The notes under the pieces: model-generated
What the model was told of the DNA's origin: nothing
Seen by the model: only the letters and a program-made list of their open reading frames with translations
Database searches by the model: none
Source of the DNA: a virus
Reading direction: 5' to 3' (one strand)
Virus record (IMG/VR): IMGVR_UViG_3300025073_000085
Location: 1 to 43,552 of that record
Length of the DNA stretch: 43,552 nucleotides
Part shown: in pieces, positions 1 to 43,552 of the stretch
Layout of the letters: each line of letters opens with the position of its first letter
How positions within the stretch are numbered: the first letter of the stretch is position 1
Program-made: the position numbers and the translations under genes

Positions 1-73
1 TCTTCTTTTGATACATTCTAAACCCTTTGTAGCGCGGGTGACGAGAACGGCGTAGAATAGGCCCAAAAGAAGA
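1..73. repeat. 9-bp inverted repeat at contig edge (1-9 with 65-73)
   Basis: Bases 1-9 (TCTTCTTTT) are the exact reverse complement of 65-73. Bases 1-8 do not match the sequence that precedes the repeat copy at the right end (43419-43426). The first eight bases thus look like a fold-back or mis-extension artefact of amplification or assembly, not genuine flanking sequence. Confidence 0.6.
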
Positions 74-134
74 AAGGAGTCGGTAATGTCTAACGAAGCA
101 AGGGACTCGACACCAAGGGAGTTGATTGACGAGA
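9..134. repeat. Terminal redundancy, left copy (same as 43427-43552)
   Basis: Bases 9-134 are identical to the last 126 bases of the window, so the molecule closes into a circle of about 43.4 kb or is terminally redundant. Bases 9-55 are therefore the second copy of the 3' end of the gene at 42982-43473, whose TAG stop falls here at 53-55. A short exact end overlap is usual for a contig assembled from a circular or permuted template. By itself it does not prove physical terminal repeats. Confidence 0.95.
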
Positions 135-367
135 AGATTCGCAAGTTGATGCTGGCCTTAGAGGATAACTTGCAGAGAAGCCTTTGCATTAGAGAGCAGT
201 TGTTAGCACCTATGCCTGCTGCAATAACGGACGGCCGGCCACAGCGTACGGGATGGTTGGGAGCACTCCAAGACCCAATAGACCTTTGTGCAACATATGC
301 TTCGGATTGCAATGAGCAATTGATGGCAGTAGAGCGTGCCTTGGTTTCCACTGCTGCGGGAGTGTAG
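86..367 (+). CDS. Hypothetical protein, last gene before promoter at 380
   Basis: A 93-aa protein of no family I recognise. The ATG follows a good Shine-Dalgarno (AAAGGAG, about 7 bases upstream). The gene starts 30 bases after the stop of 42982-43473 when the circle is closed, so it is probably the last member of the rightward early operon. The first half is predicted helical, with charged heptads around residues 10-40. The second half holds two cysteines and an amphipathic helix. No signal peptide or membrane segment is visible. Function unknown. Confidence 0.7.
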   Translation: MSNEARDSTPRELIDEKIRKLMLALEDNLQRSLCIREQLLAPMPAAITDGRPQRTGWLGALQDPIDLCATYASDCNEQLMAVERALVSTAAGV

Positions 368-379
368 GGCGAAAACGCC

Positions 380-408
380 TTGACACCCCTTGGGGTTAAT
401 TGTACAAT
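380..408 (+). promoter_or_regulatory. Consensus sigma-70 promoter for 452-643
   Basis: TTGACA at 380-385 and TACAAT at 403-408 are separated by exactly 17 bases, which is close to the ideal bacterial housekeeping promoter. Transcription would start near 415 and give a leader of about 37 bases before the ATG at 452. The -10 box lies inside a palindrome (395-412), which suggests control by a repressor. Confidence 0.8.
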
Positions 409-412
409 TGAC
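395..412. promoter_or_regulatory. Palindromic operator-like site over the -10 box
   Basis: GTTAATTGTACAATTGAC is an inverted repeat with 8 of 9 base pairs matching, centred between 403 and 404 and covering the -10 element. Its core TTGTACAATTG (400-410) recurs at the -10 box of the leftward promoter at 33360-33390 (33358-33368, minus strand). One DNA-binding protein may therefore control both promoters. Which protein binds is unknown. Confidence 0.55.
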
Positions 413-451
413 CTCGCTACGCCATGATTCCGATGAGGAGCAGGTTAACCT

Positions 452-643
452 ATGGCTTTACACCGCATATCGCTGTCAGACGAAGATTTGGACTGGATTT
501 GTACGGGGTTAAACTCATTGGCTAAGGCGGGGAAACAGTCCGATAAACGCCGTGAAGCTTTGAAGCGTTTAGCCGAGCGTCTGATGGAACGACGACCCGG
601 GAATCCCAGGGTAATCTTGGGATGGGATAGTAAACCCCTCTAA
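452..643 (+). CDS. Small hypothetical protein with its own promoter
   Basis: A 63-aa, highly charged, mostly helical protein. It starts at an ATG preceded by GAGGAG about 12 bases upstream. It is the only rightward gene with a dedicated consensus promoter (380-408) right in front, so it may be expressed separately from the early operon. The basic central helix (residues 28-50, rich in K and R) would suit a nucleic-acid-binding or small regulatory protein, but no family is recognised. It converges with the leftward gene ending at 706. Confidence 0.65.
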   Translation: MALHRISLSDEDLDWICTGLNSLAKAGKQSDKRREALKRLAERLMERRPGNPRVILGWDSKPL

Positions 644-693
644 CCCTTCAAGGCTTCGATAATGCCCCTATTCGTGCGTTCTGGGCGATTCTG

Positions 694-716
694 TCGGGGC
701 TAGTCTTATGCCCCGA
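694..716. terminator. Hairpin between convergent genes, possible bidirectional terminator
   Basis: TCGGGGC (694-700) and GCCCCGA (710-716) form a 7-bp stem with a 9-base loop that contains the stop codon of the leftward gene 706-951. The place where rightward and leftward operons converge is where a terminator is expected. Neither strand has a convincing U-tract, so intrinsic termination would be weak. Confidence 0.35.
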
Positions 717-951
717 TGAAATACTTGAGTGCCAGGGTGACACCCCCACTACCAAGAACACTCCCACCAAACATCGCACCCACCAGCAGCGTCCAGTTAC
801 GTTCTACCTTTGTCAGACGGGCGTCCAGACGCTGTGAATCCAGGATGTTAACGCTCGCACGGCATGGCACACAGGTCAGGGTAAAAGCATGGAACTCCTC
901 GGCCAGACCGTTAATGGCGTCCATGAGCATCTGAACTTCGCGGTCTGTCAT
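706..951 (-). CDS. Putative holin or holin accessory protein, XhlA-like layout
   Basis: An 81-aa protein with a soluble, partly helical N-terminal half and one hydrophobic segment at about residues 54-78 (LLVGAMFGGSVLGSGG and following). The segment after RLTKVERNW has the layout of haemolysin XhlA-type phage membrane proteins: a helical domain followed by one C-terminal transmembrane helix. It is the last gene of the leftward late operon, next to a second membrane protein (1002-1244), a typical lysis-cassette position. The Shine-Dalgarno GGAG lies about 9 bases before the ATG. The exact family is not certain. Confidence 0.5.
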   Translation of the reverse strand: MTDREVQMLMDAINGLAEEFHAFTLTCVPCRASVNILDSQRLDARLTKVERNWTLLVGAMFGGSVLGSGGVTLALKYFIGA

Positions 952-1001
952 CTAACTCCACTCCACGTGGACGGTCACTCCTATCCGCTTGTCGTCAGGG
1001 G

Positions 1002-1244
1002 TCATTTCTGCCCTCGTCTCCACTTGCTGCCCCAAAAAAGATGACCAAGTAAGGCTCCTGTGCTCATGGATGCCCAGACCGCTATCTCCCATTGGGCTGT
1101 TACCAAGTTGGCAAATATACTGACTAGCAGGCTCCAAATAGCAAGCCATTCTAAGGGCGCATTATGATACGAATCCCGAAGGACATACGTCCATTGCCGT
1201 TTGGTGGTCTTCTGGACTAGCCAACTGTAAAAGCGTGCTAGCAT
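1002..1244 (-). CDS. Small membrane protein, candidate holin
   Basis: An 80-aa protein with two hydrophobic stretches, about residues 32-49 (EWLAIWSLLVSIFANLV) and 52-71 (WEIAVWASMSTGALLGHLF). They are flanked by basic termini, including a C-terminal KWRRGQK tail. Two transmembrane helices, small size and a charged tail are typical of class II holins. It sits one gene upstream of the XhlA-like protein. The ATG at 1244 directly abuts the stop of the DUF3008-like gene (1245). After its stop, an ATGA overlap opens a 17-codon frame that ends just before the next ATG. I do not call that a gene. Confidence 0.5.
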   Translation of the reverse strand: MLARFYSWLVQKTTKRQWTYVLRDSYHNAPLEWLAIWSLLVSIFANLVTAQWEIAVWASMSTGALLGHLFWGSKWRRGQK

Positions 1245-1421
1245 CTACTGCACCTTCTTCTTAGTCTTGTGTATAGAGCTTGCAAAGCCTTCTATGTCCG
1301 CTTCCTTCATGCTCATCATGTGGCGAACTGGGCCCCTGGCCTTGGATGCGGGTGTCTCGCCCCTTTTAATGGACAAAGCCATACCCATTGCGGCTTGCTG
1401 GCGCTTTGAAGTGCTCGGCAC
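1245..1421 (-). CDS. DUF3008-like small phage protein
   Basis: A 58-aa protein read from a GTG start at 1421, three bases after the TAA of the upstream gene. A GGGAG Shine-Dalgarno lies about 9 bases upstream. It begins PSTSKRQQAAMGMALSIKRG and contains MKEADIEGFASS near the C-terminus. Both match the small DUF3008-type proteins common in phages (PSTSKKQQ... at the start, ...FA.TKHKGLP near the end). That family has no established function. The gene fills an otherwise empty slot and is too short for usual ORF cut-offs. Confidence 0.75.
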   Translation of the reverse strand: MPSTSKRQQAAMGMALSIKRGETPASKARGPVRHMMSMKEADIEGFASSIHKTKKKVQ

Positions 1422-1622
1422 TTACATCTCCCTCATGGACTGCATGATGTGCTTCTCAGTCTTCTTCATCGTCGCCATGACATGCTTGACTTGCTTCTTG
1501 ACCTTCGGAGAATTCATCAGGACATCCCGTACCATGCCTTCGGCTCGGTACTTGCCTTCCTCGGCGGCTATCTGCACCTTGGATGGGGGCTTGTACTCTG
1601 CATGATTGATATGCTTCGCCAT
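1422..1622 (-). CDS. Small basic helical hypothetical protein
   Basis: A 66-aa lysine-rich protein with a long predicted amphipathic helix (residues 25-66) and several methionines. The start is an ATG behind a near-perfect AGGAGG 5 bases upstream. It lies between structural gene 1624-1872 and the DUF3008-like gene, both directly abutting. Similar small basic proteins accompany DUF3008-like genes in other phage genomes, but I cannot assign a function. Confidence 0.65.
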   Translation of the reverse strand: MAKHINHAEYKPPSKVQIAAEEGKYRAEGMVRDVLMNSPKVKKQVKHVMATMKKTEKHIMQSMREM

Positions 1623-1623
1623 C

Positions 1624-1872
1624 TTAACCTCCTGTCGTAATCTGTACCCAACTGTAGGTGTTCGCGGCTGCCTTTAGGCAGGTGTACAGCGTGTCCGTTG
1701 CTCCGGTTGCACCCTCCACAACCACAAGCATCCGCCTGTATTGTACGCTGGCTGTTGGCAGGGCGTCCATGCTGGTAACTCGGCCTGTGTAATGGGGTTC
1801 CTCAGAGCCAATCCGCAGGTGCTCCAGGAAGGTAAGGGGACGATTACCACGGGGGCCTCTGAATGGTATCAT
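1624..1872 (-). CDS. Small hypothetical virion-associated protein
   Basis: An 82-aa protein with a Pro/Arg-rich N-terminus (PFRGPRGNRP) and a beta-rich, Gly/Thr-rich C-terminal half (VEGATGATDTLYTCLKAA). It begins two bases after the stop of the 737-aa structural protein. The position just after the last large structural gene, and the composition, suggest a small appendage or assembly factor. No family recognised. Confidence 0.6.
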   Translation of the reverse strand: MIPFRGPRGNRPLTFLEHLRIGSEEPHYTGRVTSMDALPTASVQYRRMLVVVEGATGATDTLYTCLKAAANTYSWVQITTGG

Positions 1873-1874
1873 CG

Positions 1875-4088
1875 CTACCCTACCTCTGCGAGTAGTACAT
1901 CGACTTGATATTCTGGGAAACGCCCGTCAAGTTTGGATATTTCTCTTTCCACCATGTGCCCCGGTAGGAATACCATGTTTCTCGTTCCTAACTCAGTATC
2001 AGTTAACACTACTTCTGAGGCCCCAGTATTCCATGTCCTGAGTTGGTTCCGATTGGTGATTGCCCTGTTCTCCACCATGCGATTGTTCAACTCCATCCCA
2101 TTCGCCAGATACAGCGACAGGGGCAGGAGCTTGATGGCAGTCATCCTCAACTGGCAGGTGAAGGTGAAGTCGTGGAGTTCGGGGGATGTGCCATCACCGG
2201 AACTCTTGCGGTCAAACGTGAACCTGAACTCTATCTTGCGGAACGTCACTCCCGCAGTGAAGTTAATAGTCTGGTTATCACCTACCAATGTGCTTCCATC
2301 GTCAGTATTGGTTCCCGTTCCTGTATGGACGTACAGCCAACTACCACCATCTATTCGGTATCGCACGTCAATATGGTGGTTAGTAGCCCCCACAGCCCCC
2401 AGATTATCCGTGTTACACACAATGTCCTTAGCTCGTTTTAGCACGTTAGGAAAACCTGCATCGAACGCTACCGTGTAGGCATCGCCATCAGTCGCAGTGA
2501 AGTAGTCTGCTACGTCTATGGTGCTGTTAGTCAGATAGTACGCTTTAACGCTGCCCGCTGTACTCTCCATGCCTACCCACAGTCGGTCTTGGCTGTTGCT
2601 CCCGTTGGTCAACCCCGCCACCATCGCCGCAGCGTGGTCGGGATCAGTCCCTGTGGTGTAGGTTATGGAACCCACCTGAGTCCAGTTGTAGTCGGACAGT
2701 CCAACCTTGCTGGGGTCTTGTGCCATCATAATGTGATAAAGAGTGTTGGCGCTCTCCTGGACAACAACGTAGAGACGGCCCGGGTTGCCAGCGCCCGCCA
2801 CGACTCTACCGTGATACTGGCTCTGGTCTGGCAACGACAGGCTGAACGAGATGTCCCGAATTGTCCAGGTCTCAGTCTCCAGCTCCCACAGCCCGCCGTT
2901 GTGCAAGGGGATGAACACCAGGTTATTCCATGCCCAGGCTCCCTTGCCGAAGTTGGCATGTCCCATCTGCGGCCCACCGGGGAGACGGTTTGTGACCGTC
3001 CCATCTGTTTCCAGAGTGTAGATGCCGTCCGTCTTGATGATGACAAGCTGCTCCCCTGCCGACACCAGGGCTGTTATTGGGGAGCCAGAGTCCCCTATCG
3101 AGGTGGGAGTTGACCAGTTGGCATAGGACGAGCCGTTGGTGGTGGAGCGGACGTGATGGACGTTCTCGGTCACAATATAAACGTCTGTCAGGTTAGCATG
3201 GGTTGCTCCTGCAGAACCCCGATAGCTACGCACAACAGTCAAGTCGTTGACCACCACAGCAGTGACGAGCATATACTCGGACTCCACTTTGATAACATAC
3301 CCCACTGCAAACTGCGTTCCGTCGCTGACAGCCAAAGTCGTCGTAGAGGCATTATGGTTGCCGTTGACATTGGCCGTTGAGTCCGCCGCGCTGGTGAAGT
3401 TCCCGCCCCATAGCTTCTGGTCAGCTACCGCCATGTACTTTGGCCCCTCTAACGTCTGCCCAGAGTTCGCCATGAGAGTCCAGCCCGCATCGGAGATGAG
3501 CTTGTGCAGGTAGTTCACAGGCTCATCGGCACTCACGTAGCTGCCCCCTGAACCCACATCATCTGCCCAGGACGGCACGTAGATACGCCCGTCGAAGGAA
3601 ACACCGTTGCGGAAGATGCGAGCTGCTGCGACAGGCTCTGTTCCGATGTCCCACGTCGTATTTGTCCAGTCCCAGGAGTAGACATCTCGTCCTATGAATC
3701 CCCATAGTTGACTGCCCGACACGGCAAAGCCGCTTGGCACATACTCATTGGGAGCACTATCCAGGTTCGGACTAGTCAAGTCTCTCGCCAGCTTGATAAC
3801 GCCCCGCTCCGTCACGTCTATCCGAGTGCCGTCGGCCAGCACGTCGGGGTCGCTGGCCTGATAGCGTATAGCCCCAATGCCTCTATGCCAGCTTGTGTTG
3901 GGAAAGGTCAATGCCAGGTCGGGGGGTAGTTGCTGCTGGGTAAGTTGCTCCTCAGTTAGCAGCCGAGGCGAAATGGTCTGGGCATCCTGGACGGAGTAAC
4001 GACGACGCCCAGTCTGGTCTCGGCGAAGCATGAAGCCGATGTCGCTTCCCCCAATGGTCTTGATGTAAAGGTCGTGAGGTCGGGCCAT
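1875..4088 (-). CDS. Large virion structural protein, possible beta-propeller tail component
   Basis: A 737-aa, almost entirely beta-rich protein. Residues about 100-480 contain repeated short blocks with aromatic-glycine turns (GSQLWGFIGRDVYSW, NNLVFIPLHNGGLWELET, AGEQLVIIKTDGIYTL), the look of a WD/kelch-like propeller. The C-terminal 200 residues look like a beta-sandwich. It begins within the TAATG overlap with the upstream 437-aa gene, so the two are translationally coupled. In podovirus-like layouts the gene after the head and fibre cluster often encodes a tail tube or nozzle component, and such proteins can be propellers. The assignment is by shape only. Confidence 0.55.
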   Translation of the reverse strand: MARPHDLYIKTIGGSDIGFMLRRDQTGRRRYSVQDAQTISPRLLTEEQLTQQQLPPDLALTFPNTSWHRGIGAIRYQASDPDVLADGTRIDVTERGVIKLARDLTSPNLDSAPNEYVPSGFAVSGSQLWGFIGRDVYSWDWTNTTWDIGTEPVAAARIFRNGVSFDGRIYVPSWADDVGSGGSYVSADEPVNYLHKLISDAGWTLMANSGQTLEGPKYMAVADQKLWGGNFTSAADSTANVNGNHNASTTTLAVSDGTQFAVGYVIKVESEYMLVTAVVVNDLTVVRSYRGSAGATHANLTDVYIVTENVHHVRSTTNGSSYANWSTPTSIGDSGSPITALVSAGEQLVIIKTDGIYTLETDGTVTNRLPGGPQMGHANFGKGAWAWNNLVFIPLHNGGLWELETETWTIRDISFSLSLPDQSQYHGRVVAGAGNPGRLYVVVQESANTLYHIMMAQDPSKVGLSDYNWTQVGSITYTTGTDPDHAAAMVAGLTNGSNSQDRLWVGMESTAGSVKAYYLTNSTIDVADYFTATDGDAYTVAFDAGFPNVLKRAKDIVCNTDNLGAVGATNHHIDVRYRIDGGSWLYVHTGTGTNTDDGSTLVGDNQTINFTAGVTFRKIEFRFTFDRKSSGDGTSPELHDFTFTCQLRMTAIKLLPLSLYLANGMELNNRMVENRAITNRNQLRTWNTGASEVVLTDTELGTRNMVFLPGHMVEREISKLDGRFPEYQVDVLLAEVG

Positions 4089-5401
4089 TAGCGGTTCCTC
4101 AAAATAATGTAGGGGGTCTCGCCTTCGTCATCAATCCCCCAGCAACGGTCATACGTCCTGGGGTCCTGGGGACTGTATGGTCTCCCCAGACTACCCCTTG
4201 CCCGAAGTCTCGCAGCCGTCACCTGCCACCGAGCCTTATCTTGTTCGAGCCTGGTCTGTGACTCGGCACTGGCCCCACCCATCTCATGGTCTATCAGCCA
4301 GTCCAGAGCCTCGGCATAAAGCAACTGGGTCTCAGGGTCGGAGACTTCCATTGTCCCCGTCTCGGTCGTGACCTCGCTGAGTAAACCCTTACCTTTGACA
4401 AACCACCTGCGCCCTGCAACGGGGAGGTTGTAGTTGGATAGCATGGCGTAATCCTCATCGCCACCCAGCCTGTACTCATCCACCTGCTGCCATATAGAGG
4501 CAGGACGGCGATGAATGGTCGTGGGCAAGGCGTAGCGATTGAGTCTCCCAATGGTCAGCCAGCCCGCGTCAAAACGGACAGTATTCCCCGCCGACACTTC
4601 CAGGACAGCCGTGACCGTGGTGGCATCATCGGGGATGGTAACTGTGATGTACAGGAGTTCCCACCGAGCAGCCCCCGTGTGGTAGTCGCTACTCTCAGCA
4701 TAGGTTGCAAGACCATCAAAGGACAGCCGAATCCTGCCTGCACTCGCTACGGTAGCATATGCCCACATCTTGAAGGTGACGGTCTTCCCCGTTATCTCCT
4801 CAATGTTGATAGGTGTAGCGATGACATTTTGAGTCAGTTGGGCGGCCGAACCACCTGCCACGCCGTTAAAGGAGTTCGACCCATGCCGGACAATAGACGT
4901 GTTCTGTGTCCATGTCGCGACGGTGTGTGTCCAACTTGTGAAGGTGGCCGAATACGTTTCGGCATCTGCATTGAGCAAGCGGTTGTCCACCACAAACGTC
5001 TCATCCTTCACGGGGAGCCAGAGGACATCCACACAGGTCAATCTGGCAGCGTTCAGGGCCAGGTGCTTCGTGGCAGGGCTGTAGCGGTGCAACTCGTAGG
5101 GCTGCCCAGAGGCTATCTGAGCAGAGGCGTCAGGTTCCAGGGTAAGTGTGCCCGTGCTGCCCGTGAAGTCCACGACTCTTGTAGCCTCATAGGAGCCACT
5201 TCCCGTCGGCCCCTGGGGGAGCACAAAGTACCAGTCATTATAAAAATCATCTGGATAATAAGAAAGGAGCGCGTCGATGGCTGTAATTCCCGCAGCTCCT
5301 CCCTGCGCACTACAAGTTGGAACCGACCCATCCGGGTCTCGCACGAAGTCCCCTTGGACATCCGACAGGCCTCTCCGGAGATTGGTACGACTAGTTGCCA
5401 T
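4088..5401 (-). CDS. Virion structural protein with carbohydrate-binding-like module
   Basis: A 437-aa protein. Residues about 140-290 look like a jelly-roll carbohydrate-binding module: an N-terminal cue NADAETYSATFTSWT, a central HGSNSFNG turn followed by AQLTQNV, then paired beta strands ending in DAGWLTIG. The N-terminal part starts with an RTNLRRGLSD segment. The C-terminal 130 residues are helical and charged, as in a virion-anchoring domain. The stop overlaps the start of the 737-aa protein. It probably belongs to the tail or host-recognition apparatus. No close family recognised. Confidence 0.55.
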   Translation of the reverse strand: MATSRTNLRRGLSDVQGDFVRDPDGSVPTCSAQGGAAGITAIDALLSYYPDDFYNDWYFVLPQGPTGSGSYEATRVVDFTGSTGTLTLEPDASAQIASGQPYELHRYSPATKHLALNAARLTCVDVLWLPVKDETFVVDNRLLNADAETYSATFTSWTHTVATWTQNTSIVRHGSNSFNGVAGGSAAQLTQNVIATPINIEEITGKTVTFKMWAYATVASAGRIRLSFDGLATYAESSDYHTGAARWELLYITVTIPDDATTVTAVLEVSAGNTVRFDAGWLTIGRLNRYALPTTIHRRPASIWQQVDEYRLGGDEDYAMLSNYNLPVAGRRWFVKGKGLLSEVTTETGTMEVSDPETQLLYAEALDWLIDHEMGGASAESQTRLEQDKARWQVTAARLRARGSLGRPYSPQDPRTYDRCWGIDDEGETPYIILRNR

Positions 5402-5410
5402 CGTTTCCTC

Positions 5411-6187
5411 TTATGCTTTCAAGTCCGTTGAACCCCCGATACCCGTTAGCCCTTCACCAGCGACTCCTATGTCGTCGGTCTGGCTTTCAATATCTGCAAG
5501 ATTGGCAGCGATGGTCGCTCCGCTTCCCAAATTGCTTGGTGTACCGATTCTCGTCAAAAGGCTGTCTACGTCGGCAGGAATATTAACAGCCGCAAGCTCA
5601 TCGAGATAGCCAGCACGAAGAGCCGTGAGCCTGCTTTCCAGTTCATCAACCAGAGTCTCGATAGCTGCAAGGCCATAGGTAGCGTGTTGAATCTCAGAAA
5701 GCGTACTCGCTATGTTACCTCCAGCCTCAAGAGCAACAGTAGCTCCTATCAGGTCTGTCTTTGCTTTGATAGCAGCTATCTCAGTATCAACAAAGTCGTC
5801 CAGAGTGTCTATTAGGGCTTTCAAGGCACTTAGTCCATCCGTGGCGTTTGCAAGGTCTACCGCAGCAGCACTCTGCCCGATAGTGAACTCACCTACTACT
5901 TCACCAACTACTGATACTCCACCTACCGTACCAGTAGTAATAACCAGGGCGTAGCTCTTGCCAGACTCAAAGCCGTTACCGCTTGTGGCAACAACAGTAA
6001 CCAGATGAAGCCCGGCCACGCCATCAAAGTCTACCGTTAGGGACACCCCAGCGGTGATTTGAGTGAGGTTGTCATCCTCGTAGGCTGAGATTACAGGAGT
6101 GCCAGCAAGAGTAGTAGGTACGCCAGTTGCAAAAGCTCTAGTAGAGAAGTACTGGTAGAAAGTAGCTTCAAGTGTTATGTCTCTCAT
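5411..6187 (-). CDS. Fibre-like structural protein
   Basis: A 258-aa protein. Residues 1-105 form a beta domain with an alternating hydrophobic pattern (AGVSLTVDFDGVAGLHLVTV, GKSYALVITTG, VVGEFTIG). This type of N-terminal domain occurs in many environmental phage virion proteins. Residues about 110-235 are a long, regular helical or coiled-coil region rich in Asp, Leu and Ala (LIDTLDDFVDTEIAAIKAKTD). A short Gly-rich tail follows. The domain order, globular head then coiled-coil shaft, suits a trimeric fibre or spike. The start overlaps the stop of 6184-7323. Confidence 0.55.
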   Translation of the reverse strand: MRDITLEATFYQYFSTRAFATGVPTTLAGTPVISAYEDDNLTQITAGVSLTVDFDGVAGLHLVTVVATSGNGFESGKSYALVITTGTVGGVSVVGEVVGEFTIGQSAAAVDLANATDGLSALKALIDTLDDFVDTEIAAIKAKTDLIGATVALEAGGNIASTLSEIQHATYGLAAIETLVDELESRLTALRAGYLDELAAVNIPADVDSLLTRIGTPSNLGSGATIAANLADIESQTDDIGVAGEGLTGIGGSTDLKA

Positions 6188-7323
6188 CCTGCAATCCCTC
6201 CGCGTCTACCCACTAGACCACCTCCACTAGCTAATCCACCATGACCTGCAAGTGCGCCCATGACTCGGCCTCCCCCGCCTTCCGTGGCCTCGATGTGGAG
6301 CTTGGGGGCTTTGGTGGTGTCACCATCATAATAGTGTTGATTAGAAAGGAAATCACTACCTGAAAATACGTCCTTAGTAATCAATGCCAAGGCGTTCCCA
6401 GATGCCCACGTTCCTAAGTCAATAACCTCTTGTATCGGACTTATGAGGCTGTTTGTGCTATATTCCACATTCAACGTCGGAGATGCGGGAACTGTATAGG
6501 TTTGCAGTGCTGTAGTGCGAGGACGAGCATCAAAGTCCGCCGCTGTACTAAAGGTCGCAGCATTCGCCTCATCGTCACCATAAATCTCAACGTTTCCCGT
6601 CGTTGTTCGTGAAATATGTACAGTCCATGTCCAATAGGCTACATCAATGGTTGACCCTACGGTGATTGTAACGTTTGTAAAGCGTACACCAAGCTCAGTA
6701 ATTGCAGTTGCATGGCCCCAAGCCGCCCCTACCCCAGATGTTGTCCAACCAGCAAGACCAGCTACTCTACTCACATCATCTGCACTCGCCCCCACCTGCA
6801 AGTCCCAGGTTGTGTGGCTGCGGTCTCCTGTCCAGTGGTGAATCTCGTCACTGATTAGCTGACCAGCTATAAGCTCCTGTATCTGCTGGTCAAGCGGCAC
6901 AACAAAGCGGTCTCGTAGCCACTGAGGGTCAAGAGCTTCAGGTTGTCCCTGGTAGGTCGGAAACATGAATGGCTGTAGCCGTCTACCCCTATCATCTTGC
7001 CAGGGCGTCAGCCATCTATAGGCTCTGGGGTCGTTTGCCAGGAACTCCTCCACCGCATCGGGGGGAATGTCTGGGCCTGGAGTCACATGCATCAACTCAC
7101 CCAGCGCATTCAACCTGATGCGCTGGTGGGTCTCCCTTATCTGCGCTATGTGCCCATGAATGACGAAGGGCTTGTCGCCCTGGTCTAGGCTGCGTTGTGT
7201 CGGCCAGACACCGTAGCCAAAACGGTACAGTCCACCTTCAAGGCGCAGGGGCGCAGTAGGTCGTGTCACCCACTCAGAGCGGGCGTTGTCGGGATAGGAG
7301 GATGTGGGAAGGCGAGAGGTCAC
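6184..7323 (-). CDS. Virion structural protein with Gly-rich C-terminus
   Basis: A 379-aa protein starting at GTG (7323) behind GGGGAGG. The N-terminal 140 residues are mixed and rich in Arg, Pro and Trp. Residues about 150-345 are beta-rich (DVAYWTWTVHISRTTTGNVEIYG). The last 30 residues are almost pure Gly with Ala/Leu/Arg (GALAGHGGLASGGGLVGRRG), as in proteins packed into an assembly through a flexible tail. It overlaps the downstream fibre-like gene by four bases. No family recognised; virion role inferred from position and composition. Confidence 0.5.
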   Translation of the reverse strand: MTSRLPTSSYPDNARSEWVTRPTAPLRLEGGLYRFGYGVWPTQRSLDQGDKPFVIHGHIAQIRETHQRIRLNALGELMHVTPGPDIPPDAVEEFLANDPRAYRWLTPWQDDRGRRLQPFMFPTYQGQPEALDPQWLRDRFVVPLDQQIQELIAGQLISDEIHHWTGDRSHTTWDLQVGASADDVSRVAGLAGWTTSGVGAAWGHATAITELGVRFTNVTITVGSTIDVAYWTWTVHISRTTTGNVEIYGDDEANAATFSTAADFDARPRTTALQTYTVPASPTLNVEYSTNSLISPIQEVIDLGTWASGNALALITKDVFSGSDFLSNQHYYDGDTTKAPKLHIEATEGGGGRVMGALAGHGGLASGGGLVGRRGGIAG

Positions 7324-7336
7324 AGGGAACCTCCCC

Positions 7337-8164
7337 TCATCTTGCCAACCATGTGAGATTGGCAGTTGTCGCAGCCGCAGCCTGGGCTATGAATTCCAGC
7401 GCCCCCACCCATTCGGGTATCGCAATGGGCACGGAGTACTCGGTGGCAGCCTTCTCGGTGAGGGAGTCGGAGTCGGTGGTGATGGTTCCCGCTCCCACCG
7501 CGGCCATCGGGATTATCTTCTCTATCTCGACCCCATTGGTGAGGGTAGCCGAGACGGTCAAGCGAAACCAGAAGAGTTGGGGATCTCCCGGGGGAGCGTC
7601 ATTCTTCCCCAGGATGGCCGAGAGCTTCGCCGTTGTCCACGTGGTCGGCACGGTGTCGATGGTGACATTCCCATCCTGAGCCAAAGTAGCTCCCGCTCCC
7701 GTATCCGTCCCGTCGGTGATGGCCGTTGCGGTAAAGGCGTTGCCTTGGCTATAAGCGCCTGTCATAGTGGTGGGGTTTACCGCATTGACCAGGGACGCAT
7801 CCATGTCGATATGCCATCCCTTTCCCACCCTTTTCATGCCCATGTAAATAGCATCCGCGGTGGTCATGGCGTTGAGGGCTTTACCCGAATCCCCTGCCAC
7901 ATGACGGTTGATGATGGCCTTGTCTTTGTCCCCCAGGAGGTCAATCCATCTGGCCTTCGGGTTACGTGAGGCGTCGTAGAAGTAGAGCGCGGCTATGCCG
8001 GGAACCATGTGCATTCTGCACGCAGCCGCGGGTTCAACCAGGATTTCAGTGAAGCCGCGACGCACCGCAATGGGCAGACGGGTCCCGTTGTTGGCGGGAA
8101 CTTCGGTGTTACCTAGCTGCTCGGAATACGCCCTGGTCAGTGGCCTGGATACCGTTTGTACCAC
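7337..8164 (-). CDS. Virion structural protein (beta-rich, 275 aa)
   Basis: A 275-aa protein from a GTG at 8164 that overlaps the TAG of the upstream gene. The N-terminal half has mixed character (RLPIAVRRGFTEILVEPAA; ALYFYDASRNPKARWIDLLG). The C-terminal half has beta strands and Thr/Ala-rich loops (NVTIDTVPTTWTTAKLSA), ending in an Ala/Thr-rich segment. Together with the coiled-coil protein (8164-8532) and the helical protein (8529-8981) it forms a tight overlapping trio. A shell or appendage protein is plausible, but I see no family signature. Confidence 0.5.
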   Translation of the reverse strand: MVQTVSRPLTRAYSEQLGNTEVPANNGTRLPIAVRRGFTEILVEPAAACRMHMVPGIAALYFYDASRNPKARWIDLLGDKDKAIINRHVAGDSGKALNAMTTADAIYMGMKRVGKGWHIDMDASLVNAVNPTTMTGAYSQGNAFTATAITDGTDTGAGATLAQDGNVTIDTVPTTWTTAKLSAILGKNDAPPGDPQLFWFRLTVSATLTNGVEIEKIIPMAAVGAGTITTDSDSLTEKAATEYSVPIAIPEWVGALEFIAQAAAATTANLTWLAR

Positions 8165-8532
8165 TACAGGCTAACCCTTCCTCCCCGTGGAGCGGGGTTC
8201 AACCAGTTCATGCTGATGCCCATGTCCTTTTGCATCATGTCCAGATGGGCTTGCAGTGCAGCCTCGGCCTCACCTAACCGTTCCCGTGCCGCTACGGGTT
8301 CCTTCATGGACCCCGCCACCTCACGAGTGTATACCTCAGTAGCTTGCTTCTGCTCGTTCTCGAAGGTCTGCCTGCCCCTTGCAATTGCAGCATCCCGTTG
8401 ACTCGCTGCAATGGTGACAGATGCATTGGAGGCTCTATCCGCTTCCTCCACGGCAGCCTTTAACGTCTCGGCCTGCCCCTTGAGGCTAAGGGCTGTGAGT
8501 ACAGCCTCTTGTTCGGTAGATATTACGGTCAT
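8164..8532 (-). CDS. Coiled-coil hypothetical protein
   Basis: A 122-aa protein that is helical throughout. Residues 10-100 carry continuous heptad-like patterns rich in Ala, Glu, Lys and Gln (LKGQAETLKAAVEEADRA, ERLGEAEAALQAHLDMM). It ends with a short Pro/Gly/Arg tail. Overlaps with both neighbours (8529-8981 upstream, 7337-8164 downstream) imply coordinated translation. It could be an assembly chaperone or a small virion scaffold element. No family recognised. Confidence 0.55.
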   Translation of the reverse strand: MTVISTEQEAVLTALSLKGQAETLKAAVEEADRASNASVTIAASQRDAAIARGRQTFENEQKQATEVYTREVAGSMKEPVAARERLGEAEAALQAHLDMMQKDMGISMNWLNPAPRGGRVSL

Positions 8533-8981
8533 ATTACCTCCTCACCAGGTACTTCCAGGAAGCACTCCAGGGGCATGAGCACCATTGCCTCGATTTCCAA
8601 CGTGACGGGAAGAGAAATCTTGTAGACCGGCACACATACCTCTTCCTTTAGCAAGACGGCCATCTGCTCGTTGAATGCCTCCATATTGGCTTCTGTTACC
8701 TTGTACCCGGCACTGCCCTCTATGGGCGCACCCAACTCTTTAACGAGCTTGTCCTTGGTGGCCTGGAAGACGGTAAGCGTTGGATTGAGAGCATTGGCTA
8801 ACTGCGCCAGCCGAAAACTCGCCAGAACGGGCAACGGCCTCTGCATCAGCTTTATCAGCGATTCCCTCATGTCCACGACCTGCCCCACAGACAACTCCAT
8901 AGTGTCCGCTTTGGCCTTCCGCTCCTCACGCCGTTTCTCTGCCCTTGTCGGTTTCTCTGCCTTTATGTCTCTAAGAGCCAC
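8529..8981 (-). CDS. Hypothetical protein, weakly DUF1617-like
   Basis: A 150-aa protein from GTG 8981 behind AGGGG. After a Lys/Arg/Glu-rich N-terminus (residues 8-28), residues about 45-130 contain two helices and a beta pair (LAQLANALNPTLTVFQATK; MEAFNEQMAVLLKEEV; VYKISLPVTLEI). This recalls small phage proteins of the DUF1617 type, which often lie next to fibre genes. The resemblance is by eye and weak. It directly follows the glycine-rich fibre gene. Confidence 0.5.
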   Translation of the reverse strand: MALRDIKAEKPTRAEKRREERKAKADTMELSVGQVVDMRESLIKLMQRPLPVLASFRLAQLANALNPTLTVFQATKDKLVKELGAPIEGSAGYKVTEANMEAFNEQMAVLLKEEVCVPVYKISLPVTLEIEAMVLMPLECFLEVPGEEVI

Positions 8982-9004
8982 GATACCCCTTTCCTTTCGA
9001 TTGC

Positions 9005-11107
9005 TTACGGCACTCCAACAACGCCTCGAAGGGTCGTGCCATCGCAGGTGATAACCGCCGTATTCCCGGTTTCCAGCGTCAGCACCGCACCTCCCGCATC
9101 GTTCTGTATCATGATGCTCTCACCGCCTGTGTTCACAATGACGAGAATGATACCCGTCAGGTCGGCTTCAGGTGGCAGCAGAAGGTTTTCAGTGGTACTG
9201 CTGTTAGCATCCACGTACAGCACGTCGCTGGTCATAAGCGTGCCAACAGGAGTGCCAGGGACAAGGGTAAGAGTCACTGCGAGGTCGGCCATGTCAATGG
9301 TCTGTACTGACCTCCGCACAATCCCCGTGCTAATGCTCACGTATCCAGGCCCCCCGTTGGTGTCGCCCGTTCCACCCGCGCCAGGGGTTATGGTGATAAC
9401 GCCACCCCGCCCACCTGTATCCGTTGCACCCGAAGCCGCTCCACCTGCACCTGCGATGAGGGACACGCCACCACCATTCCCACCTACGTTAGTCCCAGTG
9501 GTCGCGGTGACCGCTCCACCTACTCCACCTTGCAGCGTGGCAAGTCCACCGTCCCCACCCGTGGCTACGCCTGATACAGCACCCGATACCGCTCCACCAT
9601 TGCCAGTGAGCAACGTAATGGCTCCACCATTCCCACCTCCTCCTGTGACGGTAGCCACCCCAGCAGCACCACCTGCACCTGTAGTAACGGCATATGCACC
9701 ACCCGCGCCACCCGTGGAAGCCGTGGTAGCAGAGGCGGCCGTGCCACCTGCCCCCGCGGTGAAGCTGAACCCCCCACCGATACCACCTACACCCGTGGTG
9801 GCAATGGTGGTATCCCCACCAAGCCCACCTGTGGCCGTTATAGCCCCTGCATGAGCCGTGCCAGGAGATGTCGCAACTGAGGCGGGCGTGGAACCCGCAG
9901 CAAAAGTGCTAAGCCCCGTGGAGGCGAGACGCAGACGCTCAATTGGAAGTTGATCACCAACTGCCGTGGTCATCAGCAAAAGACGCCCAGGCATATTACC
10001 CACGCCAGGCGTCCCGTCAACCTCCGCTCGTATCATGGCTGCCGATGCCAGGTAATCAGCACCATCATCTCCCTGCCAAACAATGCCTCCCAGGGAGTCG
10101 CCAGAGGCAACAACAGTGAAAGAACCAATGGACGCGTTCTTGGAACGCGCCAGAATGATAGAGGGGCCACGAGCAGCAGTTGCGTTCCATCCCCCAACAA
10201 GAAGACTGGCATCGAGATCCGATGTGCCCAACACCTGCAACTCTGGAATCAGAGTGCCAGCATTCCAGGAGTTGTTCACACTGACACCCACTGTATGCCC
10301 AATCACCACGCCGTTGTTATCGGCAACGTAGATGTTCTGGTCGTTGTTGACGGTGAAGGCAAGCGTGAGAGTGCTACCACCGTCCGCGGTGGTATAGAAC
10401 TCCAGGCTGCCTCCAATGGCACTCGCCCCTGGTGCGCCCACATCGTCCACCACGAACTGGATGGCTCCCACAGGGGTCTCAAAGTCACCTGTGTCGCTGC
10501 CATAGGCGATGATGGAGCCAATCACCTCATTGTCGGCAACGGCAGTTGTGGCAACCTGGGTGGCCGCCGCACCCTTGACCAGAGCCAAGATAGGCGCAAC
10601 GGCCCTGGTATTGGTGGCGTTGAAGGTCGCCAAGACCATCGAGCCACCTGCGAAGGCAGTGCCAATGCCGAGTGCCTGCAACTCAGGAATGAGGTTGGTA
10701 GCACCATCACCATCTGAGATAGTGACCTGGGTAGCACTCCCGATGATAATGCCCTGCCCACTGGCGAGCACCAGGTCAACCGCACCCAGGGTCAACACCG
10801 AGGCAGTGCTGGTGAGCACGGCTGTCCCACTGACCCCTAACGCTACCGTGCCACCATAACTGTTGAGAATCCCAGTTGTCCCATCGTGGCCGAGGCTGAG
10901 GTAATCAGTGGCAGGGGTGGTCTCAGAGTGGACATAAACCGTGGGATGCGACGGGTTGGCTACGTTCCAGTCCGTCGCTTCATCCGCAACGCCTGCAACG
11001 TGCAAATCCCTGGCTCCCGTGGGAACCAGGATCGCCCCTACCCAGGGGATACGACTTGCATCCCCTACGGTGTGTCTGAATCCAAGGTAGCTGACTTCAC
11101 TCGGCAT
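9005..11107 (-). CDS. Tail-fibre-like protein with duplicated domain and glycine-rich repeat region
   Basis: A 700-aa protein in three parts. Residues about 117-250 and 265-395 are two copies of one beta-rich domain: each has an IIG/VIG start, then LIPELQALG or LIPELQVLG, an FNAT/WNAT block and a VDG-type end. This domain is common in phage tail fibres. Residues about 425-585 are a run of GG-centred repeats (TGGAGGAY, TGAGGAAG, GGGGNGG, TGGRGG) with almost no charge, like the polyproline-II glycine sandwiches of some phage adhesins. A beta-rich C-terminal domain follows. The start is behind AGAAGGAG. Role inferred: host-recognition fibre or capsid fibre. Confidence 0.65.
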   Translation of the reverse strand: MPSEVSYLGFRHTVGDASRIPWVGAILVPTGARDLHVAGVADEATDWNVANPSHPTVYVHSETTPATDYLSLGHDGTTGILNSYGGTVALGVSGTAVLTSTASVLTLGAVDLVLASGQGIIIGSATQVTISDGDGATNLIPELQALGIGTAFAGGSMVLATFNATNTRAVAPILALVKGAAATQVATTAVADNEVIGSIIAYGSDTGDFETPVGAIQFVVDDVGAPGASAIGGSLEFYTTADGGSTLTLAFTVNNDQNIYVADNNGVVIGHTVGVSVNNSWNAGTLIPELQVLGTSDLDASLLVGGWNATAARGPSIILARSKNASIGSFTVVASGDSLGGIVWQGDDGADYLASAAMIRAEVDGTPGVGNMPGRLLLMTTAVGDQLPIERLRLASTGLSTFAAGSTPASVATSPGTAHAGAITATGGLGGDTTIATTGVGGIGGGFSFTAGAGGTAASATTASTGGAGGAYAVTTGAGGAAGVATVTGGGGNGGAITLLTGNGGAVSGAVSGVATGGDGGLATLQGGVGGAVTATTGTNVGGNGGGVSLIAGAGGAASGATDTGGRGGVITITPGAGGTGDTNGGPGYVSISTGIVRRSVQTIDMADLAVTLTLVPGTPVGTLMTSDVLYVDANSSTTENLLLPPEADLTGIILVIVNTGGESIMIQNDAGGAVLTLETGNTAVITCDGTTLRGVVGVP

Positions 11108-11137
11108 TTACTTCTCCTTCTAGTAACGACTAGACGT

Positions 11138-11157
11138 GAAAGGGGCTTCAATGCCCC
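11138..11157 (-). terminator. Short intrinsic-type terminator before the fibre gene
   Basis: On the minus strand GGGGC, a 6-base loop and GCCCC are followed by TTTC. It lies in the 53-base gap between 11161-11844 and the fibre gene. The stem is only 5 bp and the U-tract is short, so partial termination is more likely than full. Confidence 0.4.
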
Positions 11158-11160
11158 ACA

Positions 11161-11844
11161 TTATGGTTTTACTTTTCGCCCACGTCTTACTGAGGCAGTG
11201 GTAGGCACAGTCTCCCTCTGCGTTAGAGCCAGTTTCACCAACTCTGCGATGTGCTGGTCTGAGGTCAACCGCGCCTCCCTGTCCTCATCTCGCCTGCGTT
11301 CTGTCTCCGCTCTTTCGTGCTGAGGCCACACACCTTCATGCTTGCTTTTGATATGGGACTCCAACCGTAAAGGACTCCACTGTCCAATAGACCGACAGAC
11401 TGACCTTATCCCCAATCGACGCGTGTACTCAAACCGTGACGACTTGGGATTCAGCCAGCACAACTCGCCAACCTGCTCGACGTGCAGCAAAGGTTCAGGT
11501 GCTCTCAAAATGCCGTCTCCCCCCTTCACTCCAACGGTGAAAGCGGAGCGACCTGCCAACTGGGGATATGAGGCTGCGAACTCCCCCGTGGTGGGATACC
11601 GCTTCCTGAGCCGTTTGACCACTTCGTTGATGTCGGTGGGGATAGGCTCCGCGGTGTCTGTGCGGTAGAGCGTGACCCTATTCTCGGCTCGGTCTATATT
11701 CCGGGCTGGGTTGATGGTGAATCGCCCGTCTGCCGTCTGAAGGTCTGTGACAGCTTCCCGTGTGGGTTCTACGGGCGTGAGTTTGACACCACTACCCCGT
11801 AACAGTTCCTCTACCGCCTGAACGCTATCCAGTCCCATTACCAT
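11161..11844 (-). CDS. Hypothetical protein with C2H2-like segment, head-to-tail region
   Basis: A 227-aa protein. The N-terminal 90 residues are mixed alpha/beta (DSVQAVEELLRGSGVKLTPVEP). Near residues 145-172 a segment VCRSIGQW...HIKSKH resembles half of a C2H2 finger: the two histidines are typically spaced but only one cysteine is clear. The C-terminal 50 residues are strongly basic and acidic, and probably helical. It lies between connector-sized genes and the fibre gene. No family recognised. Confidence 0.5.
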   Translation of the reverse strand: MVMGLDSVQAVEELLRGSGVKLTPVEPTREAVTDLQTADGRFTINPARNIDRAENRVTLYRTDTAEPIPTDINEVVKRLRKRYPTTGEFAASYPQLAGRSAFTVGVKGGDGILRAPEPLLHVEQVGELCWLNPKSSRFEYTRRLGIRSVCRSIGQWSPLRLESHIKSKHEGVWPQHERAETERRRDEDREARLTSDQHIAELVKLALTQRETVPTTASVRRGRKVKP

Positions 11845-11848
11845 CTCT

Positions 11849-12244
11849 TCACCTCTGTCTCGTTAATACTGGCCCCGATACGCTTGTGTGATGTGCTACT
11901 TTCCACCGCTCATCTGTTGCCTGCATCAGCAGGCCATGCAGGTCGGGTATCTCCAGGCCGTATCTGACCGCCAGGGTGCGCTCCGTCCTCCAATGGTCGG
12001 CCTTATCTCGCATCTTCCCTACCATCGTGACGCCTCCACCCCAGATAAACAGGGGTTCATGCGAGAAGTCCTTGGCGTCCCCCAGGTCAGTCTCTTCATA
12101 AAGTTCGTCGTCACCCTGCCTGCACTGGATAACCTGCACGCGGTGGACGCTATTTGACTCATCGGGATTGAGGCGCATGACCTCTCTCTCCTGAAGCCAA
12201 TCAGCCATCCAATCGTCGTGCAGGCTATCCAGTTGCTTCCTCAT
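11849..12244 (-). CDS. Hypothetical connector-sized protein
   Basis: A 131-aa protein starting at ATG 12244, four bases after the stop of 12249-13103. It starts with a helical segment (KQLDSLHDDWMADWLQERE), followed by beta-type segments (VHRVQVIQCRQG, EPLFIWGGGVTMVG). The size and the position right after the capsid genes are usual for head completion or adaptor proteins, but no motif confirms this. Confidence 0.5.
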   Translation of the reverse strand: MRKQLDSLHDDWMADWLQEREVMRLNPDESNSVHRVQVIQCRQGDDELYEETDLGDAKDFSHEPLFIWGGGVTMVGKMRDKADHWRTERTLAVRYGLEIPDLHGLLMQATDERWKVAHHTSVSGPVLTRQR

Positions 12245-12248
12245 GGTG

Positions 12249-13103
12249 TTAGTCCAGAGTCGTCCCTAGACCTCCGTTGGCTTCCATTTCCGCTATGTCC
12301 ACGGTGTAGGCCGCCGCTCGGTCATCCGCCGAGACCACGGGGCAGTACACGATGCTGGAGCGGGCTGCTGAGGGAGTCCAGCCCTGGCCGTCGCTATTGG
12401 AGGTCAGGAGGATTTTCCCATCAATCCTCACCCGGTAGCGCACGACAGTATGGGCGGTGTTGCCTCTGTTGTCCGCCTCGATATGCACAGTCGTCCACGT
12501 GGCCGCGGCAAGGTCGGAGATGTTGGATGAGGCGTATTGAGTATCGTCCACGTCGACGCCCACACCCATCGTCTGCCACGTTCCATCATCCTCGCCTTCC
12601 AGCATGACACCAAAGGCATCGGAGGCGACGGTCTGGATAGTCCCGTCCTCATCCTCAATCACCACCGTGTCGGTGTCGGCATCCGTGAAGCCAATAAAGA
12701 GCGCCCCGGCCGCAACGCTTGAAGAACGGACGCGAGCCTGCATCCACATGCGCCCCGCCTCATCCGGCTCATAGGCCACGGGACCGAACACACCCACGGC
12801 GTCGGCATCATCGCCAGCCAGGGTTATGCGTCCCGCTCCACCGTTGACAGCCAACCGGGCGAAGGTTGCACCCGATGCCACGGCATAGACAGCACCCCCT
12901 CCTATCAACCCGCCTGTTGCCGTGGAGAAGGGCGAAAGAAAGTCACTGCACCAGTGGGTGTTGCCCTTTAGGGTGTCCACCGCACCACCGCGGGGTATGT
13001 TATGCCACTGTCCCTTGTGGAAGAACGCGTTTCCATCTGGGGACAACAACTTGTCCTGAGACTCCAGAAGCCCGTTTGCATGTCGCTTGAAGAACTTGAA
13101 CAC
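12249..13103 (-). CDS. Virion protein with concanavalin/LamG-like domain, shares N-terminal motif with capsid protein
   Basis: A 284-aa protein from GTG 13103, with AGGAG about 9 bases upstream. Residues 29-42 read HKGQWHNIPRGGA. The capsid protein has YRGRWLPVPQGGA at a similar place near its N-terminus. Residues about 55-284 are beta-rich with Asp/Gly turns (DADAVGVFGPVAYEPDEAGRM, GALFIGFTDADTD, VHIEADNRG), typical of a lectin-like jelly roll. It directly follows the capsid gene. A capsid decoration protein or head fibre is the likeliest role. Confidence 0.55.
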   Translation of the reverse strand: MFKFFKRHANGLLESQDKLLSPDGNAFFHKGQWHNIPRGGAVDTLKGNTHWCSDFLSPFSTATGGLIGGGAVYAVASGATFARLAVNGGAGRITLAGDDADAVGVFGPVAYEPDEAGRMWMQARVRSSSVAAGALFIGFTDADTDTVVIEDEDGTIQTVASDAFGVMLEGEDDGTWQTMGVGVDVDDTQYASSNISDLAAATWTTVHIEADNRGNTAHTVVRYRVRIDGKILLTSNSDGQGWTPSAARSSIVYCPVVSADDRAAAYTVDIAEMEANGGLGTTLD

Positions 13104-13121
13104 TTTCTCTGCTCCTTTTGG

Positions 13122-13138
13122 GCGTCCTTTAGGGACGC
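13122..13138. terminator. Strong hairpin after the capsid gene
   Basis: GCGTCC and GGACGC form a perfect 6-bp GC-rich stem with a 5-base loop in the short gap just after the capsid stop codon (minus strand). No U-tract follows (CCAAAAGG), so it is more likely an mRNA-stabilising or processing element at the 3' end of the capsid message than a complete terminator. Confidence 0.45.
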
Positions 13139-13148
13139 ACAGATTAAA

Positions 13149-14153
13149 TTAGCCAGCCGTTGGAGCCGTCGCGTCACTCAAAACGCGCTTCATGAGGTTC
13201 CCTGCGCTCCGCTCTCCGAAACCAAACCAGTCGTATAGCCACAGCATCTGGTCTCCACCACGATTGGCAGGGGTATCGGTGAAGTCTCGCTTTTTACCTG
13301 AAACTTCCACCAGGACAATACCCGACCGCGCATGCACTCCACCGTGTCCGTCGGGTGTGGAGTCGATTCGCACGTTGTTGTCCCGCCTCACCACGGCTCC
13401 CCCTATGGCCTCGACCACCTTTTGACCTTTGGCAAAAGCCTCTGAAGTGATGCCTGCGGCAAGCGGGTACGTTCCCACCCCACCCGTGAGTTCAGTCCGC
13501 ACGTCATGGATTTGGAAACTGTGGAGGAAGGTGTAAATCTCCTCTGTGGTCAGAGCCGACTCATTGGTGTCGCCCTGAATCTGTGCCACCATCGCGGCTA
13601 TGACGCCGCTGGTCAGCGTGGTGGTCGTGCCCCCACCTGTGACGGTTGCCCCATCATACAGGTTCAGCCCTACCCGGTCTTTGTTTCGCTGAATGGAGTT
13701 CTGGAGTAGGCTGCCCCACTCGCTCACAACGTTGGCACTGACGTAGTGAGCCGCCTCCGACGTGACGATGATGTGCGTCCCATACCGCAACGGCTCAATG
13801 GATAGAAGGGTGTCGGCAAGACGCTGGGGGTTGTCAAGCTTGGAACCCTCCGGAACGGCCTGAGCATCTATTTTCGCCAGGTCGATTTCATTCCATGTTC
13901 GTCCCGTCCCCATCGGAAGTTGCTTCCGGTCTACCGAACTCACAAAGTCCTGCCCCACCTGCTCCCGCACAAGCCGCGCACCATGAATGAGGGAGGGCAA
14001 ACTGTCGGCCAGGGCCCCGGTATCGGAATCACCACTTGGCGCTCCGCCCTGCGGGACAGGAAGCCACCGACCCCGATATAGAACCCTGTCTCTATGTGTG
14101 AGGACACTCGGCCAAGCCAGAAGCGTCATCACAAACTGCTTGATTGCGTTCAT
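13149..14153 (-). CDS. Major capsid protein
   Basis: A 334-aa protein from the ATG at 14153, which has GAGGAG 4 bases upstream. An in-frame ATG at 14165 overlapping the scaffold stop is an alternative. The body fits HK97-fold capsid proteins of the N4-gp56-like type: a mixed segment VPEGSKLDNPQRLADTLLS, then EPLRYGTHIIVTSEAAHY, a long helix with NSIQRNKDRVGLNLYDGATV, a central TTEEIYTFLHSFQIHDV block and a C-terminal beta region ending in WFGFGERS. It follows the scaffold directly. Residues about 22-40 carry YRGRWLPVPQGGA, shared with the next gene. Confidence 0.8.
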   Translation of the reverse strand: MNAIKQFVMTLLAWPSVLTHRDRVLYRGRWLPVPQGGAPSGDSDTGALADSLPSLIHGARLVREQVGQDFVSSVDRKQLPMGTGRTWNEIDLAKIDAQAVPEGSKLDNPQRLADTLLSIEPLRYGTHIIVTSEAAHYVSANVVSEWGSLLQNSIQRNKDRVGLNLYDGATVTGGGTTTTLTSGVIAAMVAQIQGDTNESALTTEEIYTFLHSFQIHDVRTELTGGVGTYPLAAGITSEAFAKGQKVVEAIGGAVVRRDNNVRIDSTPDGHGGVHARSGIVLVEVSGKKRDFTDTPANRGGDQMLWLYDWFGFGERSAGNLMKRVLSDATAPTAG

Positions 14154-14161
14154 CTTTCTCC

Positions 14162-14935
14162 TCATGCCCTTCTGAGGGCTTTAGGTCTCAGACCTCTCTC
14201 GAATAACTCCCGTGCCCTCTTGGTGTTCTCTGGGGTGGCGGGAATGCCACCGCGTTCCTCGTCTGAATACAGGTCAAGCCACGACTGATCACTCTGTCCC
14301 GCGGCTGCACCACGTCCGTTTCTATCGTTCAGCCCAAGACCACCTTTTGGCCTGGTCTTATCACCCTCCACCTGTGTCGTCAGCCTCTTCAGTTCCCTCA
14401 TGGCAGAGTCGCGCCATGCCTCAGAAGCCTCATACCGCTTCTCGCGGTACGCTTTGACCGCCTCATCCCAGAGGTCGTTCAGGTGGTTAGCACGCGAGTC
14501 AGATATTTCAACACTTCCCGCGTCATCCTTACCCAGGCCAATAGCCAGCAGTCCTTGCTTTATTTCTTCCTCGGAAGAGAGCAACGCCGTCCTCGCTGTT
14601 TCCTGTGGTGGCGAGGTGACTTCTGCGCGGATACCCTCCTGGATGGCGCTCTTTGCCTCAGCCTTAGTAAGCTCGCCACTTTCGAGTTTGGCTAAGATGG
14701 CGTCTGTTTTGGCGTCAATCCGCGCCTGTATCTCCTGCTGCTTCTTCTGGCTGAGTAGCTGAATATCCCGGGCGCGTACGTTCTGCTCCACTCTCTCACG
14801 AGTAGCCTTTTCCTGCTCCCATAACGCCTTATAGTCCGGCTCCTCAGTCTCAGTCGTCTCAGCATCGCCCCGTGGCTCGCCGGGTGACGTCTCCGAGATT
14901 GCCGTCCCCTCTAGCGTCTCTACCTCTGGTGGCAT
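14162..14935 (-). CDS. Scaffolding protein
   Basis: A 257-aa protein. I choose ATG 14935 because GGGAG lies 6 bases upstream. An open frame extends to 15046 but runs through the terminator at 14980-15032. It has an acidic, Pro/Thr-rich N-terminus and a continuous helical coiled-coil region at about residues 35-100 (DYKALWEQEKATRERVEQNV; KKQQEIQARIDAKTDAILAK). The C-terminus is basic (TKRARELFERGLRPKALRRA) and suited to docking on capsid protein. Its place immediately before the capsid gene fixes the role: internal scaffold for procapsid assembly. Confidence 0.8.
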   Translation of the reverse strand: MPPEVETLEGTAISETSPGEPRGDAETTETEEPDYKALWEQEKATRERVEQNVRARDIQLLSQKKQQEIQARIDAKTDAILAKLESGELTKAEAKSAIQEGIRAEVTSPPQETARTALLSSEEEIKQGLLAIGLGKDDAGSVEISDSRANHLNDLWDEAVKAYREKRYEASEAWRDSAMRELKRLTTQVEGDKTRPKGGLGLNDRNGRGAAAGQSDQSWLDLYSDEERGGIPATPENTKRARELFERGLRPKALRRA

Positions 14936-14979
14936 CCTGTTCTCCCTTCGCTGGCTTGCCTCTATGGGCATTGCCGAGC

Positions 14980-15032
14980 AAAACAAAAAGGCCAGAGTGT
15001 TCTGGCGTCGAAGCGCACAAAATACTCTGGCC
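14980..15032 (-). terminator. Intrinsic terminator upstream of scaffold and capsid genes
   Basis: On the minus strand GGCCAGAGT (15032-15024) pairs with ACTCTGGCC (14998-14990), followed by TTTTTGTTTT (14989-14980). The 9-bp stem plus U-tract is a textbook rho-independent terminator, apart from a 25-base loop. It sits inside the head operon, in the 130-base gap between the Com-like gene and the scaffold. It should reduce transcription of the scaffold and capsid from upstream, or be overcome by antitermination. Confidence 0.85.
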
Positions 15033-15062
15033 TCTCGCGGGCACAATGTTATATTGCTTACA

Positions 15063-15091
15063 TTCTTAGCACTTCTTCAGATTGGTGTCAA
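15063..15091 (-). promoter_or_regulatory. Possible leftward promoter ahead of the terminator
   Basis: A perfect TTGACA (15091-15086, minus strand) is followed after 17 bases by TAAGAA (15068-15063), a weak -10. It overlaps the end of the Com-like gene. Transcripts would start near 15056 and run straight into the terminator at 14980-15032, an attenuator-like arrangement. The weak -10 box limits confidence. Confidence 0.3.
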
Positions 15092-15227
15092 GCACCACGG
15101 GTTGATGACAGCGTGGACATGCCTTATTCACGTAGACACCTTCAAGGTAGTCCCCCAACTTCTGATTGCAAATCCTGCCATCAGGAAGGCGATTGGGACA
15201 CCGCGGCATCACAACCACATTTGCCAT
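15066..15227 (-). CDS. Com-like zinc-ribbon protein
   Basis: A 53-aa protein beginning at ATG 15227, one base after the upstream TAA. It has CPNRLPDGRIC (residues 10-20) and CPRC (36-39), with a final Cys, so two Cys knuckles. Size and layout resemble the Com family of phage Mu, a zinc-finger mRNA-binding translational activator. In this genome the next feature is a transcription terminator and then the scaffold gene, so an RNA-level control role is attractive but unproven. Confidence 0.6.
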   Translation of the reverse strand: MANVVVMPRCPNRLPDGRICNQKLGDYLEGVYVNKACPRCHQPVVLDTNLKKC

Positions 15228-15228
15228 C

Positions 15229-15519
15229 TTATTGTGTCTGCTTCCCCCAAAGGTCATCAAGGGTTGAGGGGTCATTTGACTTTTCGGGGAGTTTTATAAC
15301 CCCCCCCTGATGTTCTACCATTTCCACCCATTGAGTCATGACCTGCGCGATTCTTTTCGCCAACTCCCGAGAGAGACGAACAGTCCCCACATCCAGTGAC
15401 GGCACAACCGTCCCTAACGCGGGTGGTTGCCCTGCACTGCGACGGAAACTCAGGGCCACCCCATAAGGACCACCCACGATGGTAAACTGGTCGGCAAACT
15501 CATCAAACGGCTCTTTCAT
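15229..15519 (-). CDS. DUF3467-like protein
   Basis: A 96-aa protein with the pattern of DUF3467: an N-terminal beta strand pair (NQ/DQFTIVGGPYGVALSFRR), a loop, then VRLSRELAKRIAQVMTQWVE followed by a GGVIKLP end. Known DUF3467 members share a ...MSPq.AK.L...L...I..YE..fG.I.lP end. They are small proteins of unknown function in bacteria and phages. Here it lies between the 1623-aa protein and the Com-like gene, in a polycistronic leftward block. Confidence 0.6.
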   Translation of the reverse strand: MKEPFDEFADQFTIVGGPYGVALSFRRSAGQPPALGTVVPSLDVGTVRLSRELAKRIAQVMTQWVEMVEHQGGVIKLPEKSNDPSTLDDLWGKQTQ

Positions 15520-15528
15520 AATGCTCTC

Positions 15529-18500
15529 CTATCTCGCCCCTACGGGTTCTTTGCTACGCTCCAATAACTGCTGGAATGACGAAGGTGTCGGCTGACTCGT
15601 CGTGGGGGCCTTCGTACGCCCCAACGGGTCGCTGAATGAGGACGGGACAGAAGCAGGAGTTGCCGTAGGACGGGAAGGAGCGGGTTGCTGCTCGCCCTGC
15701 TCCAATCGCTCGATGAGTCTATCCACCTCGTTGCGCTCCAGGCGACGCCCCAGTTTGGCATAGTCCTTCTGTAGTTGTTTCCTGGCCTTGATTGCCTTGA
15801 TAGCATCAGGGTCAATATCGTTCTTCCGGATAAGGGCAAGAGCCTCATTTACGGCTCTAGCAGTTTGCAGGCTCGATACCTTGCCCACGATAAAGAGCTT
15901 GGCGTCTACATCGGGATGACTCTTTCGGTATTTGTCTCGCGTGGATACCCCTAGCGCCAATCTTTTCAAGGTGTCAGTAGGAATGGCCTCATACCTCTCT
16001 ATGTCATCCTCCCATCTGAGTTTGGCATCATAGATGGGGTCGAAGGGGACGTAGTTAGTGCCCCCAAACTGAGAGGACAGTTCCTCCAGAGTCCTACCCC
16101 TACCTTCACCTTGTTGCCATGAGCGAATGGCAGAGCCAGCAGTAAGGGGCAACCCGCCCGTGACAGCATAAGCAATCCCCTGAAGGACATTCTTGGGGAA
16201 CTCCCCGCTTCGTATCTGCTTGCCATAGAAGTCCACATTCCTTATCTCGTCATAGGCAATCCTGGGCAAAGGCCCCAGCTTAGAAAGCGCAAAACGATGC
16301 ACTCCTGCAAAGGGCATAGGGAAGTCCACCCCCTCCACCTTACGGGGCACAACGGCTCGTATCAGGCTGCGGTAGGGGCCTCCTAGGCCTATCCTGGCCC
16401 CCCAGGGCGTCTTGATGGACATGAAATTGGGATGAGTCGGGTCAAGAGCCTCAAGCGCAGCTTGCTCCATGTCCTGCCCATGTTTCCAGGCAAAATACAC
16501 ACTACTCGTTACAGCTAACACTTCCGTCGTTGCCACCAGCGTCCCGACTCGGCGCAACGCAAAAGCCTCCGAAGGCGTGATGGTCTGCTTTGTGCCAAGC
16601 TTGACCATCGCCGTTACCGCATCGCTCATCAGAGCGGTGGGCTGTGTCAAGAATGAGATGGAGGTCAATAGCGCCCGGCGACTGGCCTGCTCCGCCTCCG
16701 ACCAACCTAGTCTCCGTCCTGAAATCCGTGGGACTATCTTGGTGGCATCATCGGCTGCAATAGCCATCGCCTCTTCTTCGCTACGCCCCAGGCGGATAGC
16801 CCCTTCATAAGAGGAGTCAAACACATCCTTTGCATGTCGCATCACGGGCCGATAGACCGACTCATTAAACTCCGTCCATATCTTCCCGATGCTAGGGACT
16901 TTCCAGATGCCAGGGATTTTCCCGATAAACCCAACGGAGAACTCCCTATCCACAGTACCCAGAGCCTGCATCCCCGTGGCCTCGGTAAAGCGACGCCAGG
17001 AATCGGCATTCTCAACAAGGTCGTCAAAAAGAGCCTGCTGTTTGTATGGTGCCCAGATACCCTTGCCCTTTGTGATTTGCCTGATAACCTCACGACTTAC
17101 GCCCACCGGGTCAGATAGCCAGACTACCGAACCCTGAACGGTCGTAGGGCTGAGGTCTCCTCCAAAGGCGGTAGCTCGCACATTATCAATGAACTGCCAC
17201 AGCCCGCTGGTGGGTCGCTCGGCAAGCCGTTTTATCTGCGCTGCATCCTCATCGGGGAAGTAGCGGTACACTCCCTCCTGGACGAATTGATACCCCTTGG
17301 CATTTGCAACCTTCCAGGCGGGGCGAAGACCTGCAATGGCTTCTCGTGTGACTCGTATCTCTTTTTCAAGAGCCAGAATGTCCTTGCCCTTCCTCGGTCC
17401 CCGACTGATAACGGGTTCAAGACCGTCACGCAGGGCTAAGAGGTCGCTATCCTCCAGGGAAGAGGCCAGGAAATCGTCTATGGCATCGGCCTGCTTCTCA
17501 GAGAGCCGAGCGCGACTGCCCAGAAGCGATTGTAGCCGTCCCCGCAGAGCGTCCATCTCTTTGACTAGGCCTGCATGTCCCGTCACTCGCAACGCCTCCG
17601 CCCTAGTCAACCCTCCAATGGCAGTCTTGTAAACACTCTTACCTGCCATGCCCGCAACGGCTTCATGCATCTCAGCACCTAGAAGATAAGCCACGTCGGT
17701 AATCGGGTTAAAGGTGTTGTCATGCTCCCACCGCTCTCGGCCTGTCTCATAAAAGCGAGTCTTTGCCCTGCTAGAGCGTCCCGCCGTCCTTGCCTGCTCG
17801 GCAAACAGTTCCTTGCCCACCTGCGGCTTTTCGATGTTGGACAGGAACATGGCTCCTGGCTTCGTTTGGAAACGCCCTATCTCCAGCCCATAGTCGGCTC
17901 GCACCTTCTGAAAAGCTCCATCCAAGGCTTTTGATGCCTCCTGGATAGCACTACGCTCCACGGGCGAAAGGTCATAAAGGTGGGGATTCTGGGCAATGTC
18001 ATAGAATGTGCCTGTCGCAGAATAATTAGCCTGCTCCGCCGTACCCAGGAAGCGAAGGGTGGACTTCTTCTGTCCCCTCACCACCTCTGGGCGGAAGACG
18101 GCATCTAATCGCCTCAGCGCAGGAGCGCGCACCATGGTGAAGTCGGTGGCAACCACTCCACGCACGTTCCCTTCGGCTATCCAGCCAGCCAGGATATCCT
18201 CTTTCATCTCCAGGGAGCGATGGAAGCGACGCTGAAGTTGCCTCAGTACCGGCGTGGCATCTAGCAACCGAGTGACAACTCCTGGCCTATCTCGTTTGAT
18301 AATCGCCCTGGCGATGTTCAAGGCTCGATCAGTTGCCGAGGGCGAGGGCTGCCCTGGGGTAATGGGAGGTTCTATTTCGGCAGGGGGAATGACAGGAGGC
18401 TCACCCGCCCCCTTGCCTGCTGTGCCCACAAACCTTGGTGGTGTGCCCAACCCTTCGCCCGCCGCTCTAGCTGCTGGGGGCGCGGTTGGAACGGCAGCCC

Positions 18501-20400
18501 CAGAAGCCAGAGGCGTCCTTGCAGGGGAAGGAGGTGAAACCCCTGCAAGACCTTCCCCTGGGACAGTCGGCGTTTCAGGTGCAACTTCCGCTACTGGTTT
18601 ACGAGAAGGCACTCTTGCACGGCGCGGCGGAACCACCGTTTCCGTAACGGGAGCGACGGGTTGCGTCGGGACGGCTTTGGCAAGATTGGGATACTCCGCC
18701 AGCACTTCAGCCGGGACGGGCTTGCCTTCGGAGAGGGCTTTCTTAACCAGATATGCATGAGGATCATCAACACTGGCGGGAATCCCCTCACCAACGTTCG
18801 GGTAATCCGCGGGATTGGGCAATTCATTAGAAACTCTACTTATTTGACGAGGGATTTTAGCATTCCATTCCCGCATCATCTCTTTTTGTAAGTCAGGATG
18901 TAAATCGGCAACCCGCAGCAAAAATACCTTTCCTCCTTCTACTTTGCGACCTAATGCCCCAGGCAGTGGATTCCCTGCATAGCTACGGGCTGGTGCATAA
19001 TCCATTGCAATCCCCCCCCTCAGAGGAAGAGTCTCAAATGATTTGGAGGGTTTACGACCAGTAAACCAGAAGGCATCTTTGAACTCCGCCCTCGTCATCT
19101 GCCACGGCTCTTTGGCAGCCCCCGTCACTGGCAACGGCTGCGGGGCACGGGCTTGTTGAAGTTTAAGCTGATCATCCATTGAGACCTGCGTCCGCACACC
19201 CTTGCCAGCAGGAGTAACAGTCGTATCGGGTGCGCCCATCATGCCCGCTTGGACACCCGCCTCTGGTGTCCCTGGCTCGGCACGGGGAAGGCGCACCGAT
19301 GGTTCGGCTTGCAGCCCCCGCAACGCTCGTTTCATCGCAGCAAGCTCGCCCCGTAAGGAAGTTAGCGATTGGCCGCTCGTCGCCCCCTTAAAGCCCGTCC
19401 GCACCATACGCACGGTTTCCATATCTATTGCATCGCCCCAGTCAGATGACCCATAGGGATTACGCCCTTCTCTGCGCGCAATCTCTAGCAGTTGCTCGTT
19501 TGTGAGTCCCGTAGCCCAACGGGGACGAACTACTTTAGCAGTAACCATCCCCTCCACCCTGGCCGACATCGCATCAATGTCATTCACCAGTTGGGCTATG
19601 CTATTCGCAGGGGTATCGGCAAAAGCCTCGGCCAGACCGCCGCCAGGAGGTTCTGTTATCTCATCAGGTCGTCTTATGAAATCGTCCAGTTGGGCTAACA
19701 GGCCATCCACATCGTCGTCAGGTATCCGACCAAGGCGCAGGAACCCACGCTGACTCTCTAATGCCGTCCTGAGCGCAGGCGCACGTTTGGAAACGGTAGC
19801 CAGTGCCTCCTCCGTCGCTCTCTTGCTCGCCCTGCCCAATAGCCGTGCTCCTGCACCTATCTCTTTGCCAAAGCCCACCACGGGGAGCACGTTGAGAGGG
19901 TCAGCAGCAAGTTCCAAGGCTCCCTTCACTCCTATATCAACCCCTCGGAAACTGCGCCCCTTGGGTAAAGGAACTTTGACGGGCAGCACGGGCACACGAG
20001 CCGCGGGAAAGTCAGATTGCTTCCATGCTTGGAAGGGGCCAACCTCTTTCGTCAGGCGCTCTAGTTGCTGCTCCCCAGGGATAAGACGCTGTGCAGCTTC
20101 GGTAAGAGTTGACGCAGATGCCTCCACTATATTCTGGTATGCCTCGAAGCCTGTGATAGCCTTGCGCTGCTGGAACAAGGTCGTTCCTTGTGCCTCTGCC
20201 TCCTCAGCACGTCGTTTCAGGCCAAATGGGTCATTGGGGTCTGGCGGTAGGTTAGGATTGCGTATTCGCTCGCCTGTCCCACGCTCCCCAAGGGAGGCGA
20301 ACTGGTCAGCCTGAGCCTTGCGTGCAGCCAGTTCCTTGAATTTCTCAAAGACGGGGTCACGACGAGGCCCAAAGCGCCACCAAGCATTATTGGTGGTCAT
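15529..20400 (-). CDS. Giant internal virion / polyvalent protein (1623 aa)
   Basis: The largest gene of the genome. Residues 1-240 are helical with a small hydrophobic patch (ALELAADPLNVLPVVGFG). Residues about 433-500 (WQMTRAEFKDAFWFTG ... AMDYAPARSYAG ... GKVFLLRVADL) recall an ADP-ribosyltransferase-like fold. Residues about 540-575 (AYLVKKALSEGKPVPAEVL) form a motif common in phage polyvalent proteins. Residues 575-690 are a Pro/Ala/Thr-rich linker. The C-terminal 900 residues are largely helical and end in a region like the large polyvalent-protein-associated domains. Its position between portal and scaffold, and its size, suggest a protein packaged in the head and ejected with DNA. Confidence 0.65.
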   Translation of the reverse strand: MTTNNAWWRFGPRRDPVFEKFKELAARKAQADQFASLGERGTGERIRNPNLPPDPNDPFGLKRRAEEAEAQGTTLFQQRKAITGFEAYQNIVEASASTLTEAAQRLIPGEQQLERLTKEVGPFQAWKQSDFPAARVPVLPVKVPLPKGRSFRGVDIGVKGALELAADPLNVLPVVGFGKEIGAGARLLGRASKRATEEALATVSKRAPALRTALESQRGFLRLGRIPDDDVDGLLAQLDDFIRRPDEITEPPGGGLAEAFADTPANSIAQLVNDIDAMSARVEGMVTAKVVRPRWATGLTNEQLLEIARREGRNPYGSSDWGDAIDMETVRMVRTGFKGATSGQSLTSLRGELAAMKRALRGLQAEPSVRLPRAEPGTPEAGVQAGMMGAPDTTVTPAGKGVRTQVSMDDQLKLQQARAPQPLPVTGAAKEPWQMTRAEFKDAFWFTGRKPSKSFETLPLRGGIAMDYAPARSYAGNPLPGALGRKVEGGKVFLLRVADLHPDLQKEMMREWNAKIPRQISRVSNELPNPADYPNVGEGIPASVDDPHAYLVKKALSEGKPVPAEVLAEYPNLAKAVPTQPVAPVTETVVPPRRARVPSRKPVAEVAPETPTVPGEGLAGVSPPSPARTPLASGAAVPTAPPAARAAGEGLGTPPRFVGTAGKGAGEPPVIPPAEIEPPITPGQPSPSATDRALNIARAIIKRDRPGVVTRLLDATPVLRQLQRRFHRSLEMKEDILAGWIAEGNVRGVVATDFTMVRAPALRRLDAVFRPEVVRGQKKSTLRFLGTAEQANYSATGTFYDIAQNPHLYDLSPVERSAIQEASKALDGAFQKVRADYGLEIGRFQTKPGAMFLSNIEKPQVGKELFAEQARTAGRSSRAKTRFYETGRERWEHDNTFNPITDVAYLLGAEMHEAVAGMAGKSVYKTAIGGLTRAEALRVTGHAGLVKEMDALRGRLQSLLGSRARLSEKQADAIDDFLASSLEDSDLLALRDGLEPVISRGPRKGKDILALEKEIRVTREAIAGLRPAWKVANAKGYQFVQEGVYRYFPDEDAAQIKRLAERPTSGLWQFIDNVRATAFGGDLSPTTVQGSVVWLSDPVGVSREVIRQITKGKGIWAPYKQQALFDDLVENADSWRRFTEATGMQALGTVDREFSVGFIGKIPGIWKVPSIGKIWTEFNESVYRPVMRHAKDVFDSSYEGAIRLGRSEEEAMAIAADDATKIVPRISGRRLGWSEAEQASRRALLTSISFLTQPTALMSDAVTAMVKLGTKQTITPSEAFALRRVGTLVATTEVLAVTSSVYFAWKHGQDMEQAALEALDPTHPNFMSIKTPWGARIGLGGPYRSLIRAVVPRKVEGVDFPMPFAGVHRFALSKLGPLPRIAYDEIRNVDFYGKQIRSGEFPKNVLQGIAYAVTGGLPLTAGSAIRSWQQGEGRGRTLEELSSQFGGTNYVPFDPIYDAKLRWEDDIERYEAIPTDTLKRLALGVSTRDKYRKSHPDVDAKLFIVGKVSSLQTARAVNEALALIRKNDIDPDAIKAIKARKQLQKDYAKLGRRLERNEVDRLIERLEQGEQQPAPSRPTATPASVPSSFSDPLGRTKAPTTSQPTPSSFQQLLERSKEPVGAR

Positions 20401-22682
20401 GCCCCTGTCCTAATCGTACCTGGTGCAAAGCGGGTCATCCTCCGCGGCCCCCCAATAGCCGTCGCCATGCGCTCCTCTTCCAGGAAGTCCTCGCTTGGAA
20501 CCCCGAAGCTCTTTGCCAGTTCTGTATAAAGTGTCCTCTGCGTAGGCGACTGTTGCCGAATAGTCTGTAGAGAACGTGGCCTTAGTGCGCCCCCTGTAAG
20601 CTGGGACAGGCTTGTTGTCCTGGGTCGTCTCAGAAAGTCGGGTAACTGCTGCGGTGGCACTTGATAAGTCGGACCGAAAAGCCCCGATTGCCCAAGAAGA
20701 GCCTGTATCTGCTGGGGCGTGAGCACGGCCTCGCCACCTTCCACTTGTGCCAACCGCGGTTGCCCCAGATAGCCAGGCACGATACCCCCCCCTTGGAACT
20801 CAGGGATATTCCGATTCTTTTTCTTGGCATCTTCTTCCTTGCCCAACTCCTGAAGGAACTTACCAACGCTGCCCAGCATAGACGGCTCGCGTTGTCCCTG
20901 CTCGGTTGGAGATGGTACAGAGGGAATATGTTGCTCTTCTGATCTCGGTATAGAGAGTGTCCGTTCCCCAAATGGTGCATTCCTAAAAATCCCTTCATCC
21001 CCCGTGAACTCCGATTGCTTTCCAAAGCTCTCATCACCCGTAAATGGACTTTGCCGCGCAAACCCCTCGTCCTGCTCTCTCACGCTCTGCATGACGGTGG
21101 GAGGCTTACGCAGTGAGGTAGGTTGGGCAATACCCATCTCCTCCTCTTCCGTCGCTGGTTGCCCTGGCTCTAGCTCCGCCGCGGTTGCTGGGCGTCCTGC
21201 CGCGAAGGGGTCCCTAGCCCCTGTGCGAGCCAACCATTGCTCCCATGTCTCGTCAGGCAGAATAGCATTCGGATCTCCCGCCTCCCCGTATCCAGACCCA
21301 AGAGACGGCTTTGCTGGAGATGGAACCCCACCTGCAAATCGGTCTGGAAGCACATGCGTATCCATCCACGCATTGCGTTCCTCTTGCGTCATGGCGTTCC
21401 AGACATCATTCGGGACATACGCATTGGTTCCCCAACCAGGAGGAGGAGTATTCATACCTCCTACCCCACCAACACCTCCACCTGTCGCTACCTCCCGTGC
21501 CGTCGCCAGAGTCTCACCCGGCGCATAGGGTTTGCCTGTTACGGGGCTTATTGCTGTCAAGGGAGGAGAGGGAGGTGGCTCATAAGCCGGCACAGTATTG
21601 ATGCCCGGTATGTCCAGGAAGAACGCCTGTGCCTGCCGCTGTAGTATCTGGGCCAACGGCGCAATCCGCTCCCCCACCAGGGCGGGATTGTCCCGCTCCA
21701 ACGCCCCTGTATAAAGAGCCACAAGCGTGAGATAGTCGCTGGGAGCCTGGGCTATCTCCAGCGCCTTGTTCAATCTATCCATCGCGATGGTGTGATTGAG
21801 TTGCCGTCGCTCTATCTGAGTATCAAAATCGTAGAGAGCCTGGGCATACCTGAGGTTCGGGTCGTCAAGGGCATTGAGGTCAGACACTTTCTTCAAGGCA
21901 TTCGCTATCATGTCCTTGATGCTGAGTTGCGGGTCTTTGATGGGAGCACGAGGTTGACGAGCCGTGATGACCTGCTTGCCACTGGCGTCGGTATAGCCAT
22001 ACTGGTCAATGCTCCAACCACCCTCCTCTACAGTGCCGAGAAATTGCTCGGTGGGTCCCGCTCCCGCGGCCACCTCACTGACTCGTTTATAGGAACCCGA
22101 CGTGGAGTCCCAGGCAAACTCCTGCCCCCCCGATTGCATTGTCCATTGAGGATTACCCTGGGCATCGGTGGGAGGAGGCGTAGGTCCACCCGCACCCTCA
22201 ACCCGTTTGTAGTCTCCAATGGTAGAGTCCCAGGAATAGACCTGACCACCTTCTTCAATGGTGCGTGGTTGACCTTCAGGCAGGGGATAACGCTCCTTGC
22301 CCCCCTGGGCGGCAAGCCGTTGTTCCGTTATCGCAGCATTTATCGCTGCGTTATCAGGAACCATCTTGTAAAGAGGGAGGCCGCCCTCTTTCAGCAAAAC
22401 GGCATTCCCCTTGGCATCTTTGCCCCATTCATCTTCCGTTGTACCAACCCGTTCCACTTTCATGGGGGGCCACGCAGCCTCGGAGGGCCACCCCTTTGGG
22501 CGCGCCTTCGCTATTTCGGCCTCTAGTGCAGTTGCACCCTTAATCAAATCCTCGCTCGAAACGACAACCACACTTTCGTTTGGTGACATGACCTTGAAGA
22601 ACCCTGGCCGATAGGGAGTCCCCGCCGCTTCAACGGTATAGTCGTACTGTTCGAGAAGCGTCTTGGCCTCTTGTGGTGTCAT
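20397..22682 (-). CDS. Internal virion / ejection-type protein (761 aa) with internal repeats
   Basis: A 761-aa protein overlapping both neighbours. Residues about 145-225 contain two clear copies of GG-x-(V/E)-(Y/F)-x-WDST-x-G-x-YKRV and a more diverged third (GGWSIDQYGYTDASGK). Residues about 240-345 are helical (ANALKKVSDLNALDDPNLRY). The long C-terminal half is Pro/Gly/Gln-rich with FTGDE repeats, and includes QVEGGEAVLTPQQIQALL, a motif type also seen near the ends of tape measure proteins. It lies between portal and giant protein, like ejection proteins of short-tailed phages. No family recognised. Confidence 0.55.
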   Translation of the reverse strand: MTPQEAKTLLEQYDYTVEAAGTPYRPGFFKVMSPNESVVVVSSEDLIKGATALEAEIAKARPKGWPSEAAWPPMKVERVGTTEDEWGKDAKGNAVLLKEGGLPLYKMVPDNAAINAAITEQRLAAQGGKERYPLPEGQPRTIEEGGQVYSWDSTIGDYKRVEGAGGPTPPPTDAQGNPQWTMQSGGQEFAWDSTSGSYKRVSEVAAGAGPTEQFLGTVEEGGWSIDQYGYTDASGKQVITARQPRAPIKDPQLSIKDMIANALKKVSDLNALDDPNLRYAQALYDFDTQIERRQLNHTIAMDRLNKALEIAQAPSDYLTLVALYTGALERDNPALVGERIAPLAQILQRQAQAFFLDIPGINTVPAYEPPPSPPLTAISPVTGKPYAPGETLATAREVATGGGVGGVGGMNTPPPGWGTNAYVPNDVWNAMTQEERNAWMDTHVLPDRFAGGVPSPAKPSLGSGYGEAGDPNAILPDETWEQWLARTGARDPFAAGRPATAAELEPGQPATEEEEMGIAQPTSLRKPPTVMQSVREQDEGFARQSPFTGDESFGKQSEFTGDEGIFRNAPFGERTLSIPRSEEQHIPSVPSPTEQGQREPSMLGSVGKFLQELGKEEDAKKKNRNIPEFQGGGIVPGYLGQPRLAQVEGGEAVLTPQQIQALLGQSGLFGPTYQVPPQQLPDFLRRPRTTSLSQLTGGALRPRSLQTIRQQSPTQRTLYTELAKSFGVPSEDFLEEERMATAIGGPRRMTRFAPGTIRTGA

Positions 22683-22936
22683 GCCTTCTCACCCTTGCCC
22701 AGGAAGTCCAGAAATGCGCCTACGGAGCCTGCCTTCTCTATCTCGGCCATGCGCTGCTCCTCCGTCATGGTAGGCCACCGAGAGGCCATCGCCCGTATCG
22801 CATCACGCTTGCGGTCATACATGACCTCACCAACGGCAGGCGTCGTGGCCTCCTTCTCCCTGGCCTTCTGCTCCAAGATATGAAGATGCTCCACGCCTTT
22901 CATAATCACCCTGTCTACCCTGTTAAGACGCGACAT
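22679..22936 (-). CDS. Small helical hypothetical protein
   Basis: An 85-aa protein. ATG 22936 is chosen because GGGGAGG lies 6 bases upstream; the frame stays open to 23002. It is charged and helical throughout (RVDRVIMKGVEHLHILEQKA; TMTEEQRMAEIEKAGSVGAF). The stop overlaps the start of the 761-aa gene. It may be an accessory to the portal or ejection machinery. No family recognised. Confidence 0.6.
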   Translation of the reverse strand: MSRLNRVDRVIMKGVEHLHILEQKAREKEATTPAVGEVMYDRKRDAIRAMASRWPTMTEEQRMAEIEKAGSVGAFLDFLGKGEKA

Positions 22937-23042
22937 TATGAACCTCCCCAATTGAGTTTTGAAGGTGCTTCCGATGACGGATACGCCACGCCTCTTCTTC
23001 ACTACCTGTCATTGCCCTCATCAGCAGTCTATCATGCACCAT
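22923..23042 (-). CDS. Very small hypothetical protein
   Basis: A 39-aa open frame starting at ATG 23042, overlapping the TGA of 23032-23349, and ending 14 bases inside the next gene. It is helical and rich in His, Arg and Glu (TGSEEEAWRIRHRKHLQNS). No strong Shine-Dalgarno; translation would depend on coupling to the upstream gene. It fills an otherwise empty stretch, the main reason to call it. Confidence 0.4.
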   Translation of the reverse strand: MVHDRLLMRAMTGSEEEAWRIRHRKHLQNSIGEVHNVAS

Positions 23043-23349
23043 GAAACCGCAAGGGAAAATCCACATGGGATTGCTGAACAACTGCATTGCAGCCGTCATA
23101 AACGACGTGCCTCTTTGCGCTGTCTTCAACCATCTCTGTCACGGGGAATTGAGCCTGCATCCACTCACCCCAACAGAACGGACAGAAGGAATGTTCACTC
23201 CGTTTCCTGCCGCCATCTGGTAAGAGAACTTGAATGTCAATGTATTGGCGTTCAAACACCCCGTGGATAGCGCACTCCATCATGTGAGGCGTGGGGAGAG
23301 ACAAACTCATTCCAATCCCTGAAGCAACAAACGTAATATCCTTTTCCAT
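23032..23349 (-). CDS. Hypothetical protein with zinc-knuckle
   Basis: A 105-aa protein starting one base after the portal's stop. It contains HMMECAIHGVFERQYIDI and SFCPFCWGEW (residues about 22-40 and 54-63). The CPFC pair, with the earlier Cys/His, could bind zinc. A nearby MVEDSAKRHVVYDGCNAVV block adds another Cys. Small zinc proteins recur throughout this genome. No specific family recognised. Confidence 0.6.
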   Translation of the reverse strand: MEKDITFVASGIGMSLSLPTPHMMECAIHGVFERQYIDIQVLLPDGGRKRSEHSFCPFCWGEWMQAQFPVTEMVEDSAKRHVVYDGCNAVVQQSHVDFPLRFHGA

Positions 23350-25131
23350 CTACGTCTCTCTTCTTCCCGTTCCTGGCCCAGACGGGGCTGGCTTTACCGT
23401 TTCACTTGACAACGCTTGCCTTATCTCACCTTGCGCCTCAGTCGCAGGCGGAGTGAAGCCATCACCAGCGGGTTGAGGAGCAGGGGCACTCCCGTTCTGT
23501 CCCTGAGCGGCCATCAACGCCAGTTGCTCCTCGTACATCGGCTGGACACCCTCGCCACGCCGTATCTTCTCGGCCACAGCCGCAAAGAGAATGGGGTCAT
23601 TCATGACGGTCTCAAGGTCTATCTGGTCTTGCTCCCCACTGGTATCATCCAGCATCATGTCCTCCTCCCAGAACCGCTTCCGACTCTTCAGTTTCTGCAA
23701 GACGAGTTGGGAACCCTGCTGGACCCGTTGCATCCTCACCGCCTCATCCGATTGAGGATACTGGGCGGTGATGTGATAGGAACCATTGAGCATTGCAGGG
23801 GACAATCTGTGACCCTCAACAGTGATGGCCTCTCCCCAGGTGGCAAGCATCTGAAGATACATGCTCATCACGTCGCCTGTCATATAGGCAAGCTGCTCTA
23901 TGGTCTCCACAAATCTGTTTCGCGCCAGGGCAACCATGAGAGCGTGCTGTCCCACGGTATCCACACCAACCTCACGGCTTCCAAACGACGGCCTGGGTAT
24001 TGTGGCCTCCACTATCTCGGTATCAATGCGAGTAGCTAACTCCGCCATGAACTGAGGCAGTTGAGGAGAGGGTAAGAACCCCATCGTGCGAACATCAACC
24101 CCCCCTACGATAGCCTGGGAAGACAGGGCAAGTTTGGCAGCGAGTTCCTCTGCACTACCCGCGGTTGCCAGTACCCCAAAGGCAGTCTTGCCCCATATCT
24201 CCATCTCAGCACTACGAATCTGGTCATACTGCTGAATCAACTCCATGACAGGCCAGAGGATACCCTGGGCTATCTTCTCAGGTCGCAATCCATCCTGATT
24301 CGCTTCGGTGTCACCAAAGCCACCAAAGGCATGACGAAACGGCACAAGACCGTGGCGATTCTCCTCTTGCAGGATGATCGCACCCCCAACCTCCGTCGTA
24401 GTGTAGTCAGGCGTGTAGTGCCGGGTGACATCAAGCATCTCAAACGCTGCACCCTCCAGTTTATCACCCACCAAGATGATATTCTCACCATCCTCGGTGT
24501 CCATAGCGGCACGAGCATCCTCCAGCATGGCATTGATGTCCCGACGATACATCCTGAGCCGTTTGACTGTCAAGGTGGGAACACGCTCAAAGGGCGGTAT
24601 CAGAACACTGTATGGATGGATGGGCAGTAGCAAGAAGGGATTGAAGTTGGCCTTGCGTTCCTCATAAGTCTTGACCTTTACTTCATAGTCTGAGTCTCCT
24701 CGCTCAGGGGGACGCGGCTTTCCAGCAAGCGAAAAACCTATCTCGAATCCACCGTAGCTGTACTTTGCCATGTCCCGCCCAACTATCTTGGCCGGTATCC
24801 TCGGTTCCGCACGAGACGAACTTGTCCAGATAACAGTTGAAGCGATTTCCACCTCATCCACGTCGGTCTGAGTCTCTTTGGGCTTCTTATCCTGCTCATC
24901 CCTCTTAAACCGCGGCTTATACGGCATGATGTTATCGGACACATGGTCAAGGATAACTCGCCCGCGGTTGCTCCGATACGTGGCTCGCTCCTTAGCCTCA
25001 GCAGGAGGCCACACGGCATATGTTCCATTGGTAAAGGTATCGATGATAGCCCATTTAGCATGGGTGGCAGACCACGCCTTCTCAAGCTCGGTCCTATCAC
25101 CCTTGATTTGCGTGATGTCAGGTTGAGACAT
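23350..25131 (-). CDS. Portal protein
   Basis: A 593-aa protein (ATG 25131; GAGG about 9 bases upstream). It starts with a helical clip (QIKGDRTELEKAWSATHAKW). The middle has the usual portal-type alternation (FNPFLLLPIHPYSVLIPP) and a long helix with MELIQQYDQIRSAEMEIWG. The C-terminal third is helical (VARNRFVETIEQLAYMTGDVMSMYLQ-type), then Pro/Gly-rich. Length, position two genes after TerL and layout fit the dodecameric portal that forms the DNA channel. The sequence is divergent, so the call rests on context as much as on motifs. Confidence 0.75.
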   Translation of the reverse strand: MSQPDITQIKGDRTELEKAWSATHAKWAIIDTFTNGTYAVWPPAEAKERATYRSNRGRVILDHVSDNIMPYKPRFKRDEQDKKPKETQTDVDEVEIASTVIWTSSSRAEPRIPAKIVGRDMAKYSYGGFEIGFSLAGKPRPPERGDSDYEVKVKTYEERKANFNPFLLLPIHPYSVLIPPFERVPTLTVKRLRMYRRDINAMLEDARAAMDTEDGENIILVGDKLEGAAFEMLDVTRHYTPDYTTTEVGGAIILQEENRHGLVPFRHAFGGFGDTEANQDGLRPEKIAQGILWPVMELIQQYDQIRSAEMEIWGKTAFGVLATAGSAEELAAKLALSSQAIVGGVDVRTMGFLPSPQLPQFMAELATRIDTEIVEATIPRPSFGSREVGVDTVGQHALMVALARNRFVETIEQLAYMTGDVMSMYLQMLATWGEAITVEGHRLSPAMLNGSYHITAQYPQSDEAVRMQRVQQGSQLVLQKLKSRKRFWEEDMMLDDTSGEQDQIDLETVMNDPILFAAVAEKIRRGEGVQPMYEEQLALMAAQGQNGSAPAPQPAGDGFTPPATEAQGEIRQALSSETVKPAPSGPGTGRRET

Positions 25132-25423
25132 GGACAGGAGCCTCATCGAGATGGATTATGTTGCCACCACAACCATTCAGTATGCAATAACGACCCAGCC
25201 TCAAGGGGGGTTCATTCTCACACTTGTCGCATCGGCCCCACGGTTCCGGAGAAGGGGCTTTGCCAAGCCAACTCTCGAATAAGAACAGGAGATGATAAAA
25301 GTCCCCTGGGGACAACGCCGCAAGAGGAAAGGGTCTATCCCCGCGCGCTTTTACCACAAGGGCTTTGATCTGTTGCTCTAGTGTCAACTCCTCACCCGAT
25401 TCAGAATTATGCAAGATGCTCAA
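25118..25423 (-). CDS. Zinc-ribbon hypothetical protein between TerL and portal
   Basis: A 101-aa protein. I prefer the TTG at 25423, since AGGGAGG overlapping the TerL stop is 10 bases upstream. The frame extends to 25492 inside TerL. The helical N-terminal part (EELTLEQQIKALVVKARG) is followed by GDFYHLLFLFESWLG and a four-Cys ribbon CDKC...YCILNGC. It overlaps the portal start by 14 bases. A small zinc protein of the packaging module; specific role unknown. Confidence 0.55.
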   Translation of the reverse strand: MSILHNSESGEELTLEQQIKALVVKARGDRPFPLAALSPGDFYHLLFLFESWLGKAPSPEPWGRCDKCENEPPLRLGRYCILNGCGGNIIHLDEAPVHVST

Positions 25424-25427
25424 TATC

Positions 25428-26945
25428 TTATCGCCTCCCTGCAAAGCTGGAATAACGCGTAGGCGTTGTTGAGATAATACTGAACTTCGCATACTTCCTC
25501 ATCTTCCACATGATGGCGTAGGCCATCACTCGGTCATCATAAGCCCCTGGCGCAGCTTCGGCTCTCCCCTTCTCGTTGCGTATGAAGGTCATCATCTCAC
25601 CGACTCCCGCCCTCGACCTGACCACCATCTGCCGGTTCCGCACGGCCTCGGCCAACTCTCCCAGCATTGGGGGCCTGGTTTTACCGTCTGTCTGCCATCC
25701 TGGTTTGCTGGGCTTGGCCGCATTATAGTCGGCGTAGAAGAGTTTGTCACGACACTGGCTGCCACACTGCTTGAACAGTTCGACCACCTTGTCCACCACA
25801 ACGACACTCTCCCCATCCCGTTCCTGTCCATCACCCGCTATTTCCAGACCCGTGTAGGCGTGGTTATACATGACGTGCAGATTAAAGCACTCCTGCGCCA
25901 TGTCGTCCGGGTGCGGCCTGCCGTGCAGTTCGGCTACCTGCTCTCCCGTCACGAAGTCCGACACGGCGGCGCACCCAAAGCTCCCTGTCTTACCCCAGGC
26001 GGTGTCAGCGCCAAGAATGTACCTGCCTGCTACCACTGGCTTCCGCCAGAGGGAAATCAGGCCCCGTACCATCTCCCTGGGTTCCATACAATCGTCCAGC
26101 ATGGCGGTCATGGCGTCCACGTCAAAATAGCTGGTCTGGCGCGCCAGGATGGAGGGGTTGCACATGTACGTCATGGCGTACATCCCCTCACCCTTCTGGG
26201 CTTTGAGGGCAGACAACTCCTGCCGAGGGAAAAGCTCAGGACAGAGCAGGTCGCCCCAGAGGTACTTACCCTCGGCGGGGTTCTCGATGAGACGCAACCC
26301 AATCTGCTGCAAGTCGGAGGTCAAGTCCATGATGCCCCACCGAGTCAGTATGGCAAAGATGTTCCCACCTGGCTTCAAGCGGTCCACCATAACACCCTTC
26401 ACTCGCTGCCTCTGCTGGGTCATCGTGGCCTCAGAGATGATGTCCTGCTGGTCCGTGGGGTCGTCTATGATGATGCGGTTGATATGAACTCCCTGGTACG
26501 GCCCGTCAATACCTGTGCCATAAAGCGTGGCGTAGGGGTTATTGGTGTCCTTACGCTTCACAAACAAGGTGTCTTTGCTCCACCCGCGCTCTTTATCAGG
26601 CTGCACTTCTGGAAACACAGCGCGGTATCGGGTGTTATGCTCAATCGTATCCTCGATGGACATCACCTGCCTCATGGATTGAGCCGCAGTGTTCATCAGA
26701 TACAGCGTGGTGTCATCCGGGTCTCGCCCAATACACCATTCGACGTAATAAGCGCAGAGGGTGGATTTCAATGAACCAGGCGGGGCTACAATGAGGGTGC
26801 GTGAGGCTGGCTTCTGTAGTTCCTGCGCCCAAGCGAGTTGATGGGGGTAGAGCGGCCTATCGTGTACGAAAGCGCAGTAGTCGCCAAAGTTCTGCTGCGC
26901 CGCCGCCGCGTCAAGTTGCTTAACGAACAGAGCAGTGTCCATCAT
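25428..26945 (-). CDS. terL: Terminase large subunit (TerL)
   Basis: The ATPase-nuclease motor that packages DNA into the procapsid. From ATG 26945 (505 aa; the next ATG at 26942 is equally possible) residues 54-62 hold the Walker A motif APPGSLKST and residues about 157-163 the Walker B RIIIDDP. The C-terminal nuclease part shows GADTAWGKTGSFGCAAV, with the first acidic metal ligand, and VVVDKVVELF. The length is normal for the family. It lies in the usual packaging order, with TerS upstream and portal downstream, but here four small genes separate TerS and TerL. Confidence 0.92.
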   Translation of the reverse strand: MMDTALFVKQLDAAAAQQNFGDYCAFVHDRPLYPHQLAWAQELQKPASRTLIVAPPGSLKSTLCAYYVEWCIGRDPDDTTLYLMNTAAQSMRQVMSIEDTIEHNTRYRAVFPEVQPDKERGWSKDTLFVKRKDTNNPYATLYGTGIDGPYQGVHINRIIIDDPTDQQDIISEATMTQQRQRVKGVMVDRLKPGGNIFAILTRWGIMDLTSDLQQIGLRLIENPAEGKYLWGDLLCPELFPRQELSALKAQKGEGMYAMTYMCNPSILARQTSYFDVDAMTAMLDDCMEPREMVRGLISLWRKPVVAGRYILGADTAWGKTGSFGCAAVSDFVTGEQVAELHGRPHPDDMAQECFNLHVMYNHAYTGLEIAGDGQERDGESVVVVDKVVELFKQCGSQCRDKLFYADYNAAKPSKPGWQTDGKTRPPMLGELAEAVRNRQMVVRSRAGVGEMMTFIRNEKGRAEAAPGAYDDRVMAYAIMWKMRKYAKFSIISTTPTRYSSFAGRR

Positions 26946-26965
26946 GTTGACGATGCCCCCCGTCC

Positions 26966-27061
26966 CTATGGCACGAAACGCGTTGCCAATATCCCTGCCA
27001 GCGCGAGCCCCATGAAGACGAGACAAAAGGCCAGCATCACGATACGCTCAATACGAGTCAT
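26966..27061 (-). CDS. 31-aa single-span membrane peptide
   Basis: A 31-codon gene with an ideal AGGAGG, 7 bases before ATG 27061. The product is one transmembrane helix (VMLAFCLVFMGLALAGILA, residues 8-26) with a basic N-terminus (TRIER) and a short RFVP end. It overlaps the end of 27048-27332 by 14 bases and ends just before TerL. The signal for translation is better than for many neighbours. Function unknown; a small membrane effector or lysis regulator are options. Confidence 0.6.
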   Translation of the reverse strand: MTRIERIVMLAFCLVFMGLALAGILATRFVP

Positions 27062-27332
27062 GCACAACCTCCTCTGGACGTATGATACCCGCATCCAATC
27101 GTTTAGCAAACTCCAGGATTCTTTCCATAGCGGGGTTGTCACATTCAAACCCCTCCCCGTAGAGGTCTCGCCACACCTCTCGCAGGGCATTGCCTGCAAC
27201 CTGAAGCGCCTTCGCCGTCGCAACGTCGGCTACGGAACGTACGGCCTCCTCTTGAATACAATCTCCCAAAGATATGGGGTGCAGTGCGCCCCACATCTCC
27301 TCCTCCGTCAGCTTCGCCTCGTTGATATCCAT
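27048..27332 (-). CDS. Hypothetical protein, paralogue of 27728-28075
   Basis: A 94-aa protein (ATG 27332 with AGGGG 9 bases upstream; an upstream TTG at 27404 is weaker). It shares KLTEEEM and then ADVATAKAL with RLTDEEI and ADVATAKAL of 27728-28075. A 28-base DNA segment is identical between them. Both end in a similar (I/P)RPE segment. Helical and acidic throughout. The two copies flank small genes between TerS and TerL. Function unknown. Confidence 0.65.
   Translation of the reverse strand: MDINEAKLTEEEMWGALHPISLGDCIQEEAVRSVADVATAKALQVAGNALREVWRDLYGEGFECDNPAMERILEFAKRLDAGIIRPEEVVHDSY
27205..27232. repeat. 28-bp direct repeat, copy 1 (copy 2 at 27891-27918)
   Basis: Bases 27205-27232 are identical to 27891-27918. 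Both lie in the paralogous genes and encode the ADVATAKAL segment. Identity at every base, including third codon positions, in otherwise diverged genes points to recent duplication, gene conversion or a DNA-level constraint. Confidence 0.9.
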
Positions 27333-27405
27333 TACGGTTCCCCTCACTTCACTGACGATTAGGGTTGTCGGCGCCTGTGGCCATGTGTGTCTTTTCGTCT
27401 CCAAA

Positions 27406-27543
27406 TTACATCCACATAGGCTGATACCATACCGTCAACCAGCCCTCGCCCCGCTTCTCCCGAACAATGCGAGGCTGATAGAGAACAGTGACGGCGGCCT
27501 CTCCCTGCCCCCACCGACTCCCCCCTATCGGCTGCAGGGTCAT
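27406..27543 (-). CDS. 45-aa hypothetical protein
   Basis: Read directly from the sequence: ATG 27543 overlaps the TGA of the upstream gene as ATGA, and GGAGG lies 6 bases upstream. The product has a Gly-rich start and a beta pattern (AAVTVLYQPRIVREK, then GWLTVWYQP), with YQP twice, ending at TAA 27406. It fills the gap that would otherwise separate the two neighbours. No family recognised. Confidence 0.6.
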   Translation of the reverse strand: MTLQPIGGSRWGQGEAAVTVLYQPRIVREKRGEGWLTVWYQPMWM

Positions 27544-27731
27544 TCCACCCTCCAGGTTAGAGGGTTATCCAGGGTCTCATACCACCAATCCTGGATGAGT
27601 TTTCTGAGTTCAACTTCGTCCCGTAGCCCTTCGTTAATCTCCGTAGCCAATAGAAAGGCTGTCCCCAGACACTCCTCCCAATCACAGCCGTCTACGTTAT
27701 CAGACCTGAGCGTTATGATTGGTTCCATCAT
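27540..27731 (-). CDS. Small acidic hypothetical protein
   Basis: A 63-aa protein starting at ATG 27731 (overlapping the TGA of 27728-28075 as ATGA), with GGGGAGG 6 bases upstream. Longer readings of this frame run antisense-like into the neighbour and are not supported. It is helical and acidic (WEECLGTAFLLATEINEG; EVELRKLIQDWWYE). No family recognised. Confidence 0.6.
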   Translation of the reverse strand: MMEPIITLRSDNVDGCDWEECLGTAFLLATEINEGLRDEVELRKLIQDWWYETLDNPLTWRVE

Positions 27732-28075
27732 CCCACCTCCCCGGGCTCTGGTCGCGGGATGCCGGCCTCTAAAAGCGCATTTGACAGCTTCAACACCACC
27801 ATCTTTACGGTGTCTTGTGCTTGCTGCCCAAGAAGAACGCCCGCTATTGGGCCGAAGTCTGTGTCCTGTAGCCACTCCACACATGCCCACAGCGCCTTCG
27901 CCGTCGCAACGTCGGCTATGGCTCTTGGCATAGGCGGAAGAAGCGGGTAGCGGTCATTTCGAGCATCATCCCAGGGTTCCTCCAATGCGATTATCTCCTC
28001 GTCCGTCAGCCTGCCCTGCTGGACAGTAAAGGAATCCTGAGACCAGGCCGTGCCCGAAACACCGGTGCCAGACAC
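27728..28075 (-). CDS. Hypothetical protein, paralogue of 27048-27332
   Basis: A 115-aa protein from GTG 28075, with only a weak GGTGG in front. Residues about 22-28 (RLTDEEI) and 52-60 (ADVATAKAL) match the paralogue. The C-terminal half is helical (TVKMVVLKLSNALLEAG). Downstream genes overlap it by ATGA. A 56-codon frame starting with GTGA at the TerS stop overlaps its first part in another register, so the exact start is uncertain. Confidence 0.55.
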   Translation of the reverse strand: MSGTGVSGTAWSQDSFTVQQGRLTDEEIIALEEPWDDARNDRYPLLPPMPRAIADVATAKALWACVEWLQDTDFGPIAGVLLGQQAQDTVKMVVLKLSNALLEAGIPRPEPGEVG

Positions 28076-28132
28076 TACGCCACCAAGTACGATGGATATA
28101 GGGGTAGGTTCGTATAGCCCATTGGCAAGCCG

Positions 28133-28753
28133 TCACTGGACCTCCTTCGCCACGAGTTCTAGGACTTGCTCAATGCGCCCACTGAGCGCCAGTTGTTTCA
28201 ACGACACCAGTACGTCATACGGGAGTCCAAAGAAGATGTTCGTCTGACCAGGCGGCGTTTCCCCCTCTTCCCTCTGCCCTTTCACAGGCCACAACCGCTT
28301 TGCCGCATCAACCAGGAGCGCGTCACGATTGTACATCTGAAGCTCAAACGTGACGGTACCGTCACGATCCACACGCTGCTTTACAGACTCAATCGCATTC
28401 GCCTGGGCACGGGTCAACTGGTCAAATGGCTTGAATGTCAGAAGACGCCCATCCCAGTCTGCCAAGTCCGTGATGTTGGTGTCCAGCCGCTCTCGATACT
28501 GCCGGAGGATGCCCTGGTTGTCCAGACCAGCCGCCCTGCCGTCCTCCCCCGCATCCCTAGCAATTGCTGCCTTCACTGCCGACACAGCCATGAACCCCTT
28601 GGCTCGCTCTGCAATCCGTGCTGTCGTCCACCCTGTCGCCTTGGGACAGCTCATGCGAACAGACTTCGAGCCAGAATGAGTCAGCCGAAAGGCGGAGACA
28701 AACGCCTGCTGGAGAGGCGTCAGCCCAGTCACGGGGTCAAGATTCTTTGCCAT
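28133..28753 (-). CDS. terS: Terminase small subunit (TerS)
   Basis: A 206-aa protein with the Terminase_2-type layout. A conserved start (LTPLQQAFVSAFRLTHSG) and a helix-turn-helix region (WTTARIAERAKGFMAVSAVKAAI) would recognise phage DNA. A central helical oligomerisation part follows (LTRAQANAIESVKQRVDRDG). The C-terminus would contact TerL. It is the first packaging gene after the regulatory gap and overlaps the preceding zinc-ribbon gene by 17 bases. AGGAAG is the likely Shine-Dalgarno. Confidence 0.75.
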   Translation of the reverse strand: MAKNLDPVTGLTPLQQAFVSAFRLTHSGSKSVRMSCPKATGWTTARIAERAKGFMAVSAVKAAIARDAGEDGRAAGLDNQGILRQYRERLDTNITDLADWDGRLLTFKPFDQLTRAQANAIESVKQRVDRDGTVTFELQMYNRDALLVDAAKRLWPVKGQREEGETPPGQTNIFFGLPYDVLVSLKQLALSGRIEQVLELVAKEVQ

Positions 28754-28931
28754 GTCTAAACGCTTCCTGCAGTTCCATGTATCGAGGGGAGGTGGCCGCC
28801 ATCTTCAGGGCTGCACGGAACGATATCTCAGCCTCGGTGGGTGTGCACTCCCTGCACTGAGACCCGTCCTCGCCCTCGTGTACGACCACACGGTATTTCC
28901 CGCAACCGATGCAACGTGCCTTGTACGACAT
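28737..28931 (-). CDS. Zinc-ribbon protein, first gene of the leftward late block
   Basis: A 64-aa protein with CIGCGKYRV (residues 7-15) and CREC (26-29), a four-Cys ribbon, then a helical C-terminus (EAEISFRAALKMAATS). An ideal AGGAGGT lies 6 bases before ATG 28931. As the first gene behind the repeated promoter motif at 29042-29184, it may be a regulator or adaptor produced with the packaging proteins. Family unknown. Confidence 0.65.
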   Translation of the reverse strand: MSYKARCIGCGKYRVVVHEGEDGSQCRECTPTEAEISFRAALKMAATSPRYMELQEAFRHGKES

Positions 28932-29041
28932 CTATAGACCTCCTATTGGCAGGGGTTCAAGTGACGGTTACACCCCTATTTCGGCTCCGTCCAGCCTCAT
29001 AACGATTACTGACGCGTCCTCGTCGCTATTAGCTCACCCTC

Positions 29042-29058
29042 ATTCTACCACAGGTGTC
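29042..29058 (-). promoter_or_regulatory. Late-promoter-like repeat, proximal copy
   Basis: On the minus strand it reads GACACCTGTGGTAGAAT, identical to 29168-29184. It ends in TGGTAGAAT, an extended -10 (TGn plus TAGAAT). No good TTGACA lies 16-18 bases upstream. Transcription would start about 7 bases downstream and run to the gene at 28931. The absence of a -35 box would fit an activator or an alternative sigma factor. Confidence 0.5.
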
Positions 29059-29067
29059 TAGTGCTGG

Positions 29068-29088
29068 CCCTGGGCCATTCTCCCAGGG
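29068..29088. promoter_or_regulatory. Hairpin between the two promoter repeats
   Basis: CCCTGGG (29068-29074) and CCCAGGG (29082-29088) form a 7-bp stem with a 7-base loop. Neither strand shows a U-tract, so this is more likely a protein-binding palindrome or an RNA structure in the leader of the distal promoter than a terminator. Confidence 0.4.
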
Positions 29089-29167
29089 ACGGTCATGGTC
29101 AGTTCCTGTTACCAGGATTCAGCCTAATTCCCTTTCGGCGTCTCTCTTTCGCCACCAGCACACTCTG

Positions 29168-29184
29168 ATTCTACCACAGGTGTC
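29168..29184 (-). promoter_or_regulatory. Late-promoter-like repeat, distal copy
   Basis: Second copy of GACACCTGTGGTAGAAT, 126 bases further upstream of the packaging genes, same orientation. Flanking bases differ between the copies, so the conserved unit is this 17-mer itself, as expected for a protein recognition sequence. Confidence 0.5.
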
Positions 29185-29228
29185 CAGGGGGCAATGATAC
29201 CGATGTCCCGTTTATTGCTCTTGGACTC

Positions 29229-29723
29229 TCAGGCGTCACGATTATCGCCCTTTCTCATCGCCACACTCTTAGCCAGTTGGATGAACATGGCATCGGAAAA
29301 GACCTCCACAGGGAATGAGATACGCCTGTGCCTTGCCGAATGCAAGTTTACCTCCAGCTTCAATGCTTTACAAAGCTGACTCACCCGTTGCTTGGTAATC
29401 CCCAAATCCCTCGCAATAGCAACCTGGGAGTCACCCAGGATGAGTCTGCTCGCTATGAGGGGAAGATAACCGCTACGAGCGTTCCCGTAGCGTTGGGGGA
29501 TTCTCCTGGGAGGGGGCAATGGTCGTCGGGGCTTCTGTAGACGAGGGGCAATCACTCGTGCTACTGCTTTGAAGTCCCGCTTTGTGCTGACCTCAACCGT
29601 CCTATGGGCATCAATAGGTATAATTACGGGTGTTTCCCCATCCCAACAATGCACGCATAGTCCATCACCTAGAAGAGCCACCTTCCTACATTGAGAGCAA
29701 TGTCCGTAAGATTCCGTAGTCAT
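29229..29723 (-). CDS. DNA-binding regulator: zinc ribbon plus helix-turn-helix
   Basis: A 164-aa protein (ATG 29723 with AAAAGG 6 bases upstream; the frame extends to 29774). Residues 9-27 (CSQC ... CVHC) form a four-Cys ribbon. Residues about 90-120 (ILGDSQVAIARDLGITKQRV) are a clear helix-turn-helix of resolvase/sigma-4 type, with a basic stretch before it (RPLPPPRRIPQRYG). It sits just upstream of the promoter repeat, a natural place for the late-gene activator. Target unknown. Confidence 0.65.
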   Translation of the reverse strand: MTTESYGHCSQCRKVALLGDGLCVHCWDGETPVIIPIDAHRTVEVSTKRDFKAVARVIAPRLQKPRRPLPPPRRIPQRYGNARSGYLPLIASRLILGDSQVAIARDLGITKQRVSQLCKALKLEVNLHSARHRRISFPVEVFSDAMFIQLAKSVAMRKGDNRDA

Positions 29724-29786
29724 TTGCAGCCTTTTCGGAACGCCAGCACTTCCCTGGACGGCAAAACGGGGCATCTGTGGAATCGG

Positions 29787-30623
29787 CTACTGCCCCACTT
29801 TACCATCGCTCATCCTCCTGAGAAACTCAGCTAGCTGTCTACCAATGAACTCGGTATAGGCTGGTGGGATGGCCTGGGTAAGCTCAGTCCGAGCCATCCA
29901 GTCTATACCCATCGTTTCGGCTACCCTGTGCCAGCCCTTGGCATGTCCCACCCCAACATCCCGACCATTTTGCCATACCCTGAGACCCGACCCCTTACCC
30001 TTATTTCCTGCTCCTACAATAGATTTACCGTCCTTGTAAAAAGGGTCGACGTTGCCCGATTGAGTTGGGAAGATGATGGGGGATCTCCCTCTGTGTGCTT
30101 GATGTTCGGGTGCGAGCCATAGGAAGTTGCTATCGAACAGGCGATGTCGCGGGAAGGGCAGACCGAGCATGAAGCCACACAAAAACCCCGCTTCAAGACC
30201 ATGAACCTCCAGGCCCCGCTTCATCAACCCTTTCGCTCTCTGCCGCGCTCCCATGACATTCTCAATGACGTATGGCTTCCCAATGCTCTCCAGGACTTCC
30301 TGGATTGGCCGAATAAGCAAGGGATATTCCTTGCCTTTCAGCCAGGGCAGGTTGTTCATTATGGAGTATCCCTGACACGGCGGGCTTGCATGAATGGCGT
30401 CAAGGTCCTCCAGATGCCATGTGTGGCCGTCCTGGTCGTCCCAGCAGTCGCCATGCGCCAAGGCATAGAGCACGTCCAGGGCGTCGGCCTGAATGAAATG
30501 CTCGCCAACGTAGTGCTTCTGAGGCTTGATGTCCACGCCGACTACCTCGAAGCCGGCCATCTGGTAGCCTTTTGTTGCACCACCAGCACCGCAGAAGGTG
30601 TCGAGAAGCCGGTACTTCACCAT
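29787..30623 (-). CDS. DNA (cytosine-5) methyltransferase
   Basis: A 278-aa C5 methyltransferase, short for the family. Motif I DTFCGAGGATKGY (residues 8-20) binds S-adenosylmethionine. Motif IV SPPCQGYS (80-87) holds catalytic Cys83. Motif VI ENV is at 121-123, and a motif X-like FIGRQLAEFL lies near the end. No restriction enzyme gene lies next to it, so it is an orphan. It probably modifies phage DNA against host restriction or marks the nearby origin. Target sequence not predictable. Confidence 0.88.
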   Translation of the reverse strand: MVKYRLLDTFCGAGGATKGYQMAGFEVVGVDIKPQKHYVGEHFIQADALDVLYALAHGDCWDDQDGHTWHLEDLDAIHASPPCQGYSIMNNLPWLKGKEYPLLIRPIQEVLESIGKPYVIENVMGARQRAKGLMKRGLEVHGLEAGFLCGFMLGLPFPRHRLFDSNFLWLAPEHQAHRGRSPIIFPTQSGNVDPFYKDGKSIVGAGNKGKGSGLRVWQNGRDVGVGHAKGWHRVAETMGIDWMARTELTQAIPPAYTEFIGRQLAEFLRRMSDGKVGQ

Positions 30624-30706
30624 CGCTCACTCTCCGTTGGGGGGTACAGCCGCCCCATGGTATGCCTCAAAACGTGCGAATAAAGCCCTACACGCCACTT
30701 CACCAT
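30617..30706 (-). CDS. Possible 29-aa leader peptide upstream of the methyltransferase
   Basis: A 29-codon frame beginning ATGGTGAAGTGGCGT whose TGA overlaps the methyltransferase start, itself ATGGTGAAGTACCGG. The two starts share ten bases. The overlap would couple translation. Upstream only a weak GGGATGAG is seen. It may be a regulatory leader or a fortuitous frame in the 125-base gap, which holds no other gene. Confidence 0.3.
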   Translation of the reverse strand: MVKWRVGLYSHVLRHTMGRLYPPTESERW

Positions 30707-30748
30707 CTCATCCCAGTCCTGTTACAGGATAGTCCAGTATTGCCACCG

Positions 30749-31834
30749 TCAAACCTCTGCGTGGGTTCCTGGTAGGCCATGCCGCCTAATCCACTCCCTG
30801 GCGTCAACGCCAGGCGCTTTATTGCCATTTTGCCTTTCATCTGTGCTGACATCGGGTATCTCGTCGTCCCACTTTTGACCTCTCAGCCAGGTTGCAGGGT
30901 AGGGGATGTACTGCAATTCTTTCTTTGCGATGTGGTCACGCCAGATTGAGGCTGTTTGTGCTTTGACGGCCTGGAGGATGGTGTCAACCAGGTCAGGTGA
31001 GGGGCGCAGTTTAGTCCACGCTTTCTCGGCTTCCACGCGGGAGACGTGGAGTGGGTAGAGTTGGTAGAAGATTTGGAAATGATTATCTACAAAAGGTGGG
31101 GGCAACCCATCAAAGGCGATTTGTCGATGGTCAATCCAGCGTTGCCGAGGTTTACTCCATAGCTTTTTGTGGATATAGAGACGCGCTTCTTCAATGGTAT
31201 CAAAGATAGCTTTGCCTTTGATATTATTACATGCATTGCAGGACAGAATTAAATTCTCTCCTTCTAGTCCACCTTCACTCTGTGGGAGAAAGTGATCCCA
31301 GGTAAAGCCTCCGCGTGGATCATCCTTCGTCCCACATCCACAATAGCTACATACTCTCATATCTGAACTCGGTAAAGGTGGCACAATCCCTTTAGGGGGA
31401 TTATAAGGGTTCTTATTTTCCTTATTGATGGTTCTCTGTGATGGTTCTTGATGGTTCCCGGATACACCAACTTCCGCCTTTCGTGTCGTCAACTTCCGCC
31501 TTTCTACACCAACTTCCGCCTTTTCCGCTTTTATTTCACCAACTTCCGCCTTTCTTATGGTAGCTTCCTCTCGTATCTTTTCTACATTCAGGTAGTAGTG
31601 AATCCCGTGACCTCTACCCGCAGCCTCGGTTATAGACAACCAGTCCTCAGCTTCCAGGATGCCGGTCTGTGTTCGGACTGACCGTGTGGTAGCAGAAACC
31701 TTAATTGCTAAGGTGTCCTGGGAAGGCCAAGCATGTCCAGCGTCGTTAGCATTATCGGCCAGGGAGAGAAGGAGCAGCTTGAGTCCTGGTGACAAATTCA
31801 GGTTGAATATATCTGCCATCAACTGAATACTCAT
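30749..31834 (-). CDS. Replication initiator with winged helix, embedded HNH domain and C-terminal loader-like domain
   Basis: A 361-aa protein (AGGAG 7 bases before ATG). Residues 1-85 form a winged-helix domain of HTH_36 type (SLADNANDAGHAWPSQDTLA). Residues 94-123 carry KAEVG repeats encoded by iterons. Residues 160-208 are an HNH nuclease: C162-x2-C165, DH at 180-181, N195, C199-x2-C202 and NIKG. Residues 252-325 match the end of phage replication proteins (FYQLYPLHVSRVEAEKAW; PATWLRGQKWDD). It would bind the origin inside its own gene and recruit the host helicase. The HNH insertion is unusual. Confidence 0.75.
   Translation of the reverse strand: MSIQLMADIFNLNLSPGLKLLLLSLADNANDAGHAWPSQDTLAIKVSATTRSVRTQTGILEAEDWLSITEAAGRGHGIHYYLNVEKIREEATIRKAEVGEIKAEKAEVGVERRKLTTRKAEVGVSGNHQEPSQRTINKENKNPYNPPKGIVPPLPSSDMRVCSYCGCGTKDDPRGGFTWDHFLPQSEGGLEGENLILSCNACNNIKGKAIFDTIEEARLYIHKKLWSKPRQRWIDHRQIAFDGLPPPFVDNHFQIFYQLYPLHVSRVEAEKAWTKLRPSPDLVDTILQAVKAQTASIWRDHIAKKELQYIPYPATWLRGQKWDDEIPDVSTDERQNGNKAPGVDAREWIRRHGLPGTHAEV
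31401..31553. other. Candidate replication origin inside the initiator gene
   Basis: Four exact 14-base iterons CAACTTCCGCCTTT start at 31468, 31490, 31510 and 31540. Three TGATGGTTC nonamers lie at 31426-31434, 31439-31447 and 31449-31457. An AT-rich stretch is at 31401-31427. Iteron steps of 22, 20 and 30 bases place one copy in another reading frame (encoding ERRKL instead of KAEVG), so the repeat is kept as DNA, not as protein. This matches lambda-type origins, where iterons lie within the initiator gene. Confidence 0.75.
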
Positions 31835-31849
31835 CAGAAATCTCCTGAG

Positions 31850-33130
31850 TTATGTCACTGCCCGCTTCTGATAACGAGAGCTCCGCGTACGATTTGCCTT
31901 TTCAGCACTGTGCCCACCACCAGAAACGTTAGACCCATAAACATACTCTTTGTCATCAATAGGCATTTTGGTTCGCGCTCCCTGTCTTTGCGTTACGCCA
32001 GTATCAAGCACTCTGTCTCGGCGAGTGTGCTTTGTGTGGTTAGTTAGTCCCGCCCGCTCCCTTGGCCTTTTCCCCTCTTGCGCCAACATCTCGATTACCG
32101 CGTCATTGACAGATACGGAGCGATGCACAGGCATGGGCGTGTGGTCAAAATACTCTTGAATGGCCTCTTTCTTATGGGCGGTGTTCATCACCTGGATATA
32201 ACATGGCTCACAAAGGCCGTCAGAATAGATGTTGCTAGATCCCTCGCAGCCCCAGCAAAGAGAGTCCTCAATCCCCATGTGAGACGGCATTAAATCAGCT
32301 AGGGTCCGCTCATCGTCTTGACCGAATACGCGGTCTAATGAGGCAGTACCGCCACGCCATAGGGAACCCGTTTCATAGCGCATAGGGAACTTCTGGAAGT
32401 TGGCCTTCAAAATCCCCGGCATACTATCGGGTAGGTTTGCCAGTGTAGTCTTTCCTTCTAGCAAGGCTACCATCAAGTCTTGACAGGCGTCCTCCCGAAT
32501 CTCTTTTGGAAGAGACCGATTAACCAGGGCGTCTACGGCCTGTAACAAATCCATGCCCATATCGTCCTGTGGTGTATCCTCTCGAATATATGGCCATATG
32601 GGATTGATGAGAATGTCTGGTGTTCTCGGAGCATATCTCCTAATGAGTGTCAGGGTGACTGCCCGCAGCCCGCCTTGCTCTTTGAGGAACTGAAGGTACT
32701 CGCGCAGATGAGGTGTTCGTTCCATAACTTCTGGATAATTCAGTAGTCTAGTGCCAAAGGAATGAAGTCGTGGCGTTTGGACTATAGAGTGGAAGCCCGT
32801 AAGATGAGCAAGTCGGGATACGCCATCATGCTCCGAAGTCGAGTAGTCATTATCTTTGGTAATAGTACTGAGAGTGCCAATGGTCGGCACCTCCATCTCC
32901 ATAGCTGCACAAAAGAGATTGTAGAGAGACTTTAGCCCACCAAGAGTATAGGTGCCCCTATATTTTAGGAGCGGCTTGAATTCATCTTCCTCCCAGGGTT
33001 GGATGATATGCTCACCAATGCGCTCTAGGTCAAGTTTGGTGATGGTGTCCACCATGCGCTGGCTTTTACCCCGATGCCCACCACGTTGTTTATCCTGTTT
33101 CTTGTCGAGTAGCCTTGGGTCAGTAATCAT
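31850..33130 (-). CDS. Sigma-like protein with internal zinc knuckle
   Basis: A 426-aa protein. Residues about 193-250 (LLQAVDALVNRSLPKEIRED; ACQDLMVALLEG) resemble sigma-70 region 2. Residues 263-282 (ASLDRVFGQDDERTLADL) resemble the SLD...D.E...D.. boundary between regions 2 and 3. A four-Cys knuckle (C292, C295, C307, C310) follows. The N-terminal 180 residues and the basic C-terminal 70 residues match nothing I know. If it is a sigma factor, it could read the repeated promoter motif at 29042-29184. GGAG lies 12 bases before ATG. Confidence 0.45.
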   Translation of the reverse strand: MITDPRLLDKKQDKQRGGHRGKSQRMVDTITKLDLERIGEHIIQPWEEDEFKPLLKYRGTYTLGGLKSLYNLFCAAMEMEVPTIGTLSTITKDNDYSTSEHDGVSRLAHLTGFHSIVQTPRLHSFGTRLLNYPEVMERTPHLREYLQFLKEQGGLRAVTLTLIRRYAPRTPDILINPIWPYIREDTPQDDMGMDLLQAVDALVNRSLPKEIREDACQDLMVALLEGKTTLANLPDSMPGILKANFQKFPMRYETGSLWRGGTASLDRVFGQDDERTLADLMPSHMGIEDSLCWGCEGSSNIYSDGLCEPCYIQVMNTAHKKEAIQEYFDHTPMPVHRSVSVNDAVIEMLAQEGKRPRERAGLTNHTKHTRRDRVLDTGVTQRQGARTKMPIDDKEYVYGSNVSGGGHSAEKANRTRSSRYQKRAVT

Positions 33131-33134
33131 ATAG

Positions 33135-33350
33135 CTAATCTCCAGATCCTATCAGGCTCGCTGGACCCCCTCCGCAATCCGTACTCAGGGCATCAGGAGC
33201 CTCCGTTGCGCGCCCCCGGGGTTCATCCCAAAGGTAGGACTTACAGTAGCGGCAGGCTATAGGATTGGGTGATAGGGACTCCCAGTCCCGCCCGCAACGT
33301 TCGCAATGATGCTGGTATCGAACAATCTCAACTATTATCGATTTGCTCAT
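33135..33350 (-). CDS. Zinc-ribbon protein from a leaderless transcript
   Basis: A 71-aa protein starting at ATG 33350. The open frame continues to 33368, but that is upstream of the predicted transcription start. Residues 16-19 (CERC) and 33-36 (CRYC) form a ribbon. The C-terminal part (DCGGGPASLIGSGD) is encoded by one copy of a 44-base direct repeat. It stands at the head of the leftward replication operon and may be a regulator of it. Family unknown. Confidence 0.65.
   Translation of the reverse strand: MSKSIIVEIVRYQHHCERCGRDWESLSPNPIACRYCKSYLWDEPRGRATEAPDALSTDCGGGPASLIGSGD
33154..33197. repeat. 43/44-bp direct repeat, copy 1 (copy 2 at 33612-33654)
   Basis: 33154-33197 and 33612-33654 differ by one indel and two substitutions. 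Copy 1 lies at the 3' end of the zinc-ribbon gene. Copy 2 lies across the stop codon and beyond the end of the KOW-like gene. The 414 bases between them include the small unit at 33417-33596 and the leftward promoter. Confidence 0.85.
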
Positions 33351-33359
33351 AGTGACCCA

Positions 33360-33390
33360 ATTGTACAACGACGTAGTATGGGGTTGTCAA
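33360..33390 (-). promoter_or_regulatory. Leftward promoter of the replication/regulatory operon
   Basis: On the minus strand TTGACA (33390-33385) and TACAAT (33365-33360) are separated by 19 bases, slightly long. Transcription would begin near 33353, at most a few bases before ATG 33350, so the message is leaderless or nearly so. The -10 region carries TTGTACAATTG, identical to that of the promoter at 380-408. Confidence 0.65.
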
Positions 33391-33416
33391 GCACTTTCCG
33401 TCGCCACTTTCGCCCC

Positions 33417-33466
33417 AAAATGCAGAGGCCCCCTCTATCCACTAGCAGCAGATATCCAGGGGCCTC
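33417..33466 (-). terminator. Probable intrinsic terminator of the small unit
   Basis: On the minus strand GAGGCCCC (33466-33459) pairs with GGGGCCTC (33432-33425), an 8-bp stem with a 26-base loop, followed by TGCATTTT. The long loop and the imperfect U-tract resemble the stronger terminator at 14980-15032. It closes the unit that starts at the promoter 33588-33596. Confidence 0.5.
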
Positions 33467-33555
33467 GCGCCCAGACGCCTCAGCGACTGGGGGGGGTAAT
33501 TCTCGCCCTCTTCAAGCGCGTCCGCTTTAGTGGCGTCCCACTTCAGGCGAGGCAC
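33442..33555 (-). CDS. Possible 37-aa protein in the small unit
   Basis: A 38-codon frame from GTG 33555 to TAG 33442. The product is charged with a plausible protein composition (RLKWDATKADALEEGENYPP). It starts about 26 bases after the predicted transcription start, and its stop lies in the loop of the terminator hairpin. No good Shine-Dalgarno is seen, so the unit could instead make a non-coding RNA of about 165 bases. Confidence 0.4.
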   Translation of the reverse strand: MPRLKWDATKADALEEGENYPPQSLRRLGARPLDICC

Positions 33556-33587
33556 AGGGTCAGTTATGGCTCATCTGTGCAAGTTCC

Positions 33588-33596
33588 ATTATATCA
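33588..33596 (-). promoter_or_regulatory. Extended -10 promoter (TGATATAAT)
   Basis: On the minus strand TGA precedes a perfect TATAAT (33593-33588). No -35 consensus is apparent, but the TGn extension can replace it in bacterial promoters. Transcription would start near 33581 and run leftward into the small ORF and the terminator. Confidence 0.55.
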
Positions 33597-33611
33597 CATG
33601 GGGGCAAGTAT

Positions 33612-33654
33612 AGGCTCGCTGGACCCCTCCGCAATCCGTACTCAGAGCATGAGG
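33612..33654. repeat. 43/44-bp direct repeat, copy 2
   Basis: Second copy of 33154-33197. It overlaps the last codons and stop of the KOW-like gene and ends just before the promoter at 33588-33596. See the copy 1 entry for the comparison. Confidence 0.85.
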
Positions 33655-33884
33655 TCTAATTCCGTAGCCTTAAAGTACGCCCAGCCCGGACGCAATTCTA
33701 CTGGGGGGTTGAGAAATACTACACGCCAAGGATGTGATCGTGGCGGCGGTACATGATCAAGCCTGCGAACAATAACCCCTTCAAGTCCTTTGACATAGGG
33801 GTGATAGCCATGAGCACTGCCCTCGTCAGGGCACAACGCCACTGAGCGGATTTTAACCCAGTCCCCAACTTGCGGTGTTTCCAA
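33642..33884 (-). CDS. Small KOW/SH3-like protein
   Basis: An 80-aa protein. I choose TTG 33884, with AGGAAG 9 bases upstream and no overlap with the HTH gene; the frame extends to 33977 within that gene. The core reads VGDWVKIRSVAL...YVKGLEGVIVRRL...WRVVFLNPP, the alternating strands and GD.V.I...G..G.V pattern of KOW or SH3-like barrels. Such domains occur in transcription and translation factors. It follows the HTH gene in the same short operon. Confidence 0.55.
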   Translation of the reverse strand: METPQVGDWVKIRSVALCPDEGSAHGYHPYVKGLEGVIVRRLDHVPPPRSHPWRVVFLNPPVELRPGWAYFKATELDLML

Positions 33885-33903
33885 TGTTGCCTGCTTCCTA
33901 TAG

Positions 33904-34095
33904 CTAAATCCGCCCTGCCCTCTCTTGGACTGCGCGTGCCACCTCTGCATGCAAGAGCTTCGGTTCTCCACCGACACTGTACCTGGTCAAGCGACCCCGG
34001 GTAATCCAAAGGTACAACGTAGGTCGCGAAATTCCCAACTGACGTGCAGCTTCTGATAGTGATATAAACTCGGAAGGAATCTCTATCTCTCTCAT
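33904..34095 (-). CDS. MerR/excisionase-like HTH regulator, leaderless
   Basis: A 63-aa protein with the HTH_17 layout: ISLSEAARQLGISRPTLYLW (residues 11-30), then a wing-like TRGRLTRYSVGGEPKLL and a C-terminal helix. The ATG at 34095 lies only 8 bases from the -10 box of its promoter (34103-34132), so the mRNA starts at or next to the initiation codon. It is divergent from the main early promoter (34185-34213), as a phage switch repressor or an excisionase-type controller would be. Confidence 0.7.
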   Translation of the reverse strand: MREIEIPSEFISLSEAARQLGISRPTLYLWITRGRLTRYSVGGEPKLLHAEVARAVQERAGRI

Positions 34096-34102
34096 AGAAC
34101 AG

Positions 34103-34132
34103 ATTGTAAACCAAGGTCTTGCTAAAAGTCAA
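34103..34132 (-). promoter_or_regulatory. Leftward promoter of the HTH regulator gene
   Basis: On the minus strand TTGACT (34132-34127) and TACAAT (34108-34103) are 18 bases apart. The predicted start (about 34096) coincides with the ATG at 34095, giving a leaderless message as known for lambda cI from PRM. ATTGTAAA occurs at 34103-34110 and again at 34138-34145, possible binding half-sites. Confidence 0.65.
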
Positions 34133-34184
34133 TACACATTGTAAAATTGGCTGAAACTCAATTTGGATTAGGCGTGAATACCAC

Positions 34185-34213
34185 TTGACACGGTGTAAAG
34201 TTTGTGCTATAGT
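34185..34213 (+). promoter_or_regulatory. Main rightward early promoter
   Basis: TTGACA (34185-34190) and TATAGT (34208-34213) with an optimal 17-base spacer. Transcription would start near 34220 and give a leader of about 23 bases with AGGAGG (34232-34237) before ATG 34243. GTGTAAA in the spacer (34193-34199) resembles the ATTGTAAA elements in the divergent promoter. It likely drives the whole rightward gene block. Confidence 0.8.
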
Positions 34214-34242
34214 GCCTGTGAATCGAACAGCAGGAGGACGAG

Positions 34243-34560
34243 ATGACCAGGGACACAAATGAGTTTGCATCATTCGACAGGCCGTATATCTCAGTGGGTT
34301 TCCTCACGGGCAATTTGCCAGAGGACTGGGATGCAGGGGCATATCAAGACTCCCTGCAAAAATTCCTCCAGGCTCGCTATCCCAACGCCCTCATAGCGGT
34401 CCTCTCCCAGCCAGGCGAGGGTTCGCTGCCCTATCCGCTAGAGACCTACACTGATACCGGGGGCGCTCCCTACAGTAGGGAGACAGACGCGATGAGACGT
34501 GAGGTCGAAATGGCCCTCGCAGACCACGACAATCAGTACAACCCAGCAACAGGGGCGTGA
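34243..34560 (+). CDS. First early gene, hypothetical
   Basis: A 105-aa protein with the best translation start of the window (AGGAGG, 5 bases). The sequence has an alpha/beta look (YISVGFLTGNLPEDWDAGAY; YPNALIAVLSQPGEG) and an acidic C-terminus. As the first gene after the main early promoter it is a candidate host-takeover or regulatory protein. It ends GGGGCG-TGA-G-ATG, the first of a series of near-identical gene junctions. Confidence 0.7.
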   Translation: MTRDTNEFASFDRPYISVGFLTGNLPEDWDAGAYQDSLQKFLQARYPNALIAVLSQPGEGSLPYPLETYTDTGGAPYSRETDAMRREVEMALADHDNQYNPATGA

Positions 34561-34561
34561 G

Positions 34562-34816
34562 ATGACACTGGATGTAAACAAGTACGATAAGGTGATTGTT
34601 GCTGTCCGTGTCCTGGAGGACGCAGAGCGTGAATGGCGGAAAGCCCTCATTGATGAACGCCAGGAAGCGGCGAGGGAGTTGCTCAATAGCCTAACAACGG
34701 AGCACCAACGTACCTGGGCTAAAATAGCCCTGAGACAAATGTATGACCTGGGCGTAACCCTAGCAGAGCATCATGCCCAGTACAGCAATTTCGACCCAGT
34801 GCCAAAGGAGGCGTGA
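34562..34816 (+). CDS. Early helical hypothetical protein
   Basis: An 84-aa protein; ATG 34562 follows the previous stop by one base, with GGGGCG as ribosome signal. Entirely helical and charged (LEDAEREWRKALIDERQEAA; TWAKIALRQMYDLG). It ends at the same kind of junction (GGAGGCGTGAGATG). No family recognised. Confidence 0.65.
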   Translation: MTLDVNKYDKVIVAVRVLEDAEREWRKALIDERQEAARELLNSLTTEHQRTWAKIALRQMYDLGVTLAEHHAQYSNFDPVPKEA

Positions 34817-34817
34817 G

Positions 34818-35078
34818 ATGAAGTGCCAGTATCGAGTAGACCATATACCTGCGGGCAGCTACGGAGCATTCCATAGTTGGACTGCTCGGTGCAAGAAAAA
34901 CGCCAATGTCTCCAAAAGATTGGAGGGGGGTAAGGTCATGCTCTGTGGAACCCATGCCAAGAGCGAAGAGGGTATAGAAGACCGTCCCCTTTCATTCTTC
35001 AACTGTCCTATAGAGAACGACAGCGCAGTCTGTACCTTGACCGCAGGTCACGGCGGCTTCCACAAGAAGGAGACGTGA
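34818..35078 (+). CDS. Early Cys-rich hypothetical protein
   Basis: An 86-aa protein with Cys at residues 3, 25, 42, 62 and 71 and His at 45, 77 and 81. The spaced Cys/His (MLCGTHA; CTLTAGHGGFH) suggest metal binding, as in several neighbours. The shared junction GGAGGCG-TGA-G-ATG provides the start. No family recognised. Confidence 0.65.
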   Translation: MKCQYRVDHIPAGSYGAFHSWTARCKKNANVSKRLEGGKVMLCGTHAKSEEGIEDRPLSFFNCPIENDSAVCTLTAGHGGFHKKET

Positions 35079-35079
35079 G

Positions 35080-35274
35080 ATGAGGATAGCCAAACGGCCA
35101 ACATGCCAGGTCTGCGGGAAACGCTTCACGCTGAGCTTCCCGCTGCCCAAATGTCCACAGTCCCTAGGTAGTCATACTGTCATTGTGACGATGCAGAAGA
35201 GAGAGGATAAAAGAGGCGCAGATGATTCGCGCCGCTATAGCCCTGGCCGAGCAGGAGGCATGAGATGGCAATAG
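35080..35274 (+). CDS. Early zinc-ribbon protein, frame probably disrupted near the 3' end
   Basis: A 64-aa reading with a CQVC...KCP ribbon at residues 9-26. Unlike its siblings, it does not stop at the TGA of the junction GGAGGCATGAGATG but runs through it out of frame to 35274. The neighbouring frame over 35200-35261 encodes a protein-like RIKEAQMIRAAIALAEQEA that stops exactly at the junction. A single-base shift around 35200-35215 would restore the usual layout. So the 3' end is either mutated or needs a frameshift. Confidence 0.5.
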   Translation: MRIAKRPTCQVCGKRFTLSFPLPKCPQSLGSHTVIVTMQKREDKRGADDSRRYSPGRAGGMRWQ

Positions 35275-35459
35275 GGCATAGTGGCACAAAAGACCACCCT
35301 CCCAAGCGAGCACGGACAATGCGGGGCATGTGTCGGTATTGCTTCAAGCCTATTGTCCCTGGGCAACTCTATGAGGAGCGCGTGGGCGGAACTAACATTA
35401 AGAGGGCTGGATTAGCGCACTCCACCTGCTACGGCCCTCAGGTAAAGAAGGAGGCGTGA
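35265..35459 (+). CDS. Early treble-clef/LIM-like zinc protein
   Basis: A 64-aa protein. Residues about 22-55 (MCRYCFKPIVPGQLYEE ... LAHSTCYG) have the CxxC...H..C layout of treble-clef phage proteins. A basic N-terminus (KDHPPKRARTMRG) may contact nucleic acid. The start is the shared junction motif (AGGAGGC, 7 bases before ATG). Function unknown. Confidence 0.65.
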   Translation: MAIGHSGTKDHPPKRARTMRGMCRYCFKPIVPGQLYEERVGGTNIKRAGLAHSTCYGPQVKKEA

Positions 35460-35460
35460 G

Positions 35461-35769
35461 ATGAACAGCCCTGATACTCTCTACGAATTTATCCTGCGGC
35501 AACTCACCGTGGAGGCCGAGGTTGTGCCCCAGGCCGACTTTTCATCCCTCACCTTCCGTGAGAAGCTGGCGCAGAGCCTGGCTGGAAATCTTGCTATGCG
35601 AGACATGGCGCTGGCTGCGGAGATGGCGGGAGTGTTAGGAGAAATTGCTAGGGACGACGGGATGGTTTCCGCACCAGAGGCATGGGCTGAACCTGCCGTA
35701 GGGCGAGAGTGGTTAATCAAAGCGCGTGATATATTGTCCCATGCGCGGGCAGAAGGAGTAATCAAGTGA
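35461..35769 (+). CDS. Early helical hypothetical protein
   Basis: A 102-aa protein, helical and Ala/Glu-rich (FREKLAQSLAGNLAMRDMAL; AAEMAGVLGEIARDDG). Begins at the fifth copy of the GGAGGCGTGAGATG junction and overlaps the next GTG start by four bases. No family recognised. Confidence 0.65.
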   Translation: MNSPDTLYEFILRQLTVEAEVVPQADFSSLTFREKLAQSLAGNLAMRDMALAAEMAGVLGEIARDDGMVSAPEAWAEPAVGREWLIKARDILSHARAEGVIK

Positions 35770-35978
35770 ACACCACATTAACCATCACCTGTCCCACGCC
35801 CGGCACATGGCAGCTCTGCTCGGATCCGTCGGTGCATGGCAGGCAGGCTCACCCCTGCGTGGTGGTCTGGGAGTACCCCACGGGTCTGCGGTGCAGCGAA
35901 CACAGCGGCTTTTACTGCGGGCACATCGGCCTGGTCATGGAGCGCATCAAAGAGCGACCAGAGGAGGCATCGGCATGA
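35766..35978 (+). CDS. Early Cys/His-rich hypothetical protein
   Basis: A 70-aa protein from GTG 35766 (AAGGAG 8 bases upstream). CVVVWEYPTGLRCSEHSGFY followed by CGH places Cys and His as in small zinc ribbons. N-terminal strands (TLTITCPTPGTWQLCSD) add two more Cys. It overlaps the next gene by four bases. Confidence 0.6.
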   Translation: MNTTLTITCPTPGTWQLCSDPSVHGRQAHPCVVVWEYPTGLRCSEHSGFYCGHIGLVMERIKERPEEASA

Positions 35979-36235
35979 GCGAACTGAACAAAGAGAAGGT
36001 GCTGCCACTCTATCGCCACTTCATGTCTGGGGGTGTGGGAGATGAACGGAAAGAGATAGCGAGTCTTCAGCGTGATGCCGACCGGGAGTGGGTGAGACCG
36101 CTGGTGGAGGCCGTGCTCATCGTAACCGATCCAGAGAATTACAAACAGGGGTCAGGGACTGCTGCGATACCAGTGTCAGCCAGGAGTATCTTGTGCCAAG
36201 CTCTTTACGCCCTCGGCATTGGGGCGACGCCATGA
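35975..36235 (+). CDS. Early hypothetical protein
   Basis: An 86-aa protein from ATG 35975 with GAGGAGG 9 bases upstream; the longer frame to 35807 is antisense-like to the neighbour and rejected. Helical and mixed (EVLPLYRHFMSGG-type start; ADREWVRPLVEAVLIVTDPE). Overlaps the next gene by ATGA. No family recognised. Confidence 0.6.
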   Translation: MSELNKEKVLPLYRHFMSGGVGDERKEIASLQRDADREWVRPLVEAVLIVTDPENYKQGSGTAAIPVSARSILCQALYALGIGATP

Positions 36236-36429
36236 CGCTCTACGAACCGGCATCAAGTGAGCAGCTTCTCGTCGGCCTTGCCCTTGTGTTGGCTGTATTC
36301 GGAGGATTTGCAGTGGGCTTTCTTTATGGGGAGTTGCATAGAGACCACCAGTGGGAGACTCTCTGGGTAGCGCGGGAAGACGGGATTCGGATGGCATTCC
36401 ATAAGATGAGGAGCGACGACACGCCGTGA
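36232..36429 (+). CDS. Early membrane-anchored small protein
   Basis: A 65-aa protein with one strong transmembrane segment (residues 11-31, LLVGLALVLAVFGGFAVGFLYG) and a charged cytoplasmic C-terminus. In an early operon, a membrane protein of this size could alter the host envelope, for example in superinfection exclusion, but nothing in the sequence proves that. Confidence 0.6.
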   Translation: MTLYEPASSEQLLVGLALVLAVFGGFAVGFLYGELHRDHQWETLWVAREDGIRMAFHKMRSDDTP

Positions 36430-36704
36430 ATCACCTGGCCTGCGGGTACTGCCCCTGGACAGGATACTCGTTGCACGAGATGGTCACGCATGTCGGGAGC
36501 GTCCACCTGCCACCTCCACCTGAACGGTTCTATACGCTTCGTGAGGTGTCCGAGATAACGGGTATCACAACGAACGCGCTACAGATGCGAATATCGGCCA
36601 GCACCTTGCCAGCAGTACGGGATGAGGTCAACCATCGGGATTGGTGGGTGGCCGAGAGCGTCGTGAACCGGATTGAGAAAGGGAGAACAGACCGAGATGA
36701 ATAA
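36426..36704 (+). CDS. C2H2 zinc finger fused to MerR-like HTH
   Basis: A 92-aa protein from GTG 36426. Residues 6-27 form a C2H2 finger (C6, C9, H22, H27). Residues about 35-85 (FYTLREVSEITGITTNALQM ... DWWVAESVVNRIEK) are a DNA-binding winged helix of HTH_17 type. A finger joined to a helix-turn-helix domain in one small protein is uncommon. It is a likely transcription regulator of the early block. Confidence 0.65.
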   Translation: MNHLACGYCPWTGYSLHEMVTHVGSVHLPPPPERFYTLREVSEITGITTNALQMRISASTLPAVRDEVNHRDWWVAESVVNRIEKGRTDRDE

Positions 36705-36966
36705 CAATAACGCACCTGTACAGCTGGACTTTACCGAACTCCTCGACGCTTTGTTGAGCTTAGAGGAGAATCGAGAGGCTTATCGTGCCTACACTAGTGC
36801 ACAACGCTTAGTCAAGAAATACGTGCCCTTTGTAGACCGCCCTACGCTGTTCCTGGTGGGTGAGGACTGGCAAATCGAGGTTAGCCCAGCACCTAAGGAC
36901 GGATATGAGGTCAAGGCGGGCATCTCGCAACTGCGCCATATCCAACGAACCAAAGGAGCACAATGA
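36697..36966 (+). CDS. Early hypothetical protein
   Basis: An 89-aa protein from ATG 36697, overlapping the previous stop, with GGGAG further upstream. Helical first half (LLDALLSLEENREAYRAYTS) and beta second half (TLFLVGEDWQIEVSPAPKDG). Overlaps the next gene by four bases. No family recognised. Confidence 0.6.
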   Translation: MNNNNAPVQLDFTELLDALLSLEENREAYRAYTSAQRLVKKYVPFVDRPTLFLVGEDWQIEVSPAPKDGYEVKAGISQLRHIQRTKGAQ

Positions 36967-37325
36967 GACCACGAATAACTGTAAACGGTAATTGCACCAT
37001 AGGAGAGTACGAGCCTGGCAACGGTACACGATATACTGCTGTTGCTGTCCCGTGGACTGGTGGAAGTCGGCTCTCAATGGGTCGGATGGGTACTGTCTCC
37101 GATGGGTGGCTCGTAGTCTCTGGCAATAGCGGACAAGCCTATCTGTTCCAGAAAGACGGCTATCTTGTGGACGACTATATCCAGGAGCAGTTGGGCGGGC
37201 GCAATGACGATTATCCCTACTTCGGCGACCTGATTCGCTCCCTTATTATGCGGGACAGTCCAAAGGGTGCCTTTGACGTTGGCGAGCGGTATATCAGTGA
37301 AGGGGACGCCGATGCCCAACTGTAA
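36963..37325 (+). CDS. Early beta-rich hypothetical protein
   Basis: A 120-aa protein (AAGGAG 6 bases before the ATG). Beta-rich first 70 residues (NGNCTIGEYEPGNGTRYTAV; GTVSDGWLVVSGNSGQAYLF) and a helical acidic end. No family recognised. The last 14 bases overlap the small Cys-rich gene at 37312. Confidence 0.6.
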   Translation: MRPRITVNGNCTIGEYEPGNGTRYTAVAVPWTGGSRLSMGRMGTVSDGWLVVSGNSGQAYLFQKDGYLVDDYIQEQLGGRNDDYPYFGDLIRSLIMRDSPKGAFDVGERYISEGDADAQL

Positions 37326-37395
37326 CGTTAACTCGGATTGCGACCTGGTTTGCCCCTGGGACGGCTACTACTGCCACAACCAAGCGCATGAGTGA
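37312..37395 (+). CDS. 27-aa Cys-rich peptide, open frame continues after its TGA
   Basis: Read directly: ATG 37312 with AGGGG about 8 bases upstream, stop TGA 37393-37395. Cys at residues 4, 10, 14 and 21, and His at 22 and 26, suit a small zinc fold. The same frame continues without further stops to 37527, giving a protein-like acidic segment. Either a nonsense mutation has split a 71-residue gene, or the TGA is read through. Confidence 0.5.
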   Translation: MPNCNVNSDCDLVCPWDGYYCHNQAHE

Positions 37396-37437
37396 GCATG
37401 GAGACACGTAGCAGGATACCAACACCGCTATGAGGCC

Positions 37438-37527
37438 ATGAGGCAGGCGCAAGAGGAAATCATTCTTGACGACATGCCCGAAGACCGAGAAGCCTACTAC
37501 AACGAGAGAGCAGAGGAGATGCCATGA
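37438..37527 (+). pseudogene. Downstream part of the split frame
   Basis: Continuation of the 37312 frame after the TGA, from the first internal ATG. The sequence MRQAQEEIILDDMPEDREA and on is acidic and helical and overlaps the next gene as ATGA. The internal ATG has only a too-close GAGG, so independent translation looks weak. It is either a remnant of a mutated gene or the readthrough extension. Confidence 0.4.
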
Positions 37528-37952
37528 CAACCACGACCGTAGACTACAATCTTGAACCCGACCACGACTTGTTGAATCTATGGCAGGCATTCCAGCAGGC
37601 CGAGATGGACGCCCGGGAGCAGAGGCAGCGCATCGAGATGACGCTACAGAACAGGATGCACGAGCGGGGCGCTACCGCTATCCCGCACGAAACTCTGGAC
37701 TGTCAGCTGGATAGAGGCACACCCACCATAGACATAGTGGCAATCCAGGCATTGCGGGAACTCCTACCCCCAGAGGTAATTAACGAGTGCTGCACGGAGG
37801 CGCATACCGCGATAGTGGCAGTCCCTGAGCGGTGGGACCAGCGCTGTCTCAACGCTTCTGCTAAATACGGCGCTGACGTGTACGCCATCATCGAGAAGGC
37901 CAAGGTCTACGGGGAGGCACGACTGCGAATCAAAGCGAGGAAGAGCAAATGA
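37524..37952 (+). CDS. Early hypothetical protein (142 aa)
   Basis: A 142-aa protein with GAGGAG 7 bases before the ATG. Mostly helical (LNLWQAFQQAEMDAREQRQR; VYAIIEKAKVYGEARLRIKA) with a central loop of Cys residues (INECCTEAHTA). It immediately precedes the zinc protein and the recombination-directionality-factor-like gene, and the three overlap. No family recognised. Confidence 0.6.
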   Translation: MTTTTVDYNLEPDHDLLNLWQAFQQAEMDAREQRQRIEMTLQNRMHERGATAIPHETLDCQLDRGTPTIDIVAIQALRELLPPEVINECCTEAHTAIVAVPERWDQRCLNASAKYGADVYAIIEKAKVYGEARLRIKARKSK

Positions 37953-38113
37953 CCACCACCATCGAAACGCCTGTCCCTGCTTGCCACTTTTGTGGCAGTA
38001 GCAAGGCCGATGAACTGCGTCCAGTGACGGTGGCAGGGCGAGAGGTCTGGTACTGTAGCGACGTAGCCGAGTGTTGGGAGAGACGGAAAGCACAGAAGAA
38101 GGAGAGCACATGA
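37949..38113 (+). CDS. 54-aa zinc-binding protein
   Basis: Read directly: ATG 37949 overlaps the preceding stop and TGA 38111-38113 overlaps the next ATG. Residues 12-15 (CHFC) and Cys at 36 and 42 (WYCSDVAEC) make a ribbon or treble-clef pattern, followed by a basic tail (ERRKAQKKEST). It is too short for usual cut-offs and fills the gap exactly. Confidence 0.7.
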   Translation: MTTTIETPVPACHFCGSSKADELRPVTVAGREVWYCSDVAECWERRKAQKKEST

Positions 38114-39108
38114 GTCCTATACATGGTTTATCGGAAACACGGCGATTGCCCCGCTTGGGCAAGATTCACCTTGGCGAGAAGGTCACCAATGCCAGGGGCG
38201 TGGAGTACCCAAAGGCGACAGAGTATTTTGTTGTGCCAGATGAGGTTGCAAAAATCTATGGCGCACAACCTACCAGCTTGGACATCATGTTCCCGGTGGA
38301 GGACGAGGCAATCTTTGCATCCCAGTTCTACCGTGCCTACAGTCAGACTAGGGGGCTGGTCTGCAAGGGCGACGGTGAACGAGCCGCCCGCCTTATAGAC
38401 GTGGCTACGAAACGGGGGACGGAGGATACAGGTGAGATTACGGGAGACATCGCCACCGCTCAGGCAAAGGCCGTTGAATGGGTAGATGATATACCATGTC
38501 CTGGGCAGGCGTGTCCTTACTACCAGAAAAAGCAATGCCGGGAGTTGATGATGTTGCAATTCATCTTGCCCAGAGTGCCGGGGTTGGGCATCTGGCAGTT
38601 AGACACATCCTCGTATCACGGCATGGTGAACGTCAACTCGACTCTCGCTATGATTCGGCAGATGTTCGGGCGGGTATCGGGTATCCCCCTAGTCCTCAGC
38701 CTGGAACCGATGGAGGTTGCGCCGGAGGGTAAGAAAAAGACGGTGCGTGTCCTGCAACTGCGGTCAAGGGAGACTATGGCCGATATGTTGAAGCTGACGT
38801 TTGCGCCTCTACCCGAGCTCCCCAGTGCTGTAATGCCTGCCGCAGAGGATGAAGTACCCGTTTTGCTTTATCCTACTGAGGAGGAGCGGCAGGCTCAGGT
38901 TGAAGATGACCAGACCACCCCTGAAACCCTACTCGGCTTCAAGGAGTGGGCCAAAGACACCTGGGGCTATGAGACCTGGGAGGACTTGTGCAAAGACATG
39001 GGCGTTGAAAAACCCGCTCAAATTCTCACGATGCACGAGACCTGGCCTAACGCCGTTGACTATCTGGCCTCGAAACACACCGAGGTAGTAGCAGAGGACA
39101 TCCCGTAA
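38110..39108 (+). CDS. Recombination directionality factor / Gp3-like protein
   Basis: A 332-aa protein that matches the Gp3-like family, named after phage recombination directionality factors. It starts with IHGLSETRRLPRLGKIHLG, then YPKATEYFVVPDEVAKIYG, DIMFPVEDEAIFASQFYRAY, a Cys cluster CPGQACPYYQKKQC, and HGMVNVNSTLAMIRQMFGR with IPLVLSLEPMEV. In integrating phages such proteins turn integrase toward excision. Here no integrase is seen, so a different or relic role is possible. The C-terminal 60 residues look separate. Confidence 0.75.
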   Translation: MSPIHGLSETRRLPRLGKIHLGEKVTNARGVEYPKATEYFVVPDEVAKIYGAQPTSLDIMFPVEDEAIFASQFYRAYSQTRGLVCKGDGERAARLIDVATKRGTEDTGEITGDIATAQAKAVEWVDDIPCPGQACPYYQKKQCRELMMLQFILPRVPGLGIWQLDTSSYHGMVNVNSTLAMIRQMFGRVSGIPLVLSLEPMEVAPEGKKKTVRVLQLRSRETMADMLKLTFAPLPELPSAVMPAAEDEVPVLLYPTEEERQAQVEDDQTTPETLLGFKEWAKDTWGYETWEDLCKDMGVEKPAQILTMHETWPNAVDYLASKHTEVVAEDIP

Positions 39109-39166
39109 GGCTCCCACCTCTGGCCTCGTCAGAATCGAACCCTGGTGCTTTACTGAAAGGAGTGCG

Positions 39167-39535
39167 ATGGTAACGGTTGAAAAGACGGTGTCCCTCACAA
39201 TAATACCTCTTCACTGTGGGCACTTTGCCGCACTCACGAAGAACGAAATAGGTCATCTCCAAGAGGTACACGGCTCAATTTTCTGTGCCTATGGACATTC
39301 ATGGAGTTATACGGAGACTGAGACCGATAGACTGCGCCATCAACTCGCAACGGCAGAAGAGAGAGCAAATGGGGAGACCAGTGCGCGCCTCATCGCGGAG
39401 GCTACCCTGGAGGCTGAACGCAGTGTGCGCACAAAGCAGGCAAAACGAGCGGATGCGGGAGTCTGCCTTCACTGCCACCGTACATTCAGGCAATTACAAC
39501 GGCATATGGCGAGTAAGCATGCGGTAGGTCGCTGA
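39167..39535 (+). CDS. Coiled-coil protein with C-terminal C2H2 finger
   Basis: A 122-aa protein (AAAGGAG 6 bases before ATG). Residues about 52-92 form a coiled coil (TDRLRHQLATAEERA; RLIAEATLEAERSVRTKQA). Residues 100-118 are a classical C2H2 finger (C100, C103, H113, H118; CLHCHRTFRQLQRHMASKH). Coil-plus-finger proteins recur in phages, with unknown function. The first 50 residues contain another Cys/His group. Confidence 0.7.
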   Translation: MVTVEKTVSLTIIPLHCGHFAALTKNEIGHLQEVHGSIFCAYGHSWSYTETETDRLRHQLATAEERANGETSARLIAEATLEAERSVRTKQAKRADAGVCLHCHRTFRQLQRHMASKHAVGR

Positions 39536-39585
39536 TAGAAAGGCTCACCAGGGGGCACGAATCGCATCGTAGAAGGGAGGAATAC

Positions 39586-39825
39586 GTGCCAAAGGACATC
39601 ACGGGAAAATACAGGGATTTTGAGCTATTGAAACCAGATGGAACACCCCTTCCCTTTGATGAACCTGTGTTCATTCTGAGGGCACAGGATATTCTGGCTC
39701 CGATTGCCGTCATGTACTATGCCGGCCTCTACGAGGTGAGTACAGGAGACTTACGACACGCTGCTGAAATTAGAATGTTTGCTAGGAACATGACAACGTG
39801 GCCTACCAGGAAGTTGCCCGATTGA
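39586..39825 (+). CDS. Early hypothetical protein
   Basis: A 79-aa protein from GTG 39586 with GGGAGG 5 bases upstream. Short beta and helical segments (FELLKPDGTPLPFDEPVFIL; DILAPIAVMYYAGLYE). No family recognised. The 108 bases after its stop (39826-39933) lack a well-supported gene, though an overlapping frame with several Cys and His exists. Confidence 0.6.
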   Translation: MPKDITGKYRDFELLKPDGTPLPFDEPVFILRAQDILAPIAVMYYAGLYEVSTGDLRHAAEIRMFARNMTTWPTRKLPD

Positions 39826-39933
39826 ACCATCACCAGGTCAAGTCCTATCGGTGTGCCAAGGGGAGTCACGGAGACTATCACTGGACCTATTGCCACTGCG
39901 TATGCCACGAAGGGAAGGGGAGAAGTCTTGACC

Positions 39934-40164
39934 ATGAACATAGCAGAACCCGATACGCTAGTTGGTTGGAAGAGCTGTGGTTGCCTGGGGATAGCAATAG
40001 TGGACACACTCGAACATCGCAGAGACACCGCCAGGGAAATAGGCAAAGCAATTCGTGAGGGCTATCGCATAGAACGCCTACCAACGGCAACGGTGCGAAC
40101 AATGGAATGGAAATGCACAGCACATACTAAGGCGCCGAAACGGACATTGGAGGCACAGGCGTGA
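39934..40164 (+). CDS. Early hypothetical protein with Cys pair
   Basis: A 76-aa protein from ATG 39934 (GGGGAG 11 bases upstream). WKSCGC near residue 16 and WKCTAH near residue 60 may bind metal. Between them lies an amphipathic helix (TLEHRRDTAREIGKAIREG). Overlaps the VRR-NUC gene by four bases. No family recognised. Confidence 0.6.
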   Translation: MNIAEPDTLVGWKSCGCLGIAIVDTLEHRRDTAREIGKAIREGYRIERLPTATVRTMEWKCTAHTKAPKRTLEAQA

Positions 40165-40520
40165 CCCGCACCGCAGCAGACTCCCAAAAGTTGCCACTCG
40201 CCAATGTCTCCGAGGCCAGCTTCCAGGCCGAGATAGTGAAAGTGGCAAAGCTTCACGGTTGGCTAGTCCACGCCGAGCGACCTGGGCAGAACCGCAGGGG
40301 CAAGTGGAGCACGGCCATTCAGGGCGACGCGGGGTTCCCTGACCTAGTATTGGTGCATCCCGTGAGACACATGGTTCTTATATGGGAGGGCAAGAGTTCC
40401 AAGGGTCAACCCAGTGCAGATCAAACAGCTTGGCTAGAAGCGTTCAAGGAATGTGGTCTGTTTGCCAGGGTCGTCAGGCCGAGCGATTGGAACGAGATAT
40501 TGGAGGTGCTGCGTGGCTGA
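40161..40520 (+). CDS. VRR-NUC domain nuclease
   Basis: A 119-aa protein from GTG 40161 (GGAGG 8 bases upstream). It matches stand-alone VRR-NUC proteins: EASFQAEIVKVAKLHGWLVH, then GFPDLVLVHP with catalytic Asp, and LIWEGKSSKGQPSADQTAWL with the E-x-K motif and Gln. The last strand-helix pair is the usual end. VRR-NUC domains are PD-(D/E)XK-type nucleases that act on branched or free DNA ends. Here it probably serves replication or recombination. Confidence 0.85.
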   Translation: MTRTAADSQKLPLANVSEASFQAEIVKVAKLHGWLVHAERPGQNRRGKWSTAIQGDAGFPDLVLVHPVRHMVLIWEGKSSKGQPSADQTAWLEAFKECGLFARVVRPSDWNEILEVLRG

Positions 40521-40743
40521 ACAAGAGATGATAAGGGGTGGCGATGGTTCTCACTGGGTGGGATGTGAGGAGACGCACTACGACTGCGCTATTGCGGAAC
40601 TTCGTGTTGCCCTGGAGAAGGTTACTAAGGATGCTGACGGTTGGAAGTGGCAATTCGACGCCATAGTCGGGTTGTTAGAGACGGCAGAGAAGCGCATCAA
40701 GGAGTTGGAAGCGTTTGATATACAGAATAGGGAGACGCCATGA
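40513..40743 (+). CDS. Early helical hypothetical protein
   Basis: A 76-aa protein. GTG 40513 is chosen for the ideal GGAGG 6 bases before it, within the nuclease gene. Residues about 14-24 contain C...HYDCAIAELR, a motif seen in small phage proteins, followed by a long helix (ETAEKRIKELEAF). Overlaps the next gene by ATGA. Function unknown. Confidence 0.6.
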   Translation: MAEQEMIRGGDGSHWVGCEETHYDCAIAELRVALEKVTKDADGWKWQFDAIVGLLETAEKRIKELEAFDIQNRETP

Positions 40744-41048
40744 GTGAGGTGCTGAGCAACCATGAACTAGCCCTGCATGTTATCCATGTTGTCGAGGATG
40801 TGGATAACGGTGTACTGACGTGGGAAGATATGGTGCATTTAGCAAGGCTACACCCCGATGCTACGGTTACCTTGGCTAAGGCTTATGAAGCCCTGCGCTC
40901 AGAAATCGAGGCTAGTAATCTACTTGCGGGCGAGCTTTCGACACTTGTAACTCATACTGCACTAGAGCGTAATGAATGGCAGCATCAAGCGGAGGCGGCA
41001 GAGAAGCGCATAGAAGAGTTGGAGAAGGCTCTTAAGGTGAAGCCATGA
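40740..41048 (+). CDS. Early helical protein, paralogue of 41818-42192
   Basis: A 102-aa protein. Residues 7-50 (NHELALHVIHVVEDVDNGVL ... LHPDATVTLAKAYEA) are almost the same as residues 9-52 of 41818-42192. The C-terminal halves diverge into different coiled coils (AEAAEKRIEELEKALK here). Both copies end overlapping the next gene. The pair marks a tandem duplication of about 1.1 kb. Function unknown. Confidence 0.7.
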   Translation: MSEVLSNHELALHVIHVVEDVDNGVLTWEDMVHLARLHPDATVTLAKAYEALRSEIEASNLLAGELSTLVTHTALERNEWQHQAEAAEKRIEELEKALKVKP

Positions 41049-41254
41049 CACCGCAAACTACCCCTCGTCCTAGGTTTTGTCCAGGCTGTGGTGCTCGCCT
41101 ACCAGATGGAGCGCATGGAGCACAGCCCTTTAGCCATGACGATAAAGCGTCCGACGATGAAGCGCGGTGGAGTTGGAACTGTTACTGCGACGCCTGCCAC
41201 TGGAGTGGAGATATTAGCCCAGAAAGCGAGGAGAATAATGAACCAGCCAACTGA
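41045..41254 (+). CDS. Zinc-ribbon hypothetical protein
   Basis: A 69-aa protein with FCPGCGARLPDGA near residues 11-23 and NCYCDACHWSGD near 45-56. The CPxCG pair followed by CxxC is the Lar/zinc-ribbon pattern common in phage early regions. Overlaps both neighbours. Function unknown; a Lar-like restriction alleviation role is possible but not shown. Confidence 0.65.
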   Translation: MTPQTTPRPRFCPGCGARLPDGAHGAQPFSHDDKASDDEARWSWNCYCDACHWSGDISPESEENNEPAN

Positions 41255-41444
41255 CAGGGTGCTGGTAAGACTGTCTGACACTGATGATACCTACATATTG
41301 GCGTGTGGACATACAGCGCACCAAACACACCACCCAGGAGTAGACCAGCCATTTATTCCATCCCACTGGTGTAGTATGTGTCAGGTATGGAGCAAGGCTA
41401 CAGGTCGTGCTCGTGGTAGAGGGGAGAGGCTGATATGGCAATAA
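41238..41444 (+). CDS. Hypothetical Cys/His protein
   Basis: A 68-aa protein from ATG 41238, overlapping the previous gene. Residues about 23-48 (ACGHTAHQTHH ... HWCSMCQVW) contain several Cys and His in zinc-binding spacing. C-terminus basic (GRARGRGERLIWQ). GAGGAG lies 6 bases before the start. No family recognised. Confidence 0.6.
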   Translation: MNQPTDRVLVRLSDTDDTYILACGHTAHQTHHPGVDQPFIPSHWCSMCQVWSKATGRARGRGERLIWQ

Positions 41445-41821
41445 AGACTGACACCAACACCCTGCCACGGCTTTGCGAGCTGACCCAAGCCGATGGAATA
41501 CCGCTCCTCGACCCCGACGGCAAGTTTGGACTGCGGGTGGCGTGTGGCGTAAGGTATTTCGATTCAGATATCCTCTTTCCGGAGGAACACAAATATGTCC
41601 CTGGAAAGTTTGGGCGTGAGTGCTCTTGTCAAGGTCGTGGCTGGATACCCTCGCAAGACCCCTGGGCATACGTGCGGGCAGCGTGGCCCCATCTTGACCA
41701 TTACAAATGGCAATTAGCGATAAAGGTAGCTTTTGTGGATGCCCTAGAAGCGGGCGAAGACCCTGGCGAGGCTGCCCTGGCGGTAGTGGTTGAGGCGTTG
41801 TCGGGAAAGGAGACGACATGA
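41435..41821 (+). CDS. Early hypothetical protein (128 aa)
   Basis: A 128-aa protein with a central Cys group (GRECSCQGRGWI, residues about 60-71) and a helical C-terminus (YKWQLAIKVAFVDALEAGED). Its last 34 bases recur at 42281-42314, just before another ATG. This footprint belongs to the local duplication. Overlaps the next gene by ATGA. Confidence 0.6.
   Translation: MAIKTDTNTLPRLCELTQADGIPLLDPDGKFGLRVACGVRYFDSDILFPEEHKYVPGKFGRECSCQGRGWIPSQDPWAYVRAAWPHLDHYKWQLAIKVAFVDALEAGEDPGEAALAVVVEALSGKETT
41788..41821. repeat. 34-bp direct repeat, copy 1 (copy 2 at 42281-42314)
   Basis: Both copies run from GGTTGAGGC to AAAGGAGACGACATGA with two mismatches in 34 bases. Copy 1 is the end of a coding gene plus the next start. 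Copy 2 has lost the coding context but still provides the Shine-Dalgarno and ATG of 42311-42469. Confidence 0.85.
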
Positions 41822-42192
41822 GTGAAAGAAAGGCGCTGAGTGACCACGAGCTAGCTCTCCATGTTATCCATGTGGTTGAAGATGTGGACGCAGGGGTATT
41901 GACCCTAGAAGATATGATGCGTTTAGCACAACTACACCCAGATGCTACGCTGACATTAGCTAGGGCGTATGAAGCCCAGCGCTCCGAGGTCGGGACACAG
42001 AAGAAGCGGGCGGAGGAGCTAGAGACAGCCCTATCCACTCTTATAACTCGGCTGGATTTTATTCATGCCAATGAGATATACAAAGGCGTGTGGCTCCTCT
42101 ACCAGAACCATAACGGGCCATATCAAGGCCCGCAGTACAAAGAGGAACTTGACAGGGCACGCGAAGCTCTCTCAGCACAGGAGGCTAAGTGA
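41818..42192 (+). CDS. Early helical protein, paralogue of 40740-41048
   Basis: A 124-aa protein whose first 52 residues closely match the paralogue (DHELALHVIHVVEDVDAGVL; LHPDATLTLARAYEAQRSEV). The second half contains a coiled-coil segment, then GVWLLYQNHNGPYQGPQYKE. AAGGAGACGAC provides the ribosome site. Overlaps the 29-aa zinc peptide that follows. Function unknown. Confidence 0.7.
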   Translation: MSERKALSDHELALHVIHVVEDVDAGVLTLEDMMRLAQLHPDATLTLARAYEAQRSEVGTQKKRAEELETALSTLITRLDFIHANEIYKGVWLLYQNHNGPYQGPQYKEELDRAREALSAQEAK

Positions 42193-42278
42193 GACTCAAT
42201 ATCTGCCCTAGGTGTGACCGCTCTAAGAGCATCTTTACAGGATTATGTATCTACTGTATTCCTTGGAAAAGCAAGTAG
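42189..42278 (+). CDS. 29-aa zinc-ribbon peptide
   Basis: Read directly: GTG 42189 overlaps the preceding TGA and has AGGAGG only 4 bases upstream. The product RLNICPRCDRSKSIFTGLCI followed by YC places two CxxC pairs (residues 6-9 and 20-23), a minimal zinc ribbon, then PWKSK and TAG. Small but with strong translation signals. Confidence 0.6.
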   Translation: MRLNICPRCDRSKSIFTGLCIYCIPWKSK

Positions 42279-42310
42279 TGGGTTGAGGCATTGTTGGGAA
42301 AGGAGACGAC

Positions 42311-42469
42311 ATGACAACCATTAGACCACTAATAGTCTGTCTGTATTGCTACCCCCACGGCGAGAAGCACCAGACATCATGTATGTCAGGGGAATCAATC
42401 GCAATGGCTGTAAGGCGAGTCGAGAAGGAGTTGGGATGTCTACTTTATTCCAAAGCGGTAAAAGGGTAA
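42311..42469 (+). CDS. 52-aa hypothetical protein
   Basis: Read directly: ATG 42311 with AAAGGAG 7 bases upstream (part of the 34-bp repeat), stop TAA 42467-42469. CLYCYPHGEKHQTSC (residues 10-24) may bind zinc. A helix follows (SIAMAVRRVEKELGCLL). It overlaps the exported peptidase gene by 34 bases, and the peptidase's Shine-Dalgarno lies inside it. Confidence 0.6.
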   Translation: MTTIRPLIVCLYCYPHGEKHQTSCMSGESIAMAVRRVEKELGCLLYSKAVKG

Positions 42470-42978
42470 AAGTCACACTCGCCCTGGTTCTAGCACTGCT
42501 CCTGCTCGCCATCCCCCAGACGGCGCAGGCCAACTCCTACCATCCTGTCCCCAGCTGCCAGGGCAGCTTCAGGTTCTGTGCTGGCGTCGAGATGGCAAAG
42601 ACCCGCCTTCGTGCCACAGCCTTTACGCTCCCGTGGATAACGTGGGCAGATGAGCACCAGGTTTTGATAGTGGAGCATCCTGAGTTTACACCAGGCTATT
42701 GGTGGGCAAAGGTCTGGGAACCACGCCCTACCATCTGGGGGTCATCCTTCGTGACAGGTAGCTCTCAGGACGCATCCATACTCGTCCACGAGATAGCCCA
42801 TTTGCAGGACGGTCCCGATTGTGTTGCTGACCCTTTTAGTCACGCCAGGGTAATCTACTGGCAACTACTAGCCGCGGAGAAGCTGGGTGCTCCTGCCGAC
42901 TACATCCTCACGCTCTATAACCAGTGGGGAAGGTACTATCGAGAAGTGAATGGAAGGATAGACCCGTGCAGGAGGTGA
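42436..42978 (+). CDS. Exported zinc metallopeptidase-like protein (HExxH)
   Basis: A 180-aa protein from ATG 42436 (AAGGAG 5 bases upstream). Residues 1-32 are a signal peptide: basic KRVK, a hydrophobic VTLALVLALLLLAI, and a cleavage site QA-N after A32. Residues 118-122 are HEIAH, the zinc-binding motif of metallopeptidases, followed by a Cys/Asp/His-containing segment (DGPDCVADPFSHA). No other known domain. Six cysteines could form disulphides outside the cytoplasm. An exported peptidase in a phage early block is unusual. Confidence 0.7.
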   Translation: MSTLFQSGKRVKVTLALVLALLLLAIPQTAQANSYHPVPSCQGSFRFCAGVEMAKTRLRATAFTLPWITWADEHQVLIVEHPEFTPGYWWAKVWEPRPTIWGSSFVTGSSQDASILVHEIAHLQDGPDCVADPFSHARVIYWQLLAAEKLGAPADYILTLYNQWGRYYREVNGRIDPCRR

Positions 42979-42981
42979 ACC

Positions 42982-43473
42982 ATGACTGACACCGACACCG
43001 AAGCCTACGCCGAAATTCAACTCACCTATGCCAATCTTCGTTCCCATGACTTCAAGACAATGCCCCCCACTCCCATACCATCGCCCGAAGCCCTAGCCGC
43101 CGCACAGTGCCCCGCTTCGCCCATCGGCGTTCACTGGTGGGACGTGGAAGGTCTACACCACACATGCCGATACTGTTTGACCGAGAAGGACGTGGCGATA
43201 GCCCGCGACGGCCACTATCTGCATGGGCAGGTAGGACGGAAGCGAGACGAGGATATCGAGGCCTTGGAGGAGCAGTTGACCGCCCTGGCCGTTGGCAAGT
43301 CAGTGACCATCGAGCATCCCGAACTCCTCTGCACCCTGGGGCCATTCCAGGGAACGGAGAAATGCACGCTGGCGGCTAGGGTATCAAGACTCAGGGAACG
43401 GCTCAAGCACCAGATGGACTGGACAGTGATACATTCTAAACCCTTTGTAGCGCGGGTGACGAGAACGGCGTAG
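42982..43473 (+). CDS. Hypothetical protein with zinc-knuckle, crosses the circle junction
   Basis: A 163-aa protein. Residues about 43-65 (CPASPIGVHWWDVEGLHHTC) followed by RYC suggest a ribbon. An acidic helix (KRDEDIEALEEQLTALAVG) and a C-terminal helix follow, with Cys at residues 117 and 127. The last 47 bases are within the terminal redundancy, so the gene end appears again at 9-55. GGAGG lies about 8 bases before ATG. Confidence 0.65.
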   Translation: MTDTDTEAYAEIQLTYANLRSHDFKTMPPTPIPSPEALAAAQCPASPIGVHWWDVEGLHHTCRYCLTEKDVAIARDGHYLHGQVGRKRDEDIEALEEQLTALAVGKSVTIEHPELLCTLGPFQGTEKCTLAARVSRLRERLKHQMDWTVIHSKPFVARVTRTA

Positions 43474-43552
43474 AATAGGCCCAAAAGAAGAAAGGAGTCG
43501 GTAATGTCTAACGAAGCAAGGGACTCGACACCAAGGGAGTTGATTGACGAGA
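43427..43552. repeat. Terminal redundancy, right copy (same as 9-134)
   Basis: Identical to the left copy over all 126 bases. It contains the end of 42982-43473, the ribosome site and the first 16 codons of the gene at 86-367, confirming that the rightward operon runs through the junction without a break. Confidence 0.95.

Follow-up and report, generated by a model that had tools for sequence, protein, structure and literature searches.

The replication initiator gene and its product

The window, which is the whole stretch of DNA analysed here, is an IMG/VR virus record of 43552 bases. It carries on the complementary strand a gene whose 361-residue product is identified by profile matches as a phage replication initiator (Table 1), in agreement with the call made in a preliminary description of this DNA. 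Pfam assigns HTH_36 (1.3e-9) and HNH (1.7e-7) to the protein and no other families. The PHROG matches are to phrog_270 (1.8e-25, residues 249–337), phrog_391 (8e-17) and also phrog_1032, which are 'O-like' and primosomal families. The domain order is a winged helix (residues 1–100), a linker whose coding sequence holds the putative origin, an HNH domain (residues 162–208) and a C-terminal domain of the O/primosomal type (residues ~249–337). AlphaFold models the winged helix, and only the winged helix, with high confidence (mean pLDDT of 83–98 per 10-residue block over residues 1–100); the full-length model is poor past about residue 110 and the linker is modelled at low confidence. A Foldseek search with the initiator model returned generic winged-helix matches, mostly MarR-like, with none below E = 0.001.

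The HNH domain is absent from the preliminary description and was found by Pfam. Inspection of its sequence locates the expected conserved cysteine, DH and N positions, and a role in self-homing or in nicking is possible. A separate cluster of proteins of 164–165 residues (L121, L155, L162 and L163) has the same type of HTH domain together with HNH and lacks both the C-terminal domain and the box described below.

A DNA methyltransferase gene (29787–30623, minus strand; phrog_363, PF00145) lies directly downstream of the initiator gene. The neighbouring genes scanned, a subset of the open reading frames, consisted of this methyltransferase and unknowns, and no helicase or helicase loader gene was recognised among them. 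The product of 38071–39108 (plus strand) strongly matches a Gp3-like family of recombination directionality factors (PF18897, 3.7e-48), and this points to a temperate lifestyle with a serine integrase. The terminase of this phage has distant matches only in the phage collection.

Table 1. Features of the initiator gene, with iterons and boxes numbered along its coding strand.
Feature	Coordinates	Strand	Description	Basis
Replication initiator gene	30749..31834	(-)	361 aa	translation, Pfam, PHROG, AlphaFold
Iteron 1	31540..31553	(-)	AAAGGCGGAAGTTG, codes KAEVG	exact match, frame
Iteron 2	31510..31523	(-)	30 bp after, and in frame with, iteron 1	exact match, frame
Iteron 3	31490..31503	(-)	20 bp on, other frame, codes ERRKL	exact match, frame
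Iteron 4	31468..31481	(-)	22 bp on, in frame with iterons 1 and 2	exact match, frame
Box 1	31449..31457	(-)	GAACCATCA, codes NHQ	exact match, family motif
Box 2	31439..31447	(-)	GAACCATCA, codes EPS, 10 bp on	exact match, family motif
Box 3	31426..31434	(-)	GAACCATCA, codes RTI, 13 bp on	exact match, family motif
AT-rich stretch	31400..31429		77% AT, candidate unwinding element	AT profile
HNH nuclease domain	31211..31351	(-)	residues 162–208, between origin linker and C-terminal domain	Pfam HNH above curated cut-off

Iterons and boxes in the linker-coding sequence

Two arrays of direct repeats occupy the linker-coding part of the gene. The first consists of four exact copies of a 14-mer, CAACTTCCGCCTTT (AAAGGCGGAAGTTG on the coding strand), at 31468, 31490, 31510 and 31540 with steps of 22, 20 and 30 bp, and the spacers between the copies are unlike one another. 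The window has no further copy of CAACTTCCGCCTTT, even when two mismatches are allowed. The second consists of three exact copies of a nonamer, TGATGGTTC (GAACCATCA on the coding strand), at 31426, 31439 and 31449 with steps of 13 and 10 bp, and these three copies occupy all three reading frames. The same nonamer also stands alone at 7480 and 39824, so within the window its cluster alone is notable. The adjoining 30 nt are 77% AT against a window mean of 45%, a value equalled by 0.03% of 30-nt windows. The preliminary description had listed the four 14-mers with their steps, the shift of one copy (iteron 3) out of the frame in which the other three read KAEVG, the three nonamers and the AT-rich stretch, and all of these were recovered in the same places. 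The spread of the nonamers over all three frames is an addition to that description.

Synonymous-codon shuffling, in which the protein and its codon usage are kept, was used to generate 5000 versions of the gene. In none of them did any 14-mer reach four copies, and three copies of GAACCATCA arose once; neither array is a product of chance. Nowhere else in the window does a 10-mer occur four times within 200 bp, and a single stretch near 9.4 kb has one that occurs three times. The cumulative GC skew of the window reaches its minimum at 34,458, about 3 kb from the arrays, and since this point lies near the strand switch of the long open reading frames the skew speaks neither for nor against an origin at 31400–31553.

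The 14-mer array was found in no other viruses than this phage, to which two further, near-identical IMG/VR contigs belong, and no KAEVG-bearing relatives were found beyond these two. In one near-identical contig, L002, a 7-bp deletion near its position 490 (~31580 of the window), just upstream of the iterons, breaks the initiator frame and is either a natural mutation or an assembly error.

The nonamer recurs in phage initiator genes

A scan of IMG/VR for three copies of GAACCATCA separated by short gaps returned 85 stretches. The triple motif lies in 41 distinct long open reading frames, 33 of which match phage replication-initiation families and 32 HTH_36; DnaD_N similarity is found in 10 of the 41. 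In the initiators the copies sit in the linker and read along the coding strand, and many arrays use two or more frames; the remaining long open reading frames consist largely of simple single-frame repeats. The GTDB genomes contain at least 117 stretches with a triple AACCRTCA. Among the matches listed, 33 are in prophage-type initiators, 27 of them with at least two frames in use, and the named hosts include Alpha- and Betaproteobacteria, Stenotrophomonas, Campylobacter, Alistipes, Bifidobacterium, Mycetocola and Rubrobacteraceae. Lewinella, Gomphosphaeria and Candidatus Methanoplasma also have short-spaced AACCRTCA arrays (L298, L308, L312, L353 and L309) that do not lie in recognisable initiators and may be intergenic repeats.

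A second sample was gathered blind to the motif. Initiators of this kind are too diverse for one overall alignment and were collected as proteins matching three peptide patterns of the HTH domain, which gave 170 genes. These fall into 67 clusters at 60% identity over 60% of length, a scheme adopted after single-linkage clustering by the HTH domain alone had over-merged the set into 19 clusters. When all 8-mers of the linkers are enumerated, AACCATCA ranks first with 37 clusters and its variants come next. Of the 67 clusters, 50 have the degenerate form AACCRYCA on the coding strand and 2 have it reversed. Under synonymous-codon shuffling, AACCRYCA appears in 21.9 clusters on average and in at most 29, compared to the 50 observed, and AACCATCA in 11.3 on average and in at most 19, compared to the 37 observed. 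The linkers contain 3.61 AACCRYCA boxes per kb in sense and 0.06 in antisense, whereas 541 control open reading frames of the same contigs contain 0.09 and 0.10, respectively. This 40-fold excess is accompanied by regular placement: neighbouring boxes are 10 bp apart 25 times and 11 bp apart 20 times, at least two reading frames are used by 33 of the 36 clusters with multiple boxes, and none of the 541 control frames has two boxes within 14 nt.

The spelling of the box varies with the HTH subfamily. In another subfamily AACCRYCA is replaced by a 9-nt sister form, AACC(A/T)GTCA, which SfV has as GAACCAGTCA, and one or the other spelling is present in 58 of the 67 clusters. The box class tracks the HTH subfamily, and phages of Pseudomonas aeruginosa differ from one another, with AACCGTCA in phi2 and AACCACCA in JBD68. 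Conservation of the box inside clusters of close relatives is suggestive over the few sites available. The window has the features of the class, namely an HTH_36 N terminus and coding-strand boxes at 10–13 bp in mixed frames. Averaged over the relatives, there is no general AT enrichment beyond ~10 nt past the last box, and the AT-rich stretch of the window may thus be peculiar to its phage. The titles and abstracts of the open-access literature yielded no earlier description of the shared box.

The presence of the nonamer in mixed frames across diverse initiators upholds the proposal of the preliminary description that selection acts on the DNA. That proposal had named the iterons as the conserved element and treated the nonamer as an adjunct. 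The roles are reversed by the family-wide comparison: the 14-mer array was found in this phage only, and the nonamer is the element that is conserved.

Direct repeats precede the boxes

In 51 of 58 clusters, exact direct repeats of at least 11 nt lie within 150 nt on the 5′ side of the boxes; none of the 58 has them on the 3′ side. The sequence of these upstream repeats varies from phage to phage. Their commonest offset is 22 bp, which is used by 27 of 50 clusters, followed by 17 bp. Multiples of 3 are not favoured, as expected for selection on the DNA and not on the peptide. The array of the window obeys the same order, in that its direct repeats precede the boxes and none follow them, and its steps of 22, 20 and 30 bp fit the offset pattern of the family. 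An intragenic array is the usual arrangement for HTH_36 initiators and is unsurprising in what the preliminary description called an 'otherwise unrelated phage'.

Comparison with known intragenic origins

In lambda and Stx phages, the initiator O binds repeats inside its own gene, which holds the origin (PMC7466680). In gene O of these phages and gene 18 of P22, the origin sits centrally, with initiator-binding iterons ~20–24 bp apart and an AT-rich tract on the 3′ side. The window shares the repeats inside the initiator coding sequence, the iteron spacing of about two helical turns and the AT-rich tract, but here the boxes set the tract apart from the iterons. Lambda O and P22 18 have no AACCRYCA box, their iteron sequences are unlike those of the window, and the window initiator, with HTH_36 and HNH, does not belong to the lambda O family by Pfam. 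The 'lambda-type' label of the preliminary description is therefore apt for the intragenic iteron form and the likely way of working and not for family membership, and the locus is likely to be a lambda-like intragenic origin outside the lambda family. Lambda gene O (L233) and P22 gene 18 (L401) have a common word, ACAAAAGACA, just after their iterons, at the place taken by AACCRYCA in HTH_36 phages, and this word is possibly a counterpart of the box.

The Staphylococcus plasmid pSK41 (RepA_N) has four Rep boxes in the centre of rep that are bound by the N-terminal winged helix, and the protein sequence encoded at the Rep boxes is dispensable for replication (PMC5703833). In pPR9, the N-terminal domain and the origin region differ as a unit and resemble a phage replication protein (PMC5703833). 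The repeats of pSK41, like those of the window, are inside the gene of their own initiator, but pSK41 is a plasmid and its Rep belongs to another Pfam family; the window initiator has no Pfam match to the RepA_N domain PF06970. A strand-specific element is also known from the chromosomal oriC of Bacillus subtilis, where the single-stranded DnaD recognition element, TnnT, lies opposite the DnaA-trios and is read by DnaD, which loads the helicase (PMC10201434). The box shares strand specificity with this element, and the DnaD N-terminal family matches some box-bearing initiators, but the sequences differ.

Discussion

Positions 31400–31553 are quite probably the replication origin of this phage, located in the linker-coding part of the initiator gene and composed of phage-specific iterons followed by family-wide boxes, both read by the initiator. 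The box is common, at the DNA level, to the initiator genes of most phages sampled, which makes it a likely part of their origins and one that is apparently unnamed. Against the reading of 31400–31553 as the origin, the GC-skew minimum is 3 kb away, AT enrichment is not general in the relatives, and no helicase or loader was recognised among the neighbours scanned.

The order on the coding strand, AAAGGCGGAAGTTG four times, GAACCATCA three times and then, in this phage, the AT-rich stretch, suggests how such an origin would work. By analogy with the known systems, the winged helix of the initiator most likely assembles on the iterons. The boxes, in a single orientation about one helical turn apart on the C-terminal-coding side, would most probably extend the complex toward the site of strand opening, for which the AT-rich stretch is a candidate. 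The C-terminal domain would most probably load the helicase with a fixed polarity that is set by the boxes, and the linker peptide would be a by-product of the DNA signal.

Reading of the box by the initiator itself is favoured because the box goes with this initiator family, the box class follows the HTH subfamily and the spellings differ within one host, as in phi2 and JBD68; shared descent alone could lie behind these observations. Alternatively, the array may be an origin with boxes that serve as targets for a conserved replication protein of the host. The box is near-constant while the iterons and the C-terminal domains vary between phages, and a cooperatively binding host protein would suit the 10–11 bp spacing. 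A host factor is nevertheless unlikely: the hosts span several phyla, lambda and P22 do without the box in enteric hosts, phages of the one host P. aeruginosa have both AACCGTCA and AACCACCA, and the HTH subfamily predicts the class.

An equally doubtful possibility is that the boxes act as single strands after opening and are read strand-specifically by a DnaD-like or O-like initiator for helicase loading. Their strict confinement to one strand, the DnaD_N similarities and the B. subtilis precedent (PMC10201434) are in keeping with this idea, but the helical-turn spacing favours binding to the duplex. Only 73 of 111 boxes have the TnnT core in their complement, and the AACCGTCA class lacks it. 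The specific DnaD TnnT explanation, which fails for that class and for about one-third of the boxes, was rejected.

A function in the mRNA, through control of initiator translation or antisense control, would explain why the motif is strand-specific and within coding sequence. It is very improbable in view of the helical-turn spacing, the adjacent iterons and the experimentally known intragenic origins of analogous genes.

Selection for KAEVG or EPS linker peptides, or a functionless recent tandem duplication, could be read from the three of four 14-mers that share a frame and identical codons and from the low-confidence linker model, but this is hardly credible. The boxes occupy all three frames in the window and varied frames in the rest of the family, synonymous shuffles never reached the family-wide counts, the repeat offsets do not favour multiples of 3, and the spacers between the copies are unequal. 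Disordered, repeat-prone segments often receive low model confidence.

Initiator-read boxes in an intragenic origin thus remain the preferred reading. With more reserve, we incline to the broader view that AACCRYCA and AACC(A/T)GTCA together are an undescribed origin element of HTH_36 phage initiators from several host phyla, read by the initiator in helix register. An intragenic origin is usual for this initiator family, and the family-wide box is the wider result and the part worth following. The odd EPS, NHQ and RTI peptides of the linker would then be explained as the imprint of a DNA signal. The same box in very different hosts, beside iterons that vary from phage to phage, raises the question of what reads it. 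To our knowledge, experimental mapping has reached few phage origins. If a short strand-specific word marks the intragenic origin in the majority of the sampled initiators of this large family, it would allow origins to be called from sequence and, if the assignment is true, would serve as a signature comparable to the DnaA box that locates many phage and prophage origins by sequence alone.
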